Shown: positions 1-64,000 of the stretch, piece after piece
Numbering within the stretch: position 1 is the stretch's first letter
Layout of the letters: every line of letters begins with the position of its first letter
Assembly: GCF_001244545.1 (NCBI RefSeq)
Contig: NZ_LN852696.1
Location: 620,001-684,000 of the forward strand
From: Candidatus Stoquefichus sp. SB1
GTDB taxonomy: Bacteria; Bacillota_I; Bacilli_A; Erysipelotrichales; Coprobacillaceae
Reading direction: 5' to 3'
Length of the DNA stretch: 64,000 bases
Notes under the pieces: model-generated
What the model saw: the letters and a program-made list of their open reading frames with translations, nothing else
What the model was told of the DNA's origin: nothing
Database searches by the model: none
Translations under genes and position numbers: made by a program

Positions 1-825
1 TTAATGAATATTGATAGTAATGAAATGAATCCACAAAGATGGATAGAATTATCTCGTATTATTAATGAAATTGTTCAAGATGAACATATTGATGGGGTTG
101 TTGTTACACATGGAACTGATACATTAGATGAAACAGCATATTTTTTAACATTAACAATTCATAGTGCAAAACCAGTTGTCATGACTGGAGCTATGCGTCC
201 AGCTACAGCAACCAGTGCGGATGGACCATATAATTTATATCAGGCTGTTTGCTTAGCGACACATGAAGAAGCACACCACCAAGGTGTTATGGGGCTTTTT
301 TCAAATACAATTTATTCAGGAAGAGATATTCAGAAAGTGAATAATTATAAAATAGATGCTTTTGATCAGAAGGCTTTTGGCTGTTTAGGTTATATGCAGG
401 ACCATGAAGTTTATTTCTTTTCCAAAACATTCAAAACACATACATTGAATTCTCTATTTTCAAAATCTTCATATCATGATTTACCATCAGTTGGTATCGT
501 TTATTTTTATGCTGGTGCATCATGTCAGTTATTATATGATATGGCTAAAAATCATCATGGTATTATTTTAACGGGGTCAGGTAGTGGTAATTATAGTGAG
601 GAATGGTTATCAGCAATTAATGATTTATCATCTCAAGGAATTATTTTTGTACGTTGCTCACGTGTTGCTCAAGGGATTGTTTTTGATGATGATATTTTTG
701 ATCCACATCATTATTGTATTTCAGGGAACACTCTTACTCCCCAAAAAGCAAGAGTCCTCTTGATGTTAGCATTGACACAAACAACCAAACGTGAAGAGAT
801 AAGGAAGATTTTTAATGAATACTAA
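1..825 (+). CDS. L-asparaginase, 5' end missing (window edge)
   Basis: Type I/II L-asparaginase, which hydrolyses asparagine to aspartate and ammonia. The open frame runs in from base 1, so the N-terminus (with the first catalytic threonine of the TGGTIA motif) lies outside the window. The second active-site motif is visible as THGTDTLDET, and the late family motif appears as VRCSRVAQGIV, close to the usual V-x-S-S-R-x-x-x-G-x-V. About 273 residues are present against a usual 320-350, which suggests roughly 50-60 residues are lost. It overlaps the next gene by 11 bases, so the two are probably co-transcribed. Family assignment is secure; subtype and cellular location cannot be judged without the N-terminus. 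Confidence 0.88.
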   Translation, partial: LMNIDSNEMNPQRWIELSRIINEIVQDEHIDGVVVTHGTDTLDETAYFLTLTIHSAKPVVMTGAMRPATATSADGPYNLYQAVCLATHEEAHHQGVMGLFSNTIYSGRDIQKVNNYKIDAFDQKAFGCLGYMQDHEVYFFSKTFKTHTLNSLFSKSSYHDLPSVGIVYFYAGASCQLLYDMAKNHHGIILTGSGSGNYSEEWLSAINDLSSQGIIFVRCSRVAQGIVFDDDIFDPHHYCISGNTLTPQKARVLLMLALTQTTKREEIRKIFNEY

Positions 826-1690
826 ACAAAAAGGGATTGTCTTTACAGTCATTTCTACTATTATATTTGGTATTACGCCAGCGATTGGAAAAATGACATA
901 TGCAATGGGAAATAATGGTATTCAACTTGCTTTTTTAAGACATTTATTTGTTGTACCTCTATTTTTATTAATTGTTTTCTATCAGCAGGTCTCTTTAAAA
1001 TTAACCAAACAACAATTAAAAGATGTGATAAAAGTAGGTTTTTTTGGAAATACGTTGACTGTTGTTTTACTTTATTCATCTTATAGTTATATTGGAGTGG
1101 GAAGTGCAACTGTTCTTCATTTTCTTTATCCACTATTTGTATGTGTTATCAATTTCTTGTTTTATCAGCAATCCTTAAATAAGAAACAGATTGTCTGTTT
1201 AATAATAGCAATTATTGGGATTTTATGTTTTATAGATTCGTCCTCATCATCTTTGATAGGTTTTCTTTGTGCTATTTTTTCAGGTGTTTTCTTTGCTTAT
1301 TATATGATTGGGATGGATCATTCCACAATTCGTTATATCAATCCATATGTTTTTAACTTTTATTTAGTTGCTATGAATGCCATAATTATCTTTATATTTG
1401 CATTGATAACCCATAATCTTTCAATGATGCCTATTGAAGGATATTTGCTAGCTATGATTGTAGCCGTTTTTACATCACTGATAGGTGTTGTTCTCTTTCA
1501 AAAAGGAATCTGTTGTTTAGGAGCATCTTTAACAGCCATTCTTTCGACTTTAGAACCGATTACAAGTATTATTGTAGGAATGATTTTTTTAGGTGAAAGT
1601 TTGACAATTATGAAAATGATTGGATGTGGCTTAGTTCTTATTTCAACCTTTATTCTTGTAAAAGCACAAGGAGGCAGTTATGAAAATTGA
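815..1690 (+). CDS. EamA/DMT-superfamily transporter
   Basis: Integral membrane protein of 291 residues with about ten hydrophobic segments arranged as two EamA repeats, the usual size and layout of drug/metabolite-type transporters. The N-terminal half ends near the segment containing IGFLCAIFSGVFFAYYMIG. An AAGGAAG ribosome binding site lies seven bases before the ATG. It overlaps the asparaginase upstream by 11 bases and the kinase-like gene downstream by 11 bases, so the three form one operon. Substrate cannot be told from sequence; an amino acid or related metabolite would suit the asparaginase neighbour, but that is only inference. Confidence 0.85.
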   Translation: MNTKQKGIVFTVISTIIFGITPAIGKMTYAMGNNGIQLAFLRHLFVVPLFLLIVFYQQVSLKLTKQQLKDVIKVGFFGNTLTVVLLYSSYSYIGVGSATVLHFLYPLFVCVINFLFYQQSLNKKQIVCLIIAIIGILCFIDSSSSSLIGFLCAIFSGVFFAYYMIGMDHSTIRYINPYVFNFYLVAMNAIIIFIFALITHNLSMMPIEGYLLAMIVAVFTSLIGVVLFQKGICCLGASLTAILSTLEPITSIIVGMIFLGESLTIMKMIGCGLVLISTFILVKAQGGSYEN

Positions 1691-2225
1691 TGAACTTGTT
1701 TTTCAATTACAACAAGCAGAAAGTTTTATATTGGCGATTGATGGTATGTCAACTTCTGGAAAGACAACATTAGCAACTCAATTGCAAGAACAATTAGGTG
1801 GACATGTATTTCATATGGATGATTTCTTTTTACCGGCTGAAAAAAGAACACCGCAAAGACTTGCCGAGCCTGGGGGAAACGTTGATTATGAAAGATTTTT
1901 AGAAACTGTTTTAAAACCATTAAGTCAAAAACAGACAGTAAGCTATCAGCCATTTGATTGTTCAGTTATGGCATTAGATAAAACAGTGCATAAAATTTCA
2001 TATCATCCCTACAATATTATAGAAGGAAGTTATGCATTGCATCCAGAACTCTTGCCTTATTATACTCATCAAGTTGTATTAAGAATTGATTCTAAAACTC
2101 AGCTTCAAAGATTACAAAAACGTAATCCTAAACAAATGAATCAATTTATAGATATGTGGATACCATTAGAAAATGATTATTTTACTTATTATCATATTTT
2201 TGAAAAGTATCCAGTGATTGATTGA
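1680..2225 (+). CDS. Uridine kinase-like P-loop NTPase
   Basis: Small cytoplasmic nucleotide-binding protein of 181 residues. Near residue 21 it carries a Walker A loop, GMSTSGKTTL, followed by HMDDFFLP, the typical Asp-Asp-Phe-Phe stretch of the uridine/pantothenate kinase group, and later IIEGSYALHP, matching the family's hydrophobic-E-G segment. Length fits the short uridine-kinase-like family common in Bacillota rather than full Udk. GGAGG lies just before the ATG. It is the last gene of the operon starting with asparaginase. The phosphorylated substrate is not known; nucleoside kinase is the best guess. Confidence 0.75.
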   Translation: MKIDELVFQLQQAESFILAIDGMSTSGKTTLATQLQEQLGGHVFHMDDFFLPAEKRTPQRLAEPGGNVDYERFLETVLKPLSQKQTVSYQPFDCSVMALDKTVHKISYHPYNIIEGSYALHPELLPYYTHQVVLRIDSKTQLQRLQKRNPKQMNQFIDMWIPLENDYFTYYHIFEKYPVID

Positions 2226-2269
2226 CGACATATTCTTTGATTGGATTCATATAATATATGGGTGAGAAA

Positions 2270-2656
2270 ATGATTTTAAATGAAAATGAAGTGAAAACTT
2301 GTTTAGAATATGGATTAAAGCCATTCTTAAATAAATATTCAATATTTATAAAAGAATCCCATTTGGCGATTCGTGATTTTATTGAAATGCAGGCTGTGGT
2401 TGCTTATCAGGAACATGTTTTTGATATGAGTGCGACATTTGCATTGTCATATCAAGATGGTCGGTTGGGATTTGAAAAGGTGACAGGGAAAGTTGAATAT
2501 TTATTTTTACAATTAGGTTTATTAAGTGCTTTGAAACAAATGATCCATGATGAACATTTATTATTTAAGGATGATGCCTGTTATTATCTTTGTGATTTAC
2601 CTATTGAAAATCTTTTTATTGAAAATAAGCATTTATGTATTGAATTAAAAAAGTAA
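2270..2656 (+). CDS. Hypothetical protein, 128 aa
   Basis: I do not recognise this protein. It is soluble-looking, with no signal peptide, membrane segment or metal motif. The sequence begins MILNENEVKTCLEYGLKPFL and is rich in aromatic and acidic residues. I chose the ATG at 2270 because GGTGAG sits just before it; an ATG at 2258 in the same frame has no ribosome binding site. It follows the kinase-like gene by about 44 bases and shares a terminator with the convergent clpP gene. Function unknown. Confidence 0.7.
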   Translation: MILNENEVKTCLEYGLKPFLNKYSIFIKESHLAIRDFIEMQAVVAYQEHVFDMSATFALSYQDGRLGFEKVTGKVEYLFLQLGLLSALKQMIHDEHLLFKDDACYYLCDLPIENLFIENKHLCIELKK

Positions 2657-2677
2657 GCAATTGATGCTTACTTTTTT
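2647..2677. terminator. Bidirectional terminator between hypothetical gene and clpP
   Basis: A perfect 13-bp stem (AAAAAAGTAAGCA / TGCTTACTTTTTT) with a five-base loop spans the stop codons of both convergent genes. It gives a T-run in both directions. Confidence 0.85.
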
Positions 2678-3246
2678 AAAACTTCATCTATAAGACCGTA
2701 TTCTAATGCATCATAGGCATTCATAAAATAATCACGATCAGTATCTTTTTTAATACGTCGTAATGGTTGACTGGTCATTTCTGAAAGCAGACGATTTAAT
2801 TTCTCTTTTTGCTTTAAAATGTGTTTTGTTGTGATTTCTATATCGCTTGCTTGACCATTTGTCCCACCTAGTGGTTGATGAATCATGATTTCACTATTTT
2901 CTAAAGCATATCTTTTGCCTTTTGTTCCAGCTGCTAATAAAAATGCACCCATACTTGCAGATAGTCCAATACTAATTGTTGAAACATCACATTTAACAAA
3001 ATTCATTGTATCAAAAATAGCTAAACCAGCTGATACACTTCCGCCTGGAGAATTAATATACATGTCAATATCAGCATTAGGATCGAGTGATTCTAAATAT
3101 AAAAGTTGGCTGACAATTGAACTCGCCATTTCATCATTGATTTCTCCACATAACATGATAATACGATCTTCTAAGAGCCTTGAAAATATGTCATAAGCAT
3201 ATTCTTTTGAATGTTTTTTTAAAATAACTGTTGGTATAAAGTTCAT
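2668..3246 (-). CDS. clpP: ATP-dependent Clp protease proteolytic subunit
   Basis: Serine peptidase that forms the ClpP barrel and degrades proteins fed by Clp ATPases. The catalytic triad is visible: Ser98 in [11 protein letters not shown], His123 in MIHQPLGG, and the Asp in DTDRDYF near residue 172. INSPGGSV is also typical. With the start I chose the protein has 192 residues, the normal ClpP size, beginning [17 protein letters not shown] lies nine bases upstream. A longer frame starting 17 codons earlier has no family similarity and is rejected. The gene stands alone, divergent from gapA with a 296-base gap. Confidence 0.95.
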
Positions 3247-3477
3247 AAATGTTGACCTCCATAGTTCATTATAGAGTCTTTTGAGATGATTATTCATTAA
3301 ATAGATGAGTTTGTTAACTTCTTATGATGAAAACACAATATTTGTAAAAAAATTATAACGATATTGGAAAAATGTGTTTATTTCAACAAAAGAGATGTAG
3401 GAAAAAGTCTTTTTGTGTTTGGAAGAGGTTACATTCATATCCATGTGAATTTTTTTATATAATACTTACAACTTTTA

Positions 3478-3506
3478 TTGATTTATTTTGGTTTGTAGAC
3501 TATAAT
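3478..3506 (+). promoter_or_regulatory. gapA promoter
   Basis: A -35 element TTGATT (3478-3483) and a -10 element TATAAT (3501-3506) are separated by 17 bases, a near-consensus sigma-A promoter. It lies 36 bases before the gapA start, and the rest of the 3247-3542 gap shows no gene. Confidence 0.85.
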
Positions 3507-3542
3507 AGAGGCATAAAATAAATCAAGGAGGATGTCAGAGAA

Positions 3543-4559
3543 ATGGCAGTAAAAGTAGCAATTAACGGTTTCGGACGTATTGGACGTCTAGCATTTAGAC
3601 AAATGTTTGGTGCTGAAGGATATGAAGTAGTCGCAATTAACGATTTAACTGATCCAAAAATGTTAGCACATTTATTAAAATATGATTCAGCACAAGGGAG
3701 ATATGCTTTAGCAGATAAAGTAGAAGTTAAAGAATCTTCTATCGTTGTAGATGGAAAAGAAATCGAAATCTACAAAGAAGCAGATGCTTCTAAATTACCT
3801 TGGGGAGAATTAGGTGTAGATGTTGTTTTAGAATGTACAGGATTCTATGTATCTAAAGCAAAATCTCAAGCTCATATTGATGCAGGAGCTAAAAAAGTTG
3901 TTATTTCTGCACCAGCAGGAAATGACTTACCAACAGTTGTATTTGGTGTAAACGAAGGTATCTTAAAAGCTGATGATACAATTATTTCAGCAGCTTCTTG
4001 TACAACTAACTGTTTAGCACCTATGGCTAACGCTTTAAATAACTTAGCTAAAATCAAATCTGGTATCATGTTAACAGTACATGCTTATACTGGTGACCAA
4101 ATGGTATTAGATGGACCTCATAGAAAAGGTGATTTAAGAAGAGCACGTGCTGCTGCAGTTAACATCGTACCTAACTCAACTGGTGCTGCAAAAGCAATCG
4201 GATTAGTTATCCCTGAATTAAATGGAAAATTAATTGGTTCAGCTCAACGTGTACCTGTTCCTACAGGATCTACAACTATCTTAACTTCAGTTGTTGAAGG
4301 TGAAGTAACAGTTGAAGAAGTTAATGCAGCTATGAAAGCAGCAGCAACTCCATCATTTGGATATACTGAAGAACAATTAGTATCTTCTGATATCATTGGA
4401 ATCAACTATGGTTCATTATTCGATGCAACTCAAACTATGGTTAAACCATTAGATAATGGAACTACTGAAGTTCAAACAGTTGCTTGGTATGACAACGAAA
4501 ATTCTTATACTTCTAACATGGTTAGAACTATTAAATATTTCGCTGAATTAACTAAATAA
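3543..4559 (+). CDS. gapA: Glyceraldehyde-3-phosphate dehydrogenase
   Basis: Glycolytic enzyme that oxidises glyceraldehyde-3-phosphate to 1,3-bisphosphoglycerate with NAD+. It has the N-terminal NAD motif [16 protein letters not shown] and the active-site [15 protein letters not shown] with catalytic Cys near residue 153. It also has HAYTGDQ, and 338 residues is standard. Codon use is visibly biased (frequent AAC, ATC, TTC), as expected for a highly expressed gene in AT-rich DNA. AAGGAGG is present before the ATG. It is monocistronic, with its own promoter at 3478 and terminator at 4620. Confidence 0.97.
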
Positions 4560-4619
4560 TGCAATGAAAAGGGGGTAATCTAAAATAACTTGGGATTTCG
4601 TGAATCTCATCTATCAAAT

Positions 4620-4649
4620 AAAGTGGGGCTTAACTGACCCCACTTTTTT
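4620..4649 (+). terminator. gapA terminator
   Basis: A nine-base-pair stem AAAGTGGGG / CCCCACTTT with a nine-base loop is followed by a T-run. It lies 60 bases after the gapA stop. Confidence 0.88.
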
Positions 4650-4665
4650 GTATAGACTTTTTTAA

Positions 4666-4833
4666 TTAGAATCGTTCATTGGATTTTTCTAAAATCTTAT
4701 CTACTTTTGAAGATATTATCATGATTCTTCTATACATATTACTTATGTCTTCCAGTATTTCTTCCAGAACTTCATCTTCTTCAAGAATCCTATTCTCATC
4801 GTCCTCCAGAATAAGCTTGTATGTCTTTATCAT
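4666..4833 (-). CDS. Small acidic protein (55 aa) downstream of ISL3-type transposase
   Basis: A short open frame that begins MIKTYKLILEDDENRILEED and ends KVDKILEKSNERF. It is acidic in the first half and amphipathic, with a probable coiled or helical character. A strong AAGGAGG is placed eight bases before the ATG, inside the last codons of the transposase gene, so translation may be coupled to it. Stop of the transposase and start of this gene are two bases apart. Function unknown; position suggests an accessory protein of the element. Confidence 0.6.
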   Translation of the reverse strand: MIKTYKLILEDDENRILEEDEVLEEILEDISNMYRRIMIISSKVDKILEKSNERF

Positions 4834-4835
4834 TA

Positions 4836-6287
4836 TTATTTGTCCTCCTTTTTTATAATATTGAGATAATAGGTTGTATCACTGTTAAGTGAAAATAAGA
4901 TTTTGTTTCTGAAACGTTCCCAGTTCAGGTATCCATTTGATGCATGTTTGATCAGCTTGATGCTTTTATTGCGGTTCTCTACAATCGCAGTATTCATCTT
5001 TCTGTTTTTCTCCCTGTCTACAATCATAAAGGAATTGATGATTTCCTGCTTCCATCTTGTCAGAGTGTTGGCGAACTGGCTCATCTCTTCTATAGGACAG
5101 CACCTGAAGTCGATAATGATTTCTTCCAGTTTTTTCTTTGCGTCTTCATAATGACACTGTCTGTAGAAACGGGTAACACTGTCCTTAAGGTCATAGGCGA
5201 TATCAAGTTCTCTGTCATACTTCACCATATAATCAAACAGATCATAATAGTTGTAGTATCCTTCCAGTCTTCTGTTGTATCTCTTTTCCTCATTGGGATC
5301 AAATATTCTGTTGTCAGTTGAGATGAACATCCAGTTAAATTTTTTAAGCACATAGTAGTGTCTGGATGCTTCCTCGTATATATATTCCTCTTCTTTTGTA
5401 AGGCCGATATTCTTCTTTTTTTGTTGAAGTTCCCTGATCTGTGTCATGTACTTTTTCTGAGCTGATATTCTGACTTTATCCATTCTTCGCCCCAGTTCCT
5501 GAACAACATGAAACTTGTCGATACAGCAGCTTGCATTGGGAAAGACGTGTCTGGCAACAATCCTGTAGGTTTCCCACATGTCAAACGAACAGTACAGCAC
5601 CTTTTCACGCTCTTCTCTGGGAATAAGCATAAAGTAGCTGATCAGGTCATCCTTTTTACGTGTTGGCAGGACATCAACAATCTTCTGGTCAGTACAGTCA
5701 ACCAGCACACAGACAAATTTGCTTTTATAAGTCTTGAATGCATAAACCTCATCAATACCCAGACATGCAGGAAGAGGTCTCCTGGAAATACGGACATGAT
5801 CATCAAAGATATTGATGACGGAGGTTACTGAAACATGATAACGCCTGGCAACAGATGTGAATGTTTCATTGGGAAGCTTAAGATCTCTGAGGATATTGGA
5901 TACAGTCGCTACAGAGATTCTGGAACTTCCAAATACAAAGGGATTGTGTTCAAAGAATGTTTTGTGACAGTGAGGACAGCGATATCTTCTGGCTTCGTAT
6001 ATGATAAAGCACTGGGAATAATTAAGAACGGAATGAATAATCTTTTTTTGAGAATAATCCTTAATTTTATCAGTCATCTGACCACATACAGGACACTGAT
6101 GATATTTGACATTCAGTCTGATGCAGATGTAAATTCCATCTGACTGATGGGTGATTCTGAATTCCTGAATATCATCTTTTTCAAGATTGAAGAACTTGAG
6201 AATATCATTTTCGGAAATAATAGGCATAATGGTAGTATTGAGCAGTTCACCATCTTCCAAAAGAGGTGGTGCATCGATAGCCTTCAT
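4836..6287 (-). CDS. ISL3-family transposase
   Basis: DDE transposase of 483 residues. Near the N-terminus are two zinc-ribbon CxxC pairs (CPVCGQMTDKI and RRYRCPHCHKTFFE), then a helix-turn-helix (TSVARRYHVSVTSVINIF). Next come the catalytic segments GIDEVYAFK (first Asp), CSFDMWETYR with CIDKFHVVQEL, and the C-terminal NRNKSIKLIKHASNGYLNWERFR with the expected helix after the Glu. All three regions look intact. I chose the ATG at 6287 because AGGAG lies just upstream; the longer frame adds an unrelated hydrophobic stretch. It is unrelated at close range to the ISL3 transposase at 17972. Confidence 0.9.
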   Translation of the reverse strand: MKAIDAPPLLEDGELLNTTIMPIISENDILKFFNLEKDDIQEFRITHQSDGIYICIRLNVKYHQCPVCGQMTDKIKDYSQKKIIHSVLNYSQCFIIYEARRYRCPHCHKTFFEHNPFVFGSSRISVATVSNILRDLKLPNETFTSVARRYHVSVTSVINIFDDHVRISRRPLPACLGIDEVYAFKTYKSKFVCVLVDCTDQKIVDVLPTRKKDDLISYFMLIPREEREKVLYCSFDMWETYRIVARHVFPNASCCIDKFHVVQELGRRMDKVRISAQKKYMTQIRELQQKKKNIGLTKEEEYIYEEASRHYYVLKKFNWMFISTDNRIFDPNEEKRYNRRLEGYYNYYDLFDYMVKYDRELDIAYDLKDSVTRFYRQCHYEDAKKKLEEIIIDFRCCPIEEMSQFANTLTRWKQEIINSFMIVDREKNRKMNTAIVENRNKSIKLIKHASNGYLNWERFRNKILFSLNSDTTYYLNIIKKEDK

Positions 6288-6355
6288 ATAAAAATCTCCT
6301 TTCATCTTGTTTCTAAGACAAAAGTAACATAGAAAAAGGGAAAGGCATACAAAAG

Positions 6356-6775
6356 TCATGTGGGAAAATAGAAAAGACAAGGATGATTTCTGCGGTTCAT
6401 CCAGCATAAGGTTATGTATCTAAGGGGGATATCGTGATATTTATGGATGAGAAAAAAGCGATGAGAGGAATAAGTGAACTGAGAATAATTGACAGATGAA
6501 CAGATAACAGAGAAATCGGCAATTGAATAGGGAATCATTTCCTGAATAAGAACTGCATGAGTCACACCGCAATCAGTGCATTGAACTCTCAGTATTCTGA
6601 TAACAATATCTCTATTGAAGAAATCAGTATGACGATCATAGTAGGCATGAAAAGTCCAGCTGTGGGAATGACAACTGGAGCACTCAATTTTATTGAAGTT
6701 GATGCTTCTAATCAATCTGTCATAAACAAACTGATTGAAAGGCTTGATTTTTTTGTGAGTTTGAATTATTATCAT
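6356..6775 (-). CDS. Zinc-binding DUF6431-like protein, possibly truncated
   Basis: A 139-residue frame with two cysteine pairs, IECSSCHSHSWTF and LRVQCTDCGVTHAVL, followed by IPYS. This is the pattern I associate with DUF6431 proteins that accompany insertion sequences. The C-terminal third (VNYSQFTYSSHRFFLIHKY...) looks less like folded protein, so a frameshift or truncation is possible. The ATG at 6775 has only a weak GAAGAA upstream; a TTG at 6808 is an alternative. It lies 68 bases ahead of the transposase on the same strand. Probably an element-encoded accessory gene; function unknown. Confidence 0.5.
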   Translation of the reverse strand: MIIIQTHKKIKPFNQFVYDRLIRSINFNKIECSSCHSHSWTFHAYYDRHTDFFNRDIVIRILRVQCTDCGVTHAVLIQEMIPYSIADFSVICSSVNYSQFTYSSHRFFLIHKYHDIPLRYITLCWMNRRNHPCLFYFPT

Positions 6776-6940
6776 AGTGTTCTTCAATAGGACAGGATAA
6801 ATAATCAAACTTTGGTCGGGGCGATTGTTTATCCATTTTCTTTCTGTAAATTTTATAAAATAATCATATAATGATTTAGAGAAAATATAAAGAGAAAGAA
6901 CCCCATAGAAATGAAAAGAAGAAACAATATAAAAAGAAAA

Positions 6941-6964
6941 GGCACCCCAATAAATTTGAGTGCC
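6941..6964. repeat. Imperfect hairpin GGCACCCCAAT/ATTTGAGTGCC
   Basis: Two 11-base arms pair with two mismatches around a two-base loop. On the minus strand it is followed by TTTTCTTTTT, so it could terminate minus-strand transcription, but no minus-strand gene ends there. It lies in the 6776-7091 gap, which otherwise holds one more hairpin and no gene. Confidence 0.55.
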
Positions 6965-6995
6965 AGTAAAAACCCCAGAGATATTTAATTACTCG

Positions 6996-7022
6996 AAAAG
7001 GGCACATAGGTGCTCTTTTTTT
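6996..7022 (+). terminator. Orphan terminator hairpin upstream of ZIP gene
   Basis: A ten-base-pair stem AAAAGGGCAC / GTGCTCTTTT (one G-T pair) with a four-base loop ATAG is followed by a T-run. No plus-strand gene ends nearby, so it may insulate the ZIP promoter or be a remnant. Confidence 0.65.
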
Positions 7023-7091
7023 GATAAAATCATCATTTTTAATGAAATATGCAAGGGAAAGGACAATAAATTCTTTTCTTTTGCATATTTT

Positions 7092-7120
7092 TTGACCAAT
7101 GAAAAAAGTTATAGTATGAT
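7092..7120 (+). promoter_or_regulatory. Promoter of ZIP transporter gene
   Basis: TTGACC (7092-7097) and TATGAT (7115-7120) are separated by 17 bases, 31 bases before the start codon. Confidence 0.75.
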
Positions 7121-7150
7121 AAGAAAAAAGAAATGAAAGGAGGAAAAAAC

Positions 7151-7930
7151 ATGGATACATCAATTGTATTAGGTTTACTCATTCCTTTTTTGGGAACAAC
7201 ATTAGGATCAGCCTGCGTCTTTTTTATGGCACGTAAGATGAGCACACTTATTCAAAAGGTTTTATTAGGTTTTGCTTCTGGTGTTATGATTGCAGCGTCA
7301 GTTTGGTCATTGTTGATTCCGGCTATAGATATGTCAGCATCTTTAGGAAAATTTGCATTTATGCCAGCAGCAGTTGGTTTTTTGTTGGGAATTGCTTTTT
7401 TACTTATTTTAGATCATACGATACCTCATATGCATTTAGATAACGAGGTTGAAGGTAAGCAGGCACATTTGAAAAAAACAACGATGTTGGTTTTGGCAGT
7501 AACGCTTCATAATATTCCAGAGGGGATGGCTGTAGGTGTTGTATTTGCTGGAGTTATGATGGGAAATAGTGAAGTTTCTGTGATGGGGGCTATGGCACTA
7601 GCGATTGGGATTGCTATTCAGAATTTTCCAGAAGGAGCCATTATATCGATGCCATTGAGAAGTGAAGGAATGTCAAAAAGAAAAGCATTTCTATATGGAA
7701 CAGCTTCTGGGATTGTTGAACCAATTGGTGCTTTTATCACAATTTTGTTATCTAAATTAGTTGTTCCTATTTTGCCATATTTATTAGCATTTGCTGCTGG
7801 AGCAATGATGTATGTTGTTGTTGAAGAACTGATCCCTGAGGCGTCTGAAGGTGAACATTCTAATATTGCAACAATAGGATTTGCGATTGGATTTGTTGTG
7901 ATGATGGTTTTGGATGTGGCATTAGGCTAG
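7151..7930 (+). CDS. ZIP-family divalent metal transporter
   Basis: Inner-membrane metal importer of 259 residues with about eight hydrophobic segments. The two metal-binding signatures are intact: TLHNIPEGMAVG in the fourth segment and IQNFPEGAIISMP in the fifth. It resembles the GufA/ZupT branch, which carries zinc and other divalent metals. GGAGG precedes the ATG at 7151; an in-frame ATG at 7133 overlaps that site and is rejected. A DtxR/MntR-type regulator follows after 40 bases, which supports metal-dependent control. The exact metal is not readable from sequence. Confidence 0.88.
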   Translation: MDTSIVLGLLIPFLGTTLGSACVFFMARKMSTLIQKVLLGFASGVMIAASVWSLLIPAIDMSASLGKFAFMPAAVGFLLGIAFLLILDHTIPHMHLDNEVEGKQAHLKKTTMLVLAVTLHNIPEGMAVGVVFAGVMMGNSEVSVMGAMALAIGIAIQNFPEGAIISMPLRSEGMSKRKAFLYGTASGIVEPIGAFITILLSKLVVPILPYLLAFAAGAMMYVVVEELIPEASEGEHSNIATIGFAIGFVVMMVLDVALG

Positions 7931-7937
7931 TAAGTTA

Positions 7938-7946
7938 TGCTATAAT
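7938..7946 (+). promoter_or_regulatory. Extended -10 promoter before DtxR/MntR-like gene
   Basis: TGC followed by TATAAT is an extended -10 element 24 bases before the start codon. No good -35 is visible. Confidence 0.5.
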
Positions 7947-7970
7947 AGATGAAGATATGAGGTGACAAAA

Positions 7971-8339
7971 ATGGATTTACATGAATCAGGAGAAATGTAT
8001 TTAGAAACAATACTCATGTTGAAACATAAAAATCAGTATGTACGTTCAATTGATATTGCACATGAGATGAATTTTTCTAAGCCAAGTGTTTCAAGGGCAA
8101 TCAAACTGCTTAAAGAATCAAAATTGATTGAAGTAGATAAAAAAGGTTATATTGAATTTACTGATGAGGGTAGAAAAATTGCTGAAAAGGTTTATAATCG
8201 TCATACAACATTAACCAATTTCTTTATAAGTTTGGGTGTGAGTGATGCTCAGGCAGAGGATGACGCATGTCGATTAGAACATATTATTAGTGAAGAAAGT
8301 TATCAATGCATACAAAATTATTTAACAAAGCAGTCTTAG
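7971..8339 (+). CDS. DtxR/MntR-family metal-dependent regulator
   Basis: DNA-binding repressor of 122 residues. The N-terminal winged helix is clear: GEMYLETILMLKHKNQYVRS, then SIDIAHEMNFSKPSVSRAIKLLKE, as in MntR. The C-terminal half holds the dimerisation helices with HTTLTNFFISLGVSDAQAEDDACRLEHIIS, where the Glu, Cys and His correspond to the metal-binding part of the family. There is no SH3-like third domain, as in MntR. GAGGTG lies six bases before the ATG at 7971. It most likely controls the ZIP gene upstream in response to manganese, iron or zinc. Confidence 0.85.
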   Translation: MDLHESGEMYLETILMLKHKNQYVRSIDIAHEMNFSKPSVSRAIKLLKESKLIEVDKKGYIEFTDEGRKIAEKVYNRHTTLTNFFISLGVSDAQAEDDACRLEHIISEESYQCIQNYLTKQS

Positions 8340-8350
8340 AGATTGCTTTT
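8327..8350 (+). terminator. Terminator of DtxR/MntR-like gene
   Basis: AAAGCAGTCT / AGATTGCTTT (one G-T pair) with a three-base loop that is the stop codon, followed by TTTTGTTGTTT. Confidence 0.6.
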
Positions 8351-8364
8351 GTTGTTTATAAAGA

Positions 8365-8402
8365 AAAATGTTGCGCATTTATATATAAATATGCAACATT
8401 TT
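8365..8402. repeat. 38-bp interrupted palindrome
   Basis: The arms AAAATGTTGC and GCAACATTTT flank the 14-base palindrome ATTTATATATAAAT with two-base joints. A TATAAT follows at 8407. It lies in the 257-base gap before the ctpA-like gene, where no other structure is evident, and could be an operator or a hairpin. Confidence 0.6.
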
Positions 8403-8596
8403 GTGATATAATGCTTTTGCTAGACATAAAAATGCATGAAAGAAGTTTTTATGTATTACATTATGGGAAGTTTTCTACATTTACATAAACAGATATATTT
8501 TATGAAAATCATACGTGATGATGCTTCGTAATAAATATGACTTGTAGGTTATATTTTCGTGAAATATATGGTAAAATAAGGAAACGAGGTGTAAAT

Positions 8597-10033
8597 ATGG
8601 ATGATTTTAATTTTGAATATGAAAATAAAAAGAAAAGAAAAATGAGGAAAGAACCTCTATATATTATTTTATGCATTATTTGTCTTGTTGTAGGAGGGTT
8701 TGGTGGTTATTTTTTACGTGGAAGCGAAAAAAAGGAAACAAACTCAAAAGAATCAATTTATGATCAGATAGCACAAATTATTGCTAATGATTTTGTTGAT
8801 ACAACGGATACACAGTTAACATTGCAAGAACGTTTATTAGGTGGAATGGTTGCAGGATTGGGAGATCCTTATTCTTCTTATATGAATCAACAGCAATCAC
8901 AAAGTTTGGAAACACAAATTAATGGGACTTTTCAAGGTATTGGAATTACATATACGACCATTGATGGTAATGGTGCATTGGTTTTAGATGTTTATCAAAA
9001 TACACCAGCAGCACAGGCTGGTCTTTTAGCTGGTGATATGATTACACATGTTGAAGGAACTTCTATTGCTGATTATACATCTGAAAAAATAAAAAATGTG
9101 ATTCAAGGTGAGAATGGAACAAATGTATCACTAAGAATTCTAAGAGATGGAAAACCAAAAGACATAATAGCAAAACGAGCAAGTGTTGATACTTCAGTTG
9201 CTTACCAGATTAGACAATCAAACGAGACGAAGATTGGTTATTTACGAATTACAACATTTGGTGAAGGGATTGCAATCCTTATTGAAGATGCTTTAAAGGA
9301 TTTTCAAAAAGCAAAAGTAGAGAATATTGTGATTGATTTGCGTGGAAATGGTGGCGGTTATTTACAGGCGGCCCAGAATATTTTAGATTTATTTATTGAT
9401 GATGGAAAAGTGCTTTTTAGAACTGAGTCAAAACAAGGAAAAGAAGAGGTCTATAAAGCAACAAATCGGGAAAAATATACATTTGAGCATGGCTATATTT
9501 TGGTTAATGGAGAGAGTGCAAGTGCTTCAGAAGTTGTTACATCTGCTTTAAAAGAAGTTCTTAAATATCAGGTAGTTGGTGAGACAACATATGGAAAAGG
9601 AATTGCACAGTCACAAAAAATATTATCTGATTCTTCTATTTTGAAGTATACGAATGCAAAATGGTTAACTTCACAAGGAGAATGGATTAATGGAGTAGGA
9701 ATTAAACCTGATTATGAAGTCCATACAATGTCAATGAGTGATTTTAAAGTGAAGAAAGTAGAAAAGACATATCGCTATGATGATGTAGATGAAAGTATTG
9801 AATATATGCAGGTCATGCTTAAAGAATTGGGATTTGATGTGGATCGTCAGGATGGTTATTTTTCTAAAAAAACAGAAACAGCATTAAAAGCTTTTGAAAA
9901 AGCTTATCAGTTAAAAACAGATGGTCAATATGATAAAAACGATGCATTGATATTACTTAATGCTTTAACATATCATATTTACCAAAAGGTAGAGGATAAA
10001 TGTTATCAGAAAGTAGAAGAATTAGTAAAGTAA
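8597..10033 (+). CDS. S41-family C-terminal processing peptidase with PDZ and peptidoglycan-binding domains
   Basis: Membrane-anchored protease of 478 residues. A short cytoplasmic basic stretch is followed by one hydrophobic segment ([18 protein letters not shown]). A PDZ domain comes next, about residues 110-195 (TFQGIGITY ... [13 protein letters not shown]). The S41 core has RGNGGGY, the catalytic Ser near 309 in [11 protein letters not shown], and Lys near 333 in TYGKGIAQS. The last 80 residues look like a peptidoglycan-binding domain 1 ([11 protein letters not shown]...[11 protein letters not shown]). This is the CtpA/CtpB layout. GAGGTG precedes the ATG at 8597. It starts a run of co-directional genes reaching to lgt. 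Confidence 0.9.
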
Positions 10034-10046
10034 AGGGGTGTTAGAA

Positions 10047-12020
10047 ATGGAGAAGTTTAAACTTGTTTCGCAGTATTCACCAATGGGTGATCAGCCAACG
10101 GCTATTAAACAATTGGTTGAAGGTATTCAGGCAGGGAAAAAAGAACAGGTATTATTGGGTGGTACAGGGACAGGTAAGACTTTTACTGTTTCTAATGTGA
10201 TTGCTCAAGTGAATAAGCCAACTTTGGTTTTAGCCCATAACAAGACTTTAGCAGGACAATTATATTCTGAATTAAAAGAATTTTTTCCTGAAAATAGAGT
10301 TGAATATTTTGTTTCAAACTTTGATTTTTATCAGCCAGAAGCATATATTCCTAAAAGTGATGTTTATATTGATAAAAATGCACAAACCAATTATGAGATT
10401 GAGATGTTACGTTCTGCTGCAATGAATTCTTTGTTGGAAAGAAGAGATACAATTGTCGTGGCATCTGTAGCTTCTATTTATGGACTGGGAAATCCAGAAC
10501 AATATAAGGAAATGATTTTTTCTTTACGAGTAGGGCAGGAAATTGATCGTAAAGAATTATTGATTTATTTAGTTGATCGTCAGTATCAAAGAAATGATAT
10601 TGAGCAATCAAAAGGAACATTTAGAGTTCGTGGAGATGTTATAGAAATTGTGCCAGGACATACAGAAAGTTGGTTAATTCGTATTGAACTTTTTGGTGAT
10701 GAAGTTGAACGTATCAGTGAAGTTGATCCTTTAACAGGAAAAGTTTTAGGAAGCTATCATACATATACTATTTATCCTGCTTATGGATATGTTACAAAAA
10801 GAGAACAGATGTTACATGCATGTGAAACAATTTCAGCTGAACTGAAAGAGCGTTTGCAATATTTTGAGGAGGGTATGAAACCCTTAGAGTATGAACGATT
10901 AGATCAGCGTACCCGTCATGATATTGAAATGTTAAGGGAAGTTGGTATGTGTCCAGGAATCGAAAACTATTCTCGACATATTGATGGACGTCAAGCTGGA
11001 CAAAGACCTTATACATTAATTGATTACTTCCCAAAGGATTTTTTAATGATAGTGGATGAAAGTCACGTGATGTTGCCACAAGTTCGAGGAATGTTTAATG
11101 GTGATCGTAGTCGTAAAGAAACACTTGTTGAATATGGATTTCGTCTACCAAGTGCTTTAGATAATAGACCTTTGCGTTTTGAAGAATTTGAGAAAATTAT
11201 TAATCAGGTCATTTATGTTTCCGCAACACCTGGTGATTATGAATTAGAAAAAACACATGGTGAGTATGCTGAACAGATCATTCGACCAACTGGTCTTTTA
11301 GATCCAGTGATTGAAGTTCGTCCATCTAAGAATCAAATAGATGATATTATTAGCGAAATTAATGATCGTATTGAAAAGAATGAAAGAGTTTTAATTACAA
11401 CTTTAACGAAAAGAATGGCTGAGGATTTGAGTGCATATTTAAAAGAAGTAGGATTAAAGGTTGCTTACTTGCACTCAGATACCAAAACCTTAGAGAGAAC
11501 AGAAATATTGAGGGATTTAAGATTAGGAAAATATGATGTTTTGGTTGGTATTAATCTTTTAAGAGAAGGGTTAGATTTACCAGAAGTTTCTTTGGTGTGT
11601 ATTCTTGATGCTGATAAGGAAGGTTTCTTAAGAAGTGAACGTTCTTTAATTCAGACTATTGGACGTGCGGCAAGAAATGCACATGGAAAAGTTATTATGT
11701 ATGGAGATCATATTACTGATTCGATGCGTAAGGCATTGGATGAAACATCACGCCGTCGAGAAATTCAAGAAGCATATAATAAGGAACATCACATTACACC
11801 ACAAACAATTCATAAAGAGATAAGAGACTTAATACAAGGTAAAGAAACAGTTGATGAAGCAACATCATTGCTTCAAAAAGGTAAAAAAGCTGATAAGAAA
11901 GCAAAGAAGAAATTAATTGATGATCTTGAAAAAGAAATGAAACAGGCTGCTAAGATTCTTGATTTTGAACGTGCTATGGAATTAAGAGATATTATTATGG
12001 AATTAAAAGGTGAAAAGTAA
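10047..12020 (+). CDS. uvrB: UvrABC excinuclease subunit B
   Basis: DNA repair helicase-like subunit that verifies lesions delivered by UvrA and recruits UvrC. The Walker A loop [14 protein letters not shown] is near residue 36, and the DEAD-like box is [13 protein letters not shown]. The beta-hairpin region [11 protein letters not shown] is present. The C-terminal UVR motif ([19 protein letters not shown]) binds UvrC. Length 657 is standard. I chose ATG 10047 over GTG 10038 because AAAGGGG fits it and the sequence then begins [17 protein letters not shown], as in the family. Stop overlaps the next start by one base. Confidence 0.97.
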
Positions 12021-13366
12021 TGGAATTGAGTATACTTGCTAAGACTGTTTTTGATGATATTATTCAAAATGGTGGATATGTCTATATTGTTGGTGGAAGT
12101 GTTCGTGATGATATTTTAGATATTCATGATGAACAGGATATTGATGTTGAAGTCTATCATATGACATGTCAGCAGTTATATGATGTTTTATCACATCATG
12201 GACAGGTAAATACCTTTGGTGTATCATTTGCCATTATGCAGCTAAAAGAATTACCAGGATATGATTTTGCATTGCCTCGTAAAGAATTAAAAAACGGAAA
12301 TAGACATCAGGATTTTGAAATCATGATTGAACCTGATTTACCTATAGAAAAAGCTATTCAACGACGGGATTTAACAATGAATGCGTTAATGTATGATTAT
12401 CATCAGAAAAAAATTATTGATATGTGTGGAGGTATTTCAGATATTCAAAATAGACTGATTCGTTGTGTTAATCCTGATACATTTAAAGAAGATCCATTAA
12501 GAGTATTAAGAATTGCTCAATTTGCTGCGAGATTTCAAATGTCAATTGATTCTCAAACATTTCAATTGTGTCAGGAAATGGTAAAAGAGGGTATGCTAAA
12601 ACATCTTTCAATTGAGCGTGTTTATCATGAATATTGCAAGATTTTGATGTCGCCTAAACCTTCAATTGGCTTTGAGTTTCTAAGAGATATCAAGGCTTTG
12701 CCAATATATCTTGAGGCTTTAACGACAACAGGACAGCGTCTTGATTATCATCCAGAAGGAGATGTTTTTACTCATACTATGCTAGTTTTAGATATAGCGG
12801 CACTCAGTAAAGATAAAATAGATGAACCGTTATCTTTTATGTGGTCATGTTTACTACATGATATTGGTAAACCTATAGTAACAACATCGGATGGTCATGC
12901 ACCTGGTCATAATGAGGCAGGTGTAGACGTATTTAAACAGGTTGATTTGATTACTTCAAAAAAGCAACGACAATATATTTCAACGATGATCATGTATCAT
13001 ATGCATCTTATGAATATGGCGCGAAATCATGGTAGGGATATTTCTTATTTACGATTGCTGAAAAAGATTGAAGGAAAAGTTTCAATGAATGATTTAGTCT
13101 ATATGAGTTGTTGTGATAAATTAGGTCGAGGCAAAGTTGCACAATCTCAATATGATGCATTTTTAGAGTTTATTAAAGATAAAAGAGAACGATTATCAGA
13201 TCATGCTCCAGTAGCTTTGGTGAGTGGGTTTGATTTGTTAGAGATTGGATTGACCAATGAAAAGAAGTTTAAAGTTATATTGAATGAAGCTTATGATTTA
13301 CAACTTCAGGGATTGGATAAAGAGAGAATATTAAGGAGTTTAAAGAAAAAGTATGATAAAAGATAA
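12020..13366 (+). CDS. cca: tRNA nucleotidyltransferase / poly(A) polymerase family with HD domain
   Basis: Nucleotidyltransferase-fold enzyme of 448 residues. The catalytic motif is [14 protein letters not shown] with DIDVEVY supplying the metal-binding acidic residues. It is followed by [14 protein letters not shown], the RRD-NA motif of class II CCA-adding enzymes, and a C-terminal HD hydrolase domain (CLLHDIGKP, then YHMHLMN). Its likely job is adding or repairing the CCA tail of tRNAs. AGGTGA lies seven bases before the ATG. It is nested between uvrB (one-base overlap) and uvrA (14-base overlap). The symbol is by family; a poly(A) polymerase role is less likely. Confidence 0.88.
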
Positions 13367-16178
13367 AATTATTATCAAAGGAGCTAGAGTCAATAATTTA
13401 AAGAATATTGATGTTGAAATTCCACGTGATAAACTTGTGATTATGACAGGATTATCTGGAAGTGGTAAAACATCATTAGCTTTTGATACGATTTATGCTG
13501 AAGGACAGAGACGTTATGTTGAATCTTTAAGCGCTTATGCGAGACAATTTTTAGGTGGAGTTGAGAAACCTGATGTTGATAGTATCGAGGGATTATCTCC
13601 TTCTATAGCGATTGATCAAAAAACAACTTCTAATAACCCACGTTCTACAGTGGGAACAGTGACTGAAATATTTGATTATTTGAGATTGCTTTATGCAAGA
13701 GTTGGACATGCTTATTGTCCTGAACATCATGTATTAATTGAATCACAAACGATAAAACAAATGGTCGATACTGTTGATACTTATGAAGATGGGACAAAGT
13801 TACAAGTACTAGCAAGAATGTGTAAAAATCAAAAAGGAACTCATAAAGATTTATTAGAGGACTTAATGAAAGATGGTTTTGTTAGAGTTAAAGTTGATGG
13901 TGAAACAAAATTATTAGAAGAAGAAATTGTTTTAGATAAAAATAAGAAACATAATATTGATGTTGTAGTTGATAGAATTGTAAAAAAAGAAGGTTATCGT
14001 TCACGTTTAGCAGATTCTTTGGAAACCGCTTTGAAATTAACTGGTGGAGAAGCGATTGTTGAAAATTTAAATGAAAAGACAGAAAAATTATTTTCACAAC
14101 ATTTGGCATGTCCACATTGTGGATTTAGTGTTCCAAAACTAGAACCACGATTGTTTTCTTTTAATAATCCGTTAGGAGCTTGTCCGGATTGTAAAGGAAT
14201 TGGTGTGAAAAATGAAGTTGATGATGATTTATTGATTCCTGATTGGTCTTTAAGTATTAATCAAGGTGGATTACGTTATTTTAAGACATCTGTTGGAACG
14301 GATCGTATTGAATGGCAAAGATTTCTTGTTTTATGTCGTGAGTATCATATTGATTTAGATAAACCGCTTAAAGATTTTTCTAAGAAAGAATTGAATATTA
14401 TTTTAAGAGGATCAGATCGTCCTATTACTTATACAATTCAATCAAGTTCAGGAAATGTTTCTAAAACGACAAAATATATTGAAGGTGTCAAAACCCTTAT
14501 TGAAAGAAGATATGAAGAAACAACATCAGCATGGTCAAAGGAATGGTACGCTTCTTTTATGGCTGAACATACATGTCCAACTTGTCAGGGAAGACGTTTA
14601 AATGATCAGGTTTTAAGTGTTCAAGTTGGTGGATTGAATATTAGTGAGTTTACAGATATGTCAATTGAAAAAGCTCTTGTTTTTATTCAGGAATTAAAAT
14701 TAAATGAGACTGAAACAAATATTGCAAGATTAATTATTAAGGAAATTAAGGATCGTTTAACTTTTTTGAATGATGTTGGATTAGGCTATTTAACACTTTC
14801 AAGAAGAGCTGGGGGATTATCTGGTGGAGAAGCACAACGTATCCGTTTGGCAACACAGATTGGTTCACGTTTAACAGGTGTCCTTTATGTTTTAGATGAA
14901 CCATCAATTGGTTTACATCAGCGAGATAATGAAAAATTAATTAAAACACTATGTAATATGCGAGATCTAGGTAATAGCGTGATTGTAGTAGAACATGATG
15001 AAGATACTATGCGTGCATCTGATTATATCATTGATATTGGACCAGGAGCGGGAGTTCATGGTGGTGAAGTTATTGCGACTGGTACTCCAGAAGAAATTAT
15101 GCATAATCCTCATTCGATCACTGGAAAATATTTATCTGGTGAATATCAGATTCCTGTTCCTAAAAAGCGTCGTAAAGGAAATGGTTTATTTATAGAAATT
15201 AAAGGTGCACAAGAAAATAATCTTAAAAATATTAATGTGAAATTTCCATTAGGTAAATTTGTTTGTGTGACGGGGGTTTCAGGTAGTGGAAAGTCAACGT
15301 TGGTGAATGAAATTCTATGTAAGGCAGTTCGTTCAAAACTTTATCATTCAAAAGAGAAACCAGGAAAACACAAGGATATACTTGGTTTGGATAATGTAGA
15401 TAAGGTTATTGAAGTTTCACAAGATCCAATTGGGAGAACACCACGTTCGAATCCTGTCACATATACTGGTGTATTTGATGATATTCGTGACCTATTTGCC
15501 AAAACACCAGAAGCCAAAATGAGAGGTTATGATAAAGGACGTTTTTCATTTAATGTAAAAGGTGGACGTTGTGAAGCGTGTCAGGGAGATGGTGTAAAAC
15601 GTATAAGTATGCATTTCTTACCTGATGTTTATGTACCATGTGAAGAATGTGGTGGTAAACGTTATAATGAAGAGACTTTACAAGTTACATATAAAGATAA
15701 GACAATTTATGATGTTTTGGAAATGACAATAGAGGATTCATTGGAATTTTTTGATAATTTACCTCGTATTCGTTCTAAACTACAGACAATTCATGATGTA
15801 GGATTAGGATATGTGAAATTAGGACAAAGTGCAACAACACTTTCTGGCGGAGAAGCTCAGCGTGTAAAACTAGCGAGTGAACTTCAAAAGAGAGCTACTG
15901 GAAAGACTGTTTATATTCTTGATGAGCCAACAACTGGATTGCATAGTCATGATGTCGCACGTTTAATTGAAGTCTTAAATCGTATTGTTGATCAGGGAGA
16001 TACTGTCATTGTGATTGAACATAATTTAGATGTGATTAAAGTTGCTGATCATATTATCGATTTAGGATTGGAAGGTGGCGACAATGGTGGTACAATTGTA
16101 GTATCAGGTACGCCTGAAAAAGTTGCTAAAAACGAAGAAAGTCACACAGGACGTTTTCTTAAGAAAGTGTTAGAGTAG
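13353..16178 (+). CDS. uvrA: UvrABC excinuclease subunit A
   Basis: Duplicated ABC ATPase of 941 residues that detects DNA damage. First Walker A is [14 protein letters not shown] near residue 33; second is [13 protein letters not shown] near 640. Signature motifs [12 protein letters not shown] and [12 protein letters not shown] are both present. Two zinc modules are visible: CPHCGFSVP...CPDCKG and CEACQGDG...CEECGG. Length is standard. AAGGAG lies rather far (14 bases) from the ATG, inside the preceding gene, suggesting coupling to it. Confidence 0.98.
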
Positions 16179-16188
16179 GAGGAATTAT

Positions 16189-17124
16189 ATGGGTAAATCA
16201 GTCAAATTGAAAGATTTATTAAAATCACCGAGTTATGTTCAAGTTTCAGGTGACGAAAGATCACTTGAAAGAGAGATTTTCGTAGCTGAAATGAATCGAC
16301 CAGGTTTTGAATTAGCAGGATTTTTTAAACATACTGATTTTCGAAGAATTATTCTTTTTGGAGAAAAAGAAATTGCATTTGTTCGTGAAATGAGTAAAGA
16401 AGCGCAACTGGCTTGTTTTTCTAAATTGGCTAATGATGAAACACCATGCATTATTATTGCAAAAGGATATGAATGTCCTGAGATATTGAAAAATATTGCA
16501 TCAAAGCGTAATTTTCCAATTTTTGAAACAAAGCAGGCAACAGGACGTGTTTCTATTGATCTTACAGGGACTTTGGATGAAGCATTAGCTGCTGAAACTT
16601 TAATTCATGGTGTGTTCTTGAATATCTATGGAAAAGGTGTTGTGATTCGAGGAGATAGTGGAATTGGTAAGTCTGAAATTGCTTTAGAGTTGATAAAAAG
16701 AGGACATTTGTTAATTGCTGATGATGCTATTGAACTTTATCATATTGGACAGGGAATTGTAGGCAGAGCACCAGAGGTTTTAAGGAATTTATTAGAAATA
16801 AGAGGAATTGGTGTTATTGATGTTTCAAAGATGTTTGGAGTTGCATCCATTTTACCAAAAGATAATGTTGATTTGATTATTCAGTTAGATAGATGGTTAC
16901 CATCTCGTGAATATACAAGAATTGGTGTTGAAGAAGATGATGTTACTGAAGAAATTTTGACAGTACAAATCCCTAAAATTGTTGTCCCAGTAACGGGTGG
17001 AAGAAGCATGTCAGCTATCATTGAAGCGGCTGTTATGAATATGCAATTGAAAGATTCTGGTTTTGATTCAAGTAAAGAATTTGTAAATCGTATTCTTGAT
17101 AACATTAAGAGTAAATCATCATGA
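16189..17124 (+). CDS. hprK: HPr kinase/phosphorylase
   Basis: Bifunctional enzyme that phosphorylates HPr of the PTS on Ser46 and removes the phosphate, setting carbon catabolite control with CcpA. The Walker A loop GDSGIGKSEIALELI is near residue 154, and the HprK signature LLEIRGIGVIDV is near residue 203. Length 311 is standard. AGGAGG precedes the ATG. It overlaps lgt by four bases, a pairing common in Bacillota. Its presence supports reading the AAACGTTT-type sites at 54.5-62.5 kb as possible cre sites. Confidence 0.97.
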   Translation: MGKSVKLKDLLKSPSYVQVSGDERSLEREIFVAEMNRPGFELAGFFKHTDFRRIILFGEKEIAFVREMSKEAQLACFSKLANDETPCIIIAKGYECPEILKNIASKRNFPIFETKQATGRVSIDLTGTLDEALAAETLIHGVFLNIYGKGVVIRGDSGIGKSEIALELIKRGHLLIADDAIELYHIGQGIVGRAPEVLRNLLEIRGIGVIDVSKMFGVASILPKDNVDLIIQLDRWLPSREYTRIGVEEDDVTEEILTVQIPKIVVPVTGGRSMSAIIEAAVMNMQLKDSGFDSSKEFVNRILDNIKSKSS

Positions 17125-17930
17125 TATTTTTTGAAGATTTTTCTACATTTATATCTATAGGTCCTTTCCATATTCAATGGTATGCGATTGTGATTTTATG
17201 TGGAGCATGTTTTGCATATTTTTTAGGACAGTATCGATTTAAACAGTTAGGGTATGATAAAGAAATCTTATCAGATTATTTCTTTGCATTATTATTTATT
17301 GGTATTATTGGGGCGAGAATTTGGTATGTCATTTTCACATACAATGAGATGTATGCTGCTAATCCAATGGAAATTTTTGCTATTTGGCATGGCGGATTAG
17401 CGATTCAAGGTGGGATCTTTACAGGATTGATTTATAGTTATTTCTTCTTTAAAAAAAGGAATATTCCTTTCTTGGTTGCAGGTGATGCGATTATGCCTGG
17501 AGTTTTGATTGCGCAAGCTTGTGGGAGATGGGGGAATTTCTTTAATCATGAAGCTTTTGGTGGTGAAGTCAGTTTGAATTTCCTTCAATCTTTACATTTA
17601 CCACAATTTATCATTGACAATATGTATATTGGAGGTGCTTATCATCATCCAACTTTCTTATATGAATCAGTTGGAAATTTGATTGCCTTTTTATTGATTA
17701 TCTTTGTCATAAGAAGATTTCAAAAACATATTGGTATTCAATTCTTTAGTTATTTTGTGTTATATGGTGTTGTTAGATTTTTTGTAGAAGGATTAAGAAC
17801 GGATAGTTTGATGTTTGGACCCATCCGAATGGCTCAGCTAATATCTATTGTCTTTTTAGTTGTTGGAATCATTGGTATTGTTTATGTTCATTTAAAAGGA
17901 CAAAAGGTTGATGAATTTCAAGTGGAGTAG
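17121..17930 (+). CDS. lgt: Prolipoprotein diacylglyceryl transferase
   Basis: Seven-helix membrane enzyme (269 residues) that attaches diacylglycerol to the lipobox cysteine of prolipoproteins. Family motifs are visible: FHIQWYAIVI, WHGGLAIQGGI, and the signature GRWGNFFNHEAFGG. Substrates in this window would include the lipoproteins at 30738 and 31953. It overlaps hprK by four bases and ends the operon. Its own terminator hairpin, which starts inside the last codons, has been split by an insertion sequence. Confidence 0.97.
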   Translation: MIFFEDFSTFISIGPFHIQWYAIVILCGACFAYFLGQYRFKQLGYDKEILSDYFFALLFIGIIGARIWYVIFTYNEMYAANPMEIFAIWHGGLAIQGGIFTGLIYSYFFFKKRNIPFLVAGDAIMPGVLIAQACGRWGNFFNHEAFGGEVSLNFLQSLHLPQFIIDNMYIGGAYHHPTFLYESVGNLIAFLLIIFVIRRFQKHIGIQFFSYFVLYGVVRFFVEGLRTDSLMFGPIRMAQLISIVFLVVGIIGIVYVHLKGQKVDEFQVE

Positions 17931-17937
17931 AGAAATC
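17930..17937. repeat. Target-site duplication, left copy
   Basis: GAGAAATC here is repeated exactly at 19542-19549, flanking the insertion sequence. Eight bases is the usual duplication length for ISL3 elements. Confidence 0.9.
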
Positions 17938-17961
17938 GGCTCTGTGTCAAGAGTGGAGGAT

Positions 17962-17999
17962 AAAGGAATAACTATTGAAAAATAGGGATTCCTTTTTTT
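17962..17999. terminator. Terminator inside the left end of the IS
   Basis: AAAGGAAT pairs with ATTCCTTT, with an inner stem CTATT / AATAG around GAAA, followed by a T-run on the plus strand. It contains the transposase stop codon. It can stop transcripts arriving from lgt as well as the transposase message, replacing the split lgt terminator. Confidence 0.75.
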
Positions 18000-19414
18000 C
18001 TGTCTTTATAAGTAAAAGTATAACTATATCCAAGATGTAAAAATATGCGTTTTCTTAAATTGTAGAAATATCTGAAACCATATGCATTCCTTTTGACAAG
18101 TTTGATTTTATTATTCATTCCTTCAATGAATCCATTATTAAAGCTCGTTCTATATGATCTGTTTCTTCTTTTGTATATGGTTGTATAGGATAATGAACAT
18201 AAAAGAGGAATAAACCATCTCTTTCTAAAGTTTTTAGCAGTTATCTGATAATAACTATTTTGAGTATCAAAGATATAATCAAGCCATCTGTTTAATTCTT
18301 TTTTGTAGTCATTATGTTTTTCATGTATAAGTTTCAATAGATTCTGATAAATTTCATAGTTATCAAGCATTTCTAAAATGACAAGAGAATCGAACATAGT
18401 ATTATCATCACAGTCTTTATCATTTCTTCTTTCACTAAGATCATAAAGATAATCAATATAGGAAGCACAGGTAAAGTATCTTTTCAGATGAAAATCATAC
18501 CATGTCTTTTCATTATCCAGATCTTTTCTGAATTTATAGAATAATCGAAGCTGTCTTTTGATAGATTTAGCTAATGGCTGATAGTGAAGAGAAGAACAGG
18601 CATCGAGTCTTGACTGGATAAAATTCTGACCAGCAAGTCTGACGTAATGAAACCTGTCACATATAATCTGGGCATGAGGGAAAAGAGAATGCATAATACA
18701 GTAAAAAGGACCAGAAAGATCCATAATGATAAACTTAACCTTCTTTCTTTCAGAGAAGGGAAACCTAAGGAAATAGTTTTTCAGGAAGGAAGCTTTTCTA
18801 TCTTCGATAATATCAAGAGTTTTACCAGTGATAGGATTGACTATATTAAAAGCATAAGTTCCCTTATCGCTGGTAGCCTTAAATTCATCAATAGAGATAA
18901 CAGAGGAAAGATGATAGAATCTATCAGGAATATGGATATTTTCACTGAAGATGCGATACATAGTATTTTTACCAAGGCCATGCATTCTGGAGATGGAAGC
19001 CATAGAATGATTTTCATTCAATTCAAAAAGAGCGGACTGAACATTAGGAATAGTAGCCTTTCTATTGTAAAACTGAAAAGGAATATCTTCAACGAAATAG
19101 GAAGAACAGTCATGACAAATATATCTGTGATAGGAAACCACAAGAACGACAGGGAGAGAGCCAAAGGAGAAATGCTTAAGATTGATAGATCTTGTTCCTT
19201 TAGATATGTGATGATTATATGAACCGCAGTGAGGACAGACAAGAGGAGAGACTTGAGATTTAAGATGGATGAATAAAGTGAGAACACCGTTAGAATCAGG
19301 AACTTTTTTAAGACATGAAGAAGAATCATCAAAGGGAGCAGGAATAAAAAGATGAGAAAAATGATTAATTTGTAGAATTTCAAGAATAAGATTGATATAA
19401 TCAGAAGTGGACAT
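17972..19414 (-). CDS. ISL3-family transposase
   Basis: DDE transposase of 480 residues. Zinc-ribbon cysteines are near residue 50 (VCPHCGSYNHH) and residue 90 (YRYICHDCSSYF, here YHRYICHDCSS). A helix-turn-helix lies near residue 135 (HSMASISRMHGLGKNTMYRI). Catalytic regions SIDEFKATSDKG, IIMDLSGPFYCIM with ICDRFHYVRLAGQNF, and FIEGMNNKIKLVKRNAYGFR are intact. I chose the ATG at 19414 because TTGGAGG precedes it. It is the only gene of the IS. Confidence 0.93.
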   Translation of the reverse strand: MSTSDYINLILEILQINHFSHLFIPAPFDDSSSCLKKVPDSNGVLTLFIHLKSQVSPLVCPHCGSYNHHISKGTRSINLKHFSFGSLPVVLVVSYHRYICHDCSSYFVEDIPFQFYNRKATIPNVQSALFELNENHSMASISRMHGLGKNTMYRIFSENIHIPDRFYHLSSVISIDEFKATSDKGTYAFNIVNPITGKTLDIIEDRKASFLKNYFLRFPFSERKKVKFIIMDLSGPFYCIMHSLFPHAQIICDRFHYVRLAGQNFIQSRLDACSSLHYQPLAKSIKRQLRLFYKFRKDLDNEKTWYDFHLKRYFTCASYIDYLYDLSERRNDKDCDDNTMFDSLVILEMLDNYEIYQNLLKLIHEKHNDYKKELNRWLDYIFDTQNSYYQITAKNFRKRWFIPLLCSLSYTTIYKRRNRSYRTSFNNGFIEGMNNKIKLVKRNAYGFRYFYNLRKRIFLHLGYSYTFTYKDRKKGIPIFQ

Positions 19415-19541
19415 AATATATAACCTCCAAAGAATTTTAGTTAGCACATAAATTTTACAGTAAGGTTATAGTTATGTCTATTTTTATATAAAAAATAAAA
19501 CTGAAAGATTTATTTAAATCCTCCAGTTAAATTATAGAGCC

Positions 19542-19549
19542 GAGAAATC
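19542..19549. repeat. Target-site duplication, right copy
   Basis: Exact copy of GAGAAATC at 17930-17937. The following TACTCTTTTTT is the detached right half of the original lgt terminator. Confidence 0.9.
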
Positions 19550-19643
19550 TACTCTTTTTTGTACATCGATAAAAATAAGAATTTGAATAATGTTCATGAA
19601 TATTTCATATAGAATGTTTATAATAAGAACATGAGGTGATAAC

Positions 19644-20705
19644 ATGCATAATTCTGCTAAAAGAATTATCAAGCAATATCATGATAATCAAGATATATAT
19701 AGATCTTTAAAACATGATATAGATGATATTTTTACACGTATAATTGAAACAAATCATTTTCGTATTTCTAATATGGCTATTCGCATTAAAACAGAAGATG
19801 CATTGATGAAAAAAATTACTTATAAGAATAAGTATCAAGACATTCAAGAAATTACAGATGTTGTAGCTTGTCGTATTATTACATTGTTTGAAAATGATGT
19901 GGATCGTATTTATGAATGTGTAAAAGATAACTTTGAAGTGATTGAATATAATGATAAAAGAAAGAAAAATTATGATGACCGCATTGATTTTGGTTATAAC
20001 TCTTTACATCTATTGATTAAATTTAATGATGAAAGATGTCAGTTAATTGAATATTCAGCTTATAAGGATATTATTTTTGAATTGCAAATTCGAACAACAT
20101 TACAGCATTCGTGGGCTGAAATTGAACATGGATTAGGATATAAATCACAATATGAAATTCCTAAAGATATACGTAGACGATTAACCAGATTATCAGCATC
20201 ACTTGAATTATTGGATGAAGAGTTTGTACAGATTGCAAAAGAAGTGGATGAGTATAATAAAGGGATCGTTCATATTGAAAAAGTATTAAAAACGGATATT
20301 AATGTGAATTCTTTAATTCAGTATGTAAATACATCGCCACGCATTAATGGTATTTTAGAAAGGTTACATAGTGAATTTCAATTTAAGTTTGAAAGAGATT
20401 CTGAATTGATTTCACAATCACGTCTCATTCAAAGATTTCATTATATGGGTTATACTTATATTAATGAATTAGATGATTTTGTTGAAAATCATATGAAAGA
20501 AATTGAATGGTTATCAAGAGAAAGAGTGGAGAATTTTAAAGATAATCAATTGATTAATATTTATAATGTTTTGGTATGGATTTCTCTTGTGATGCTTGCT
20601 AATGAAGGATCGGCTGATCCTGAAGATATTTTCACAAGAGAAAGCATAGAACATTTACAAAACCTTAAAAAGGAACTTGTTAAAGAAGGGGGATTAAGCA
20701 ATTGA
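19644..20705 (+). CDS. RelA/SpoT synthetase-domain protein
   Basis: Cytoplasmic protein of 353 residues with a RelA/SpoT nucleotidyltransferase domain in the first 210: ITDVVACRIITLFENDVDRI, DFGYNSLHLLIKF and FELQIRTTLQHSWAEIEHGLGYK, the most conserved segments of (p)ppGpp synthetases. There is no HD hydrolase and no TGS or ACT domain, so it is a stand-alone synthetase with an extra helical C-terminal part of about 140 residues. It could make alarmones or belong to the toxic SAS group; sequence alone does not decide. GAGGTGA precedes the ATG. Its stop overlaps the next gene's TTG start. Confidence 0.82.
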   Translation: MHNSAKRIIKQYHDNQDIYRSLKHDIDDIFTRIIETNHFRISNMAIRIKTEDALMKKITYKNKYQDIQEITDVVACRIITLFENDVDRIYECVKDNFEVIEYNDKRKKNYDDRIDFGYNSLHLLIKFNDERCQLIEYSAYKDIIFELQIRTTLQHSWAEIEHGLGYKSQYEIPKDIRRRLTRLSASLELLDEEFVQIAKEVDEYNKGIVHIEKVLKTDINVNSLIQYVNTSPRINGILERLHSEFQFKFERDSELISQSRLIQRFHYMGYTYINELDDFVENHMKEIEWLSRERVENFKDNQLINIYNVLVWISLVMLANEGSADPEDIFTRESIEHLQNLKKELVKEGGLSN

Positions 20706-21148
20706 AAATAAAACCGCATCATTTCATTGATATTATTAAATTATATGGTTCTGGATTAGAAGTTTTTGTTCCTGATGAAAAGATGAATCATGATTTTTAC
20801 AGAGTTGCAAACGAATTAATTCGTTGCCCTCAAACATTATTAACATTGACAATTGAGGCAGATGATATTTGTCAACCATGTTACCAATGTATCAATGGTG
20901 TCTGTCAAGATATGATTATTAATACAAATATAAAAAAAGATGATTATAATAAATTCTTAGATCAAAAAATAATCGAACAATTGGATTTAAGATGTGATTA
21001 TTCTTATCAAGCTGATGAACTATGTGAAATCATTTATCAGCATAAAGAAATTATTTTTGATGTTTGGCAACAAGAAGAACCTGCAAAACGTCAACAACGT
21101 TTTGATCTATTTGTAAAAGGTGCTATGAAATATTTAAAGAAAGGATAA
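20702..21148 (+). CDS. DUF1284-like cysteine-rich protein, 148 aa
   Basis: Small cytoplasmic protein. It begins MKIKPHHFIDIIKLYGSG and has a Cys cluster, ADDICQPCYQCINGVCQD, near residue 58, a pattern like DUF1284 proteins, which are thought to bind a metal or Fe-S centre. I chose the TTG at 20702 because AGGGGG lies upstream and the N-terminus then matches the PHH motif. Four-base overlap with the RelA/SpoT-domain gene indicates tight co-expression. Function unknown; it could modulate or protect against the synthetase. Confidence 0.6.
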   Translation: MKIKPHHFIDIIKLYGSGLEVFVPDEKMNHDFYRVANELIRCPQTLLTLTIEADDICQPCYQCINGVCQDMIINTNIKKDDYNKFLDQKIIEQLDLRCDYSYQADELCEIIYQHKEIIFDVWQQEEPAKRQQRFDLFVKGAMKYLKKG

Positions 21149-21165
21149 TTTATTCTTTCTTTTTT
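21137..21165 (+). terminator. Terminator after DUF1284-like gene
   Basis: AAGAAAGGATAA pairs with TTATTCTTTCTT (one G-T pair; inner pairs must open to form a loop) followed by a T-run; it overlaps the stop codon. Confidence 0.7.
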
Positions 21166-21176
21166 GATACAATTGA

Positions 21177-21207
21177 TTGACTATGTCCTTAGGTGATAGT
21201 CTATACT
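21177..21207 (+). promoter_or_regulatory. MerR-type promoter/operator, 19-bp spacer
   Basis: TTGACT (21177-21182) and TATACT (21202-21207) are separated by 19 bases. In the spacer lies a near-perfect dyad with arms GACTAT (21179) and ATAGTC (21196) and inner CCT/AGG. The long spacer with a centred dyad is the hallmark of MerR-activated promoters, so the gene downstream probably controls itself. Confidence 0.85.
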
Positions 21208-21227
21208 GATTTTGGGGGTGAAAGAAA

Positions 21228-22115
21228 ATGAAGATACAAGAAGTTTGTGATTTGTTACATTTAACGAAAAAAGCGATATATTATTATGAAAAACAAGGTC
21301 TTTTGTCTATCTCAAAAGATAAAAATGGATATCGGATTTTTGATGAGTTTGATATTGAAAGATTACATGAGATTTCATTATATCGAAAATTAAATATCGA
21401 AATACATGAAATTAAGCGTCTTATCCAAGCTGATGATAAAGAAAAAATTGATATCTTAAATACAATATATCATCATAAAAAGACTGAACATGAATTACAG
21501 AAGAAGGAACTTGAATATTTTAAAAAAATGATTGATCAAGATGTTTCTTTGAGTATTTTAGATGAACAGATTGATTATCAGAATATTGCTAAGGCTATAC
21601 AAGAACAAGTTCCCGGTTTATATGGACAATTATTTATACAGCATTTCTTACCTTATTTACAAGGTTCAATTCAAAATGACAAACAGGCGAAAGCCTATCA
21701 AACAATTATTAACTTTTGGGATCATACAGAATTAAAATTACCATTGGGGATTCGCTTCGTTGCTTGGCTTAATCGAAATAAAGAAACTTCAATGATAGAA
21801 GCTTTTCATCAGAGTGAAAAGATGAAAGAGGACTTTTTAAATGATGAAGATGCTTATGAAAAAGCAAAGCAGTTAATGGAAACATATTATCTTAAGTCAC
21901 AACATATTTTATTTAAAATCATTCAGTATCAGCAAAGACAATTGAAAATACAATTACAAAAGGTTGGATATAATGATATCTTTTTACCAGCGATGTGTGA
22001 ATTATCACCAGAATATCATGAATATTCTCAGAAATGGCAGAAGTTAAATACAAAACTTATGCAGGATTTAGGTATGTATTATGATCATAAAATGAGGTTA
22101 TGTAGGAAAGAGTGA
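21228..22115 (+). CDS. MerR-family transcriptional regulator
   Basis: DNA-binding regulator of 295 residues. The first 75 residues are a MerR winged helix (MKIQEVCDLLHLTKKAIYYY, then EKQGLLSISKDKNGYRIFDE). A long dimerisation helix follows, then a C-terminal region of about 180 residues that I do not recognise as any known ligand-binding domain. It lacks the cysteine pattern of metal-sensing MerR proteins. GGGGGTG lies before the ATG. Promoter architecture indicates autoregulation; a two-component system and ABC exporter follow downstream. Confidence 0.85.
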   Translation: MKIQEVCDLLHLTKKAIYYYEKQGLLSISKDKNGYRIFDEFDIERLHEISLYRKLNIEIHEIKRLIQADDKEKIDILNTIYHHKKTEHELQKKELEYFKKMIDQDVSLSILDEQIDYQNIAKAIQEQVPGLYGQLFIQHFLPYLQGSIQNDKQAKAYQTIINFWDHTELKLPLGIRFVAWLNRNKETSMIEAFHQSEKMKEDFLNDEDAYEKAKQLMETYYLKSQHILFKIIQYQQRQLKIQLQKVGYNDIFLPAMCELSPEYHEYSQKWQKLNTKLMQDLGMYYDHKMRLCRKE

Positions 22116-22132
22116 TGAATTCATTCTTTTTC
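22107..22132 (+). terminator. Terminator after MerR gene
   Basis: AAAGAGTGA pairs with TCATTCTTT (one G-T pair) around a five-base loop, followed by TTTTCTTTT. It overlaps the MerR stop and abuts the next promoter. Confidence 0.7.
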
Positions 22133-22134
22133 TT

Positions 22135-22163
22135 TTGTCATTAAATTGTCATCATTATATAAT
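22135..22163 (+). promoter_or_regulatory. Two-component operon promoter with direct repeats
   Basis: TTGTCA (22135-22140) and TATAAT (22158-22163) with a 17-base spacer. Two direct repeats TTGTCAT at 22135 and 22146 have an 11-base period, typical of OmpR-type regulator boxes. A related box lies before the ABC transporter at 23832. Confidence 0.75.
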
Positions 22164-22185
22164 ATGATTAGAGATGGTGATAAAT

Positions 22186-22872
22186 ATGAAGAAAATTTTA
22201 TTAGTAGAAGATGATTTTGCCTTAGCAAAGTCATTAAAAGTTGCATTAGAAATGAAACAATATCAAATTGAAATCGCTGACTGTTATGAAATTGCAGTCA
22301 GAATGTTTCAGCATATGACATTTGATATACTTATATTAGATATTCAATTACCTGATGGTGATGGTATTGAGCTTTGTCAGTATATACGCAAACAATCACA
22401 ATTACCAATTTTATTTTTAACCGCTAATGATAATGAAGATATGTTAATCAAGGGATTAAATAGTGGTGGTGATGATTATATGACAAAGCCTTTTCGTATT
22501 AAAGAACTCTATGCAAGGCTGCAGGCACTTTTAAGACGTACTCAATCTTGGCAGGAGAAAATTCTTGTAGGCGATTTACAAATTGATTTGGAACGTAGAG
22601 AAGTTTTTATGAATAAGCAGGAAATTCATCTATCCGCTATAGATTTTGATATATTAAAAATGCTGATGGTTCATAAAAACCAAGTATTAACACGTCAGCA
22701 GCTATTAGAAGCGATTGATCAAGAAAATGATTTTGTAGAAGATAATACACTCTCAGTCCATGTGAAAAGACTTCGTGATAAATTAGGAACATATCATGGA
22801 CATTCATATATAGAAACAGTGAGAGGAATTGGTTATAGATTAAATAAAGAGGTATTATATGAAGACGAATAA
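22186..22872 (+). CDS. OmpR-family response regulator
   Basis: Two-domain regulator of 228 residues. The receiver domain has acidic pocket VEDD near residue 8, phospho-acceptor Asp near 52 in DILILDIQLPDGDG, and Lys near 101 in DYMTKPFRIKEL. The C-terminal winged helix ends ETVRGIGYRLNK. I chose the ATG at 22186, with GGTGA upstream, rather than the ATG at 22174. It overlaps the kinase gene by 14 bases. The likely targets are its own promoter and the ABC transporter downstream. Confidence 0.93.
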   Translation: MKKILLVEDDFALAKSLKVALEMKQYQIEIADCYEIAVRMFQHMTFDILILDIQLPDGDGIELCQYIRKQSQLPILFLTANDNEDMLIKGLNSGGDDYMTKPFRIKELYARLQALLRRTQSWQEKILVGDLQIDLERREVFMNKQEIHLSAIDFDILKMLMVHKNQVLTRQQLLEAIDQENDFVEDNTLSVHVKRLRDKLGTYHGHSYIETVRGIGYRLNKEVLYEDE

Positions 22873-23839
22873 TAGAGAGTTTATCAAATTGAAATATATG
22901 ACGATTATCATTTTGCTTTTATTTATTGTTGTTTATATAGTTGGTCTTTCAAGAGATATCATGTTTATTTCTGGCATTTTTTTGATTGGAAGTCTTTACT
23001 TTGTTTTTTATCAGACAGTTAGCCATTTGTATCATGAAATGCGAGAAGTGATTGCATATGCATCTGATGACCAACAAGCTATCATCAAAGATGGAGATTT
23101 AGGATTACTGTATGATGAAATGGTGCGTCTAAAAAAGAGAACATCAGCTTATGAAGATGTTATTCAGCAAGAAAAGAATACACTTCGACAAACAATTGAA
23201 GATATTTGTCATCAGTTAAAAACACCTCTTACAAGTATATCTATATATAATGATCTTTTGTTAGAAGGAGAAATTCAAGAAAACTATTTTATTGAAATTC
23301 ATCAGCAACTTGAAAAAATGAAATACTTGATTAGCAGTCTTTTAACATTAGCAAAATTACAAAGCAGTCAAATTGAATTTGAATTTGAATATCAATCTAT
23401 CCAAGAAGTCATTCAATTATCCTTACAGTCTTTACAATCTTTAATTGAAAAAACACATACTGATATACATATTGAAAATATCCAAACCTGTTTTTATTAT
23501 GATGAAAGTTGGCTTCAAGAAGCCTTATCAAATATATTGAAAAATTCTTTAGAACATCATTGTACACATATCGATATTACATTTCAGGAACATCAACAGT
23601 ATTTAAAAGTGTTTATTTATAATGATGGTGAACCCATTCATGAAAAAGATCTGCCACATATTTTTGAGAGATTTTATCATACGCAAAAACAACAAGGCGT
23701 TGGGATTGGATTAGCTCTATCAAAAGAAATTATAGAAAAACATCATGGCAGTATTCAGGCTTATAATGATAATGATGGTGTTGTATTTGAAATTCTTTTT
23801 CCACGATATCAGGTAAATAACAAATTAAAACTGTCATGA
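22859..23839 (+). CDS. Sensor histidine kinase, short-sensor type
   Basis: Membrane kinase of 326 residues. Two hydrophobic segments in the first 60 residues are joined by only a few external residues, so there is almost no extracellular sensor; this resembles intramembrane-sensing kinases tied to ABC transporters. HisKA motif is DICHQLKTPLTSIS with His near 119. ATPase motifs are NILKNSLEH (N box), HIFERFYH and GVGIGLALSKEI (G2). Pairs with the response regulator upstream. Confidence 0.9.
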   Translation: MKTNNREFIKLKYMTIIILLLFIVVYIVGLSRDIMFISGIFLIGSLYFVFYQTVSHLYHEMREVIAYASDDQQAIIKDGDLGLLYDEMVRLKKRTSAYEDVIQQEKNTLRQTIEDICHQLKTPLTSISIYNDLLLEGEIQENYFIEIHQQLEKMKYLISSLLTLAKLQSSQIEFEFEYQSIQEVIQLSLQSLQSLIEKTHTDIHIENIQTCFYYDESWLQEALSNILKNSLEHHCTHIDITFQEHQQYLKVFIYNDGEPIHEKDLPHIFERFYHTQKQQGVGIGLALSKEIIEKHHGSIQAYNDNDGVVFEILFPRYQVNNKLKLS

Positions 23840-23848
23840 AAATGTAAG
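23832..23848 (+). promoter_or_regulatory. Probable response-regulator box before ABC genes
   Basis: TGTCAT (23832) and TGTAAG (23843) are spaced 11 bases apart, as in the TTGTCAT repeats before the two-component operon. A CATAAT follows near 23859 and may be the -10. Confidence 0.55.
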
Positions 23849-23884
23849 AATGACTATTCATAATAAAGATAGGAGGTGGAAAAC

Positions 23885-24565
23885 ATGGAAACAGTTGTTA
23901 AAATGCATCAAGTGAGTAAAGTGTATGGGGAAAATGAGGCTGCTGTACATGCTTTAAAGAATGTTGATTTAGAGATTGAACAGGGAACTTTTGTGACTAT
24001 CATTGGGAAAAGTGGCTCTGGAAAATCAACTTTGCTACATGTTATGGGAGGATTGGAAAAACCTGATGGTGGAAAGGTTGTCATTCAGGATATCTCATTA
24101 TATGACTTAAAAGACGATGAATTGACCATTTTAAGAAGAAGGCAAATAGGTTTTGTTTTTCAATTCTTTAATCTAATACCAAGTCAAAATGTCTATGAGA
24201 ATATCATTTTGCCAATGCGTTTAGATGGAAGAAAAGAAGATCCTGAGTATGTTGAAGATATTATTCAGATGCTAGGATTAGAAGATAAGAAGCTTTCTTA
24301 TATTGATGAACTTTCTGGAGGACAGCAACAAAGAGTTGCTATTGCACGTGCTTTAGCATCTAAACCAACTATTATTTTATTAGATGAGCCAACAGGGAAT
24401 TTAGATTCACAAAATAGTGAAGAAGTCATGGATCTTTTGAAAATTTCACAACGTAAGTATAATCAAACAATTGTTATGGTTACACATGATGCTATGATGG
24501 CTAATAAGGCTGATCGAGTCATTACAATTGAGGATGGTCAAATTGTAGGTGATCAACATGTTTAA
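23885..24565 (+). CDS. ABC transporter ATP-binding protein, MacB/LolD type
   Basis: ATPase of 226 residues. Walker A is [16 protein letters not shown] near residue 40, the Q-loop is FVFQFFNLIPS, signature LSGGQQQRVAIARAL, Walker B IILLDEPTGNLD, and switch His in VTHDAMMANKADR. This is the subgroup that pairs with FtsX-like permeases. AGGAGG lies before the ATG at 23885. It overlaps the permease gene by eight bases. Probably exports or detoxifies a membrane-active compound, given the adjacent sensor pair. Confidence 0.95.
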   Translation: METVVKMHQVSKVYGENEAAVHALKNVDLEIEQGTFVTIIGKSGSGKSTLLHVMGGLEKPDGGKVVIQDISLYDLKDDELTILRRRQIGFVFQFFNLIPSQNVYENIILPMRLDGRKEDPEYVEDIIQMLGLEDKKLSYIDELSGGQQQRVAIARALASKPTIILLDEPTGNLDSQNSEEVMDLLKISQRKYNQTIVMVTHDAMMANKADRVITIEDGQIVGDQHV

Positions 24566-26993
24566 ACATAATTATTTACAAAAACTTGCTTTTGATAATA
24601 TTCGTAAACAAAAAAAGTTTTATAAATTTATTTTTATTTCTTTAGTGATGGTCTTTGTTTTATCAACAGTCATTTCAATTCTTTTTGCATCATATGAAGA
24701 CATCGGATATCGCGAAAGATATCAAAGATATGGAATATGGAGTGTTGTTGTTAAAAATTCTAATGATACAGTTATTCAGCAGTTAAAAGCTGATGATATA
24801 GATGTAGGATATGTTTATGATTTAGGAGATGTTCGTTATCAGGGACAAAAAGTAGGCGCAATGTCATCTTTAGATCATACTGCTCAAAAACTTGCAAAGT
24901 TAAATCTGATAGATGGAAGAATGCCGGTTCAGCAAGATGAAATTATTCTAGAAGAAGACCAATTTATGAATCTGGGGATTCCTCAAAAAATCAATCAGAC
25001 CTTAGAACTGACAACTCTCCATCAAGACCAAGAATTGACAAAAGAATATAAAATTGTAGGGATTGTTAGTAATTATACACAGATTTATACAACTACATTG
25101 GGGAATATCATAACTACCCAAATAACATCACCTCAGTATGATGCTTTACTTTATTCTCAAGATAATTTAAATCTATGGAATAAGATTGTTGATAAAGAAT
25201 TAGAAACAGAAGTGCAATTGAATATAAAGACTTACAACTATTATTTAAATTTAAATCATCACTATGATGAAGGAGACTATACAAAAATATTAAGAAGATT
25301 GATTGTTTTTATCGGATTTGTAGGTGTGTTAGGAACAATGGTCTCTGCAATGGCAAAAAGGACTGAGAATTTCACATTGATGAGAGCTATTGGAGCAACC
25401 TCTAAGCAAATTCAAAAAATGGTTGTTTATGAAGGGATTATCTTAATTTTTATCGCATTATTAGTAGGTTTAAGTATTGGTATTCTTTTGAGTGTCATTG
25501 TTTTGTATACTTATCATCAATTGATGAATGCACCGTTTATATTTATGATCAATAAAACTTTTTATATTCAATTTTCACTAAGTTTATTGACGTCAATAAT
25601 AGGTATATTCATTCCATCCTTTCAAGCTTATTTTGTTCCATTAAGTGGGAAGATTCAGCAAAAAGTAAAAAAACATCGGGTCAGAAATATACGAAAAAAC
25701 AATATCTTATCGTTATCTTTTAAAGAATTTACAAATCATAAAATGGTATCTTTTCTTTTGGTTGCGATTATATTTATTGGTATTATGATAGGTGATTTGA
25801 TGAGTCTTTCAGTTGAATCATATAAAGATACAAATCGTTCTATGAATGAAGAAGATGATTTTGATTATATTTTGGAGAACAATTCAGCAGAATTTTCACA
25901 AACTGAACTTAATAACTTATCACATCTTAGTGGTGTTGAGTCTCAAATTATACATAGTCAGGAAATCTATGCAACATGGCCAGGAATTGAGAATGAAAAA
26001 AGCATGATTTCTCATCGGAAATTAAATGATTCTTTATTATTGAATGATGACTCTCCTTTATATCAGAGAATGTCTATTTATTATTATGAAAATGAAAATA
26101 TGGTGAAAGAAGTTTTGAATAACAATGGCATTATAGGACGTTTTCCTGAAAATGATAATGAGATTTTAATTGTTAAACCTTGCATTCAAGTACATGAAGG
26201 CGGTTATGGAACTTCTCTTGAACATTCTCAATGTCAGAATAGTGTTCAGGATGAAGATCTTAAAGTAGGCAATACGCTTTCTATTTCTTATATTGATGAG
26301 CATAATAGAGAGAGAGGTAAAACAATTAATACAGAGTTTAAAATTGTTGGAGTGATTGAATTTGATAATGTTATACGAAAAGAAGAAAGGCTTTTTGATT
26401 ATTCATTTACAGCTATCACCAATGCTTCAACATATCAAAAGTATTTTGAAAATCAAAAACAGTTATGTTATTTTGATATTGATGATCAATCTGCTATGTT
26501 TCCATTGAAAAAAGAATTATTTGAAATGAAGAAAAAATATCCAGATAGTTATTATCAAGATACATATACTGAATTACAATTACAACATATTCAGAATGTT
26601 GAGATGATTTTAAAAGATTGTTCATTTTTCTTTATATTCTTAACAGGAACAATGGTTTTAACATATTTACAAAGAAAAATAAAAGTTCTATCTTTAAAAT
26701 CTGAAATAGGACTTTATAGAGCAATTGGAATGACAAAAAAACAACTTTATTTTATCCATTTGTTTTATGGAATCATTATTTATCTTTTGGCAGTTATACT
26801 TTATTTATCATTCTATATATCCAATTTAGCAATGGCTAATTTAAATTATGATGAAATCATTAGTACTGTTTTTTCACCAATAAATAGTATGGTTCTCGTT
26901 GCATTAGGAATATGTTTTATTGCAACTATATATTTTCCAATTCATAGTCAATTAAAAGAGAATCTTCTTTCTTCAATATCAAAAGATTCATAA
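24558..26993 (+). CDS. ABC transporter permease with two FtsX-like domains
   Basis: Membrane protein of 811 residues. A first hydrophobic helix (residues ~25-45) is followed by a large external region, then three helices (about 255-370). A fourth helix starts a second half with another external loop and three helices at the C-terminus. FtsX motifs FTLMRAIGATSKQIQKMVVYEG and GLYRAIGMTKKQLYFIH mark the two halves. It forms an efflux complex with the ATPase. AGGTGA lies before the ATG at 24558. Unlike Bce permeases (10 helices with one large loop), the layout is duplicated MacB-like. Confidence 0.9.
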   Translation: MFKHNYLQKLAFDNIRKQKKFYKFIFISLVMVFVLSTVISILFASYEDIGYRERYQRYGIWSVVVKNSNDTVIQQLKADDIDVGYVYDLGDVRYQGQKVGAMSSLDHTAQKLAKLNLIDGRMPVQQDEIILEEDQFMNLGIPQKINQTLELTTLHQDQELTKEYKIVGIVSNYTQIYTTTLGNIITTQITSPQYDALLYSQDNLNLWNKIVDKELETEVQLNIKTYNYYLNLNHHYDEGDYTKILRRLIVFIGFVGVLGTMVSAMAKRTENFTLMRAIGATSKQIQKMVVYEGIILIFIALLVGLSIGILLSVIVLYTYHQLMNAPFIFMINKTFYIQFSLSLLTSIIGIFIPSFQAYFVPLSGKIQQKVKKHRVRNIRKNNILSLSFKEFTNHKMVSFLLVAIIFIGIMIGDLMSLSVESYKDTNRSMNEEDDFDYILENNSAEFSQTELNNLSHLSGVESQIIHSQEIYATWPGIENEKSMISHRKLNDSLLLNDDSPLYQRMSIYYYENENMVKEVLNNNGIIGRFPENDNEILIVKPCIQVHEGGYGTSLEHSQCQNSVQDEDLKVGNTLSISYIDEHNRERGKTINTEFKIVGVIEFDNVIRKEERLFDYSFTAITNASTYQKYFENQKQLCYFDIDDQSAMFPLKKELFEMKKKYPDSYYQDTYTELQLQHIQNVEMILKDCSFFFIFLTGTMVLTYLQRKIKVLSLKSEIGLYRAIGMTKKQLYFIHLFYGIIIYLLAVILYLSFYISNLAMANLNYDEIISTVFSPINSMVLVALGICFIATIYFPIHSQLKENLLSSISKDS

Positions 26994-26998
26994 AAATA

Positions 26999-27052
26999 AA
27001 AAAGGAATTATTCATATCAGTGAACTTATCAATGAAATGAATATTCCTTTTT
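26999..27052. terminator. Bidirectional terminator after ABC permease
   Basis: AAAAGGAAT pairs with ATTCCTTTT, with an inner TTCAT / ATGAA stem. T-runs occur on both strands, serving the permease and the convergent PII-like gene. Confidence 0.75.
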
Positions 27053-27078
27053 AACGTTTAAGCCTAAATGCCTTTCTT

Positions 27079-27420
27079 TTATTTTTTTATCAGTCCATCT
27101 GCAAAACTAATTGGCATACCAAAGATGATACCAGTATGAGGATTGTTAATACCACCAACTGCATCATCAACAGTTTTTCTCACTAAATCCACCTGATCAT
27201 CATTGACTATAAAGAAAATCGTACGACTTTCAGGAAGTGGATTTTCTAGAAAAAGACGAAGTGAACCTAATAGATAACTTTCATCTGATTCATCTAATGA
27301 TTTGACCATTCCAGTTGATTCAACAATTGTTCCACCAGTAACACCAGCTTTTTTTAAACGAGCTAATAAATCATCTAAACAATCTATCTTATTTAAAACG
27401 ACGAATATAACTTGCATCAT
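27079..27420 (-). CDS. PII-like small protein, 113 aa
   Basis: Small cytoplasmic protein with the size and pattern of PII-fold proteins: MMQVIFVVLNKIDCLDDLLA forms the first beta-alpha unit, GVTGGTIVESTGM the second strand, and the C-terminus ends in NPHTGIIFGMPIS. It lacks the tyrosine T-loop of GlnB, so a nitrogen role is unlikely; PII-like proteins of this kind may bind nucleotides. GGTGGTGAT precedes two adjacent ATGs. Stands alone, convergent with the ABC permease. Moderately sure of the fold, not the function. Confidence 0.6.
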   Translation of the reverse strand: MMQVIFVVLNKIDCLDDLLARLKKAGVTGGTIVESTGMVKSLDESDESYLLGSLRLFLENPLPESRTIFFIVNDDQVDLVRKTVDDAVGGINNPHTGIIFGMPISFADGLIKK

Positions 27421-27522
27421 GATCACCACCTATTTTTATTATATCGCTTGTTGGAACAAATATCTAGTTATTATCTTAAAATTGCGTTATAATAATAGTT
27501 AATAAAGAGGGGGTAGAAATGA

Positions 27523-28710
27523 ATGGAATATCATTTTACAAATAGAATGTCAAATGTCAAAGCATCAGCGATTAGAGAGATTTTAAAAGCTACAGCAGAT
27601 CCAGATATGATTAGTTTTGCAGGTGGAAATCCAGCTGCTGAGGCTTTTCCAGTTAAAGAAATAGAGAAAATTTCAGCAGAAATTTTACATAATGATCCTA
27701 TTAGTGTTTTACAGTATGGGATTACTGAAGGAGATCAAGGATTAATTGATGCATCAATTAAGTTTTTTAATAGAAATGAATTAGCATTTAAAGATGGGGA
27801 TAAAATGCTGATTACTTCTGGATCACAGCAAATTATGGAATTTGCTGCTAAATGTTTATGTAATGAAGGCGATGTTGTGATTTGTGAAAATCCTAGTTTT
27901 TTAGGAGCACTTAATGCATTTAAATCATTAGGAGCGCTTTTAAGAGGTGTTGAATATAAAGAGGGACAATTAGACTTAGAAGCATTAGAAAACGCCTTAC
28001 AAACCAAACCAAAGCCTCGATTCATGTATCTCATTCCTAATTATCAAAATCCAACAGGAATGACAATGTCATTAGAAGTTAGAAAGAAAATTTTAGAGTT
28101 AGCAAAAAAATATGAAGTCCTTATATTAGAAGATAATCCATATGGTGATTTAAGATTTGAAGGAGAAGCAATTCCTTCCATCAAATCTTTAGATCAAGAT
28201 GGTCTTGTGATTTATGCAGCAAGTTTATCTAAAATTATTGCACCTGGTATGCGTATCGCATGTTGTATGGGACCACAAGAAATTATCAATAAATTTACGG
28301 TTGCTAAACAAGCAAGTGATGTTCATTCTAATTTATGGGCTCAAAAAGTCATGGCAAGATATTTAACTGAATATGATATGGATCAGCACATTCAATCTAT
28401 TCAAAAAATATATCAGGCAAAATGTGAACTTATGTTACAGGAAATCAAAAAATATTTTCATCCAGCCGTAGAATATACAATTCCTACAGGTGGTATGTTT
28501 ATTTGGGTGACTTTACCAAAACATATCAATATGCAGGATTTTGTGAAAAAAGCACTTGCTCAAAGAGTAGCAGTCGTACCTGGGAATGCATTCTTGGATG
28601 ATGATCAGAAAGAATGTCATAGTTTCAGAATGAACTTTTCTACACCTACAAATGAAAAGATTAAAACAGGTGTTCAAATATTAGGTCAATTAATGTATGA
28701 AATGTATTAA
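27523..28710 (+). CDS. PLP-dependent aminotransferase, class I/II
   Basis: Cytoplasmic aminotransferase of 395 residues, PLP-dependent. Near residue 10 is the family's NVKASAIREILK. PLP-binding features include the Asp in ILEDNPYGDLRF and the Schiff-base Lys near residue 235 in SLSKIIAPGMRI, followed by the phosphate-binding Arg. It matches the 2-aminoadipate/aromatic aminotransferase group (LysN/Aro8-like) without an HTH domain. AGAGGGGG lies upstream. Substrate uncertain. A MIF-like tautomerase gene follows, which hints at aromatic keto acids. Confidence 0.9.
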   Translation: MEYHFTNRMSNVKASAIREILKATADPDMISFAGGNPAAEAFPVKEIEKISAEILHNDPISVLQYGITEGDQGLIDASIKFFNRNELAFKDGDKMLITSGSQQIMEFAAKCLCNEGDVVICENPSFLGALNAFKSLGALLRGVEYKEGQLDLEALENALQTKPKPRFMYLIPNYQNPTGMTMSLEVRKKILELAKKYEVLILEDNPYGDLRFEGEAIPSIKSLDQDGLVIYAASLSKIIAPGMRIACCMGPQEIINKFTVAKQASDVHSNLWAQKVMARYLTEYDMDQHIQSIQKIYQAKCELMLQEIKKYFHPAVEYTIPTGGMFIWVTLPKHINMQDFVKKALAQRVAVVPGNAFLDDDQKECHSFRMNFSTPTNEKIKTGVQILGQLMYEMY

Positions 28711-28736
28711 AGTTCGTCATATTTTTTATGAACTTT
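28709..28736 (+). terminator. Weak hairpin after aminotransferase gene
   Basis: AAAGTTC pairs with GAACTTT across an AT-rich loop. There is no T-run after it, so termination is doubtful. Confidence 0.4.
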
Positions 28737-28768
28737 AACATATAATAGAAAGTCGGGAGGAATAAAAA

Positions 28769-29110
28769 ATGCCATTTATAACATTTACAACTACAAAAAC
28801 ATTAACATTAAATCAAGAAAAGGCATTGAAAAGCAGTGCTGGTAAACTTATCTCTATTTTACCAAATAAAAAAGAAGAAAATCTCATGATTCATATTGAA
28901 GATAATCAAGTTATGTATTTTAAAGGAAAAGAAATAGATTGTATGAAAATTGAATGTCAATTATTTCATGAAATAGAATACACATACAAAAAAGAGTTTG
29001 TTGAAAAATTAATGAAAGAGGTAGAAGAAATTACAAAAATACCTGTTTGCCAACAATATATGTCAATTGAAGAATATGATCATTGGGGTAAAAATGGAGA
29101 ATATGTATAG
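28769..29110 (+). CDS. MIF/tautomerase-superfamily protein
   Basis: Small protein of 113 residues with the tautomerase fold: MPFITFTTTKTLTLNQEKAL puts the catalytic Pro at position 2 after Met removal. The middle (LMIHIEDNQVMYFKGK) and C-terminal (VEEITKIPVCQQYMSIEEY) match macrophage migration inhibitory factor relatives. The family catalyses keto-enol conversion of phenylpyruvate-like compounds. AGTCGGGAGG lies upstream. It follows the aminotransferase by about 60 bases. Family is likely; substrate unknown. Confidence 0.8.
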   Translation: MPFITFTTTKTLTLNQEKALKSSAGKLISILPNKKEENLMIHIEDNQVMYFKGKEIDCMKIECQLFHEIEYTYKKEFVEKLMKEVEEITKIPVCQQYMSIEEYDHWGKNGEYV

Positions 29111-29136
29111 AAGTCAAAATATTGGCTTCTTTTTTT
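29109..29136 (+). terminator. Terminator after MIF-like gene
   Basis: AGAAGTC pairs with GGCTTCT (one G-T pair) across an eight-base loop, followed by a T-run; the stem starts at the stop codon. Confidence 0.8.
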
Positions 29137-29146
29137 ATAAAAAGAC

Positions 29147-29175
29147 TTGCATTAATGAGTATGATGTGATAATAT
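29147..29175 (+). promoter_or_regulatory. Promoter of the tRNA cluster
   Basis: TTGCAT (29147-29152) and TAATAT (29170-29175), 17-base spacer, about 20 bases before the first tRNA. Confidence 0.7.
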
Positions 29176-29194
29176 ATTTAAGCACAAACAAGAT

Positions 29195-29270
29195 GCTTGA
29201 ATAGCTCAGTTGGTAGAGCAATCGGCTGTTAACCGATCGGTCGTAGGTTCGAGTCCTACTTCAAGCGCCA
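29195..29270 (+). tRNA. tRNA-Asn (GTT)
   Basis: 76-base cloverleaf with a seven-pair acceptor stem GCTTGAA/TTCAAGC, D arm TAGCTCAGTTGGTAGAGCA, anticodon GTT at 29228, T arm GGTTCGAGTCC and encoded CCA. First of six tRNA genes in a row. Confidence 0.97.
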
Positions 29271-29277
29271 TTTTTGT

Positions 29278-29353
29278 GGCCTGTTGGAGAAACGGTTAAC
29301 TCACATGCCTTTCACGCATGCATTCACGGGTTCGAATCCCGTACAGGTCACCA
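29278..29353 (+). tRNA. tRNA-Glu (TTC)
   Basis: Acceptor GGCCTGT/ACAGGTC, anticodon loop CTTTCAC with TTC at 29311, T arm GGTTCGAATCCC, encoded CCA. The D arm (GGAGAAACGGTTAACTC) fits tRNA-Glu. Confidence 0.95.
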
Positions 29354-29361
29354 TATTTTTT

Positions 29362-29437
29362 GGAGGTTTAGCTCAGTTGGGAGAGCATCTGCCTTACAAG
29401 CAGAGGGTCAGCGGTTCGAGCCCGTTAACCTCCACCA
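29362..29437 (+). tRNA. tRNA-Val (TAC)
   Basis: Acceptor GGAGGTT/AACCTCC, anticodon TAC at 29395 in loop CTTACAA, T arm GGTTCGAGCCC and encoded CCA. Confidence 0.97.
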
Positions 29438-29451
29438 TTTTTTATTTATAA

Positions 29452-29527
<76 letters not shown>

Positions 29528-29532
29528 GATAA

Positions 29533-29608
29533 GACCCGCTAGCTCAGTCGGTAGAGCATCTGACTTTTAATCAGAGGGTCAGGCGTTCGAGTCGCCTGCG
29601 GGTCACCA
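29533..29608 (+). tRNA. tRNA-Lys (TTT)
   Basis: Acceptor GACCCGC/GCGGGTC, anticodon TTT at 29566 in loop CTTTTAA, T arm CGTTCGAGTCG and encoded CCA. Confidence 0.97.
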
Positions 29609-29622
29609 TTTTAATATATGCT

Positions 29623-29705
29623 GCGGATGTGGTGAAACTGGCAGACACGCTAGACTTAGGATCTAGTGCTTCGGCGTGCAGGTTCAAGTCCTGTCATCCG
29701 CACCA
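29623..29705 (+). tRNA. tRNA-Leu (TAG)
   Basis: 83 bases with a long variable arm (TGCTTCGGCGTGC region), acceptor GCGGATG/CATCCGC, anticodon TAG at 29657 in loop CTTAGGA, encoded CCA. Last gene of the cluster. Confidence 0.97.
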
Positions 29706-29801
29706 ATTTATTCAAAAACAGAAATTGTATTGATATAATCAATATAAATATCTATTTATCCGAACTATTTTAGGTGAGTTCACTAAGAAAAATCATAGAA
29801 A

Positions 29802-29834
29802 GCGGCAGTAACATTCGTTACTGTCGTTTTTTTT
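29802..29834 (+). terminator. Terminator of the tRNA cluster
   Basis: GCGGCAGTAAC pairs with GTTACTGTCGT (two G-T pairs) around ATTC and is followed by a T-run. It lies about 100 bases after tRNA-Leu. Confidence 0.88.
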
Positions 29835-29857
29835 ACATTTATCTGGACGAATTTAAT

Positions 29858-30538
29858 ATGGAGTATATTAGCGAAGTTAAAGAAACTGCTCTTAAAAGAG
29901 AAGAGGCTATTCAAGAAGTTAAATATAATTTAAAAAAATATGCACAATTAAAGACTTTGCCACAAAAGTTTGAGGATCGTATAACATCTTTCACATCCTC
30001 TCTAATAAGTGTAACAACAGATCATATTACGTATAATGCTTATAAAATATTATATGCTTTAATTCGTGAAGATGAAGATGTTGCATTAGTACAAAAATAT
30101 GATTATTTATTGAGTTGTTTGTGCGATGAATCTAATTAGTATATCACTAGAATATATTTCAACAATGAAAAAGTTCAGCCAATGAAAGATGAACAGTACA
30201 ATATATGGTACATATTGAAAGATGTATATGAGATTTTAGCATGTCTGGATGAAGATATAAACTATCATATAGAAGATTATACATTATTAAAAAAATATGA
30301 ATTAAAGAAAAGAAGTGATATAAGCTCAGCGAAAGCTATAGCTGTAGATTGTTTAAAAAAGTTTAAAAATAATAGCAGTGTTTCAAAAGAAATAAATGAT
30401 GCATTAGATAAAGTTCCAGAAAGAGAAAGAAAACAGCTTTTAAACTATTTAAATGAAGATAATTATATAAAATTGACTTCTTATCAGTATCGAATGATAC
30501 TAAGAGCGCAGTTAGCTTTTGCATATTTTTTTAAATAG
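29858..30538 (+). pseudogene. Hypothetical gene interrupted by an in-frame TAG
   Basis: Two open frames, 29858-30139 (93 aa, MEYISEVKETALKREEAIQE...) and 30182-30538 (118 aa, MKDEQYNIWYILKDVYEILA...), lie in the same reading frame. They are separated only by a TAG at 30137 and 14 sense codons. The second part has no ribosome binding site, and the first has only a weak GGA. Read through, they would give about 226 residues of mostly helical, charged protein I do not recognise. A nonsense mutation is the simplest reading; two separate small genes are possible. It lies just after the tRNA cluster, a common site for foreign DNA. Confidence 0.55.
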
Positions 30539-30644
30539 GAAACAGAATTATACAACAAAATAATTATTAGGTTTTTCTTGTTAACTGATTAAATATTTAT
30601 AATCAATCCATAACGATATTTTTTGTTTTTTATAATCTTTAATG

Positions 30645-30686
30645 TAAAAAAGGAACTAAAGTATTAAAACAATAATTTTAGTTCCT
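30645..30686 (-). terminator. Terminator of the redox operon
   Basis: AGGAACTAAA pairs with TTTAGTTCCT; on the minus strand it is followed by six Ts. It lies about 50 bases after the last gene of the minus-strand operon. The rest of the 30539-30737 gap shows nothing else. Confidence 0.8.
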
Positions 30687-30737
30687 CTTAAGTATATCAG
30701 TATTAAAAAAGTAGGGTATAAATGGTTTGATAAACCT

Positions 30738-31355
30738 TTAATCAATAATATTATTAAGAAATTCTTCTATTTCTTTTTTTGAAGTTTCTCCACCAAAACG
30801 TTTTCCTTCAAGCCATGTAGTTGTAGGAGCAGTATATTCATGTAAATGACTTGCGCTTGAACCAATCCCACTACTATGTGAAGTACAGAAAGGGATAATT
30901 GTTTTTTTGGAAAAATCATATTTTTCTAAAAAAGTAATAATAATTTTAGGTGCCTGACTATGCCATATTGGATAACCAAGAATTATTCTGTCATATTCTT
31001 CCATATTTTTTATTTCACCAGATATTTGAGGACGAACTGAAGGGTCACTTTGTTCCTGATCAGCACGGCCATTTGTGTAATATGCGAGATCCTCTTTGGT
31101 GTAAGGCTCAGCAGCAATAATTTCATAAATATCGGCATTGAGAATGTCTGCTGCATATTCAGCCAATCTTTTGGTTGTTCCAGTTTGAGAAAAATAAACA
31201 ACTAAAGTTTTTTCATTTGTATCCATATCTTGAGTTTTATTCACCTCACTTTGTTTTTTATTTTGGTCGATATTGTTTGTGGGATTTTGACAGCCAGTAA
31301 AGATTCCAAGAAAAGAAATGAAAAGAATTATTTTTAAAAATCTAGATTTTTTCAT
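30738..31355 (-). CDS. Flavodoxin-fold lipoprotein
   Basis: Exported lipoprotein of 205 residues. A signal sequence ends in the lipobox LGIFTGC (Cys near 22), then a polar linker and a flavodoxin domain with phosphate-binding loop YFSQTGTTKRLAEYAADIL near residue 57. GYPIWHSQAPKI and CTSHSSGIGSSASHL match flavodoxin_4 proteins that bind FMN. An FMN carrier anchored outside the cell is unusual but seen in gut Bacillota. The start overlaps the preceding flavoprotein gene by 14 bases. Partner could be the lipoprotein aldo-keto reductase at 31953. Confidence 0.85.
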   Translation of the reverse strand: MKKSRFLKIILFISFLGIFTGCQNPTNNIDQNKKQSEVNKTQDMDTNEKTLVVYFSQTGTTKRLAEYAADILNADIYEIIAAEPYTKEDLAYYTNGRADQEQSDPSVRPQISGEIKNMEEYDRIILGYPIWHSQAPKIIITFLEKYDFSKKTIIPFCTSHSSGIGSSASHLHEYTAPTTTWLEGKRFGGETSKKEIEEFLNNIID

Positions 31356-31935
31356 TTTTATAACCTCCTAAGATATTCAAAAGATAAGCCATATTTTGAC
31401 CAATGTTTTTCATATTTGCTAATCCTTCTTCATCATTTTGAACATCACCTGGCATTTGACCATATACCATATTCCAATAAGTAGATCCAACAACAAACAT
31501 TTCATGATTTAAAAAGAAATGATTCATTGCATCAACTGTATTGACTGCTCCACTACGACGAGCTGCACAAATAGCTGCACCAACTTTATATTTGAAATCA
31601 TTTGTATCACGATTCATATCAGTTACGACTGCAGCACGTTCTAAAAAGGCTTGCATATTGGCAGAAATATTAGCTGAATATACTGGTGAAGCGAGTATAA
31701 TGCCATCAGCAGTTTTAAGTTTTTCAAAAATTTCATGGAATTGATCTTTTTTATTTATACAGTTGCCTCGATGACTACATGCCCAGCATGCAATACAAGG
31801 ATTAATAATAGTATTTGCAAGCTGTATCATTTCAGTTTCAATTCCTTCTTTATTAAGTTCTTCAAATATTGTGTTGATAGCAATGGCTGTATTTCCATCT
31901 TTTCTAGCACTGCTATTCATTGCGATGACTTTCAT
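31342..31935 (-). CDS. NAD(P)H-dependent FMN reductase / iron-sulfur flavoprotein-like
   Basis: Cytoplasmic flavodoxin-fold protein of 197 residues. It begins MKVIAMNSSARKDGNTAIAI, the FMN phosphate loop, and continues with NPCIACWACSHRGNCINKKD, a four-cysteine cluster as in iron-sulfur flavoproteins, then ADGIILASPVYSANISANMQ. No signal peptide. I chose the ATG at 31935 because GGAGGT precedes it; the longer frame has none. It sits in the redox operon between the lipoprotein AKR and flavodoxin genes. Confidence 0.85.
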   Translation of the reverse strand: MKVIAMNSSARKDGNTAIAINTIFEELNKEGIETEMIQLANTIINPCIACWACSHRGNCINKKDQFHEIFEKLKTADGIILASPVYSANISANMQAFLERAAVVTDMNRDTNDFKYKVGAAICAARRSGAVNTVDAMNHFFLNHEMFVVGSTYWNMVYGQMPGDVQNDEEGLANMKNIGQNMAYLLNILGGYKNEKI

Positions 31936-31952
31936 TTGTTTACCTCCAATTA

Positions 31953-32894
31953 TTAATACCAATCATGTTTTTCGTTCTTATCTAAAGCGTTTATTTGTTC
32001 CATTTCCTGATTGGATAATGTAAAATGATAAATTTGAGTATTTTCTTTGATATGCTCAGGGTTGCTGGAACCAGGAATGACAACAACTCCTTTTTGGAGA
32101 TTCCAGCGAAGAATAACTTGAGCACTTGTGACACCATGTTTTTGAGCAATTGCTGAAATTGTTTCATTTGTTAATAATTCTTTTGTATGACCTCTTCCAC
32201 CAAAAGGATACCAGCCTTCAACGACAATGCCTTTTTCTTGAATATATGGGATAACATCATTTTCTTGGTAGAAAGGATGAATTTCATTTTGGACAACTGC
32301 TGGTGTTATTGACATTTGTGGTAGAAACTTCTCTAGTTCTTCAACATACCAATTAGATAAACCGATTGAGCGAATCTTACCTTGCTTCACATATTTTTCC
32401 ATTGCTTTATATGCCTTGACGTCATTATCACCAGGATGATGTAATAACATTAAATCGATATAATCAACATTTAATTTTTCTAAAGCTAAGTCAATGGCTT
32501 CTTCAGGTTCATCAAACTGACTAGGATATATTTTTGTTGTAATAAAGATATCCTCTCGAGGAACATTGGAAGCTTTGATTGCTCTACCAATAGCTTCTTC
32601 ATTGTGATACATATATGCTGTATCAATTAATCGTACTCCTGAATTTAAAGCACTCGTAATAGCGTCAAAACATACGTCATTATTGAGACTATATGTGCCA
32701 ATCCCATTAAGAGGCATTTTATAGCCACTACTTAAAATGACTGTTTTTGATTGAAAATCAAAGGTGCTTATTTTTTCATGATTTGTTTGCTTGTTGCTTG
32801 TTTCCATTTCTTTTTCTTTGCTAGAATGAGCTTGACAAGCTACCATCAAGCATAATGATAAAATGAATGAAATGGATAAAAATAATTTTTTCAT
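31953..32894 (-). CDS. Aldo-keto reductase lipoprotein
   Basis: Aldo-keto reductase with an N-terminal lipoprotein signal, MKKLFLSISFILSLCLMVAC, which ends in a lipobox Cys near residue 20. A catalytic-type domain follows: GYKMPLNGIGTYSLN, LIDTAYMYHNEEAIGRAI (Asp and Tyr of the tetrad), FITTKIYPS (Lys) and LMLLHHPGD (His), then IPGSSNPEHIKENT, the NADP-binding region. All four catalytic residues are present. The family is normally cytoplasmic and needs NADPH, so an external location is odd. Length 313. It is the fourth gene of the operon, 106 bases after the AKR at 33001. Confidence 0.88.
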   Translation of the reverse strand: MKKLFLSISFILSLCLMVACQAHSSKEKEMETSNKQTNHEKISTFDFQSKTVILSSGYKMPLNGIGTYSLNNDVCFDAITSALNSGVRLIDTAYMYHNEEAIGRAIKASNVPREDIFITTKIYPSQFDEPEEAIDLALEKLNVDYIDLMLLHHPGDNDVKAYKAMEKYVKQGKIRSIGLSNWYVEELEKFLPQMSITPAVVQNEIHPFYQENDVIPYIQEKGIVVEGWYPFGGRGHTKELLTNETISAIAQKHGVTSAQVILRWNLQKGVVVIPGSSNPEHIKENTQIYHFTLSNQEMEQINALDKNEKHDWY

Positions 32895-33000
32895 AACTTT
32901 GAACTCCTTTCAGGATTAATGACTATTCAATCATATCTTCTCCCATCTTCTTAAAGTATGAATCTTTGTTTTGCTCATATTAAATTTCTCCTCATTTTGC

Positions 33001-33810
33001 TTAAAAACTTTCTGTCCATGAAAATAAAGTTCTATTCTTATCAAGTTGTTTAATTGTTTCAATGTCCTCATGAGTTAATTTAAAATCAAAAATATCAATA
33101 TTTTCCATCAATCGTGATTCTTTACTTGATTTAGGAATAACTGCTATTCCCCGTTGTACTAGAAAACGTAATGCTATTTGTGCAGGTGATTTATTGTATT
33201 TTTTACCAATGAAAACAAGGGTGGAATTTTTAAAAATATTCCCAATTCCTTGTGCAAGTGGTGACCATGCCTGCATTAAAGTTCCGTGTTGTTCTAGTAT
33301 CTCTTGTAACTCCCATTTTTGGAAATTGATATGGGCTTCAACTTGATTAATAGCAGGAATAATTGAACATTCCTTAATAAAATTCTGATACCATTTTTCA
33401 TCATAGTTTGATATGCCAATAGCTTTGATTTTACCTTCTTTATAAGCTTCTTCAAGAGCTTTATACATCTGTGGTCCTTGTACATAAGGTTCATGAAGTA
33501 AGAGTAAATCAATATAGTCTAATTGTAGATTTTTTAAAGAAATATCAATTGCTTTCTTTGCTTTTTCATAACTATTACTTATACGATATATTTTTGTTGT
33601 CACAAATAATTCCTGACGGTCAATTCTACTCTTTAATATTCCTAATCCTACTTCTTTTTCGTTACCATACATTTGGGCAGTGTCAATAAGTCTATATCCT
33701 AATTGAATGGCTTTAGAAACCGTTTCAATACATTCTTCATTTCTAAGATTCCAAGTTCCAATTCCAACAAGAGGCATTAAAACACCATTATTTAATTGAG
33801 TATATTTCAT
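33001..33810 (-). CDS. Aldo-keto reductase
   Basis: Cytoplasmic NAD(P)H-dependent reductase of 269 residues, beginning MKYTQLNNGVLMPLVGIGTW. The catalytic tetrad is visible: Asp/Tyr in RLIDTAQMYGNEKEVG, Lys in VTTKIYRIS, His in LLLLHEPYV. The cofactor end is AVIPKSSKESRLMEN. It is closely similar in layout to the lipoprotein at 31953 but lacks a signal peptide. It is 12 bases after the iron-sulfur AKR. Substrate unknown; probably small aldehydes or ketones. Confidence 0.92.
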   Translation of the reverse strand: MKYTQLNNGVLMPLVGIGTWNLRNEECIETVSKAIQLGYRLIDTAQMYGNEKEVGLGILKSRIDRQELFVTTKIYRISNSYEKAKKAIDISLKNLQLDYIDLLLLHEPYVQGPQMYKALEEAYKEGKIKAIGISNYDEKWYQNFIKECSIIPAINQVEAHINFQKWELQEILEQHGTLMQAWSPLAQGIGNIFKNSTLVFIGKKYNKSPAQIALRFLVQRGIAVIPKSSKESRLMENIDIFDFKLTHEDIETIKQLDKNRTLFSWTESF

Positions 33811-33822
33811 TTTTTCATCACC

Positions 33823-34953
33823 TTATCCTAACTTATTGGTAAAATCACTCATGACTTTAGAAATCTTAATTTGTTGTGGACAAACCGTTTCACAGCTTTG
33901 ACATCCTATACATGCACTTGGCTTTTTATCATCTGGTAGAGCAGATAATGCCATAGGTGCAATAAATCCTCCTTCAGTAAAACAATGTTCATTATATAAA
34001 CTTAATAAAGAAGGAATATCTAATCCTTTAGGGCAATGACTTGTACAATAATGACATGCTGTACATGGTAATGTTTTCTTTTCTAACATTTGTGAAGAGA
34101 TGGATAATAATTGATCCCATTCTTTTTTACGAAGTGGTTTTTCTTCTTCAAAAGTCTTTATGTTTTCTTTTAGTTGTTCAAAGTTTGACATTCCTGAAAG
34201 AACCATTGTCACACTATCAATAGATTGTAAAAAACGAAATGCCCAAGCTGGAATTGTTTCTTTTGGACGAAGTAATGCTAATTCATTAACATACTCTTCT
34301 GGTAAGTTGGCTAGTCTTCCTCCACGAAGTGGCTCCATCACCCATACTGGAATATTATATTCTTTTAATAAATCAATCTTTGCTTTAGCATCCTGAAACA
34401 GATAATCTAAATAATTTAATTGAATTTGACAAAACTCCATTTTGTCACCATAAGCTTTCAAAAACCTTTTTATTGTAGGGAGATCACCATGTGCTGAAAA
34501 ACCTAAATGTTTGATTCTTCCATTTTCTTTTTGTTTCCATAAATAATCAAAGATTTCATATTTCTCATCTAAATAAGCTTCTATATTCATTTCACAAACA
34601 TTATGAAATAAATAAAAATCAAAATATTCAACCTGACATTTCTTTAACTGTTCTTCAAATATATCTTTTACTTTTGGCATATTTGATAAATCATAACCAG
34701 GAAATTTTGTAGCAAGATAAAAACTATTTCTAGGATAATTCTTTAGTGCTTTTCCAATCATAATTTCTGATTGACCACCATGATATCCCCATGCAGTATC
34801 ATAATAATTAATTCCTTTTTCCATCGCATAATTAATCATATCTTTCGTTGCTTCTTCATTAATATTGCTATCATTACCATCAATGACAGGCAGACGCATT
34901 GCTCCTAATCCTAGTGCTGATAATTTTAAATCTTGAAAATCTTTATAAATCAT
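33823..34953 (-). CDS. Aldo-keto reductase with C-terminal 4Fe-4S domain
   Basis: Cytoplasmic protein of 376 residues. The N-terminal 280 residues are an aldo-keto reductase barrel (SALGLGAMRLP, NYYDTAWGYHGGQSE, YLATKFPG, FYLFHNVCE). The C-terminus has two ferredoxin-type clusters, CTACHYCTSHCPKGLD and CIGCQSCETVCPQQI. This fused form is widespread in anaerobes and probably passes electrons between the clusters and a nicotinamide-linked site. An ATCC..GGAGG site (GGAGGATAACT) precedes the ATG. First large gene of the operon. Confidence 0.93.
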   Translation of the reverse strand: MIYKDFQDLKLSALGLGAMRLPVIDGNDSNINEEATKDMINYAMEKGINYYDTAWGYHGGQSEIMIGKALKNYPRNSFYLATKFPGYDLSNMPKVKDIFEEQLKKCQVEYFDFYLFHNVCEMNIEAYLDEKYEIFDYLWKQKENGRIKHLGFSAHGDLPTIKRFLKAYGDKMEFCQIQLNYLDYLFQDAKAKIDLLKEYNIPVWVMEPLRGGRLANLPEEYVNELALLRPKETIPAWAFRFLQSIDSVTMVLSGMSNFEQLKENIKTFEEEKPLRKKEWDQLLSISSQMLEKKTLPCTACHYCTSHCPKGLDIPSLLSLYNEHCFTEGGFIAPMALSALPDDKKPSACIGCQSCETVCPQQIKISKVMSDFTNKLG

Positions 34954-34987
34954 AGTTATCCTCCATTTCTATTCTATAAAATAATTT

Positions 34988-35218
34988 TTACTTAGTTTTT
35001 TCTAGTTGGTATAATAAATAATCCAAGCAATCAATCTTATATTGTGCTTGATGTAAATCATTAAGTAATGCTCTTCTATAAAGTGATAATTGATTTGCTA
35101 ATTTTTTTTCTTCCTTGTTTTCATACATTAATATACATTCTTTAATATCTTGCTTCTTACATCCAGCATCTATCAAATTCTGATAAATAATCATTTTTTT
35201 ATTGTGAAATTCTGGCAT
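34988..35218 (-). CDS. Small helical protein, 76 aa
   Basis: Begins MPEFHNKKMIIYQNLIDAGC and ends in YRRALLNDLHQAQYKIDCLDYLLYQLEK. This end resembles the C-terminal dimerisation helix of some MerR-type regulators, but there is no DNA-binding domain. Two cysteines occur (DAGCKKQDIKECI). AAGGAGG lies upstream of the ATG at 35218. It is the first gene of the redox operon and divergent from the LysR gene. Not recognised; a small regulator or accessory to the reductases is possible. Confidence 0.65.
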   Translation of the reverse strand: MPEFHNKKMIIYQNLIDAGCKKQDIKECILMYENKEEKKLANQLSLYRRALLNDLHQAQYKIDCLDYLLYQLEKTK

Positions 35219-35286
35219 TATATACCTCCTTTTCAATTATCTTAAGCTCATACTTATAAAATGTCTAATATTTATAATTTATATCA

Positions 35287-35323
35287 AGATATTCTTTATA
35301 GGAATATCTGAGCGTGATATAAT
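35287..35323 (+). promoter_or_regulatory. LysR-type operator and promoter
   Basis: AGATATTC (35287) and GAATATCT (35302) form an interrupted palindrome with a seven-base gap. It overlaps a -35 TTTATA (35295-35300), followed after 17 bases by TATAAT (35318-35323). The site lies between the divergent LysR gene and the redox operon, as expected for an autoregulated LysR binding site. Confidence 0.75.
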
Positions 35324-35341
35324 ATGACCAGAGGTGATACA

Positions 35342-36220
35342 ATGGAGATTAGAGTATTAAGATATTTTTTAGCAGTTGCTAGAGAACAAAACATGACCAG
35401 AGCTGCCGATCAACTGCACGTAACCCAGCCAACTTTATCAAAACAATTGAAACAATTAGAAGAGGAAGTTGGAAAGAAATTATTTACTCGAAGTAATTAT
35501 AGTATTCATTTAACAGAAGAAGGCATTCTTCTAAGAAAAAGAGCAGAAGATATTTTAAATATGGTTGATAAAACAATGGAGGAATTTCAATCGTTAGATG
35601 ATATTACTGGAGGTGATATCTATATAGGAGCAGCTGAATCAGAATCATTTTGTTATTTTGCGACGATTGCTAAACAGTTACAATTAAAGTATCCTGATGT
35701 TAAGTTCCATTTATATAGTGGTAATACTGAGGTGATTGCAGAGCGATTAGATAAAGGATTATTAGATTTTGCGATTATTGTTCAAGAAGTTGATCTTTCA
35801 AAATATAATTATATGAAATTACCAGCAAGTGATCGATGGGGTGTTATTATGCGTAAAGATGCAGAACTCGCTTCTAAAGATTTTATAACTGTTGATGATC
35901 TACTGAATCTTCCATTAATCGTATCAAGACAGGGCTTGACTGAGGATTATCCCAAGATTTTTAAAGAAAAATTGGATCAAATGCATATCGTTGCAACTTT
36001 TGATCTCATTTATAATGCTTCCATAATGGTAAGAAAAGGTTTTGGATATGCTTTAAGTTTTGATAAACTGATTGATACAAGTGAACATAGTGAATTGTGC
36101 TTTAAGCCCCTGTTTCCTGAACTTAAAACAAATATGTATATTATTTGGAAAAAATATCAGGTATTTAGCCCAATATCACAAAAGTTATTAACTGAAATAC
36201 AAAACTTTTTTGTAAAATAA
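35342..36220 (+). CDS. LysR-family transcriptional regulator
   Basis: Regulator of 292 residues. N-terminal helix-turn-helix MEIRVLRYFLAVAREQNMTR, then AADQLHVTQPTLSKQLKQLE, followed by a periplasmic-binding-like effector domain (GDIYIGAAESESFCYFATIA...). The start at 35342 has GAGGTGA upstream; a GTG or ATG 18 bases earlier is rejected. It is divergent from the aldo-keto reductase operon, so it most likely controls it, perhaps in response to an aldehyde or oxidant. Confidence 0.92.
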   Translation: MEIRVLRYFLAVAREQNMTRAADQLHVTQPTLSKQLKQLEEEVGKKLFTRSNYSIHLTEEGILLRKRAEDILNMVDKTMEEFQSLDDITGGDIYIGAAESESFCYFATIAKQLQLKYPDVKFHLYSGNTEVIAERLDKGLLDFAIIVQEVDLSKYNYMKLPASDRWGVIMRKDAELASKDFITVDDLLNLPLIVSRQGLTEDYPKIFKEKLDQMHIVATFDLIYNASIMVRKGFGYALSFDKLIDTSEHSELCFKPLFPELKTNMYIIWKKYQVFSPISQKLLTEIQNFFVK

Positions 36221-36232
36221 AGAAATAGACAT

Positions 36233-36278
36233 AAGGAATATCTTGATATGAAATATAAGTATTAGATATTCCTTTTTT
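36233..36278 (+). terminator. Terminator of LysR gene
   Basis: AAGGAATATCT pairs exactly with AGATATTCCTT across a 20-base loop and is followed by a T-run. Confidence 0.85.
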
Positions 36279-36305
36279 AATTCATTATAATAAAAATGAA
36301 AATAA

Positions 36306-37799
<1,494 letters not shown>

Positions 37800-37805
37800 A
37801 TAAAA

Positions 37806-37855
37806 TAAGGAAGTTTTGAATCATTGAATGATCAATGAAATAACAACTTCCTTTT
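37806..37855 (+). terminator. Terminator of GH1 gene (repeat copy A)
   Basis: AAGGAAGTT pairs with AACTTCCTT. Inside, TCATTG pairs with CAATGA. It closely resembles the hairpin at 39533-39588 read from the minus strand. Confidence 0.8.
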
Positions 37856-38051
37856 CTTGTTCAAAATATGAGATATACACGCTTTTAAAACACCATTTTC
37901 AACAGTCCTGATTATTTATCTTATTAATCTAAATATCATTAATATACATTATGAGCTTGATTGATATATGCTTATTTTTATGATATCATTATTTTTAATA
38001 TTTGATACTTTAATTAGATACTATTATTATGTAAATAAAGGGGAAATCATT

Positions 38052-39377
38052 ATGAAGGGGAAAACTATAAATAAAAAAGTAGTTATAGGTATAGGCATTT
38101 GTTTGATTGTTATAATGGTGATAATGTTTATGAAGCAATCAAGATTAAAATTAAAATCAACTGATTTTACCATTGAGTATGGACAAAATATTTCAATGAA
38201 TGTAGGTGATTATTTAGATATTGATCATGATAAAAATAAAGAAATGATTTTATCCAAGGCACAATTGAAGGTGAATATTCCTAATGAGAACGATAAAGAT
38301 TATCCTGCTGTTGGTGAGTACCCAGCTTCAATCATATTTGAAAATGATAAATTTGATTTTAAGATTTATGTAAAAGATACAACACCTCCCCAATTTAAAA
38401 CATTTAAAAATATTTGTGAAACACCATTGAATGTTAAACCTCAGTATGGTCAAATATATACTGCTGATGATTTATCAAAAGTCACTATAACTTGTGATGA
38501 AGATAATATCAAATATGATTCTATTGGTGAATATAAGACTATTATCAAAGCAATAGATGAATATCAGAATGAAACAACAAAAGAACTAATTGTCAAAGTC
38601 ACTCAGCCTATAACAAAATGTAAACAAAAAAATCTTTATATGCAAATTAATACAACTGCTTTATTGGAAGTTGAAGTAAAAGGAAAAGACAAACCAATAT
38701 TTCAGACAAATGATTCGAATATTATAACTGTTGATGAAAATGGAAAAATTACTGCCAAAAATGCCGGGAAGGGTACAATTACAGTTTCGGCAAATGGTCA
38801 AGTGGATAGATGTCAGGTTAATGTTCAACCGATTAAAAACAGTGATTATGTGAAAATTAAAGACTTTATTCCAAATATATTTATAGATCTGCGATATGCT
38901 TCATCAAACAACTTTACAGGACAAGTTATTTATTCATTTAAGGATGCTTATTTACGATATGGAACGGTCCAAAAACTGATGAAAGTTCAAAATGATTTAC
39001 AAAGTAAAGGTTATAGTCTTAAGATATGGGATGCATATCGACCTTTCTCAGCCCAAAAGAAATTGTGGCAGGTTGTTAGTGATTCGCGTTATGTTGCTAA
39101 TCCATCAAAAGGACCAAGAACACATAATTTAGGATATACTGTAGATATCACAATGGTTAAAAAAGATGGAACAGAAATCCCTATGCCAACCCAGTTTGAT
39201 GAATTCTCCAAAAAAGCTGATAGAGATTATCAAGATATTCATAATTCAGAGGCAGTCAATAATGTAAGGCTATTAGAAAAGACAATGTATCAATATGGAT
39301 TCGTTGGTTATCAAAATGAATGGTGGGATTATAGTGATACAAATACCTATTCATATGTGGATTTCCAGCCTAAATAG
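38052..39377 (+). CDS. Membrane-anchored VanX/M15-type D-Ala-D-Ala peptidase with Ig-like domains
   Basis: Extracytoplasmic wall enzyme, 441 residues. One N-terminal membrane helix (VVIGIGICLIVIMVIMFM) is followed by about 120 residues of beta-rich repeats and a bacterial Ig-like (BIG2) domain near 215-260 (FQTNDSNIITVDENGKITAK). The C-terminal 150 residues are a VanX-like dipeptidase: FIDLRYAS, WDAYRPFSAQKKL, RTHNLGYTVDIT (two zinc ligands) and NEWWDYSD. In classic VanX the last motif is EWWH; here the His zinc ligand is Asp. The ATG at 38052 has AAGGGGA upstream. The 37856-38051 gap holds nothing else evident. Confidence 0.8.
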   Translation: MKGKTINKKVVIGIGICLIVIMVIMFMKQSRLKLKSTDFTIEYGQNISMNVGDYLDIDHDKNKEMILSKAQLKVNIPNENDKDYPAVGEYPASIIFENDKFDFKIYVKDTTPPQFKTFKNICETPLNVKPQYGQIYTADDLSKVTITCDEDNIKYDSIGEYKTIIKAIDEYQNETTKELIVKVTQPITKCKQKNLYMQINTTALLEVEVKGKDKPIFQTNDSNIITVDENGKITAKNAGKGTITVSANGQVDRCQVNVQPIKNSDYVKIKDFIPNIFIDLRYASSNNFTGQVIYSFKDAYLRYGTVQKLMKVQNDLQSKGYSLKIWDAYRPFSAQKKLWQVVSDSRYVANPSKGPRTHNLGYTVDITMVKKDGTEIPMPTQFDEFSKKADRDYQDIHNSEAVNNVRLLEKTMYQYGFVGYQNEWWDYSDTNTYSYVDFQPK

Positions 39378-39444
39378 TGAATAATTTTAAAACATTATTG
39401 TTAGTTTTTTTAGAAAAGAAAGTAAATAAGAGTTATAGTTACAG

Positions 39445-39481
39445 GAGTATTAGATTTATTTAAAGTCTAATACTCTTTTTG
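39445..39481 (+). terminator. Terminator of VanX-like gene
   Basis: GAGTATTAGA pairs with TCTAATACTC across an 11-base loop, followed by five Ts. Confidence 0.88.
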
Positions 39482-39532
39482 TTTAGAATAATGAAACCTT
39501 TCTTCGATGTTTTCTTTTTTTATTGAGTATCT

Positions 39533-39588
39533 AAAAAGGAAGAATTAATTTCATTGATGATACAATGATTTTAAAACTTCCTTTCTTT
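39533..39588 (-). terminator. Terminator of DUF3788 gene (repeat copy B)
   Basis: On the minus strand AAAGGAAG pairs with CTTCCTTT, with inner TCATTG / CAATGA and a T-run after. It matches copy A at 37806 almost base for base in opposite orientation. Confidence 0.75.
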
Positions 39589-39653
39589 GATTTGTTTAAA
39601 AATGGTCATAATCAATATCATTTCTTATCTAATATACTATAATTAAGAATTCT

Positions 39654-40067
39654 TTAATCTGTACACTTGATTGATAAAAGTGTCTGAATATCCTTATACT
39701 GTTGTGAACATGTAACACGATAATGAATCCATCCACCATCACCACATGGATATTTCTTATCAATGAGTTCTTGAGTATCTTTTTGCATTTGATTATAAAT
39801 AGATTGAAATTGTTTGTCTGAAAGTCTCATCATAACTGTAAAAGCATTTTTCTCAGCAAAAATATTACATATAAGCTTTTTCTTTTTTCGATGAGCAATT
39901 GCCCACCCATAATGCTTTCCATAAGGAAATACAATTGTTTGTACAGTATCATAGGTGTTTGTTAACCATTCATTGATCATAGTAAATAATTCTGCATTTT
40001 CTTCGCAATAAGTTGTCATGTCTGTGATTGATGGAACAACTTGTTTGTCTAACATTCTCTCGTACAT
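39654..40067 (-). CDS. DUF3788-family protein
   Basis: Cytoplasmic protein of 137 residues. It shows the DUF3788 pattern: an aromatic-rich middle, YGWAIAHRKKKKLICNIFAE, then NAFTVMMRLSDKQ and the C-terminal GGWIHYRVTCSQQYKDIQTLL. Function of the family is unknown. GAAAGGAG lies before the ATG at 40067. It is isolated, with the invertible segment upstream; a leftward promoter at 40348 would reach it if not stopped by the hairpin at 40183. Confidence 0.72.
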   Translation of the reverse strand: MYERMLDKQVVPSITDMTTYCEENAELFTMINEWLTNTYDTVQTIVFPYGKHYGWAIAHRKKKKLICNIFAEKNAFTVMMRLSDKQFQSIYNQMQKDTQELIDKKYPCGDGGWIHYRVTCSQQYKDIQTLLSIKCTD

Positions 40068-40182
40068 TTGTGCTCCTTTCTTATTTTGTTTTTTGATTAA
40101 GAATAGATTTTTTATAATAAATATTTTATGATAAAAAGGCATGTGTGTCTATAGATTTGAATGACAACATCTTTTTTGGTAC

Positions 40183-40229
40183 AAAAAAAGTATCATTTTT
40201 CTTTTTTAGTAGTAAAAAGATACTTTTTA
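40183..40229. terminator. Bidirectional terminator beside the invertible segment
   Basis: AAAAAGTATC pairs with GATACTTTTT, with inner T/A-rich pairing. T-runs follow on both strands. On the minus strand it stands between the leftward promoter at 40348 and the DUF3788 gene. Confidence 0.75.
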
Positions 40230-40274
40230 TATGATATATAGATAAAGTTTATATAGTGTATCAGTTTGATTATC

Positions 40275-40301
40275 TTTCTTGAAGTATCCTAATATAAGAA
40301 A
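40275..40301 (+). repeat. Left inverted site of the invertible segment (27 bp)
   Basis: Arms TTTCTT and AAGAAA surround the core AGTATCCTA. The reverse complement of the site at 41674-41700 agrees at 23 of 27 positions, with identical arms and core. The structure, two short inverted arms around an asymmetric core, is that of a tyrosine-recombinase crossover site. Confidence 0.85.
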
Positions 40302-40347
40302 GATATTTATATATCTATACTATAAGGAATCATTCATTATTTATTAC

Positions 40348-40376
40348 ATTTTATGAAATATATGACTCTTTGTCAA
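40348..40376 (-). promoter_or_regulatory. Strong leftward promoter inside the invertible segment
   Basis: On the minus strand TTGACA (40371-40376) and TAAAAT (40348-40353) are separated by 17 bases, a near-consensus promoter. It points away from the recombinase and the capsule operon, out over the left site toward the terminator at 40183. The remaining 40305-40495 sequence is AT-rich with no other gene. Confidence 0.8.
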
Positions 40377-40495
40377 GGTATTAATGTTAATCGTGTGATG
40401 AAAATATGACAAATTAATAAGTATGACTCATTATTTATAACAAATCAAATTTATTTATCGTCAATATTCTCGTCATTGGAAAGGAGGTGTTAATA

Positions 40496-41623
40496 ATGCC
40501 AAGGCGAGGAGAAAATATATATAAAAGAAAAGACGGAAGATGGGAAGGTCGATTTATTATTGACAGAGATGTATCTGGTAAAGCAAAATATAAATCTATA
40601 TATGGAAAAAGTTATAGTGATATTAAAAGAAAGTTAGAAATTGCAAAACAGAACTCAATATCTCTACAATATTTTCATGAATATCATTTTTCTTTATTTT
40701 GTATAGAATGGCTAAAAGAACATCGTAAAAACATTAAAGAATCAACATATATAAAATATTATAACATTATATATATGTATATTATTCCTGATTTAGGTGA
40801 AATTCAATTCAATAAAATATCTATTCAGATGATGAATCAATTTATTCAAAAATTATTAAATCAAGGTTCCCAAAATGGTCAAGGTTTATCAACGAAATCA
40901 GTAGCAGATGTTATTTCAGTATTCAAAAATATAATGAGATATATTGAATGCTATTATGGTCATATCCATTTTGATTATCATCAAATGACAGTCAAACAAA
41001 ACAAAGAAAAACGCATGAGAATTTTAAACTCTCAAGAACAACAAAAGCTATGCCAGTATATTTTAGGACATCAAACACTTATTCATTTAGGAATACTACT
41101 AGCACTTTCAACTGGAATACGAATTGGAGAATTGTGTGCATTAAGATGGGATCATATTTATCTTGATGAGGAAGAACTTATCATTGATAGAACAATGCAA
41201 CGTATTCAAAATAAAGATAATAACAATAACAAAAAAACCAAAATCATCATTACAACTCCCAAAAGTCAATGTTCCATAAGACGAATTCCTATTCCTCAAG
41301 ATCTCATTCAATTATTAAAACCATTTGAATGTCATCAAAATGAGTTCTTTTTAACTGGAGATATAGAAAAGTACATAGAACCTAGATGTTTAGAAAATAA
41401 ATTTAAAGTTTTAATGCAACAAAATAATATTGAAAATATGCATTTTCATGCATTAAGACATACTTTTGCAACAAAATGTATTGAACTAGGTTTTGATGTG
41501 AAATGTTTAAGTGAAATATTAGGACATGCAAATGTCAATATTACACTTAACAAATATGTTCATCCTTCATTTGCTTTAAAACGTGATTATATGAATAAAA
41601 TCAATCAGTTAATTAACGTCTAA
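40496..41623 (+). CDS. Tyrosine recombinase/integrase, likely DNA invertase of the segment
   Basis: Site-specific recombinase of 375 residues. An N-terminal AP2-like arm-binding region (GENIYKRKDGRWEGRFI) and a SAM-like core-binding domain (about 65-165) precede the catalytic domain. Catalytic residues are visible: Arg in TGIRIGELCALRW, Lys/SxRxIP in SQCSIRRIPIP, HxxR in HALRHTFATK, then LGHANVNITLNKYVH with the second His and nucleophile Tyr. GGAGGTG precedes the ATG at 40496; the frame begins MPRRGENIYK. It lies entirely between two inverted 27-bp sites and directly upstream of CpsC/CpsD genes. No phage genes are near, favouring an invertase role. Confidence 0.92.
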   Translation: MPRRGENIYKRKDGRWEGRFIIDRDVSGKAKYKSIYGKSYSDIKRKLEIAKQNSISLQYFHEYHFSLFCIEWLKEHRKNIKESTYIKYYNIIYMYIIPDLGEIQFNKISIQMMNQFIQKLLNQGSQNGQGLSTKSVADVISVFKNIMRYIECYYGHIHFDYHQMTVKQNKEKRMRILNSQEQQKLCQYILGHQTLIHLGILLALSTGIRIGELCALRWDHIYLDEEELIIDRTMQRIQNKDNNNNKKTKIIITTPKSQCSIRRIPIPQDLIQLLKPFECHQNEFFLTGDIEKYIEPRCLENKFKVLMQQNNIENMHFHALRHTFATKCIELGFDVKCLSEILGHANVNITLNKYVHPSFALKRDYMNKINQLINV

Positions 41624-41673
41624 AATATGGTCATTGATTAAAAAAAGTTTATATATCAAGAAAATTATCAATG

Positions 41674-41700
41674 TTTCTTAGAGTAGGATACTCTAAGAAA
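41674..41700 (-). repeat. Right inverted site of the invertible segment (27 bp)
   Basis: TTTCTTAGAGTA, GGA and TACTCTAAGAAA form a near-perfect palindrome. Its central TAGGATACT is the reverse complement of the left site's AGTATCCTA. As RNA it would be a 12-bp hairpin without a T-run, so it is not a good terminator. Confidence 0.85.
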
Positions 41701-41742
41701 ACGAATTTTATTCATTAATTGAAAAAAGAGGGGAATGATAGG

Positions 41743-42483
41743 ATGGATATACAGACGGACCAATATGATGATGAAATTGAGATAGATTTAAAAGCTTTAT
41801 TTTTACATGTCAAACATTATTGGTATGTTGTTGTGATAACTTCTTTGATAGGTATTCTTTGTGCAGGTATTTATTTATGGAAGTTTGAAGTTCCACAATA
41901 TGAAGCCAATTCAATGATTTATATGAGAGGATCGAAAACTTCAGTTTCTTTACAAGATTTACAAATCGGTTCTGAATTAACAAACGATTATGAAATTATT
42001 TTAAAAAGTCGTCCCATTTTAGAGAAAGTTATTAAAAAATTAGATTTAACAATGAGTTATGTTGAATTAGGACAATGTATTCAAATTTCTAATCCTACTA
42101 ATACTAGAATTCTAAAAATGACTGTGACAACTGATGATGCAATTATGTCAAAGAAAATTGCTGATACACTAGCCAGTTATGGTATGGATAGTATTAAAGA
42201 AATTGATTCTAAACAACCTTATTTGGTTGAAAATGCGATAGTCAATAATCAAAAAGTGAATACATCACCCAAGATTGTTTTTTTAATGGGCTTATTATTG
42301 GGATGTTTTGTTGGTGTTGGTGCCTTATTTGTTCAATTTATTGCTAATGATAAAATTTGTTCAGTTGATGATGTTGAGAAATCGTTAGGTATTCCTGTTT
42401 TAGCAGCAGTTGTAGAAAGTAAGGTTATTAAAAGAGAAAAAAGAAATGCACGTAAAGTGATTGGACAGAAGGTGCTGCAATGA
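41743..42483 (+). CDS. Polysaccharide co-polymerase, Wzz/CpsC type
   Basis: Membrane protein of 246 residues that sets chain length of capsular or exopolysaccharide and activates the CpsD kinase. One membrane helix lies near residue 30 (YWYVVVITSLIGILCAGIYL) and another near 185 (IVFLMGLLLGCFVGVGALFV), with an external domain between (YEANSMIYMRGSK...). This is the standard Wzz layout. AGAGGGG precedes the ATG at 41743. It is 42 bases from the right inverted site and overlaps the kinase gene by four bases. Confidence 0.9.
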   Translation: MDIQTDQYDDEIEIDLKALFLHVKHYWYVVVITSLIGILCAGIYLWKFEVPQYEANSMIYMRGSKTSVSLQDLQIGSELTNDYEIILKSRPILEKVIKKLDLTMSYVELGQCIQISNPTNTRILKMTVTTDDAIMSKKIADTLASYGMDSIKEIDSKQPYLVENAIVNNQKVNTSPKIVFLMGLLLGCFVGVGALFVQFIANDKICSVDDVEKSLGIPVLAAVVESKVIKREKRNARKVIGQKVLQ

Positions 42484-43148
42484 AATTAGGAAAAGCTGAA
42501 ATTAAGAAAAGACATGATGATAAGTTTCTTTTGGAATCTTTTAAAACGCTTAGAACCAATCTCTTGTATACAAAAGATATGAATACTATTGCAATTACAA
42601 GTGCAACACCTAATGAAGGAAAGACAACTTCGGCATTCTATTTAGCGAAAAGTTATGTTGAAATAGGTAAGAAAGTTGTTTTAATTGATTGTGATTTAAG
42701 AAAAGCAAGTTTAAGAAAATTTTTTACTGTACGGGAAAAAACAACAGGAATAAGTGATTTTTTGAGTCAGCAGACACAAGATTTTTTATATGAAACAAGT
42801 GAAGAAAATTTATATGTTATTTTTGCAGGTAAAGTTCCACCTAATCCTACAGAATTATTGACGGGTTCAATGTTTGAAAAGCTTATTGAAACCCTGAAAC
42901 AGGAGTTTGATATTATTATTATTGATACTTCACCAATGAGTGCAGGAATTGATGCAACAATTGTAGGTAGAGTAGTTGATGGTATTGTTCTTGTGATACG
43001 TAATAACTTTGTTAAAAAACATACTGTTCAACGAGTGAAAAAAGAATTAGAGAGAAATGATTGTCGGGTTGTAGGTGCAGTATTGAATAGAATTGAAAAA
43101 CATCAGGCTGATTATTATGAGTATGGGTATGGCGAATACTACAAATAA
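42480..43148 (+). CDS. Tyrosine-protein kinase, CpsD/BY-kinase type
   Basis: Cytoplasmic bacterial tyrosine kinase of 222 residues. Walker A is TPNEGKTTSAFYLAKSY near residue 42, Walker A' VVLIDCDLRKASLRKFF, and Walker B DIIIIDTSPM. The C-terminus is a tyrosine cluster, YYEYGYGEYYK, the autophosphorylation site. It works with the CpsC-type protein upstream to control polysaccharide length and export. Four-base overlap upstream. The tyrosine-coding end overlaps the start of the LCP gene in another frame. Confidence 0.93.
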   Translation: MKLGKAEIKKRHDDKFLLESFKTLRTNLLYTKDMNTIAITSATPNEGKTTSAFYLAKSYVEIGKKVVLIDCDLRKASLRKFFTVREKTTGISDFLSQQTQDFLYETSEENLYVIFAGKVPPNPTELLTGSMFEKLIETLKQEFDIIIIDTSPMSAGIDATIVGRVVDGIVLVIRNNFVKKHTVQRVKKELERNDCRVVGAVLNRIEKHQADYYEYGYGEYYK

Positions 43149-44109
43149 GTATAAATTATTCATTGCTGTTATTATTGCTGTGCTATGTTGTGCTGTTGTA
43201 GGAATTGTGATTGTGAGTACAAATGGAGATGTTGAAAGTGAAACAATTGATGATGATGTGAATAGTTATCAGCTTATAACAATTCATAATCAGAATTATC
43301 AATTTAATTCGGATTTAGAATTGGTTTTGTTTTTAGGGATTGATACTGTTCAAAATAATGAAGTCGGTCAATCTGATACAATTCAATTACTTCTCATGGA
43401 TCAAGCCCAGAAAAACATGAAAATATTATCCTTATCAAGGGATATTATGACCGATATACGTGTTTTTAATGCTTCAGGGGAAGAGTTAGGATGGAAACAG
43501 CAGCATCTTGGATTAGCATATTCTTATGGTCAGACATCAGAGCAAGGCTGTCAATTAACTATAGATGCTATTTCTAAAATGCTTGGAGATATTCCTATTA
43601 TTAATTATGCAGCTATGAATATGAATTCTATTAAAGATTTACAAAATATTGTAGGAACATTGTCAATTGACTTAACAGAAGATTATAGCGCATTTAACTC
43701 TCAATGGAAAAAAGGAAAAACAATTCAATTAAAGCCTGAAGATGCTGAAAAGTTTTTAAGAACAAGAGATACACAAATGGACTATTCTAATACATTGAGA
43801 ATGGAAAAACATAAAGTTTATATAGAGGCTTATTTAGAGCAATTAAAGAGGATGTTAAAAGATGATTTTCAACAAGTGATTCAAAGATTATATCACTTTT
43901 ATGAAAATACAGTTACGAATATAACTTTAGAAGAAATTTCAGATTATGCTGAAATGGTTATGAATTACCAAATTGATTATGAACAATCCTTTTATACTAT
44001 AGAAGGTAAAGAACAAGTAGGGAAATATCATGATGAGGTTATAATTGATCAAAATCAATTACAAGATCTCAAATTAAAATTGTTTTACAAAAAGGAGAGA
44101 GAAAAATGA
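43117..44109 (+). CDS. LytR-CpsA-Psr (LCP) family glycopolymer ligase
   Basis: Membrane-anchored enzyme of about 330 residues that attaches teichoic acid or capsule polymers to peptidoglycan. A single helix near the start (KLFIAVIIAVLCCAVVGIVI) is followed by the LCP domain: LFLGIDTVQ, SDTIQLLLMDQAQKN, ILSLSRDIMTDI with the key Arg-Asp, and FLRTRDTQMDY. Several ATGs (43117, 43123, 43129) overlap the CpsD tyrosine codons; I chose 43117, with AGG nine bases upstream. A four-base overlap leads into the next gene. Confidence 0.88.
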   Translation: MSMGMANTTNKYKLFIAVIIAVLCCAVVGIVIVSTNGDVESETIDDDVNSYQLITIHNQNYQFNSDLELVLFLGIDTVQNNEVGQSDTIQLLLMDQAQKNMKILSLSRDIMTDIRVFNASGEELGWKQQHLGLAYSYGQTSEQGCQLTIDAISKMLGDIPIINYAAMNMNSIKDLQNIVGTLSIDLTEDYSAFNSQWKKGKTIQLKPEDAEKFLRTRDTQMDYSNTLRMEKHKVYIEAYLEQLKRMLKDDFQQVIQRLYHFYENTVTNITLEEISDYAEMVMNYQIDYEQSFYTIEGKEQVGKYHDEVIIDQNQLQDLKLKLFYKKEREK

Positions 44110-44810
44110 AGAAATTAACAAAAGTCGTAGCAGTTGTGATGACATTGTGCATTTGTTTAACACCAGTATTTGCAAAGCCAAGTATTTCACACAACGGAAC
44201 TATAGACACTAAAGAAATTTTAATAGATGGAAAGAAAGTTGATGCAAATCAGGTGACTGCTGGTTTTAAAAGTGATTTTTCATCTGTTGTCATTAAAAAA
44301 GAGATAGTAGAAGCTATCAAACAAATCAATGCAGAGCCTGAAAAATTAGTGGAAATCTTGAATTCTACAAATACACAAGTACAAGGTTTAAATGGTTTGA
44401 AATTAGAAGAATTAGAAGTTTTAACACAAGTTCAAGATTTAACACTTATTGATAAAACAACAGGTGAACCAATGAAAGATGTTAAAAATGTTACAATTAC
44501 TTGGGAAGTTCCTAATTTAGTAAAAGGATTAGGAGATGTTAAAATTCTTCATTATAGTACAGTTCGTAATGTATGGGAAATTTTAACACCTACAAGCATT
44601 GATTTTGCTACAAATTCAATTACACAGTATTTCCAGGATTTATCACCAGTTGCAGTTGTTTATGTACCTTCTACAGATGATGGTGGTCTAGGTTCAAAAC
44701 CAAATAAACCAGCAACAGCGGATACAAGTGTCATTGCACCGATTGCAGTTGTATGTGTTATATCAGGGGTTTTAGCTTTGACGTTGTTAAAAAAGAAATA
44801 TGAAAAATAA
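44106..44810 (+). CDS. Secreted surface protein with sortase-like C-terminal signal
   Basis: Exported protein of 234 residues. A signal peptide (KVVAVVMTLCICLTPVFAKP) is cleaved near residue 24. The mature part is a beta-rich domain of unknown family. The C-terminus reads KPATADTSVIAPIAVVCVIS, then a hydrophobic stretch ending in LLKKKYEK, the layout of a cell-wall sorting signal with KPATAD in place of LPxTG. A GGAGAG site precedes the ATG. Last gene of the capsule-type operon; perhaps a wall-anchored partner of the polysaccharide. Confidence 0.7.
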   Translation: MKKLTKVVAVVMTLCICLTPVFAKPSISHNGTIDTKEILIDGKKVDANQVTAGFKSDFSSVVIKKEIVEAIKQINAEPEKLVEILNSTNTQVQGLNGLKLEELEVLTQVQDLTLIDKTTGEPMKDVKNVTITWEVPNLVKGLGDVKILHYSTVRNVWEILTPTSIDFATNSITQYFQDLSPVAVVYVPSTDDGGLGSKPNKPATADTSVIAPIAVVCVISGVLALTLLKKKYEK

Positions 44811-44859
44811 ATAGATTTATAAAATCTGATATGATATATGAGGGTTGTTCAATATGTAT

Positions 44860-44892
44860 AATAAAAGAGTGATGTGAGTCACTCTTTTATTG
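44860..44892. terminator. Bidirectional terminator between surface protein and catalase
   Basis: AATAAAAGAGTGA pairs exactly with TCACTCTTTTATT around TGTGAG, serving both convergent genes. Confidence 0.85.
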
Positions 44893-44913
44893 TATATAAT
44901 TGTCGTTAAATAT

Positions 44914-45588
44914 TTAGAATTTATCAAGATTAAAGCTTGGTGGAACATCATTAGGATCAAAGTTTTGTCCATCTAAATTAGATAAGTCAAAATAGATACG
45001 TGAATCTTTTGTGACTCCCCAATTTTGTTGAGAACGTGCAGATTCCTGAATTTTATTAAATGCCTGTCTAAACATTGTATTGTGTGCTTCTTCACGATTT
45101 AATAAGAAATCAATTGTTTCTCTAACTCCTTGATCATCAATTTGACGATAAAGATTTTCATAAACAACTTTTGCACGTTGTTCTGATGCAATGTCTGATA
45201 AGATATCAGCAGCTAAATCACCTGTTTCATTAACATATGCAGCAGTCCATAAATAGCCAGATGCATTTGCTAACATAGGTGTAAGTCCTGATAAGACATG
45301 GGCTTCAACACTACCAATTGTAGCATCTTGAGCACATGGCTGACCACCATTTAATAAATTGATTAATTCAGCAATCATTTCTAAATGACATAATTCTTCA
45401 GTTGCAATATCCAAGAATAAATCTCTTATTTCTTTATCTCGAATTCTAAAACTTTGTGCAAAATATTGCATAGCAGCTTTTAATTCTCCCTGTGGGCCAC
45501 CTAATTGTTCTTGTAAGAGTGTTGCATAATTAGGATTAGGTTTATCCACTTTAACAGGATGTAAATAACGACTTTCATATTTAAACAT
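44914..45588 (-). CDS. Manganese catalase family protein
   Basis: Di-manganese, ferritin-like protein of 224 residues that breaks down hydrogen peroxide; related to spore-coat CotJC. Metal-binding Glu/His are in GELKAAMQYFAQSF, ATEELCHLEMIAEL, VNETGDLAADILSDIASEQRA, and NREEAHNTMF. The start at 45588 has GAGGTGATTACT upstream; a GTG nine bases earlier is rejected. It stands alone, with its 5' end facing the YitT-type gene. Confidence 0.92.
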   Translation of the reverse strand: MFKYESRYLHPVKVDKPNPNYATLLQEQLGGPQGELKAAMQYFAQSFRIRDKEIRDLFLDIATEELCHLEMIAELINLLNGGQPCAQDATIGSVEAHVLSGLTPMLANASGYLWTAAYVNETGDLAADILSDIASEQRAKVVYENLYRQIDDQGVRETIDFLLNREEAHNTMFRQAFNKIQESARSQQNWGVTKDSRIYFDLSNLDGQNFDPNDVPPSFNLDKF

Positions 45589-45695
45589 AGTAATCACCTC
45601 ATATATATTATTTACATGTTTTAGGAATATATACTGTTGAACTTTTTAATATGTGTTTATTTTTATCAATTATTGTCATCATAATGATCAATCCA

Positions 45696-45704
45696 TGTTA
45701 TAAT
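45696..45704 (+). promoter_or_regulatory. Extended -10 promoter of YitT-type gene
   Basis: TGT followed by TATAAT, 31 bases before the ATG. TTGTCA lies 20 bases upstream, too far for a standard -35. Confidence 0.5.
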
Positions 45705-45735
45705 ATCAATCGGTTTAAAGAATGGAGGAATTTTC

Positions 45736-46596
45736 ATGTCATATCAAACAATAAAAAATATAATAGGAATTTTAATTGGGAATACTATATATGCATTAGC
45801 AGTTTTATTATTTATTGTCCCTAATGGATTAATTACAGGTGGTTCAACTGGTCTTGCAATTGCTGCTCATCATGTCTTTGGAATTCCTATTACAGTATTT
45901 GTTTCTATTTTTAATATAGGTATGTTTGGCATTGGTTTTTGGATATTAGGGAAAACATTTGCCTTAACAACCTTAATTAGTACTTTTTATTTTCCTTTTA
46001 TATTAAGTCTATTGGAAAAAACAATAGGTTATACACAAATGACAAGTGATCCATTATTAGCTGCTTTGCTAGGTGGAGTCTTGATAGGAAGTGCTATTGG
46101 TATTGTGATTAAATGTAATGCTTCTACTGGTGGAATGGATATCCCACCATTAGTTATTAATAAAAAAATTGGCATTCCTGTTTCTGTTTCAATGTATGCT
46201 TTTGATTTTATGATTTTATTGATGCAAGTCTTTTATACTGATAGAGAAATGGTTTTGTATGGAATTGTTTTGGTAGCAACTTACACATTGGTTTTAGATA
46301 AGGTTCTTGTTGTTGGAAAAGCACAAACAGAAATTATGATAGTTTCAAAAGAATATGCTAAAATCAATGAAGCTATTATTCATGAATTAGATCGTGGCAC
46401 AACGATGTTAAAGTCTATTTCTGGTTATATGAAAAATGAATATCCTGTTGTTATGACTGTTGTTTCTAATCGTGAATTACCTAAATTAAATAATTTAGTA
46501 CTTAATATTGATGAACATGCTTTTATGGTTATTAGTAAAGTTAATGAAGTTCGTGGACGTGGATTTACGTTTAAAAAAGAATATATTGAATCATAA
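45736..46596 (+). CDS. YitT-family membrane protein (DUF161/DUF2179)
   Basis: Membrane protein of 286 residues with about five hydrophobic helices (GNTIYALAVLLFIVPNGLIT onward, including GGSTGLAIAAHHVFGIP). A cytoplasmic C-terminal DUF2179 domain of about 75 residues follows (VSKEYAKINEAIIHELDRGT, then EYPVVMTVVSNRELPKL). This is the standard YitT layout; the transported molecule is unknown. It is preceded by an extended -10 and GGAGG. Confidence 0.92.
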   Translation: MSYQTIKNIIGILIGNTIYALAVLLFIVPNGLITGGSTGLAIAAHHVFGIPITVFVSIFNIGMFGIGFWILGKTFALTTLISTFYFPFILSLLEKTIGYTQMTSDPLLAALLGGVLIGSAIGIVIKCNASTGGMDIPPLVINKKIGIPVSVSMYAFDFMILLMQVFYTDREMVLYGIVLVATYTLVLDKVLVVGKAQTEIMIVSKEYAKINEAIIHELDRGTTMLKSISGYMKNEYPVVMTVVSNRELPKLNNLVLNIDEHAFMVISKVNEVRGRGFTFKKEYIES

Positions 46597-46651
46597 ATCT
46601 TTTTAAGGATGAAAATTAGAAGTGTCTATTGTATGATAATGATGTCATTTA

Positions 46652-46660
46652 TGCTATAAT
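46652..46660 (+). promoter_or_regulatory. Extended -10 promoter before Mrp operon
   Basis: TGC followed by TATAAT, 17 bases before the ATG at 46678. No clear -35. Confidence 0.5.
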
Positions 46661-46677
46661 AAATAACGGTGGTTAAT

Positions 46678-47178
46678 ATGGAGTGGAAAGATTTATATTT
46701 AGATAAAGATGTTGAAGGATATCTTATTTTTAAGACACTGTCAAAACAAAAAGTGATGGAGAATATTGCATACTCATATAAAGGGAATCTAGCCATTGAA
46801 GAGAAAGATTTCATTAGATTAAAAAATGGTCTAGCTTTAAAAATAGATGGTGAAAGATGTTTGGATTATATTGAATTGTATAAACAAATCATGAGGGTAT
46901 CAAATATAAGTATGGAGCCAATGAATAAAATTATGAAAGTTCGTTCCTCAATGAGTGAAGCTTATCGAACAAGGTTAGATGCAGCAATTATTGGGACAAC
47001 GAGGTGGGCTCAGCCATTTCTCATCAAAATGAATATCCGTAAACAAAGTCTTGTTTTAGATATCTTGTTTGCTAATGGCAGTTCATATTATGAGAACCAC
47101 GGAGAGATTTTTGGATTAAATGAACAAGATTTATATCAGAAATTAATAAAAAAATATAATATGGAGGAAAGAATATGA
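46678..47178 (+). CDS. Hypothetical protein coupled to Mrp gene, 166 aa
   Basis: Cytoplasmic protein I do not recognise. It begins MEWKDLYLDKDVEGYLIFKT and has a central segment SEAYRTRLDAAIIGTTRWAQ. No metal motif, signal or membrane segment. GGTGG precedes the ATG at 46678; a GTG nine bases earlier is less likely. Its stop overlaps the start of the Mrp-type gene by four bases, so the two are translated together, which suggests a link to Fe-S cluster delivery. Confidence 0.65.
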   Translation: MEWKDLYLDKDVEGYLIFKTLSKQKVMENIAYSYKGNLAIEEKDFIRLKNGLALKIDGERCLDYIELYKQIMRVSNISMEPMNKIMKVRSSMSEAYRTRLDAAIIGTTRWAQPFLIKMNIRKQSLVLDILFANGSSYYENHGEIFGLNEQDLYQKLIKKYNMEERI

Positions 47179-47993
47179 GTAATGAATGCAATCATGATTG
47201 TGGATCATGTCAAGAAGAATGTGATGAAAGAAGTTTTCTAGCACCAATGAATGCTCATTCTTCTGTTAAAAAAGTCATTGGTATTGTCAGTGGTAAAGGC
47301 GGTGTAGGGAAATCTTCTATAACATCTTTATTAGCTGTTTTAAAACAACGTGAAGGGAAAAAAGTTGCTGTGTTAGATGGTGACATTACAGGGCCTTCCA
47401 TTGGAACAACTTTTGGTGTAGAAGGAGTAGAACTTTATTCTAATGGACAGGAAATTATTCCTGCAAAAACACAATATGGAACAAAAATTATATCTACAAA
47501 CTTACTGTTAGATCACCCAGAAGATCCAGTTGTTTGGCGTGGGCCCATTTTAGCTGGTATGATAAAGCAATTTTGGAGTGATGTTCAATGGGGCGACGTT
47601 GATTATATGTTTGTCGATATGCCACCTGGAACTGGAGATGTTCCATTGACAGTCTTTCAGTCTTTACCAATGGATGGTATTGTGATTGTGACAAGCCCTC
47701 AAGAATTAGTTGGAATGATTGTTGGTAAAGCAGTGAATATGGCTAAAAAGATGAATATACCTATTTTGGGAATTGTTGAAAATATGAGTTATGTAGAATG
47801 TCCAGATTGTGGTCATAAGATTTTTGTATTTGGAAAGAGTCATTTAGAAGAAGTGGCTGAAAAATATGATTTAAAGATTCTAGGACACTTACCATTGGAT
47901 AGTGAACTAGCAAAGTTATGTGATATGGGAATGATTGAAGATTATTCATCAGAGTGGTTAGATGAATTTAATGAGATAGTCAAAGAATTTTAA
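47175..47993 (+). CDS. Mrp/NBP35-type Fe-S cluster carrier ATPase
   Basis: Cytoplasmic P-loop ATPase of 272 residues that carries 4Fe-4S clusters to target proteins. The N-terminal cysteines CNHDCGSCQEEC resemble NBP35. The deviant Walker A is VSGKGGVGKSSITSLLAVL near residue 37, followed by VDMPPGTGDVPLTV. The bridging CxxC is ECPDCGHK near residue 215. Clients in this window could include the iron-sulfur AKR. GGAGG precedes the ATG. Confidence 0.95.
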   Translation: MSNECNHDCGSCQEECDERSFLAPMNAHSSVKKVIGIVSGKGGVGKSSITSLLAVLKQREGKKVAVLDGDITGPSIGTTFGVEGVELYSNGQEIIPAKTQYGTKIISTNLLLDHPEDPVVWRGPILAGMIKQFWSDVQWGDVDYMFVDMPPGTGDVPLTVFQSLPMDGIVIVTSPQELVGMIVGKAVNMAKKMNIPILGIVENMSYVECPDCGHKIFVFGKSHLEEVAEKYDLKILGHLPLDSELAKLCDMGMIEDYSSEWLDEFNEIVKEF

Positions 47994-48020
47994 GGAATCA
48001 ATTCATTTTGATTCTTTTCT
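47992..48020 (+). terminator. Terminator of Mrp operon
   Basis: AAGGAATCAA pairs with TTGATTCTTT (one G-T pair), then TCTTTT. It starts at the stop codon. Confidence 0.75.
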
Positions 48021-48058
48021 TTTAGGAAAAATGATATCATAGGTATGAGGTGATAAAA

Positions 48059-49348
48059 GTGATAGGTTCAAAAGATTACACGACTCCAGTTGAAATAAAA
48101 ACAGTTGAAAATAAAAAACCACAATCAAAAAAACCTTATGCTATTTTAGGCATTGTTCTAGTTATTGTCGTGATATTTTTTTGTGTCCGTAAGAACAAAC
48201 AAGATGCCACTACGATAACACCCTATCAGTTCTTACAAAAAATGGTAACTGAAATTGATGATAATCATAGTCAACAATTAGATGATTATGAAAATTCAAA
48301 TAAGTATACATTGTATAATGGCGAGACTTCTCAAAAATACATGGATATTGAAGTTTATGAAAAAGAATATGATGCGATAAAACGATATAATCAATTAAAA
48401 CAAATCAATGGGTATATTCAGGAAATTGATGAATCTCAACAGTTTCAAAAATTTCTGGTGCATGTCGAATCACCGTATTATGTATCTGATAGTTATCGAG
48501 ATAAGAACATTGTTTTTATTTTTGATGCGAATATCGATTCAAAACTAAAAAATCAGTTTTCTCAAATCGCTTTGTCATTATCAAAGGAATATACAGTGAA
48601 ACCAGTATCGAGTGTAACTTTAGAAACAGAGAGTTTATCTGCACAAGCCATTAAGAATATTCTTATAAAATTTATGGATAAGATAGACAATACATTGGCT
48701 ATGGAGATAATCAATAAAGATATTGATATGGATGCATGGGAAGATGATATTGATTATTTAAAGGATATTCCTTTGTTTGAAACATATTATCAGCGATGGA
48801 ACCATTGGCTTGATGAAGTTCAATCAAAATCAGTTGAAAATAGTGATGTTCAAAACCAGGTTATAGCACAAATGCATGAAAAAATATATAATCAAGGAGA
48901 ATATGTTGTTGGGCAAGATATTTTGTCTGGATATTATATTGCTGTTCATCAAAATCAGCCAGAAATGAGTGGTATTTATCAAGAATATAGCTGGCAACAA
49001 GATACTATATTTTATTTAGAAAATGGACGCAATGTGACTGTTGCTCCTTCTGTTTCGCTTTATTCTTTGGATCATTCTCCAAAATTAAATACAGAAGGAT
49101 TTACAAGTGGTGTTTTTAAAGTTGGGCAACATTTACAACCAGGAAAATATCAATTATCTGCACAAACACTTTATCCTTGTGATTATTGGATTATTGATCA
49201 GAGTCAGTTATCAGATTTTATAAAAAATATGTCTAATAGATATCATAGTCGATATTATAAAAAGATTAAAAATGATCAAACAGCTACGATTGAATTAAAG
49301 GAAAATGAGTATCTTTTCTTAATGAATGGAGAATTGGAAAAGAAGTAG
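48059..49348 (+). CDS. Membrane-anchored protein with repeated VGxxIxxGxY motifs
   Basis: Protein of 429 residues, one membrane helix near residue 30 (YAILGIVLVIVVIFFCV), the rest probably external. The C-terminal 140 residues contain two copies of a beta-sandwich motif, YVVGQDILSGYYIAVHQ and FKVGQHLQPGKYQLSAQ, found in wall-facing lipoproteins of Bacillota; its role is unknown. I chose the GTG at 48059 because GAGGTG lies six bases upstream; the GTG at 48050 overlaps that site. First of five co-directional genes reaching to 52382. Confidence 0.7.
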   Translation: MIGSKDYTTPVEIKTVENKKPQSKKPYAILGIVLVIVVIFFCVRKNKQDATTITPYQFLQKMVTEIDDNHSQQLDDYENSNKYTLYNGETSQKYMDIEVYEKEYDAIKRYNQLKQINGYIQEIDESQQFQKFLVHVESPYYVSDSYRDKNIVFIFDANIDSKLKNQFSQIALSLSKEYTVKPVSSVTLETESLSAQAIKNILIKFMDKIDNTLAMEIINKDIDMDAWEDDIDYLKDIPLFETYYQRWNHWLDEVQSKSVENSDVQNQVIAQMHEKIYNQGEYVVGQDILSGYYIAVHQNQPEMSGIYQEYSWQQDTIFYLENGRNVTVAPSVSLYSLDHSPKLNTEGFTSGVFKVGQHLQPGKYQLSAQTLYPCDYWIIDQSQLSDFIKNMSNRYHSRYYKKIKNDQTATIELKENEYLFLMNGELEKK

Positions 49349-49356
49349 GTGAGATA

Positions 49357-49932
49357 ATGGATGAAAAACTAAAAATGAATATTCAAAAAGCTGATTCACA
49401 ATTTGTAGAAAGTGATTTTTATAATTGGTGTAAAGATGTGATGAATGAGTTAGAAGAAGCATGGTCGAATAAAGATATTGAGTTATTGGCTGAATATGAA
49501 ACAAAACAACTGTTCTCGCTTCATCAAGAACAGTTGAAAAATATGGAACAGCGAAATGTTAAAAATGTTGTGAAAGATATCCAAATAAATAGTCTTCATA
49601 TTGTTGGATATGAGCAGAAAAAAGATTTGGATTGTATTGAAGTCAATATAGAGATGTCTTTAATTGATTATTATTGTTCTATTGATAGTGCAGAAATTTT
49701 ACGTGGTTCTTCAACCAAAAAAAGAAATGTTAAATATAAGGTTGTCTTTGTTAAAGATGTGCATATACAATCTGATGGTTTTCAATCATTAAAAAGTTTA
49801 ACTGTCTGCCCATATTGTGGAGCACCTATTGATCTGAAAAAAACAAGTCATTGTGAATATTGTCAAAGAGATATTCATGCTAGAAAAAGTTGCTATAAAA
49901 TAGATGAATTAGAGATATTAACACTTGTATAG
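49357..49932 (+). CDS. Tim44-like protein with C-terminal zinc ribbon
   Basis: Cytoplasmic or membrane-associated protein of 191 residues. The first 140 look like a Tim44-type domain (ADSQFVESDFYNWCKDVMNE, later SLIDYYCSID). The C-terminus has a zinc ribbon, CPYCGAPIDLKKTSHCEYCQ. This pair of domains is like part of B. subtilis YdjG. AGGTGAGATA lies upstream. It is eight bases after the preceding gene and 27 before the SPFH gene. Confidence 0.72.
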   Translation: MDEKLKMNIQKADSQFVESDFYNWCKDVMNELEEAWSNKDIELLAEYETKQLFSLHQEQLKNMEQRNVKNVVKDIQINSLHIVGYEQKKDLDCIEVNIEMSLIDYYCSIDSAEILRGSSTKKRNVKYKVVFVKDVHIQSDGFQSLKSLTVCPYCGAPIDLKKTSHCEYCQRDIHARKSCYKIDELEILTLV

Positions 49933-49959
49933 AAAATAAATAGAGATGGAGGAAAAGCA

Positions 49960-51087
49960 ATGGCAATTATTGATTTTGTAAAGTATGATGGGGCACCAGA
50001 TATCTTTGCCTGGAAGTACCCAAATCAGGAGTTAAGTACATGGACACAGTTGGTTGTCAATGAGTCACAGGAAGCAATTCTTTATAAAAGTGGTAAAGCA
50101 TTAGATTTATTTGGACCAGGTCGTCATGTTTTAGATACTGCAAATATTCCACTATTAACAGGATTAATTGGTCTTCCTTTTGGTGGGAAATCACCATTTA
50201 CAGCAGAAGTTTGGTTTATTAATAAAATTGTATCGATGGATATTAAATGGGGAACACCTTCACCTATACAATTACAAGATCCTAAATATAAAGTTTTTTT
50301 ACCAGTGAGATCTTATGGACAGTTTGCTATTAAAATCGAAGATTCAAGACAGTTCTTAACATCTTTAGTAGGGACGCTTCCTTATTTTGATAAAGAACAT
50401 GTGACAAAATATTTTAAAGGCATTTATCTAACGAAAGTTAAAGATGCGATTTCTTCATTTATTCTTAAAGAAGGAATTAGTGTTCTAGAAATCAATGCTT
50501 CATTAGAAGAATTATCAGATTATATTTATCAAAAAATGATTCCTGAAATGGCTAAATATGGAATTTCAATTGTTAATTTTAATATTAATGATATTAGTAT
50601 CCCAGAAGATGATTCAGCAGTTAAGAAATTAAAAGATGCTCTTGCAAAACGTGCTGAAATGGATATATTAGGATATAACTATCAACAGGAAAGATCGTTC
50701 GATACACTGGAAGGTGCTGCTAAGAACGAAGGCGGAAGTGGTGGCATGATGGGTGCTGGAATTGGTCTTGGCATGGGTGTAGGAATTGGTGGACCTATGG
50801 GTCAACAAGTTGGCGGACTGACAAGTCAAATTGATACATCTACAAAGATGAAAGAATGTCCAAAATGTCATCAAAAAATAGAAGAAACTGCTAAATTCTG
50901 TCCAATGTGTGGTGCTGATACAAGAATCAGTGATACTAAAGAGTGTCCTCACTGTCATGCCAGTATTCCAGTAAGTGCTAAGTTTTGCCCTGAATGTGGG
51001 CAGCCAATAAGAAAAGTTTGTCCAAAATGTGGTGTAGAAGTCGGAGCAAATGTAAAATTTTGTCCGGAATGCGGTGAAAAATTATGA
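49960..51087 (+). CDS. SPFH-domain protein with C-terminal zinc ribbons (YdjI-like)
   Basis: Protein of 375 residues. The first 240 form an SPFH/band-7 type domain (MAIIDFVKYDGAPDIFAWKY ... GPGRHVLDTANIPLL), as in B. subtilis YdjI, a membrane-associated stress protein. A glycine/methionine-rich linker (about 255-285, GGMMGAGIGLGMGVGIGG) follows. Three zinc ribbons end it: CPKCHQKI...CPMCG, CPHCHASI...CPECG and CPKCGVEV...CPECG. GGAGG precedes the ATG. Four-base overlap with the next gene. Confidence 0.9.
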   Translation: MAIIDFVKYDGAPDIFAWKYPNQELSTWTQLVVNESQEAILYKSGKALDLFGPGRHVLDTANIPLLTGLIGLPFGGKSPFTAEVWFINKIVSMDIKWGTPSPIQLQDPKYKVFLPVRSYGQFAIKIEDSRQFLTSLVGTLPYFDKEHVTKYFKGIYLTKVKDAISSFILKEGISVLEINASLEELSDYIYQKMIPEMAKYGISIVNFNINDISIPEDDSAVKKLKDALAKRAEMDILGYNYQQERSFDTLEGAAKNEGGSGGMMGAGIGLGMGVGIGGPMGQQVGGLTSQIDTSTKMKECPKCHQKIEETAKFCPMCGADTRISDTKECPHCHASIPVSAKFCPECGQPIRKVCPKCGVEVGANVKFCPECGEKL

Positions 51088-51725
51088 TGAAAGCAGAAAA
51101 ATTTTTCCCTGCCTTAGGACTTTTAATAACGTTCATTACAATTCTTGCATTCATTTTAATGGGGATAAGTTCTTATATAGTTGTTAATGTTGCTTGTGCT
51201 GAGTTACTTGCAACATTTACCCTCTATCGTGGCTTATCACTAAAGAAGATTGAAAAAGCATTTCTTATTCCAGGATTGATTATTGTTTCTCTTGTTATGA
51301 TTGTAGTAATAGCTACAGTTTCTTTACTAGGATATATGACCATTGGTTTCATTATCTTGATATATGGCATTGCTTTGGTAGGATATACAGTTGTTCTTTA
51401 TTTTGCAAAACGTATGTATATAAAAACAAGTGGAATCAATCATCAATTTAATCAGCTGCAAGTTTGTTTAGAGATACTTGAACAATTCAATCATTTGAAT
51501 TTGGATGAAGAAATAATGAAACAAATTCCATTATTATCTTCTACTTTAAAATCATTAGATTTATCAAGAGATTTTGATCTTGATTCACTTGCTCGTTCAC
51601 TTATATATTTTCAAAATCATTATCAAGATGAAGATTATGATAGTATTCAAGAATTTCAGTATATTCAATCTCGGATTCAGCAATATCAGTTGATTTCTCA
51701 ACAAGCAAAATATGGAAAGGTGTAA
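51084..51725 (+). CDS. Membrane protein of SPFH operon, 213 aa
   Basis: About four membrane helices in the first 115 residues (FPALGLLITFITILAFILMG, then IVVNVACAELLATF and IPGLIIVSLVMIVVIATVSL). An acidic cytoplasmic tail follows, with no known domain. Overlaps the SPFH gene by four bases and precedes the next gene by six. Function unknown; probably a partner of the SPFH protein at the membrane. Confidence 0.7.
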   Translation: MMKAEKFFPALGLLITFITILAFILMGISSYIVVNVACAELLATFTLYRGLSLKKIEKAFLIPGLIIVSLVMIVVIATVSLLGYMTIGFIILIYGIALVGYTVVLYFAKRMYIKTSGINHQFNQLQVCLEILEQFNHLNLDEEIMKQIPLLSSTLKSLDLSRDFDLDSLARSLIYFQNHYQDEDYDSIQEFQYIQSRIQQYQLISQQAKYGKV

Positions 51726-51731
51726 ATATTA

Positions 51732-52382
51732 ATGAAAAAATCAAAATCGTGGACACTTATTATTGTTTTATTGATTTTTGTATGGCCAGTTGGACTCTTT
51801 TTCCTAGTTCAAAAATTAAGGAATGATAAAACTGCAGTTTTCCAAAAATCATCAGTTTTAAAATATATATCATATGTTTTAATTGGTTTTGGAGCCATTT
51901 CTATTATCCTGACATTAACTGGACAAATGGAACAAACTGTAGATGGAGTGACAACTGTTGTAACTGGTAGTGATATGATTTTCTATATTGTTGTTAGTCT
52001 TCTTTTTATTGCTGGAGGCGTATTAATATTAAGAAAAAGCAGATCTATTGAAGCAGAAAGAAAGCAATATCGTGATTATATATCACTCATTGTCAATTCA
52101 AAGGTGACATCCATCGCTAAAATTTCATCAGCTCTTGCTATTTCTGCTACGCAAGTCACTCAAGATTTACAGAATATGATTGACAAAGGATATTTTCAAA
52201 ATGCTTATATAGATAAAACAAAGCAGTGTATTGTTTTAGAAAATCATTCTCAAAATGTGACAACGCAAGAAAATATAGATAATGATTTCCGGACAGTTGT
52301 ATGTCCTGGCTGTGGGGCACAGAATGTGATAAAAGGTCATGGAACAACGGAGTGTGAGTATTGTGGAACACTCTTGCATTAA
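51732..52382 (+). CDS. Membrane protein with winged-helix-like segment and zinc ribbon
   Basis: Protein of 216 residues with two helices (LIIVLLIFVWPVGLFFLV and FYIVVSLLFIAGGVLIL). A helical segment resembling a PCI/winged helix follows (ITSIAKISSALAISATQVTQ-like, here VTSIAKISSALAISATQ). The C-terminus is a zinc ribbon CPGCGAQNVIKGHGTTECEY with CxxC pairs. Similar proteins accompany YdjI-type SPFH genes. Last gene of the five-gene operon. Confidence 0.7.
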   Translation: MKKSKSWTLIIVLLIFVWPVGLFFLVQKLRNDKTAVFQKSSVLKYISYVLIGFGAISIILTLTGQMEQTVDGVTTVVTGSDMIFYIVVSLLFIAGGVLILRKSRSIEAERKQYRDYISLIVNSKVTSIAKISSALAISATQVTQDLQNMIDKGYFQNAYIDKTKQCIVLENHSQNVTTQENIDNDFRTVVCPGCGAQNVIKGHGTTECEYCGTLLH

Positions 52383-52506
52383 AAGTTAAACCTATTTTCC
52401 ATGTTTATATATACGATATAGAAATATTAAACAAAGTACTTGATTTAAGCTAATAGATAAATAAGAATCAATTATCTATTACATTGTATACAAAACTGTT
52501 TGTAAT

Positions 52507-52568
52507 AAAAAAACACCAGTAAGATATTCTTCTTAGTCATAAGAAGTTTATCAGATTACTGGTGTTTT
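52507..52568. terminator. Long bidirectional terminator between SPFH operon and PRD gene
   Basis: AAAACACCAGTAA pairs exactly with TTACTGGTGTTTT; an inner TTCTTCTTA / TAAGAAG stem extends it. It serves both convergent transcripts and covers the stop codon of the PRD gene. Confidence 0.88.
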
Positions 52569-54466
52569 ATCATCATTTTTAAGAAATCAGCATAGTTTGC
52601 CTGGGCTATAAAAGATTCAATATGATTTTCTTTAATTGTTAAATTGATGAGTGTATTGGTTAATGTGTTATAGATATAATTATTTGTATCTAGACATGAA
52701 AAGAGGATGATGATTTGAAGTTCATGTTTATCCCAAAGAATAGGATCATTTAGTATTAATACTGCTAAAATATTGTTATTGTTTAATGGTTTATTGAGTT
52801 TAACAATACCAACTTTATTTTTATATCCAATAATAGTTCTTTGATCTTTCATAGATAAACTATTTTTAAATGATTCTTTTAATGTTGGATATTGAGATTT
52901 AAGCATTTTATAAAATGTATTCATAACATCTGTTTTATTTTTGGCTTTGACATGTGCTTTAAAGAGCTTAGGATGAAAAATTGTTTCAATTTTATTTTTA
53001 TTAAAAAGATAAGACAGGTAGTTTTCTATTTTATCAAGATCATCCTGATTAATAATTTGTGAAATATTAATATATGGGATAGATAATTGTTTATGAATAG
53101 GGACTGTTGAAATAATAAAATCATACTGTGATAAATCTTCATCTGGAAGTTTATAATACTGTGAAGTTTTAATGATATCAATTTGACTTTCAAAGCGGTC
53201 TAAAATTTGAGAAGCACTTAAATCTTCGGCTCCACCACCTAATCCACATAGTAAAAGAACTCTTTTTTTATTGATTTTTTGATTTTGAATATGCGTATTA
53301 AATATAATTGCAAAAAATGCTAATTCACTCATTGATAAAGATTGATGCGTATATTTTTTTATAACGGATGAAGTAATTTCTGCTAGTTCATAAGCCAGAG
53401 GGTAGGTTGTTTTTAATTCATCATAGAGGGGATTTCTTATTTTTTCATGATATGTAATACGGATCAATGCCGCTTCGATATATAATGTAAAGATAGTTTT
53501 AAATTTTTCATCTTGAAATTCTAAAAGGGTTTGTTTTTGAATCTCGTCAAGAATTTCATTGATTAATATCAATGTACTTGCTTCATTGATAGGTTCAATT
53601 CCCTTTGAAGATCTTTTACAGATAAGTTGAATTGCCATTTGATTGATTTCATTTTCATTCATTTGACATTGAATACGTTTTTGAATAAATTCAGCAATAT
53701 CACTTGCTGCTAAAAATTCATGTCGTCCTTCAATAGGAGATAAATCTGGTGTTTCAGTAATCGTATAACCTGAAAGAATTCTTGTAATACTGACAGAAAG
53801 ACTTAAAAGAAAATCACATAAAGCAATGTCAGACATTTCTACCTGATGTTTTTTGATAATTTCAATAATACCATATTCTAATGAATCTTTTTCAGCTATA
53901 TATGAATTTAAATAGTCATAAAACATTTCTGACTGTCTTAAATTTGTAAATAAATAATCACAAATAGGTTTACGTTTATTCACTTCATCACCAACGATAC
54001 AAATTCCATAATTAGGTTTTTGATGCATTGTTAAGCCATACTTTTTCACAGTCTGACGGGCTTGTTTTAAATCACATGAAATCGTTGAACGACTAATCAA
54101 TAGTTCATCAGCCAAATCATCTATTTTCATATAATCATTTTTATCAATTAATCTTTTAATAATATAATTTTGACGTTCCCATGGAAGAGTAGGAAAAATG
54201 GATTCACGCTGACGTTCAGCATCTTCAATAACATTTGCTAAAGCTTGTAAAGAAAGTGATGATTTTCCTTCAATAATATAACCTTTAGAAGTTTTAGAAA
54301 TCAGTTCATAACCAAGGGTTTTTAATATTTTCTTGATATTTAACATTTCATCTCTGACTAAGCGACGATTAATACCTGTTGCTGTTGCAATATCATATGA
54401 AGATATATACTGAGTTGATGAAATCAATAACTTTATAATTTCAATTTCATTTTTCTTTAAATTCAC
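52556..54466 (-). CDS. PRD-containing transcriptional activator, LicR/MtlR-like
   Basis: Multidomain PTS-linked regulator of 636 residues. In order: HTH_11 (about 1-60), Mga-type HTH (about 95-160, KIDDLADELLISRSTISCDL), two PRDs (about 175-390), a IIB-like domain (VLLLCGLGGGAEDLSASQIL near 405, with Cys), and a IIA-like domain (about 500-636). The IIA-like domain has GIVKLNKP where the family has IPHP, so the phosphorylatable His is missing. It lies divergent from the PTS IIC gene, with a 250-base gap holding two operators and an activator box. Confidence 0.9.
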   Translation of the reverse strand: MNLKKNEIEIIKLLISSTQYISSYDIATATGINRRLVRDEMLNIKKILKTLGYELISKTSKGYIIEGKSSLSLQALANVIEDAERQRESIFPTLPWERQNYIIKRLIDKNDYMKIDDLADELLISRSTISCDLKQARQTVKKYGLTMHQKPNYGICIVGDEVNKRKPICDYLFTNLRQSEMFYDYLNSYIAEKDSLEYGIIEIIKKHQVEMSDIALCDFLLSLSVSITRILSGYTITETPDLSPIEGRHEFLAASDIAEFIQKRIQCQMNENEINQMAIQLICKRSSKGIEPINEASTLILINEILDEIQKQTLLEFQDEKFKTIFTLYIEAALIRITYHEKIRNPLYDELKTTYPLAYELAEITSSVIKKYTHQSLSMSELAFFAIIFNTHIQNQKINKKRVLLLCGLGGGAEDLSASQILDRFESQIDIIKTSQYYKLPDEDLSQYDFIISTVPIHKQLSIPYINISQIINQDDLDKIENYLSYLFNKNKIETIFHPKLFKAHVKAKNKTDVMNTFYKMLKSQYPTLKESFKNSLSMKDQRTIIGYKNKVGIVKLNKPLNNNNILAVLILNDPILWDKHELQIIILFSCLDTNNYIYNTLTNTLINLTIKENHIESFIAQANYADFLKMMIKHQ

Positions 54467-54511
54467 AATAATCCCTCCTCGCCGTTTTAATTATAACAAA
54501 GTTCGACAAAT

Positions 54512-54528
54512 GTGTAAACGTTTTCTCT
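54512..54528. promoter_or_regulatory. LacI/cre-type operator (site 1)
   Basis: GTGTAAACGTTTTCTCT. Its exact reverse complement is site 2 at 54665. Both fit a LacI-family (including CcpA) operator with central AAACGTTT. It is close to the start of the PRD gene, so it could repress it. Confidence 0.75.
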
Positions 54529-54600
54529 AAAAAGTTATTTTCTCAAAATTGCTTGAAATCGTTGATAAATAAGCATTTTGGATAAAAAAGAGAGTTACTC

Positions 54601-54654
54601 GGCATTAGTTGTGCCAATTGATAATATAGAAAAAATTGAGTGACATGATAGAAT
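54601..54654 (+). promoter_or_regulatory. PTS IIC promoter with GGCA-N4-TTGTGCCA activator box
   Basis: The box GGCATTAGTTGTGCCA (54601-54616) lies 48 bases (start to start) before a -10 TAGAAT (54649-54654). The -35 position (54626-54631, ATAGAA) is poor, as expected when an activator is required. A box of the same form and spacing precedes the GH1 gene at 60994. Confidence 0.65.
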
Positions 54655-54664
54655 AAAAGCGTAA

Positions 54665-54681
54665 AGAGAAAACGTTTACAC
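54665..54681. promoter_or_regulatory. LacI/cre-type operator (site 2)
   Basis: AGAGAAAACGTTTACAC, the exact reverse complement of site 1. It lies just after the expected transcription start of the IIC gene, a repressing position. Confidence 0.8.
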
Positions 54682-54716
54682 TATGTTTTCAAAACTATAA
54701 CGAAGGGAGAATTTAT

Positions 54717-56063
54717 ATGTCTACTGAAAACATGTCCTTTATGGACAAATTGATGGCAAAAGTTGATGTCATCGCTGGACCAATGACAAGGTTTGGTCAA
54801 ATACCATTCATTAAAGCAGTTGTTAATGGTATGGTTGGATCAATCGGGGTTACTATGGTTGGTTCTATTTTCTTAATTATTTTTCTTTTATGTTCTGATG
54901 GTGGTTTAACAGAAACTGCATTGTTGCCATTCATGAAGCCTTGGGCTGGTGATTTAGCTTTAATTAATAGCTTATCTATGGGGATGATGGCTGTTTACAT
55001 TGTGATTGCAATGGGAGCTGAATATGCTGAAATTAAAGGTTTCAATAAGACAACAGGTGCTGTTGGTGCATTCTTTGCATTTATCTTATTAAACTACAAT
55101 GCTGTTGGTAAGTTATTTGTTGAAGGTGTTGCTGCTGATGCATTGCCAAATGCCCTTGAAATTACTTACTGGGGTGGTGCTGGTGTTATTACTGCTATGG
55201 TTGCTGGTGCAATTGCAATTAATGTTATTCATTTGTGCTATAAATATCATATCCGTATTAAATTACCTGATTCTGTACCTCCTGCAATTTCTGATAGTTT
55301 CTCAGCAATTATTCCTTATTTCATTATTGCAATTATTTGTTGGGGAATTAGAACAATCGGTGGTCTTAATATTCCAGAAATGATTGGAAATATGTTATTA
55401 CCTGTTTTGTCTGCTGCTGACAATATCTTTGTTTATTCTTTACAACAATTCTTATCTGCATTGTTATGGACTTGTGGTTTACATGGTGATAATATCACTG
55501 GTGCTGTTACAAGTGCATTCTTAAATACTTGGATTGGTGAAAATAATGCTGCTGCTATGGCTGGAACTGCAGTTGCTAATTTACCATATACTTGGACACC
55601 AAACTTATGTAGATTATCTCAATGGGTATCTAGCTGCTGGCCAATCTTAATTTATATGGTTATGTCAAGTAAGAAATTACCTCACTTAAAACCATTGGCT
55701 GCTATTTGTTTCCCACCTGCAATCTTCTGTATTGTTGAACCAATTATGTTTGGTTTACCAGTTGTGTTGAATCCTTTCTTGATTATTCCATTTGTTGTTA
55801 CACATACAGTAACTGGAGCTTTAACTTATTGGTTAACAAGTATTAGTTTTGTAGGAAAAATGTATTTGAATTTACCATGGGCAACACCATCTCCTATCTT
55901 AGGTTATTTAGCTGCTGGAGGTTCAATTGGTGGATTTATTGTTGTATTTATTAACTTAGCAATTGGTATGGTTATCTTCTATCCATTCTGGAAAGCTTAT
56001 GAAAAATCTGAAGTGAAGAGATTGGAAGAAGAAGCTGCTGCAACTGTTGCTGCAAACGCTTAA
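54717..56063 (+). CDS. PTS sugar transporter IIC, lactose/cellobiose family
   Basis: Membrane permease of 448 residues with about ten helices. It imports and phosphorylates a beta-glycoside or related sugar together with IIA and IIB. Family motifs include PFIKAVVNGMVGSIGVTMVG, LWTCGLHGDNITGAV and the FCIVEPIMFGLPVVLNPF loop. IIB is at 63136; no IIA gene is in the window. AAGGGAG lies before the ATG. Codon use (many GCT, GGT, TTA) suggests strong expression. Followed by a terminator. Confidence 0.93.
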   Translation: MSTENMSFMDKLMAKVDVIAGPMTRFGQIPFIKAVVNGMVGSIGVTMVGSIFLIIFLLCSDGGLTETALLPFMKPWAGDLALINSLSMGMMAVYIVIAMGAEYAEIKGFNKTTGAVGAFFAFILLNYNAVGKLFVEGVAADALPNALEITYWGGAGVITAMVAGAIAINVIHLCYKYHIRIKLPDSVPPAISDSFSAIIPYFIIAIICWGIRTIGGLNIPEMIGNMLLPVLSAADNIFVYSLQQFLSALLWTCGLHGDNITGAVTSAFLNTWIGENNAAAMAGTAVANLPYTWTPNLCRLSQWVSSCWPILIYMVMSSKKLPHLKPLAAICFPPAIFCIVEPIMFGLPVVLNPFLIIPFVVTHTVTGALTYWLTSISFVGKMYLNLPWATPSPILGYLAAGGSIGGFIVVFINLAIGMVIFYPFWKAYEKSEVKRLEEEAAATVAANA

Positions 56064-56070
56064 AATGAAT

Positions 56071-56101
56071 AAGGGGGACTTGTTAACAGGTCTCCTTTCT
56101 T
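56071..56101 (+). terminator. Terminator after PTS IIC
   Basis: AAGGGGGACTTG pairs with CAGGTCTCCTTT (three G-T pairs) around TTAA; a short T-rich stretch follows. Confidence 0.65.
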
Positions 56102-56120
56102 AGACTAGGAGGAAAAGAAA

Positions 56121-56588
56121 ATGAAAGAATGTCCATATTGTCATAAAGATTTACCTGATGATTCTACATTTTGTACTTATTGTGGTAAACCATTAAAAAA
56201 AGTAAATATACAAGATTTAGAGAAAGCGAAGGAAAAAATTGAAAAAGAGCGAGAAAGTCAAAAGATTGATCCTTCTTTAAAACAAAATCCTCGTCAAAAT
56301 AGTTGGAGTAAACTTGGACTGATGCTTTTCCTCATTTCTTTGATTGGATTTGATTTTATTGTTGGTTCCATTGTTGGCTCATTAGGAATGGATACAAAGT
56401 TTGTATTTATAATAAGCATGGTTGGTTATATCGGAGCTATTGGCTGTGGAGTTATGTCATTTATGATTGATCGTCAGGATAAGAAAAGAGGTTTCCAACC
56501 AAATGGAAATAGTAAGTTTGCAATGGTGGCGATTATTATGAGTGGTTACATTGCTTTATTGAATTTAACGACAGTGATCTTAAAGTAA
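56121..56588 (+). CDS. Zinc-ribbon membrane protein, 155 aa
   Basis: N-terminal zinc ribbon MKECPYCHKDLPDDSTFCTYCG, a charged linker (about 25-65), then three membrane helices (LMLFLISLIGFDFIVGSIVG onward). Function unknown; zinc-ribbon membrane proteins of this sort are common in Bacillota. TAGGAGG precedes the ATG. It is 10 bases ahead of a second protein of similar design. Confidence 0.75.
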   Translation: MKECPYCHKDLPDDSTFCTYCGKPLKKVNIQDLEKAKEKIEKERESQKIDPSLKQNPRQNSWSKLGLMLFLISLIGFDFIVGSIVGSLGMDTKFVFIISMVGYIGAIGCGVMSFMIDRQDKKRGFQPNGNSKFAMVAIIMSGYIALLNLTTVILK

Positions 56589-56601
56589 AGGGGAGAGAAT
56601 G

Positions 56602-57069
56602 ATGTATTGTCGAAAATGTGGTGCAAAATTAAGTGATACAGCAAAGTTCTGTGATAGCTGTGGTGAAGAAGTGAAAGTTATAAAACAACGTAGCGATAGC
56701 CAAAAGTATGAAGAACGACAAAAAAATGATCAGTCTAAGGAGTCTAAAAAGAAAATAAAACAAGATCAAAAGATTGATGAATTAAAAAATCCTTATGTGA
56801 TTCCAGCTTTAGGTACGGCTATTTTAGCATTTGGATTAGCTATTTTTCCATGGCCCATTAGCTGGGGAATTGGAACGAGTTTATGGATGAGAATTGCTAT
56901 TTTATTGATTGCATTATTGTCAGATTATCATTGTACAAAGTCTCGACAAGTCAATAATTTATATCATATTCAATATCGTTATCGTGTCCAGCCACAATTG
57001 GTTAAAACAGCTACAATTCTTGCGACTTTAACAACTGTTGTTGCTTTATTTGCTTTGATTAATATGTAA
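56602..57069 (+). CDS. Zinc-ribbon membrane protein, 155 aa
   Basis: N-terminal zinc ribbon MYCRKCGAKLSDTAKFCDSC, a strongly charged Lys/Gln/Asp linker (about 30-60), then two or three membrane helices (VIPALGTAILAFGLAIFPWP). I chose the second of two adjacent ATGs (56602) because it is better spaced from GGGGAG. It differs from its neighbour in sequence but shares its layout. Function unknown. Confidence 0.75.
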   Translation: MYCRKCGAKLSDTAKFCDSCGEEVKVIKQRSDSQKYEERQKNDQSKESKKKIKQDQKIDELKNPYVIPALGTAILAFGLAIFPWPISWGIGTSLWMRIAILLIALLSDYHCTKSRQVNNLYHIQYRYRVQPQLVKTATILATLTTVVALFALINM

Positions 57070-57128
57070 AAAAAATGAAATACTATGAAAATCATTGTAA
57101 GTGATAAAAAATAATAGTTGATTTTAAG

Positions 57129-57176
57129 AAATACGTAATACTTTCATGATGAATTCAGAGTATTGCGTATTTTTTT
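57129..57176 (+). terminator. Terminator after zinc-ribbon genes
   Basis: AAATACGTAATACT pairs with AGTATTGCGTATTT (one G-T pair) across a loop of about 17 bases and is followed by a T-run. Confidence 0.88.
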
Positions 57177-57189
57177 CAATGGATATTTT

Positions 57190-57243
57190 GTCATAACTTA
57201 TGACTATTCAATCTATTGAGAAGAGTGCAGATTACTTTAGAAT
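57190..57243 (+). promoter_or_regulatory. manA promoter with upstream palindrome
   Basis: TTGAGA (57216-57221) and TAGAAT (57238-57243) with a 16-base spacer. Just upstream lies the perfect palindrome GTCATAACTTATGAC (57190-57204), a possible operator for an unknown regulator. Confidence 0.6.
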
Positions 57244-57261
57244 AAAAGAAGGAGGCGTATT

Positions 57262-59617
<2,356 letters not shown>

Positions 59618-59647
59618 ATCATCAAGTTCTTTATTGATTATATGAGG

Positions 59648-59678
59648 GAACATTCAATGTTATGTGAATGTTCTTTTT
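59648..59678 (+). terminator. Terminator after manA-GH1 operon
   Basis: GAACATTCA pairs with TGAATGTTC across an eight-base loop, then TTTTT. Confidence 0.85.
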
Positions 59679-59695
59679 ATTGGCAAAAATAATAA

Positions 59696-59719
59696 AACAG
59701 GTGATACGTATCACCTGTT
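59696..59719 (-). terminator. Terminator of LacI-type gene
   Basis: A perfect 24-base palindrome with half-site AACAGGTGATAC. On the minus strand it is followed by TTATTATTTTT. It lies 25 bases after the LacI gene. Confidence 0.75.
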
Positions 59720-59744
59720 AGTATGTTATATCTTTGTTATAGAT

Positions 59745-60782
59745 TTAATCGATTTGAGAGTCAGTATCAGTAGAATCACGTCTAATGACTTCAACTGGAA
59801 AAATAAAACGCCTTTCTTCTAATTGAATTTCTTTATCATTCATTAAATTTAATAATAGACTCGATGCTTTTTGTGCTAATCCTTTGGTATCTTGTCTAAT
59901 TGTTGATAAAGAAGGGTGACATGAATGAGAAATAGAGATATCATCAAATCCAATGACTTTTACATCTTGAGGAACAAGGATATTATTTTCAGTTAAAGCG
60001 ACCATAACACCATAGGCACGCCAGTCATTTGTAGCAAAAACACCATCAAAAGAAATACCTGCTTTAATTAATGAATTCATCGCTTCTCTTGCTCCTTCAT
60101 AATTGGCTGAATTAGGATCTAATAAAATTTGTAATTCTTTATATTCTTGTAAACCATAATCTTTTAATGCTTGACGATAGCCTTCTAAACGTTGTTTATT
60201 AACTGATAATGTTTTATTACGAGAAACAATTGCAATTCTTTGACAGCCCTGTTTAATTAATTCTTCTGTAGCTAAATAACCACCACTATAGTGATTAGAT
60301 TCTACATAATAAACATTATTATGATCTTTTGGTTTTCTATCTATACAAACAATTGGAATATCTCGACTGATGACATCAGTGGGGATTTCTTCAATTCCTG
60401 AAATACACATGATACCATCAACTAATTTAGAATCTAATGATTTAAAATAAGCAATTTCTTTTTTTTCATCTTGAGATGTATTACATATAAAAACTGAATA
60501 ATTTTGTTCAAAAAAATATTTTTCTATTTCTAAAACCAAATGTGAAAACCATTCATTATCAATATTTGGAACAATCAATCCAACTGTCTTAGATTTTGAC
60601 ATTCTTAAACTCTTTGCAGCCATATTTGTTGTATAACCATATTTATCTATAATTCCTTGTACTTTCTTTCTTGTTTCTTCAGAGAAGCGCCCATTATTAT
60701 TAATGACTCTTGAAACTGTTGCAACAGAAACATTTGAGAGCTTCGCAATTTCTTTGATTGATATACTTCGTTTTTTATCCAT
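59745..60782 (-). CDS. LacI-family transcriptional regulator
   Basis: Repressor of 345 residues. N-terminal LacI helix-turn-helix ISIKEIAKLSNVSVATVSRV (residues about 6-25) with hinge AKSLRMSKSKT, and a sugar-binding-protein-like core (TVGLIVPNIDNEWFSHLVLE onward). I chose the ATG at 60782, with GGAGTG upstream; a longer frame adds unrelated sequence. It lies divergent from the GH1 gene at 60994. AAACGTTT-type sites at 54512, 54665, 60838, 60929 and 62441 fit its operator class. CcpA itself is less likely, given the sugar-gene context. Confidence 0.93.
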   Translation of the reverse strand: MDKKRSISIKEIAKLSNVSVATVSRVINNNGRFSEETRKKVQGIIDKYGYTTNMAAKSLRMSKSKTVGLIVPNIDNEWFSHLVLEIEKYFFEQNYSVFICNTSQDEKKEIAYFKSLDSKLVDGIMCISGIEEIPTDVISRDIPIVCIDRKPKDHNNVYYVESNHYSGGYLATEELIKQGCQRIAIVSRNKTLSVNKQRLEGYRQALKDYGLQEYKELQILLDPNSANYEGAREAMNSLIKAGISFDGVFATNDWRAYGVMVALTENNILVPQDVKVIGFDDISISHSCHPSLSTIRQDTKGLAQKASSLLLNLMNDKEIQLEERRFIFPVEVIRRDSTDTDSQID

Positions 60783-60837
60783 AAATTTCACTCCTGCATT
60801 CATTATAAAGGTTTTTTCCAATATTTTCAAATGATTA

Positions 60838-60851
60838 TGAAAACGGTTTCT
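60838..60851. promoter_or_regulatory. LacI/cre-type operator (site 3)
   Basis: TGAAAACGGTTTCT, a near-consensus LacI-family half-palindrome just upstream of the LacI gene, suggesting autoregulation. Confidence 0.6.
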
Positions 60852-60894
60852 TTCTATATGAAAGTGTATCAATAAAGTGAACAAAATGAAATAG

Positions 60895-62406
<1,512 letters not shown>

Positions 62407-62408
62407 AG

Positions 62409-62430
62409 ATAAAGGTGAAAACCTTTATTT
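62409..62430 (+). terminator. Hairpin with GAAA loop after GH1 gene
   Basis: ATAAAGGT pairs with ACCTTTAT around GAAA; only a short T-run (TTTC) follows, so termination may be partial. Confidence 0.65.
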
Positions 62431-62440
62431 CTTCAATCGA

Positions 62441-62457
62441 TGAGTAAACGTTTTACC
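62441..62457. promoter_or_regulatory. LacI/cre-type operator (site 5)
   Basis: TGAGTAAACGTTTTACC lies directly before the GAGGGGAGA ribosome binding site of the epimerase gene, where a bound repressor would block passing polymerase. Confidence 0.7.
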
Positions 62458-62471
62458 GAGGGGAGAGAATT

Positions 62472-63122
62472 ATGGAAAAGTTATTATGCCCATCAATGAT
62501 GTGTGCACATTTTGGAAATTTGGAAAAAGAAGTCAATGAATTAGATGAAGCTGGTGTAGATATTTTCCATCTAGATGTTATGGATGGAAATTTTGTACCA
62601 AACTTTGGTATGGGATTACAAGATATAGAGTATATCATTCAAGCAACTCAAAAACCATGTGATGTCCATTTAATGGTGAATAAAGCCAGTGATTATATAC
62701 AAAAATTTGCAGATTTGGGGGTTGAAATTATTTATGTTCATGCTGAAAATGATCCCCATATTACCAGAACATTACAAATGATTAAAGATGCTGGTGTTCA
62801 CCCTGGACTTGCAGTGAATCCTGGAACATCGATTGAATCTATCAAAGAAACATTGAGCTTAGTCGATTATGTTCTTGTTATGAGTGTTAACCCAGGATTT
62901 GCTGGACAAAAATATTTAGGATTTGTTGATCATAAATTTGATCAGTTTTGTGAATTGAAAAAACAATATGGTTTTAAAGTCATGATTGATGGAGCATGTT
63001 CACCAGAAAGAATTCAAACTTTATCACAAAAAGGGGTGGATGGATTTATCTTAGGAACATCGGCATTGTTTGGCAAGGGAAAAAGTTATCAGGAAATTAT
63101 CAAAACACTAAGACAATTATAA
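62472..63122 (+). CDS. Ribulose-phosphate 3-epimerase family protein (allulose-6-phosphate type)
   Basis: TIM-barrel epimerase of 216 residues. It begins MEKLLCPSMMCAHFGNLEKE; catalytic and metal residues lie in FHLDVMDGNFVPNFGMG (His, Asp), CDVHLMV (His) and VMIDGACSPERI (Asp). Compared with Rpe it has the N-terminal CPSMMC and NFGMG seen in AlsE-type enzymes, which act on D-allulose-6-phosphate. The PTS-sugar context supports a hexulose-phosphate substrate. GAGGGGAGA precedes the ATG. IIB follows 13 bases after. Confidence 0.85.
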   Translation: MEKLLCPSMMCAHFGNLEKEVNELDEAGVDIFHLDVMDGNFVPNFGMGLQDIEYIIQATQKPCDVHLMVNKASDYIQKFADLGVEIIYVHAENDPHITRTLQMIKDAGVHPGLAVNPGTSIESIKETLSLVDYVLVMSVNPGFAGQKYLGFVDHKFDQFCELKKQYGFKVMIDGACSPERIQTLSQKGVDGFILGTSALFGKGKSYQEIIKTLRQL

Positions 63123-63135
63123 GGAGGAAAAAAGT

Positions 63136-63435
63136 ATGAATATTTTATTAGTATGTGCCGCTGGTATGTCAACAAGTCTGTTAGTCAATCGTATGAATGA
63201 AGCAGCTACGAAAAAAGGGATAACAGTTCATATTGAAGCTCATCCAGTTGGTTCAGTTGCATCATATGGTGACAAAGCAGAAGTTATTTTATTAGGACCA
63301 CAAGTTCGTTATGAATTGAATAAAATCAAAGGAATGTACCCTGATAAACCTGTTGAAGTTATTAATATGCAAGATTATGGAATGATGAATGGTCAAAAAG
63401 TTTTAGACCATGCGATTGCATTATTAGGAAAGTAG
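63136..63435 (+). CDS. PTS IIB component, lactose/cellobiose family
   Basis: Small cytoplasmic phosphocarrier of 99 residues. It begins MNILLVCAAGMSTSLLVNRM with the phospho-acceptor Cys near residue 7 in the CAAGMSTS loop. The remainder (VILLGPQVRYELNKIK) is typical of IIB-Lac. AAGGAGG precedes the ATG. It presumably serves the IIC at 54717, with IIA encoded elsewhere. Confidence 0.94.
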   Translation: MNILLVCAAGMSTSLLVNRMNEAATKKGITVHIEAHPVGSVASYGDKAEVILLGPQVRYELNKIKGMYPDKPVEVINMQDYGMMNGQKVLDHAIALLGK

Positions 63436-63444
63436 GAGAGAATT

Positions 63445-64000
63445 ATGCCAAGAAGATTAATAAGTTCAACGCGTAGTGAAATACGCACAATGACTGCTAA
63501 ACAACTGAAAGATTCTATTCGTGCATGTGAAGGACGTGTCATTTTATCACAGAATTATGTTGGACATTCACCTTTGCTAGAAGGCACAACAAATGCTGAA
63601 TTAGCTGAATCTATGGGTGCTGATATGGTTTTCTTTAATGGGTATCCAATGGATGAAACAATTGAAATCCCAGCTTTTCAAGTCGATGTTTATAAAGATG
63701 GACAATATGTTCATGAATCTTATCGTTTAAAAGAGATGAAAACATTAACCAAAGGACCTTTAGGTGTTTATTTAGAATGTGGTGTGGGTGATGATCCTTC
63801 TGCTTCAACGTCAACCCAGGCAGGAACTTCATTAATTAGAAGAGAAAGAGTTGCAAGTGATGAAAATCTTAAGAAACTCATTGATGAAGATGTAGATTTT
63901 GTTGTTTTAGCTGGCAATCCAGGAACAGGAACATCAATGGAAACAATTATTGATGCAACGAAACGTGCAAAGGCCATTTTAGGTGATCAAGTGATGATTT
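63445..64000 (+). CDS. DUF7916-like (formerly PEP phosphonomutase-like) protein, 3' end missing
   Basis: An open frame of 185 codons runs off the window end. It starts MPRRLISSTRSEIRTMTAKQ and continues with RVILSQNYVGHSPLLEGTTN, ADMVFFNGYPMDE and GNPGTGTSMETIIDATKRAK. The pattern is of TIM-barrel-like proteins once labelled PEP phosphonomutase and now DUF7916, often found next to lactose/cellobiose PTS genes. Their activity is not known. GTAGGAGAG precedes the ATG, and it is nine bases after IIB. Assignment is from memory of the family and moderately sure. Confidence 0.65.
   Translation, partial: MPRRLISSTRSEIRTMTAKQLKDSIRACEGRVILSQNYVGHSPLLEGTTNAELAESMGADMVFFNGYPMDETIEIPAFQVDVYKDGQYVHESYRLKEMKTLTKGPLGVYLECGVGDDPSASTSTQAGTSLIRRERVASDENLKKLIDEDVDFVVLAGNPGTGTSMETIIDATKRAKAILGDQVMI

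Follow-up and report, generated by a model that had tools for sequence, protein, structure and literature searches.

Organisation of the locus

The window analysed here comprises 64,000 nucleotides and contains two 27-bp sites in inverted orientation, which enclose a single tyrosine recombinase gene and precede a four-gene operon that begins with a CpsC gene. The left, distal site (40275-40301, plus strand) reads TTTCTTGAAGTATCCTAATATAAGAAA and has variant arms, and the right, operon-proximal site (41674-41700, minus strand) is a near-perfect palindrome whose reverse complement reads TTTCTTAGAGTATCCTACTCTAAGAAA. The two sites agree at 23 of 27 positions and differ at the other four; identical in both are the core AGTATCCTA and the arms TTTCTT/AAGAAA. 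A degenerate site pattern gave exact matches only at these two places in the 64-kb window (none expected from 100 shuffles) and at no further place in the 3.59-Mb genome, so that a multi-site shufflon is not present at the CpsC locus. The exact site sequence was not found in viral contigs.

The recombinase gene (40496-41623, plus strand) encodes a protein of 375 amino acids from an ATG start and is preceded by the ribosome binding site AAGGAGG (40481-40487, plus strand). Domain matches comprise Phage_integrase and a SAM-like core-binding domain, and the catalytic residues R209, K256, H318, R321, H344 and Y354 are all present in family-invariant columns. This R-K-H-R-H-Y set, together with the integrase fold, places the protein among the Tn916/Tn1549-Int-like recombinases, and the nearest solved relative of its core-binding and catalytic domains is Tn1549 Int (Z 18.8, rmsd 3.4, 272 residues). 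The N-terminal domain is predicted to adopt a beta-beta-beta-alpha fold, as is expected of integrase arm-binding domains. A sequence comparison of the N-terminal 55 residues with the PDB gave no match, and a VIA alignment of the recombinase with lambda Int spanned residues 1-348, but with a high rmsd.

Promoters were called as matches to the consensus and scored out of 12. The best match across positions 39300-42000 is TTGACA-17-TAAAAT (40376-40348, minus strand; 11/12), an outward promoter within the segment that in the assembly faces left, with the CpsC operon behind it. Just beyond the distal site lies an AT-rich, terminator-like hairpin (40185-40228) with a T-run on the minus strand and a fold z of -3.6 on the minus and -1.9 on the plus strand; with the segment oriented as assembled, outward transcripts would end there. 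On the other side only 42 bp separate the right site from the CpsC start codon. No fixed promoter was found in this interval, and the 443 bp before CpsC hold no promoter of at least 10/12 as assembled, either in the window or in the sister species G001. Inversion of the segment in silico brings an 11/12 promoter upstream of CpsC, with the -10 element at 41622-41627 and its end 115 nt before the ATG at 41743. The arrangement is thus that of an inverton: short inverted repeats flank a promoter-bearing segment, and its inversion aligns the promoter with a neighbouring operon that otherwise lacks one. The anatomy agrees with an earlier note on this DNA, whose coordinates and counts for the two sites, intact recombinase and near-consensus promoter pointing away from the operon are all correct; the terminator that it placed ahead of this promoter corresponds to the hairpin, and the reflected -10, expected near 41622 and about 120 bases before CpsC, falls where predicted.

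The operon starts with a CpsC/Wzz-type chain-length regulator (41743-42483, plus strand; PF02706, TIGR01006), followed on the same strand by a CpsD-type BY-kinase or polysaccharide tyrosine autokinase (42480-43148; TIGR01007, above cut-off) and a glycopolymer transferase of the LytR-CpsA-Psr (LCP) family (43123-44109; PF03816). The fourth gene (44106-44810, plus strand) encodes an exported protein without family match, whose C-terminal membrane anchor resembles a sorting signal (PATADT...KKKYEK); it is kept in G001, and the corresponding operon of G011 has a counterpart with 41% identity. The operon ends before a convergent gene at 44914. The pairing of Wzz/CpsC with the BY-kinase CpsD is that of capsule biosynthesis operons, and an LCP gene is present as well, but none of the four genes is a glycosyltransferase, flippase or polymerase. 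The label of a capsule-type operon, used in the earlier note, is therefore too strong. Its further claim, that the assembly shows the operon in an off or low state, is very likely correct as far as the promoters go, since none of at least 10/12 lies upstream; off here means off from the promoter of the cassette, and with no terminator found between recombinase and CpsC, read-through from the recombinase gene is possible.

Two CpsC genes are present in the genome, together with nine initiating sugar transferases that all lie outside the CpsC operon, and with such numbers more than one polysaccharide may depend on the operon. CpsC-CpsD-LCP also occurs without a recombinase directly upstream in several other genera of the bacterial family, and G011 has CpsC, CpsD and the fourth gene. 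Judged from this distribution, the cassette looks like a switch that was added before an older operon in the host genus.

Conservation in the sister species and in gut Firmicutes

The only other species with this locus is G001 (L126), in which the recombinase is 67% and CpsC 84% identical to the window proteins. The site next to CpsC is palindromic and identical in sequence to the right site of the window, and the distal site equals the variant site of the window except for the last base. The outward promoter is retained (TTGACA-17-TAGAAT), and inversion in silico again places an 11/12 promoter, absent as assembled, 117 nt before CpsC. Beyond the distal site there is a hairpin (8938-8990, z -5.7) stronger than that of the window, and then a beta-glucosidase-type gene that is convergent on the cassette, at the place where the window has a DUF3788 gene. 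L126 has the same orientation as the window.

More distant relatives, with about 39-49% identity, were collected from at least about 80 named genome contigs, mostly of Lachnospiraceae and other gut Clostridia. Strong inverted repeats surround the recombinase in 58 of the 69 distinct cassettes for which both flanks are present, compared to 1 of 207 shuffles. These repeats are mostly of the form TTTCGTAGAGTATnnnACTCTACGAAA and typically lie about 229 bp before the recombinase start and about 75 bp after its stop. An outward promoter of at least 11/12 occurs in 72% of 58 upstream regions versus 1.3% in shuffles; for the recombinase's own direction the value is 1.7% of these regions. A further conserved element is the direct repeat GTCA-N8-GTCA (40460-40475, plus strand), which 48 of 58 relatives carry ahead of the ribosome binding site, versus 0.26% in shuffles, with a spacer of 8 in nearly all of them, and which is absent from all nine shorter recombinases without the N-terminal 60 residues. 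On the strength of this conservation and of the predicted N-terminal fold, which is that of arm-binding domains, we propose that the repeat is a candidate arm-type site bound by the N-terminal domain of the recombinase.

The genes behind other cassettes are diverse and include a CpsB-led capsule operon, nucleotide-sugar genes, a LoaP-like gene, a hybrid histidine kinase, a PP2C phosphatase, a mucin-binding surface protein, a TnpB-like protein and a resistance gene that is presumably erm(B), the name being taken from the sequence itself and the family match being rRNA adenine dimethylase. The same cassette and neighbourhood upstream of this erm(B)-type gene were observed in six genera, Butyricicoccus, Blautia, Agathobaculum, Negativibacillus, Eisenbergiella and Brotaphodocola (L081-L087), which is a case of recent horizontal spread. 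In the copies with gene order seen, the promoter faces away from erm(B). The TnpB-like protein, which has a TNB domain but scores below the TnpB cut-off of NCBIfam, adjoins the cassette in L075, L089, L091, L098, L102, L107, L109 and L124, contigs of several Lachnospiraceae and others, in some of which polysaccharide genes come next; it is possibly a phase-variable RNA-guided protein. One of these contigs, L089, carries an exact inverted duplicate of about 445 bp on either side of the cassette (4322-4766 and 6175-6619); the duplicated stretch takes in the site and the first part of the TnpB-like gene, of which one copy is full length and the other truncated. Relatives of the recombinase are also encoded on nine viral (IMG/VR) contigs (L192-L200).

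Opposite orientations of orthologous loci

Related genomes differ in the side of the cassette on which orthologous operons lie, and the breakpoint falls within the site core. In L127 (G035) two LoaP/NusG-like antiterminators head a polysaccharide operon on the promoter side, whereas in L157 (G069) and L128 (G031) the orthologous LoaP-led operon lies on the 3' side of the recombinase. The cassette itself is collinear between L127 and the other two (74% and 70% nucleotide identity with L157 and L128, respectively), and all three loci come from the same bacterial family as the host. Base-by-base comparison revealed that the variant outer half-site (TCTTATATTAAA / TCTTAAATTAAA) remains with the operon flank and that the inner part of the site is exchanged, which locates the break within the site core. 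Flipped arrangements were also detected between L047/L053 and L064, with up to five syntenic genes, between L089/L098 and L091/L102/L107/L109/L124 and others, and between the erm(B) cassette L081 and the viral contig L193 (82% over 560 bp of flanking DNA, opposite orientation). L192 and L193 are identical and thus uninformative on flipping between those two.

Both orientations of the cassette accordingly exist in nature among its relatives, with breaks at the repeats. As far as genome comparison can tell, this shows that inversion occurs in the cassette family, including at a LoaP-led polysaccharide operon of the same bacterial family, and the 1.4-kb segment of the window can very probably invert as well and switch the CpsC operon on and off. 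In the comparison with relatives, which the earlier note proposed, the reverse arrangement is not seen in the sister species; it is seen across the family in the orthologous operons on opposite sides.

The assembled orientations are unevenly distributed, with 30 loci having a target on the recombinase side only and 7 on the promoter side only (p = 0.0002). The bias may mean that in the material sequenced flipping is uncommon, favours one direction or is disfavoured by selection; selection, biased recombination or the use of read-through could each be its cause. A third site copy was observed in L129 (8424-8446; G027), 4.2 kb upstream of the cassette and with the LoaP-led operon beyond it, a layout as if a larger inversion had used the third site and the operon-side site.

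A probable promoter switch and its alternatives

We are confident in reading 40275-41700 as a self-encoded invertible promoter switch before the CpsC operon. The reading, which was the central proposal of the earlier note, is supported by the sister species, the layout of the family and the flipped orthologous loci; at the locus itself we infer it from these comparisons. It is unlikely, by comparison, that the segment no longer flips, with a functional or decaying recombinase and an operon expressed by read-through from the recombinase region. Such a locked state would fit the common orientation of both species of the genus, the missing terminator between recombinase and CpsC and the 30:7 bias in the family, but it leaves a conserved promoter pointlessly firing into a terminator. 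Moreover, all catalytic residues are intact, and the sites, the promoter and the post-inversion distance to CpsC have been kept although the recombinases are only 67% identical.

In another reading the cassette would serve two targets, a left-facing DUF3788 gene in one state and the right-facing CpsC operon in the other. The DUF3788 gene (39654-40067) is in line with the assembled promoter, genes face out on both sides in 24 of 65 loci and L089 has two copies of one gene. The hairpin with its T-run, however, stands between promoter and DUF3788, and the left neighbour in the sister species is a different gene that converges on the cassette, which makes such a double switch very unlikely here. 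Hardly credible is a remnant of a mobile element, in which the recombinase would serve an integrative element as its integrase and the inverted repeats would be the ends or attachment sequences of that element. Recombination between inverted sites gives inversion instead of excision, no excisionase, relaxase or cargo is located between the sites, the relatives retain sites, promoter and layout before unrelated operons, and the flipped orthologues break at the sites. These observations outweigh the kinship with the integrase of the conjugative transposon Tn1549, the closest solved relative, and the identical cassette beside erm(B) in six genera, which shows that such cassettes can travel.

In the favoured invertible switch, the recombinase would bind both inverted 27-bp sites and recombine them in the shared core (about TATCCTA), thereby flipping the 1.4-kb segment on which its gene lies together with a single strong outward promoter. 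As assembled, this promoter would fire left into the terminator and the operon, which has no promoter of its own, would be off or low and receive at most read-through of the recombinase transcript. In the flipped orientation the promoter, then about 115 nt before CpsC, would drive the operon (on), and the recombinase transcript would enter the same bidirectional hairpin. The likely result is that the chain length and attachment of at least one surface polysaccharide, or of several, would be under phase-variable control.

Promoter inversion by tyrosine recombinases and the control of capsules by invertons are well known. The capsule promoters of Bacteroides (Mpi, local invertases) resemble the present case in that promoter inversion controls surface polysaccharide operons; these invertible operons are often led by UpxY antiterminators, and relatives in the same bacterial family as the host likewise have operons led by LoaP/UpxY-like proteins. 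Hin is a serine recombinase that uses Fis and an enhancer, and we know of no GTCA-N8-GTCA arm-like repeats reported for Hin or for the inverton of Providencia stuartii. The Tn1549/Tn916 integrases provide the nearest solved fold for the core-binding and catalytic domains, and the predicted beta-beta-beta-alpha N-terminal domain of the window recombinase is of the kind expected for arm-binding domains; they differ in that no transposon lies between the window sites, where inversion is expected and not excision and integration. Bacteroides belongs to an unrelated phylum, and its Mpi, a serine recombinase, acts at many sites (PMC5903667), whereas the window has a tyrosine recombinase inside its own inverton. 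Recombinase genes within the invertible segment, as in the window, are those of Hin in Salmonella and of the 844-bp inverton of P. stuartii (PMC5903667), the latter with 14-bp imperfect repeats and at fimbriae. The RecV/Cdi switches of Clostridioides difficile share tyrosine recombinase-driven inversion in a Gram-positive gut bacterium, but the short invertons on which RecV acts in trans are scattered (PMC5903667). In a large read-based survey, inverton group 139, nearly all from Clostridia, had the strongest link to a tyrosine recombinase group (invertase group 35), and its orientation changes over passages (PMC11892184). As in the present case, the recombinase is of the tyrosine type, lies beside inverted repeats and belongs to gut Firmicutes, but the two examples whose coordinates are given in print are about 255 bp long and cannot enclose a recombinase gene (PMC11892184), unlike the cassette of 1.4 kb with the gene inside.

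A limited literature search returned no account of a cassette that combines these sites, the outward promoter and the GTCA repeat, no relevant match for the site sequence and nothing relevant on phase variation in Coprobacillus. While the class of mechanism is familiar, neither the portable cassette nor its spread nor the arm-like element is. More tentatively, and with considerable doubt, these cassettes might be widespread, largely undescribed and portable self-flipping switches of 1.4 kb, composed of a recombinase, arm-type and core sites and one outward promoter, that in gut Firmicutes have been placed before genes for polysaccharides, signalling and surface proteins and before TnpB-like and erm(B) genes. 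In the host the cassette might then toggle a stand-alone CpsC-CpsD-LCP operon through which several polysaccharide loci may be governed as by a master switch, and the GTCA-N8-GTCA repeats close to the outward promoter might couple binding of the recombinase to promoter activity. If so, one short element would render any downstream operon phase-variable and, in gut Firmicutes, for which few such switches have been described, would have been reused before many surface and signalling genes as well as at least one for resistance. It would here toggle one of only two CpsC loci in a genome where nine loci have initiating sugar transferases, so that one flip could alter several surface glycans. The GTCA-N8-GTCA element offers a direct, testable handle on the control of such recombinases.

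Two further features of the host genome (G000) were noted. Its nine initiating sugar transferases are distributed over loci L170-L178, most of the loci retrieved having short NusG/LoaP-like ORFs ahead of the glycan genes; nine such transferases with two CpsC genes suggests many alternative surface polysaccharides. One of these loci contains a second, short candidate inverton (L171:7241-7423; G000:C2 213241-213423) with 24-nt inverted arms 135 bp apart, which directly follows another tyrosine recombinase, precedes a NusG-like-led polysaccharide locus and has inside it a match to TTGCAA-17-TATAAT that points away from this locus.
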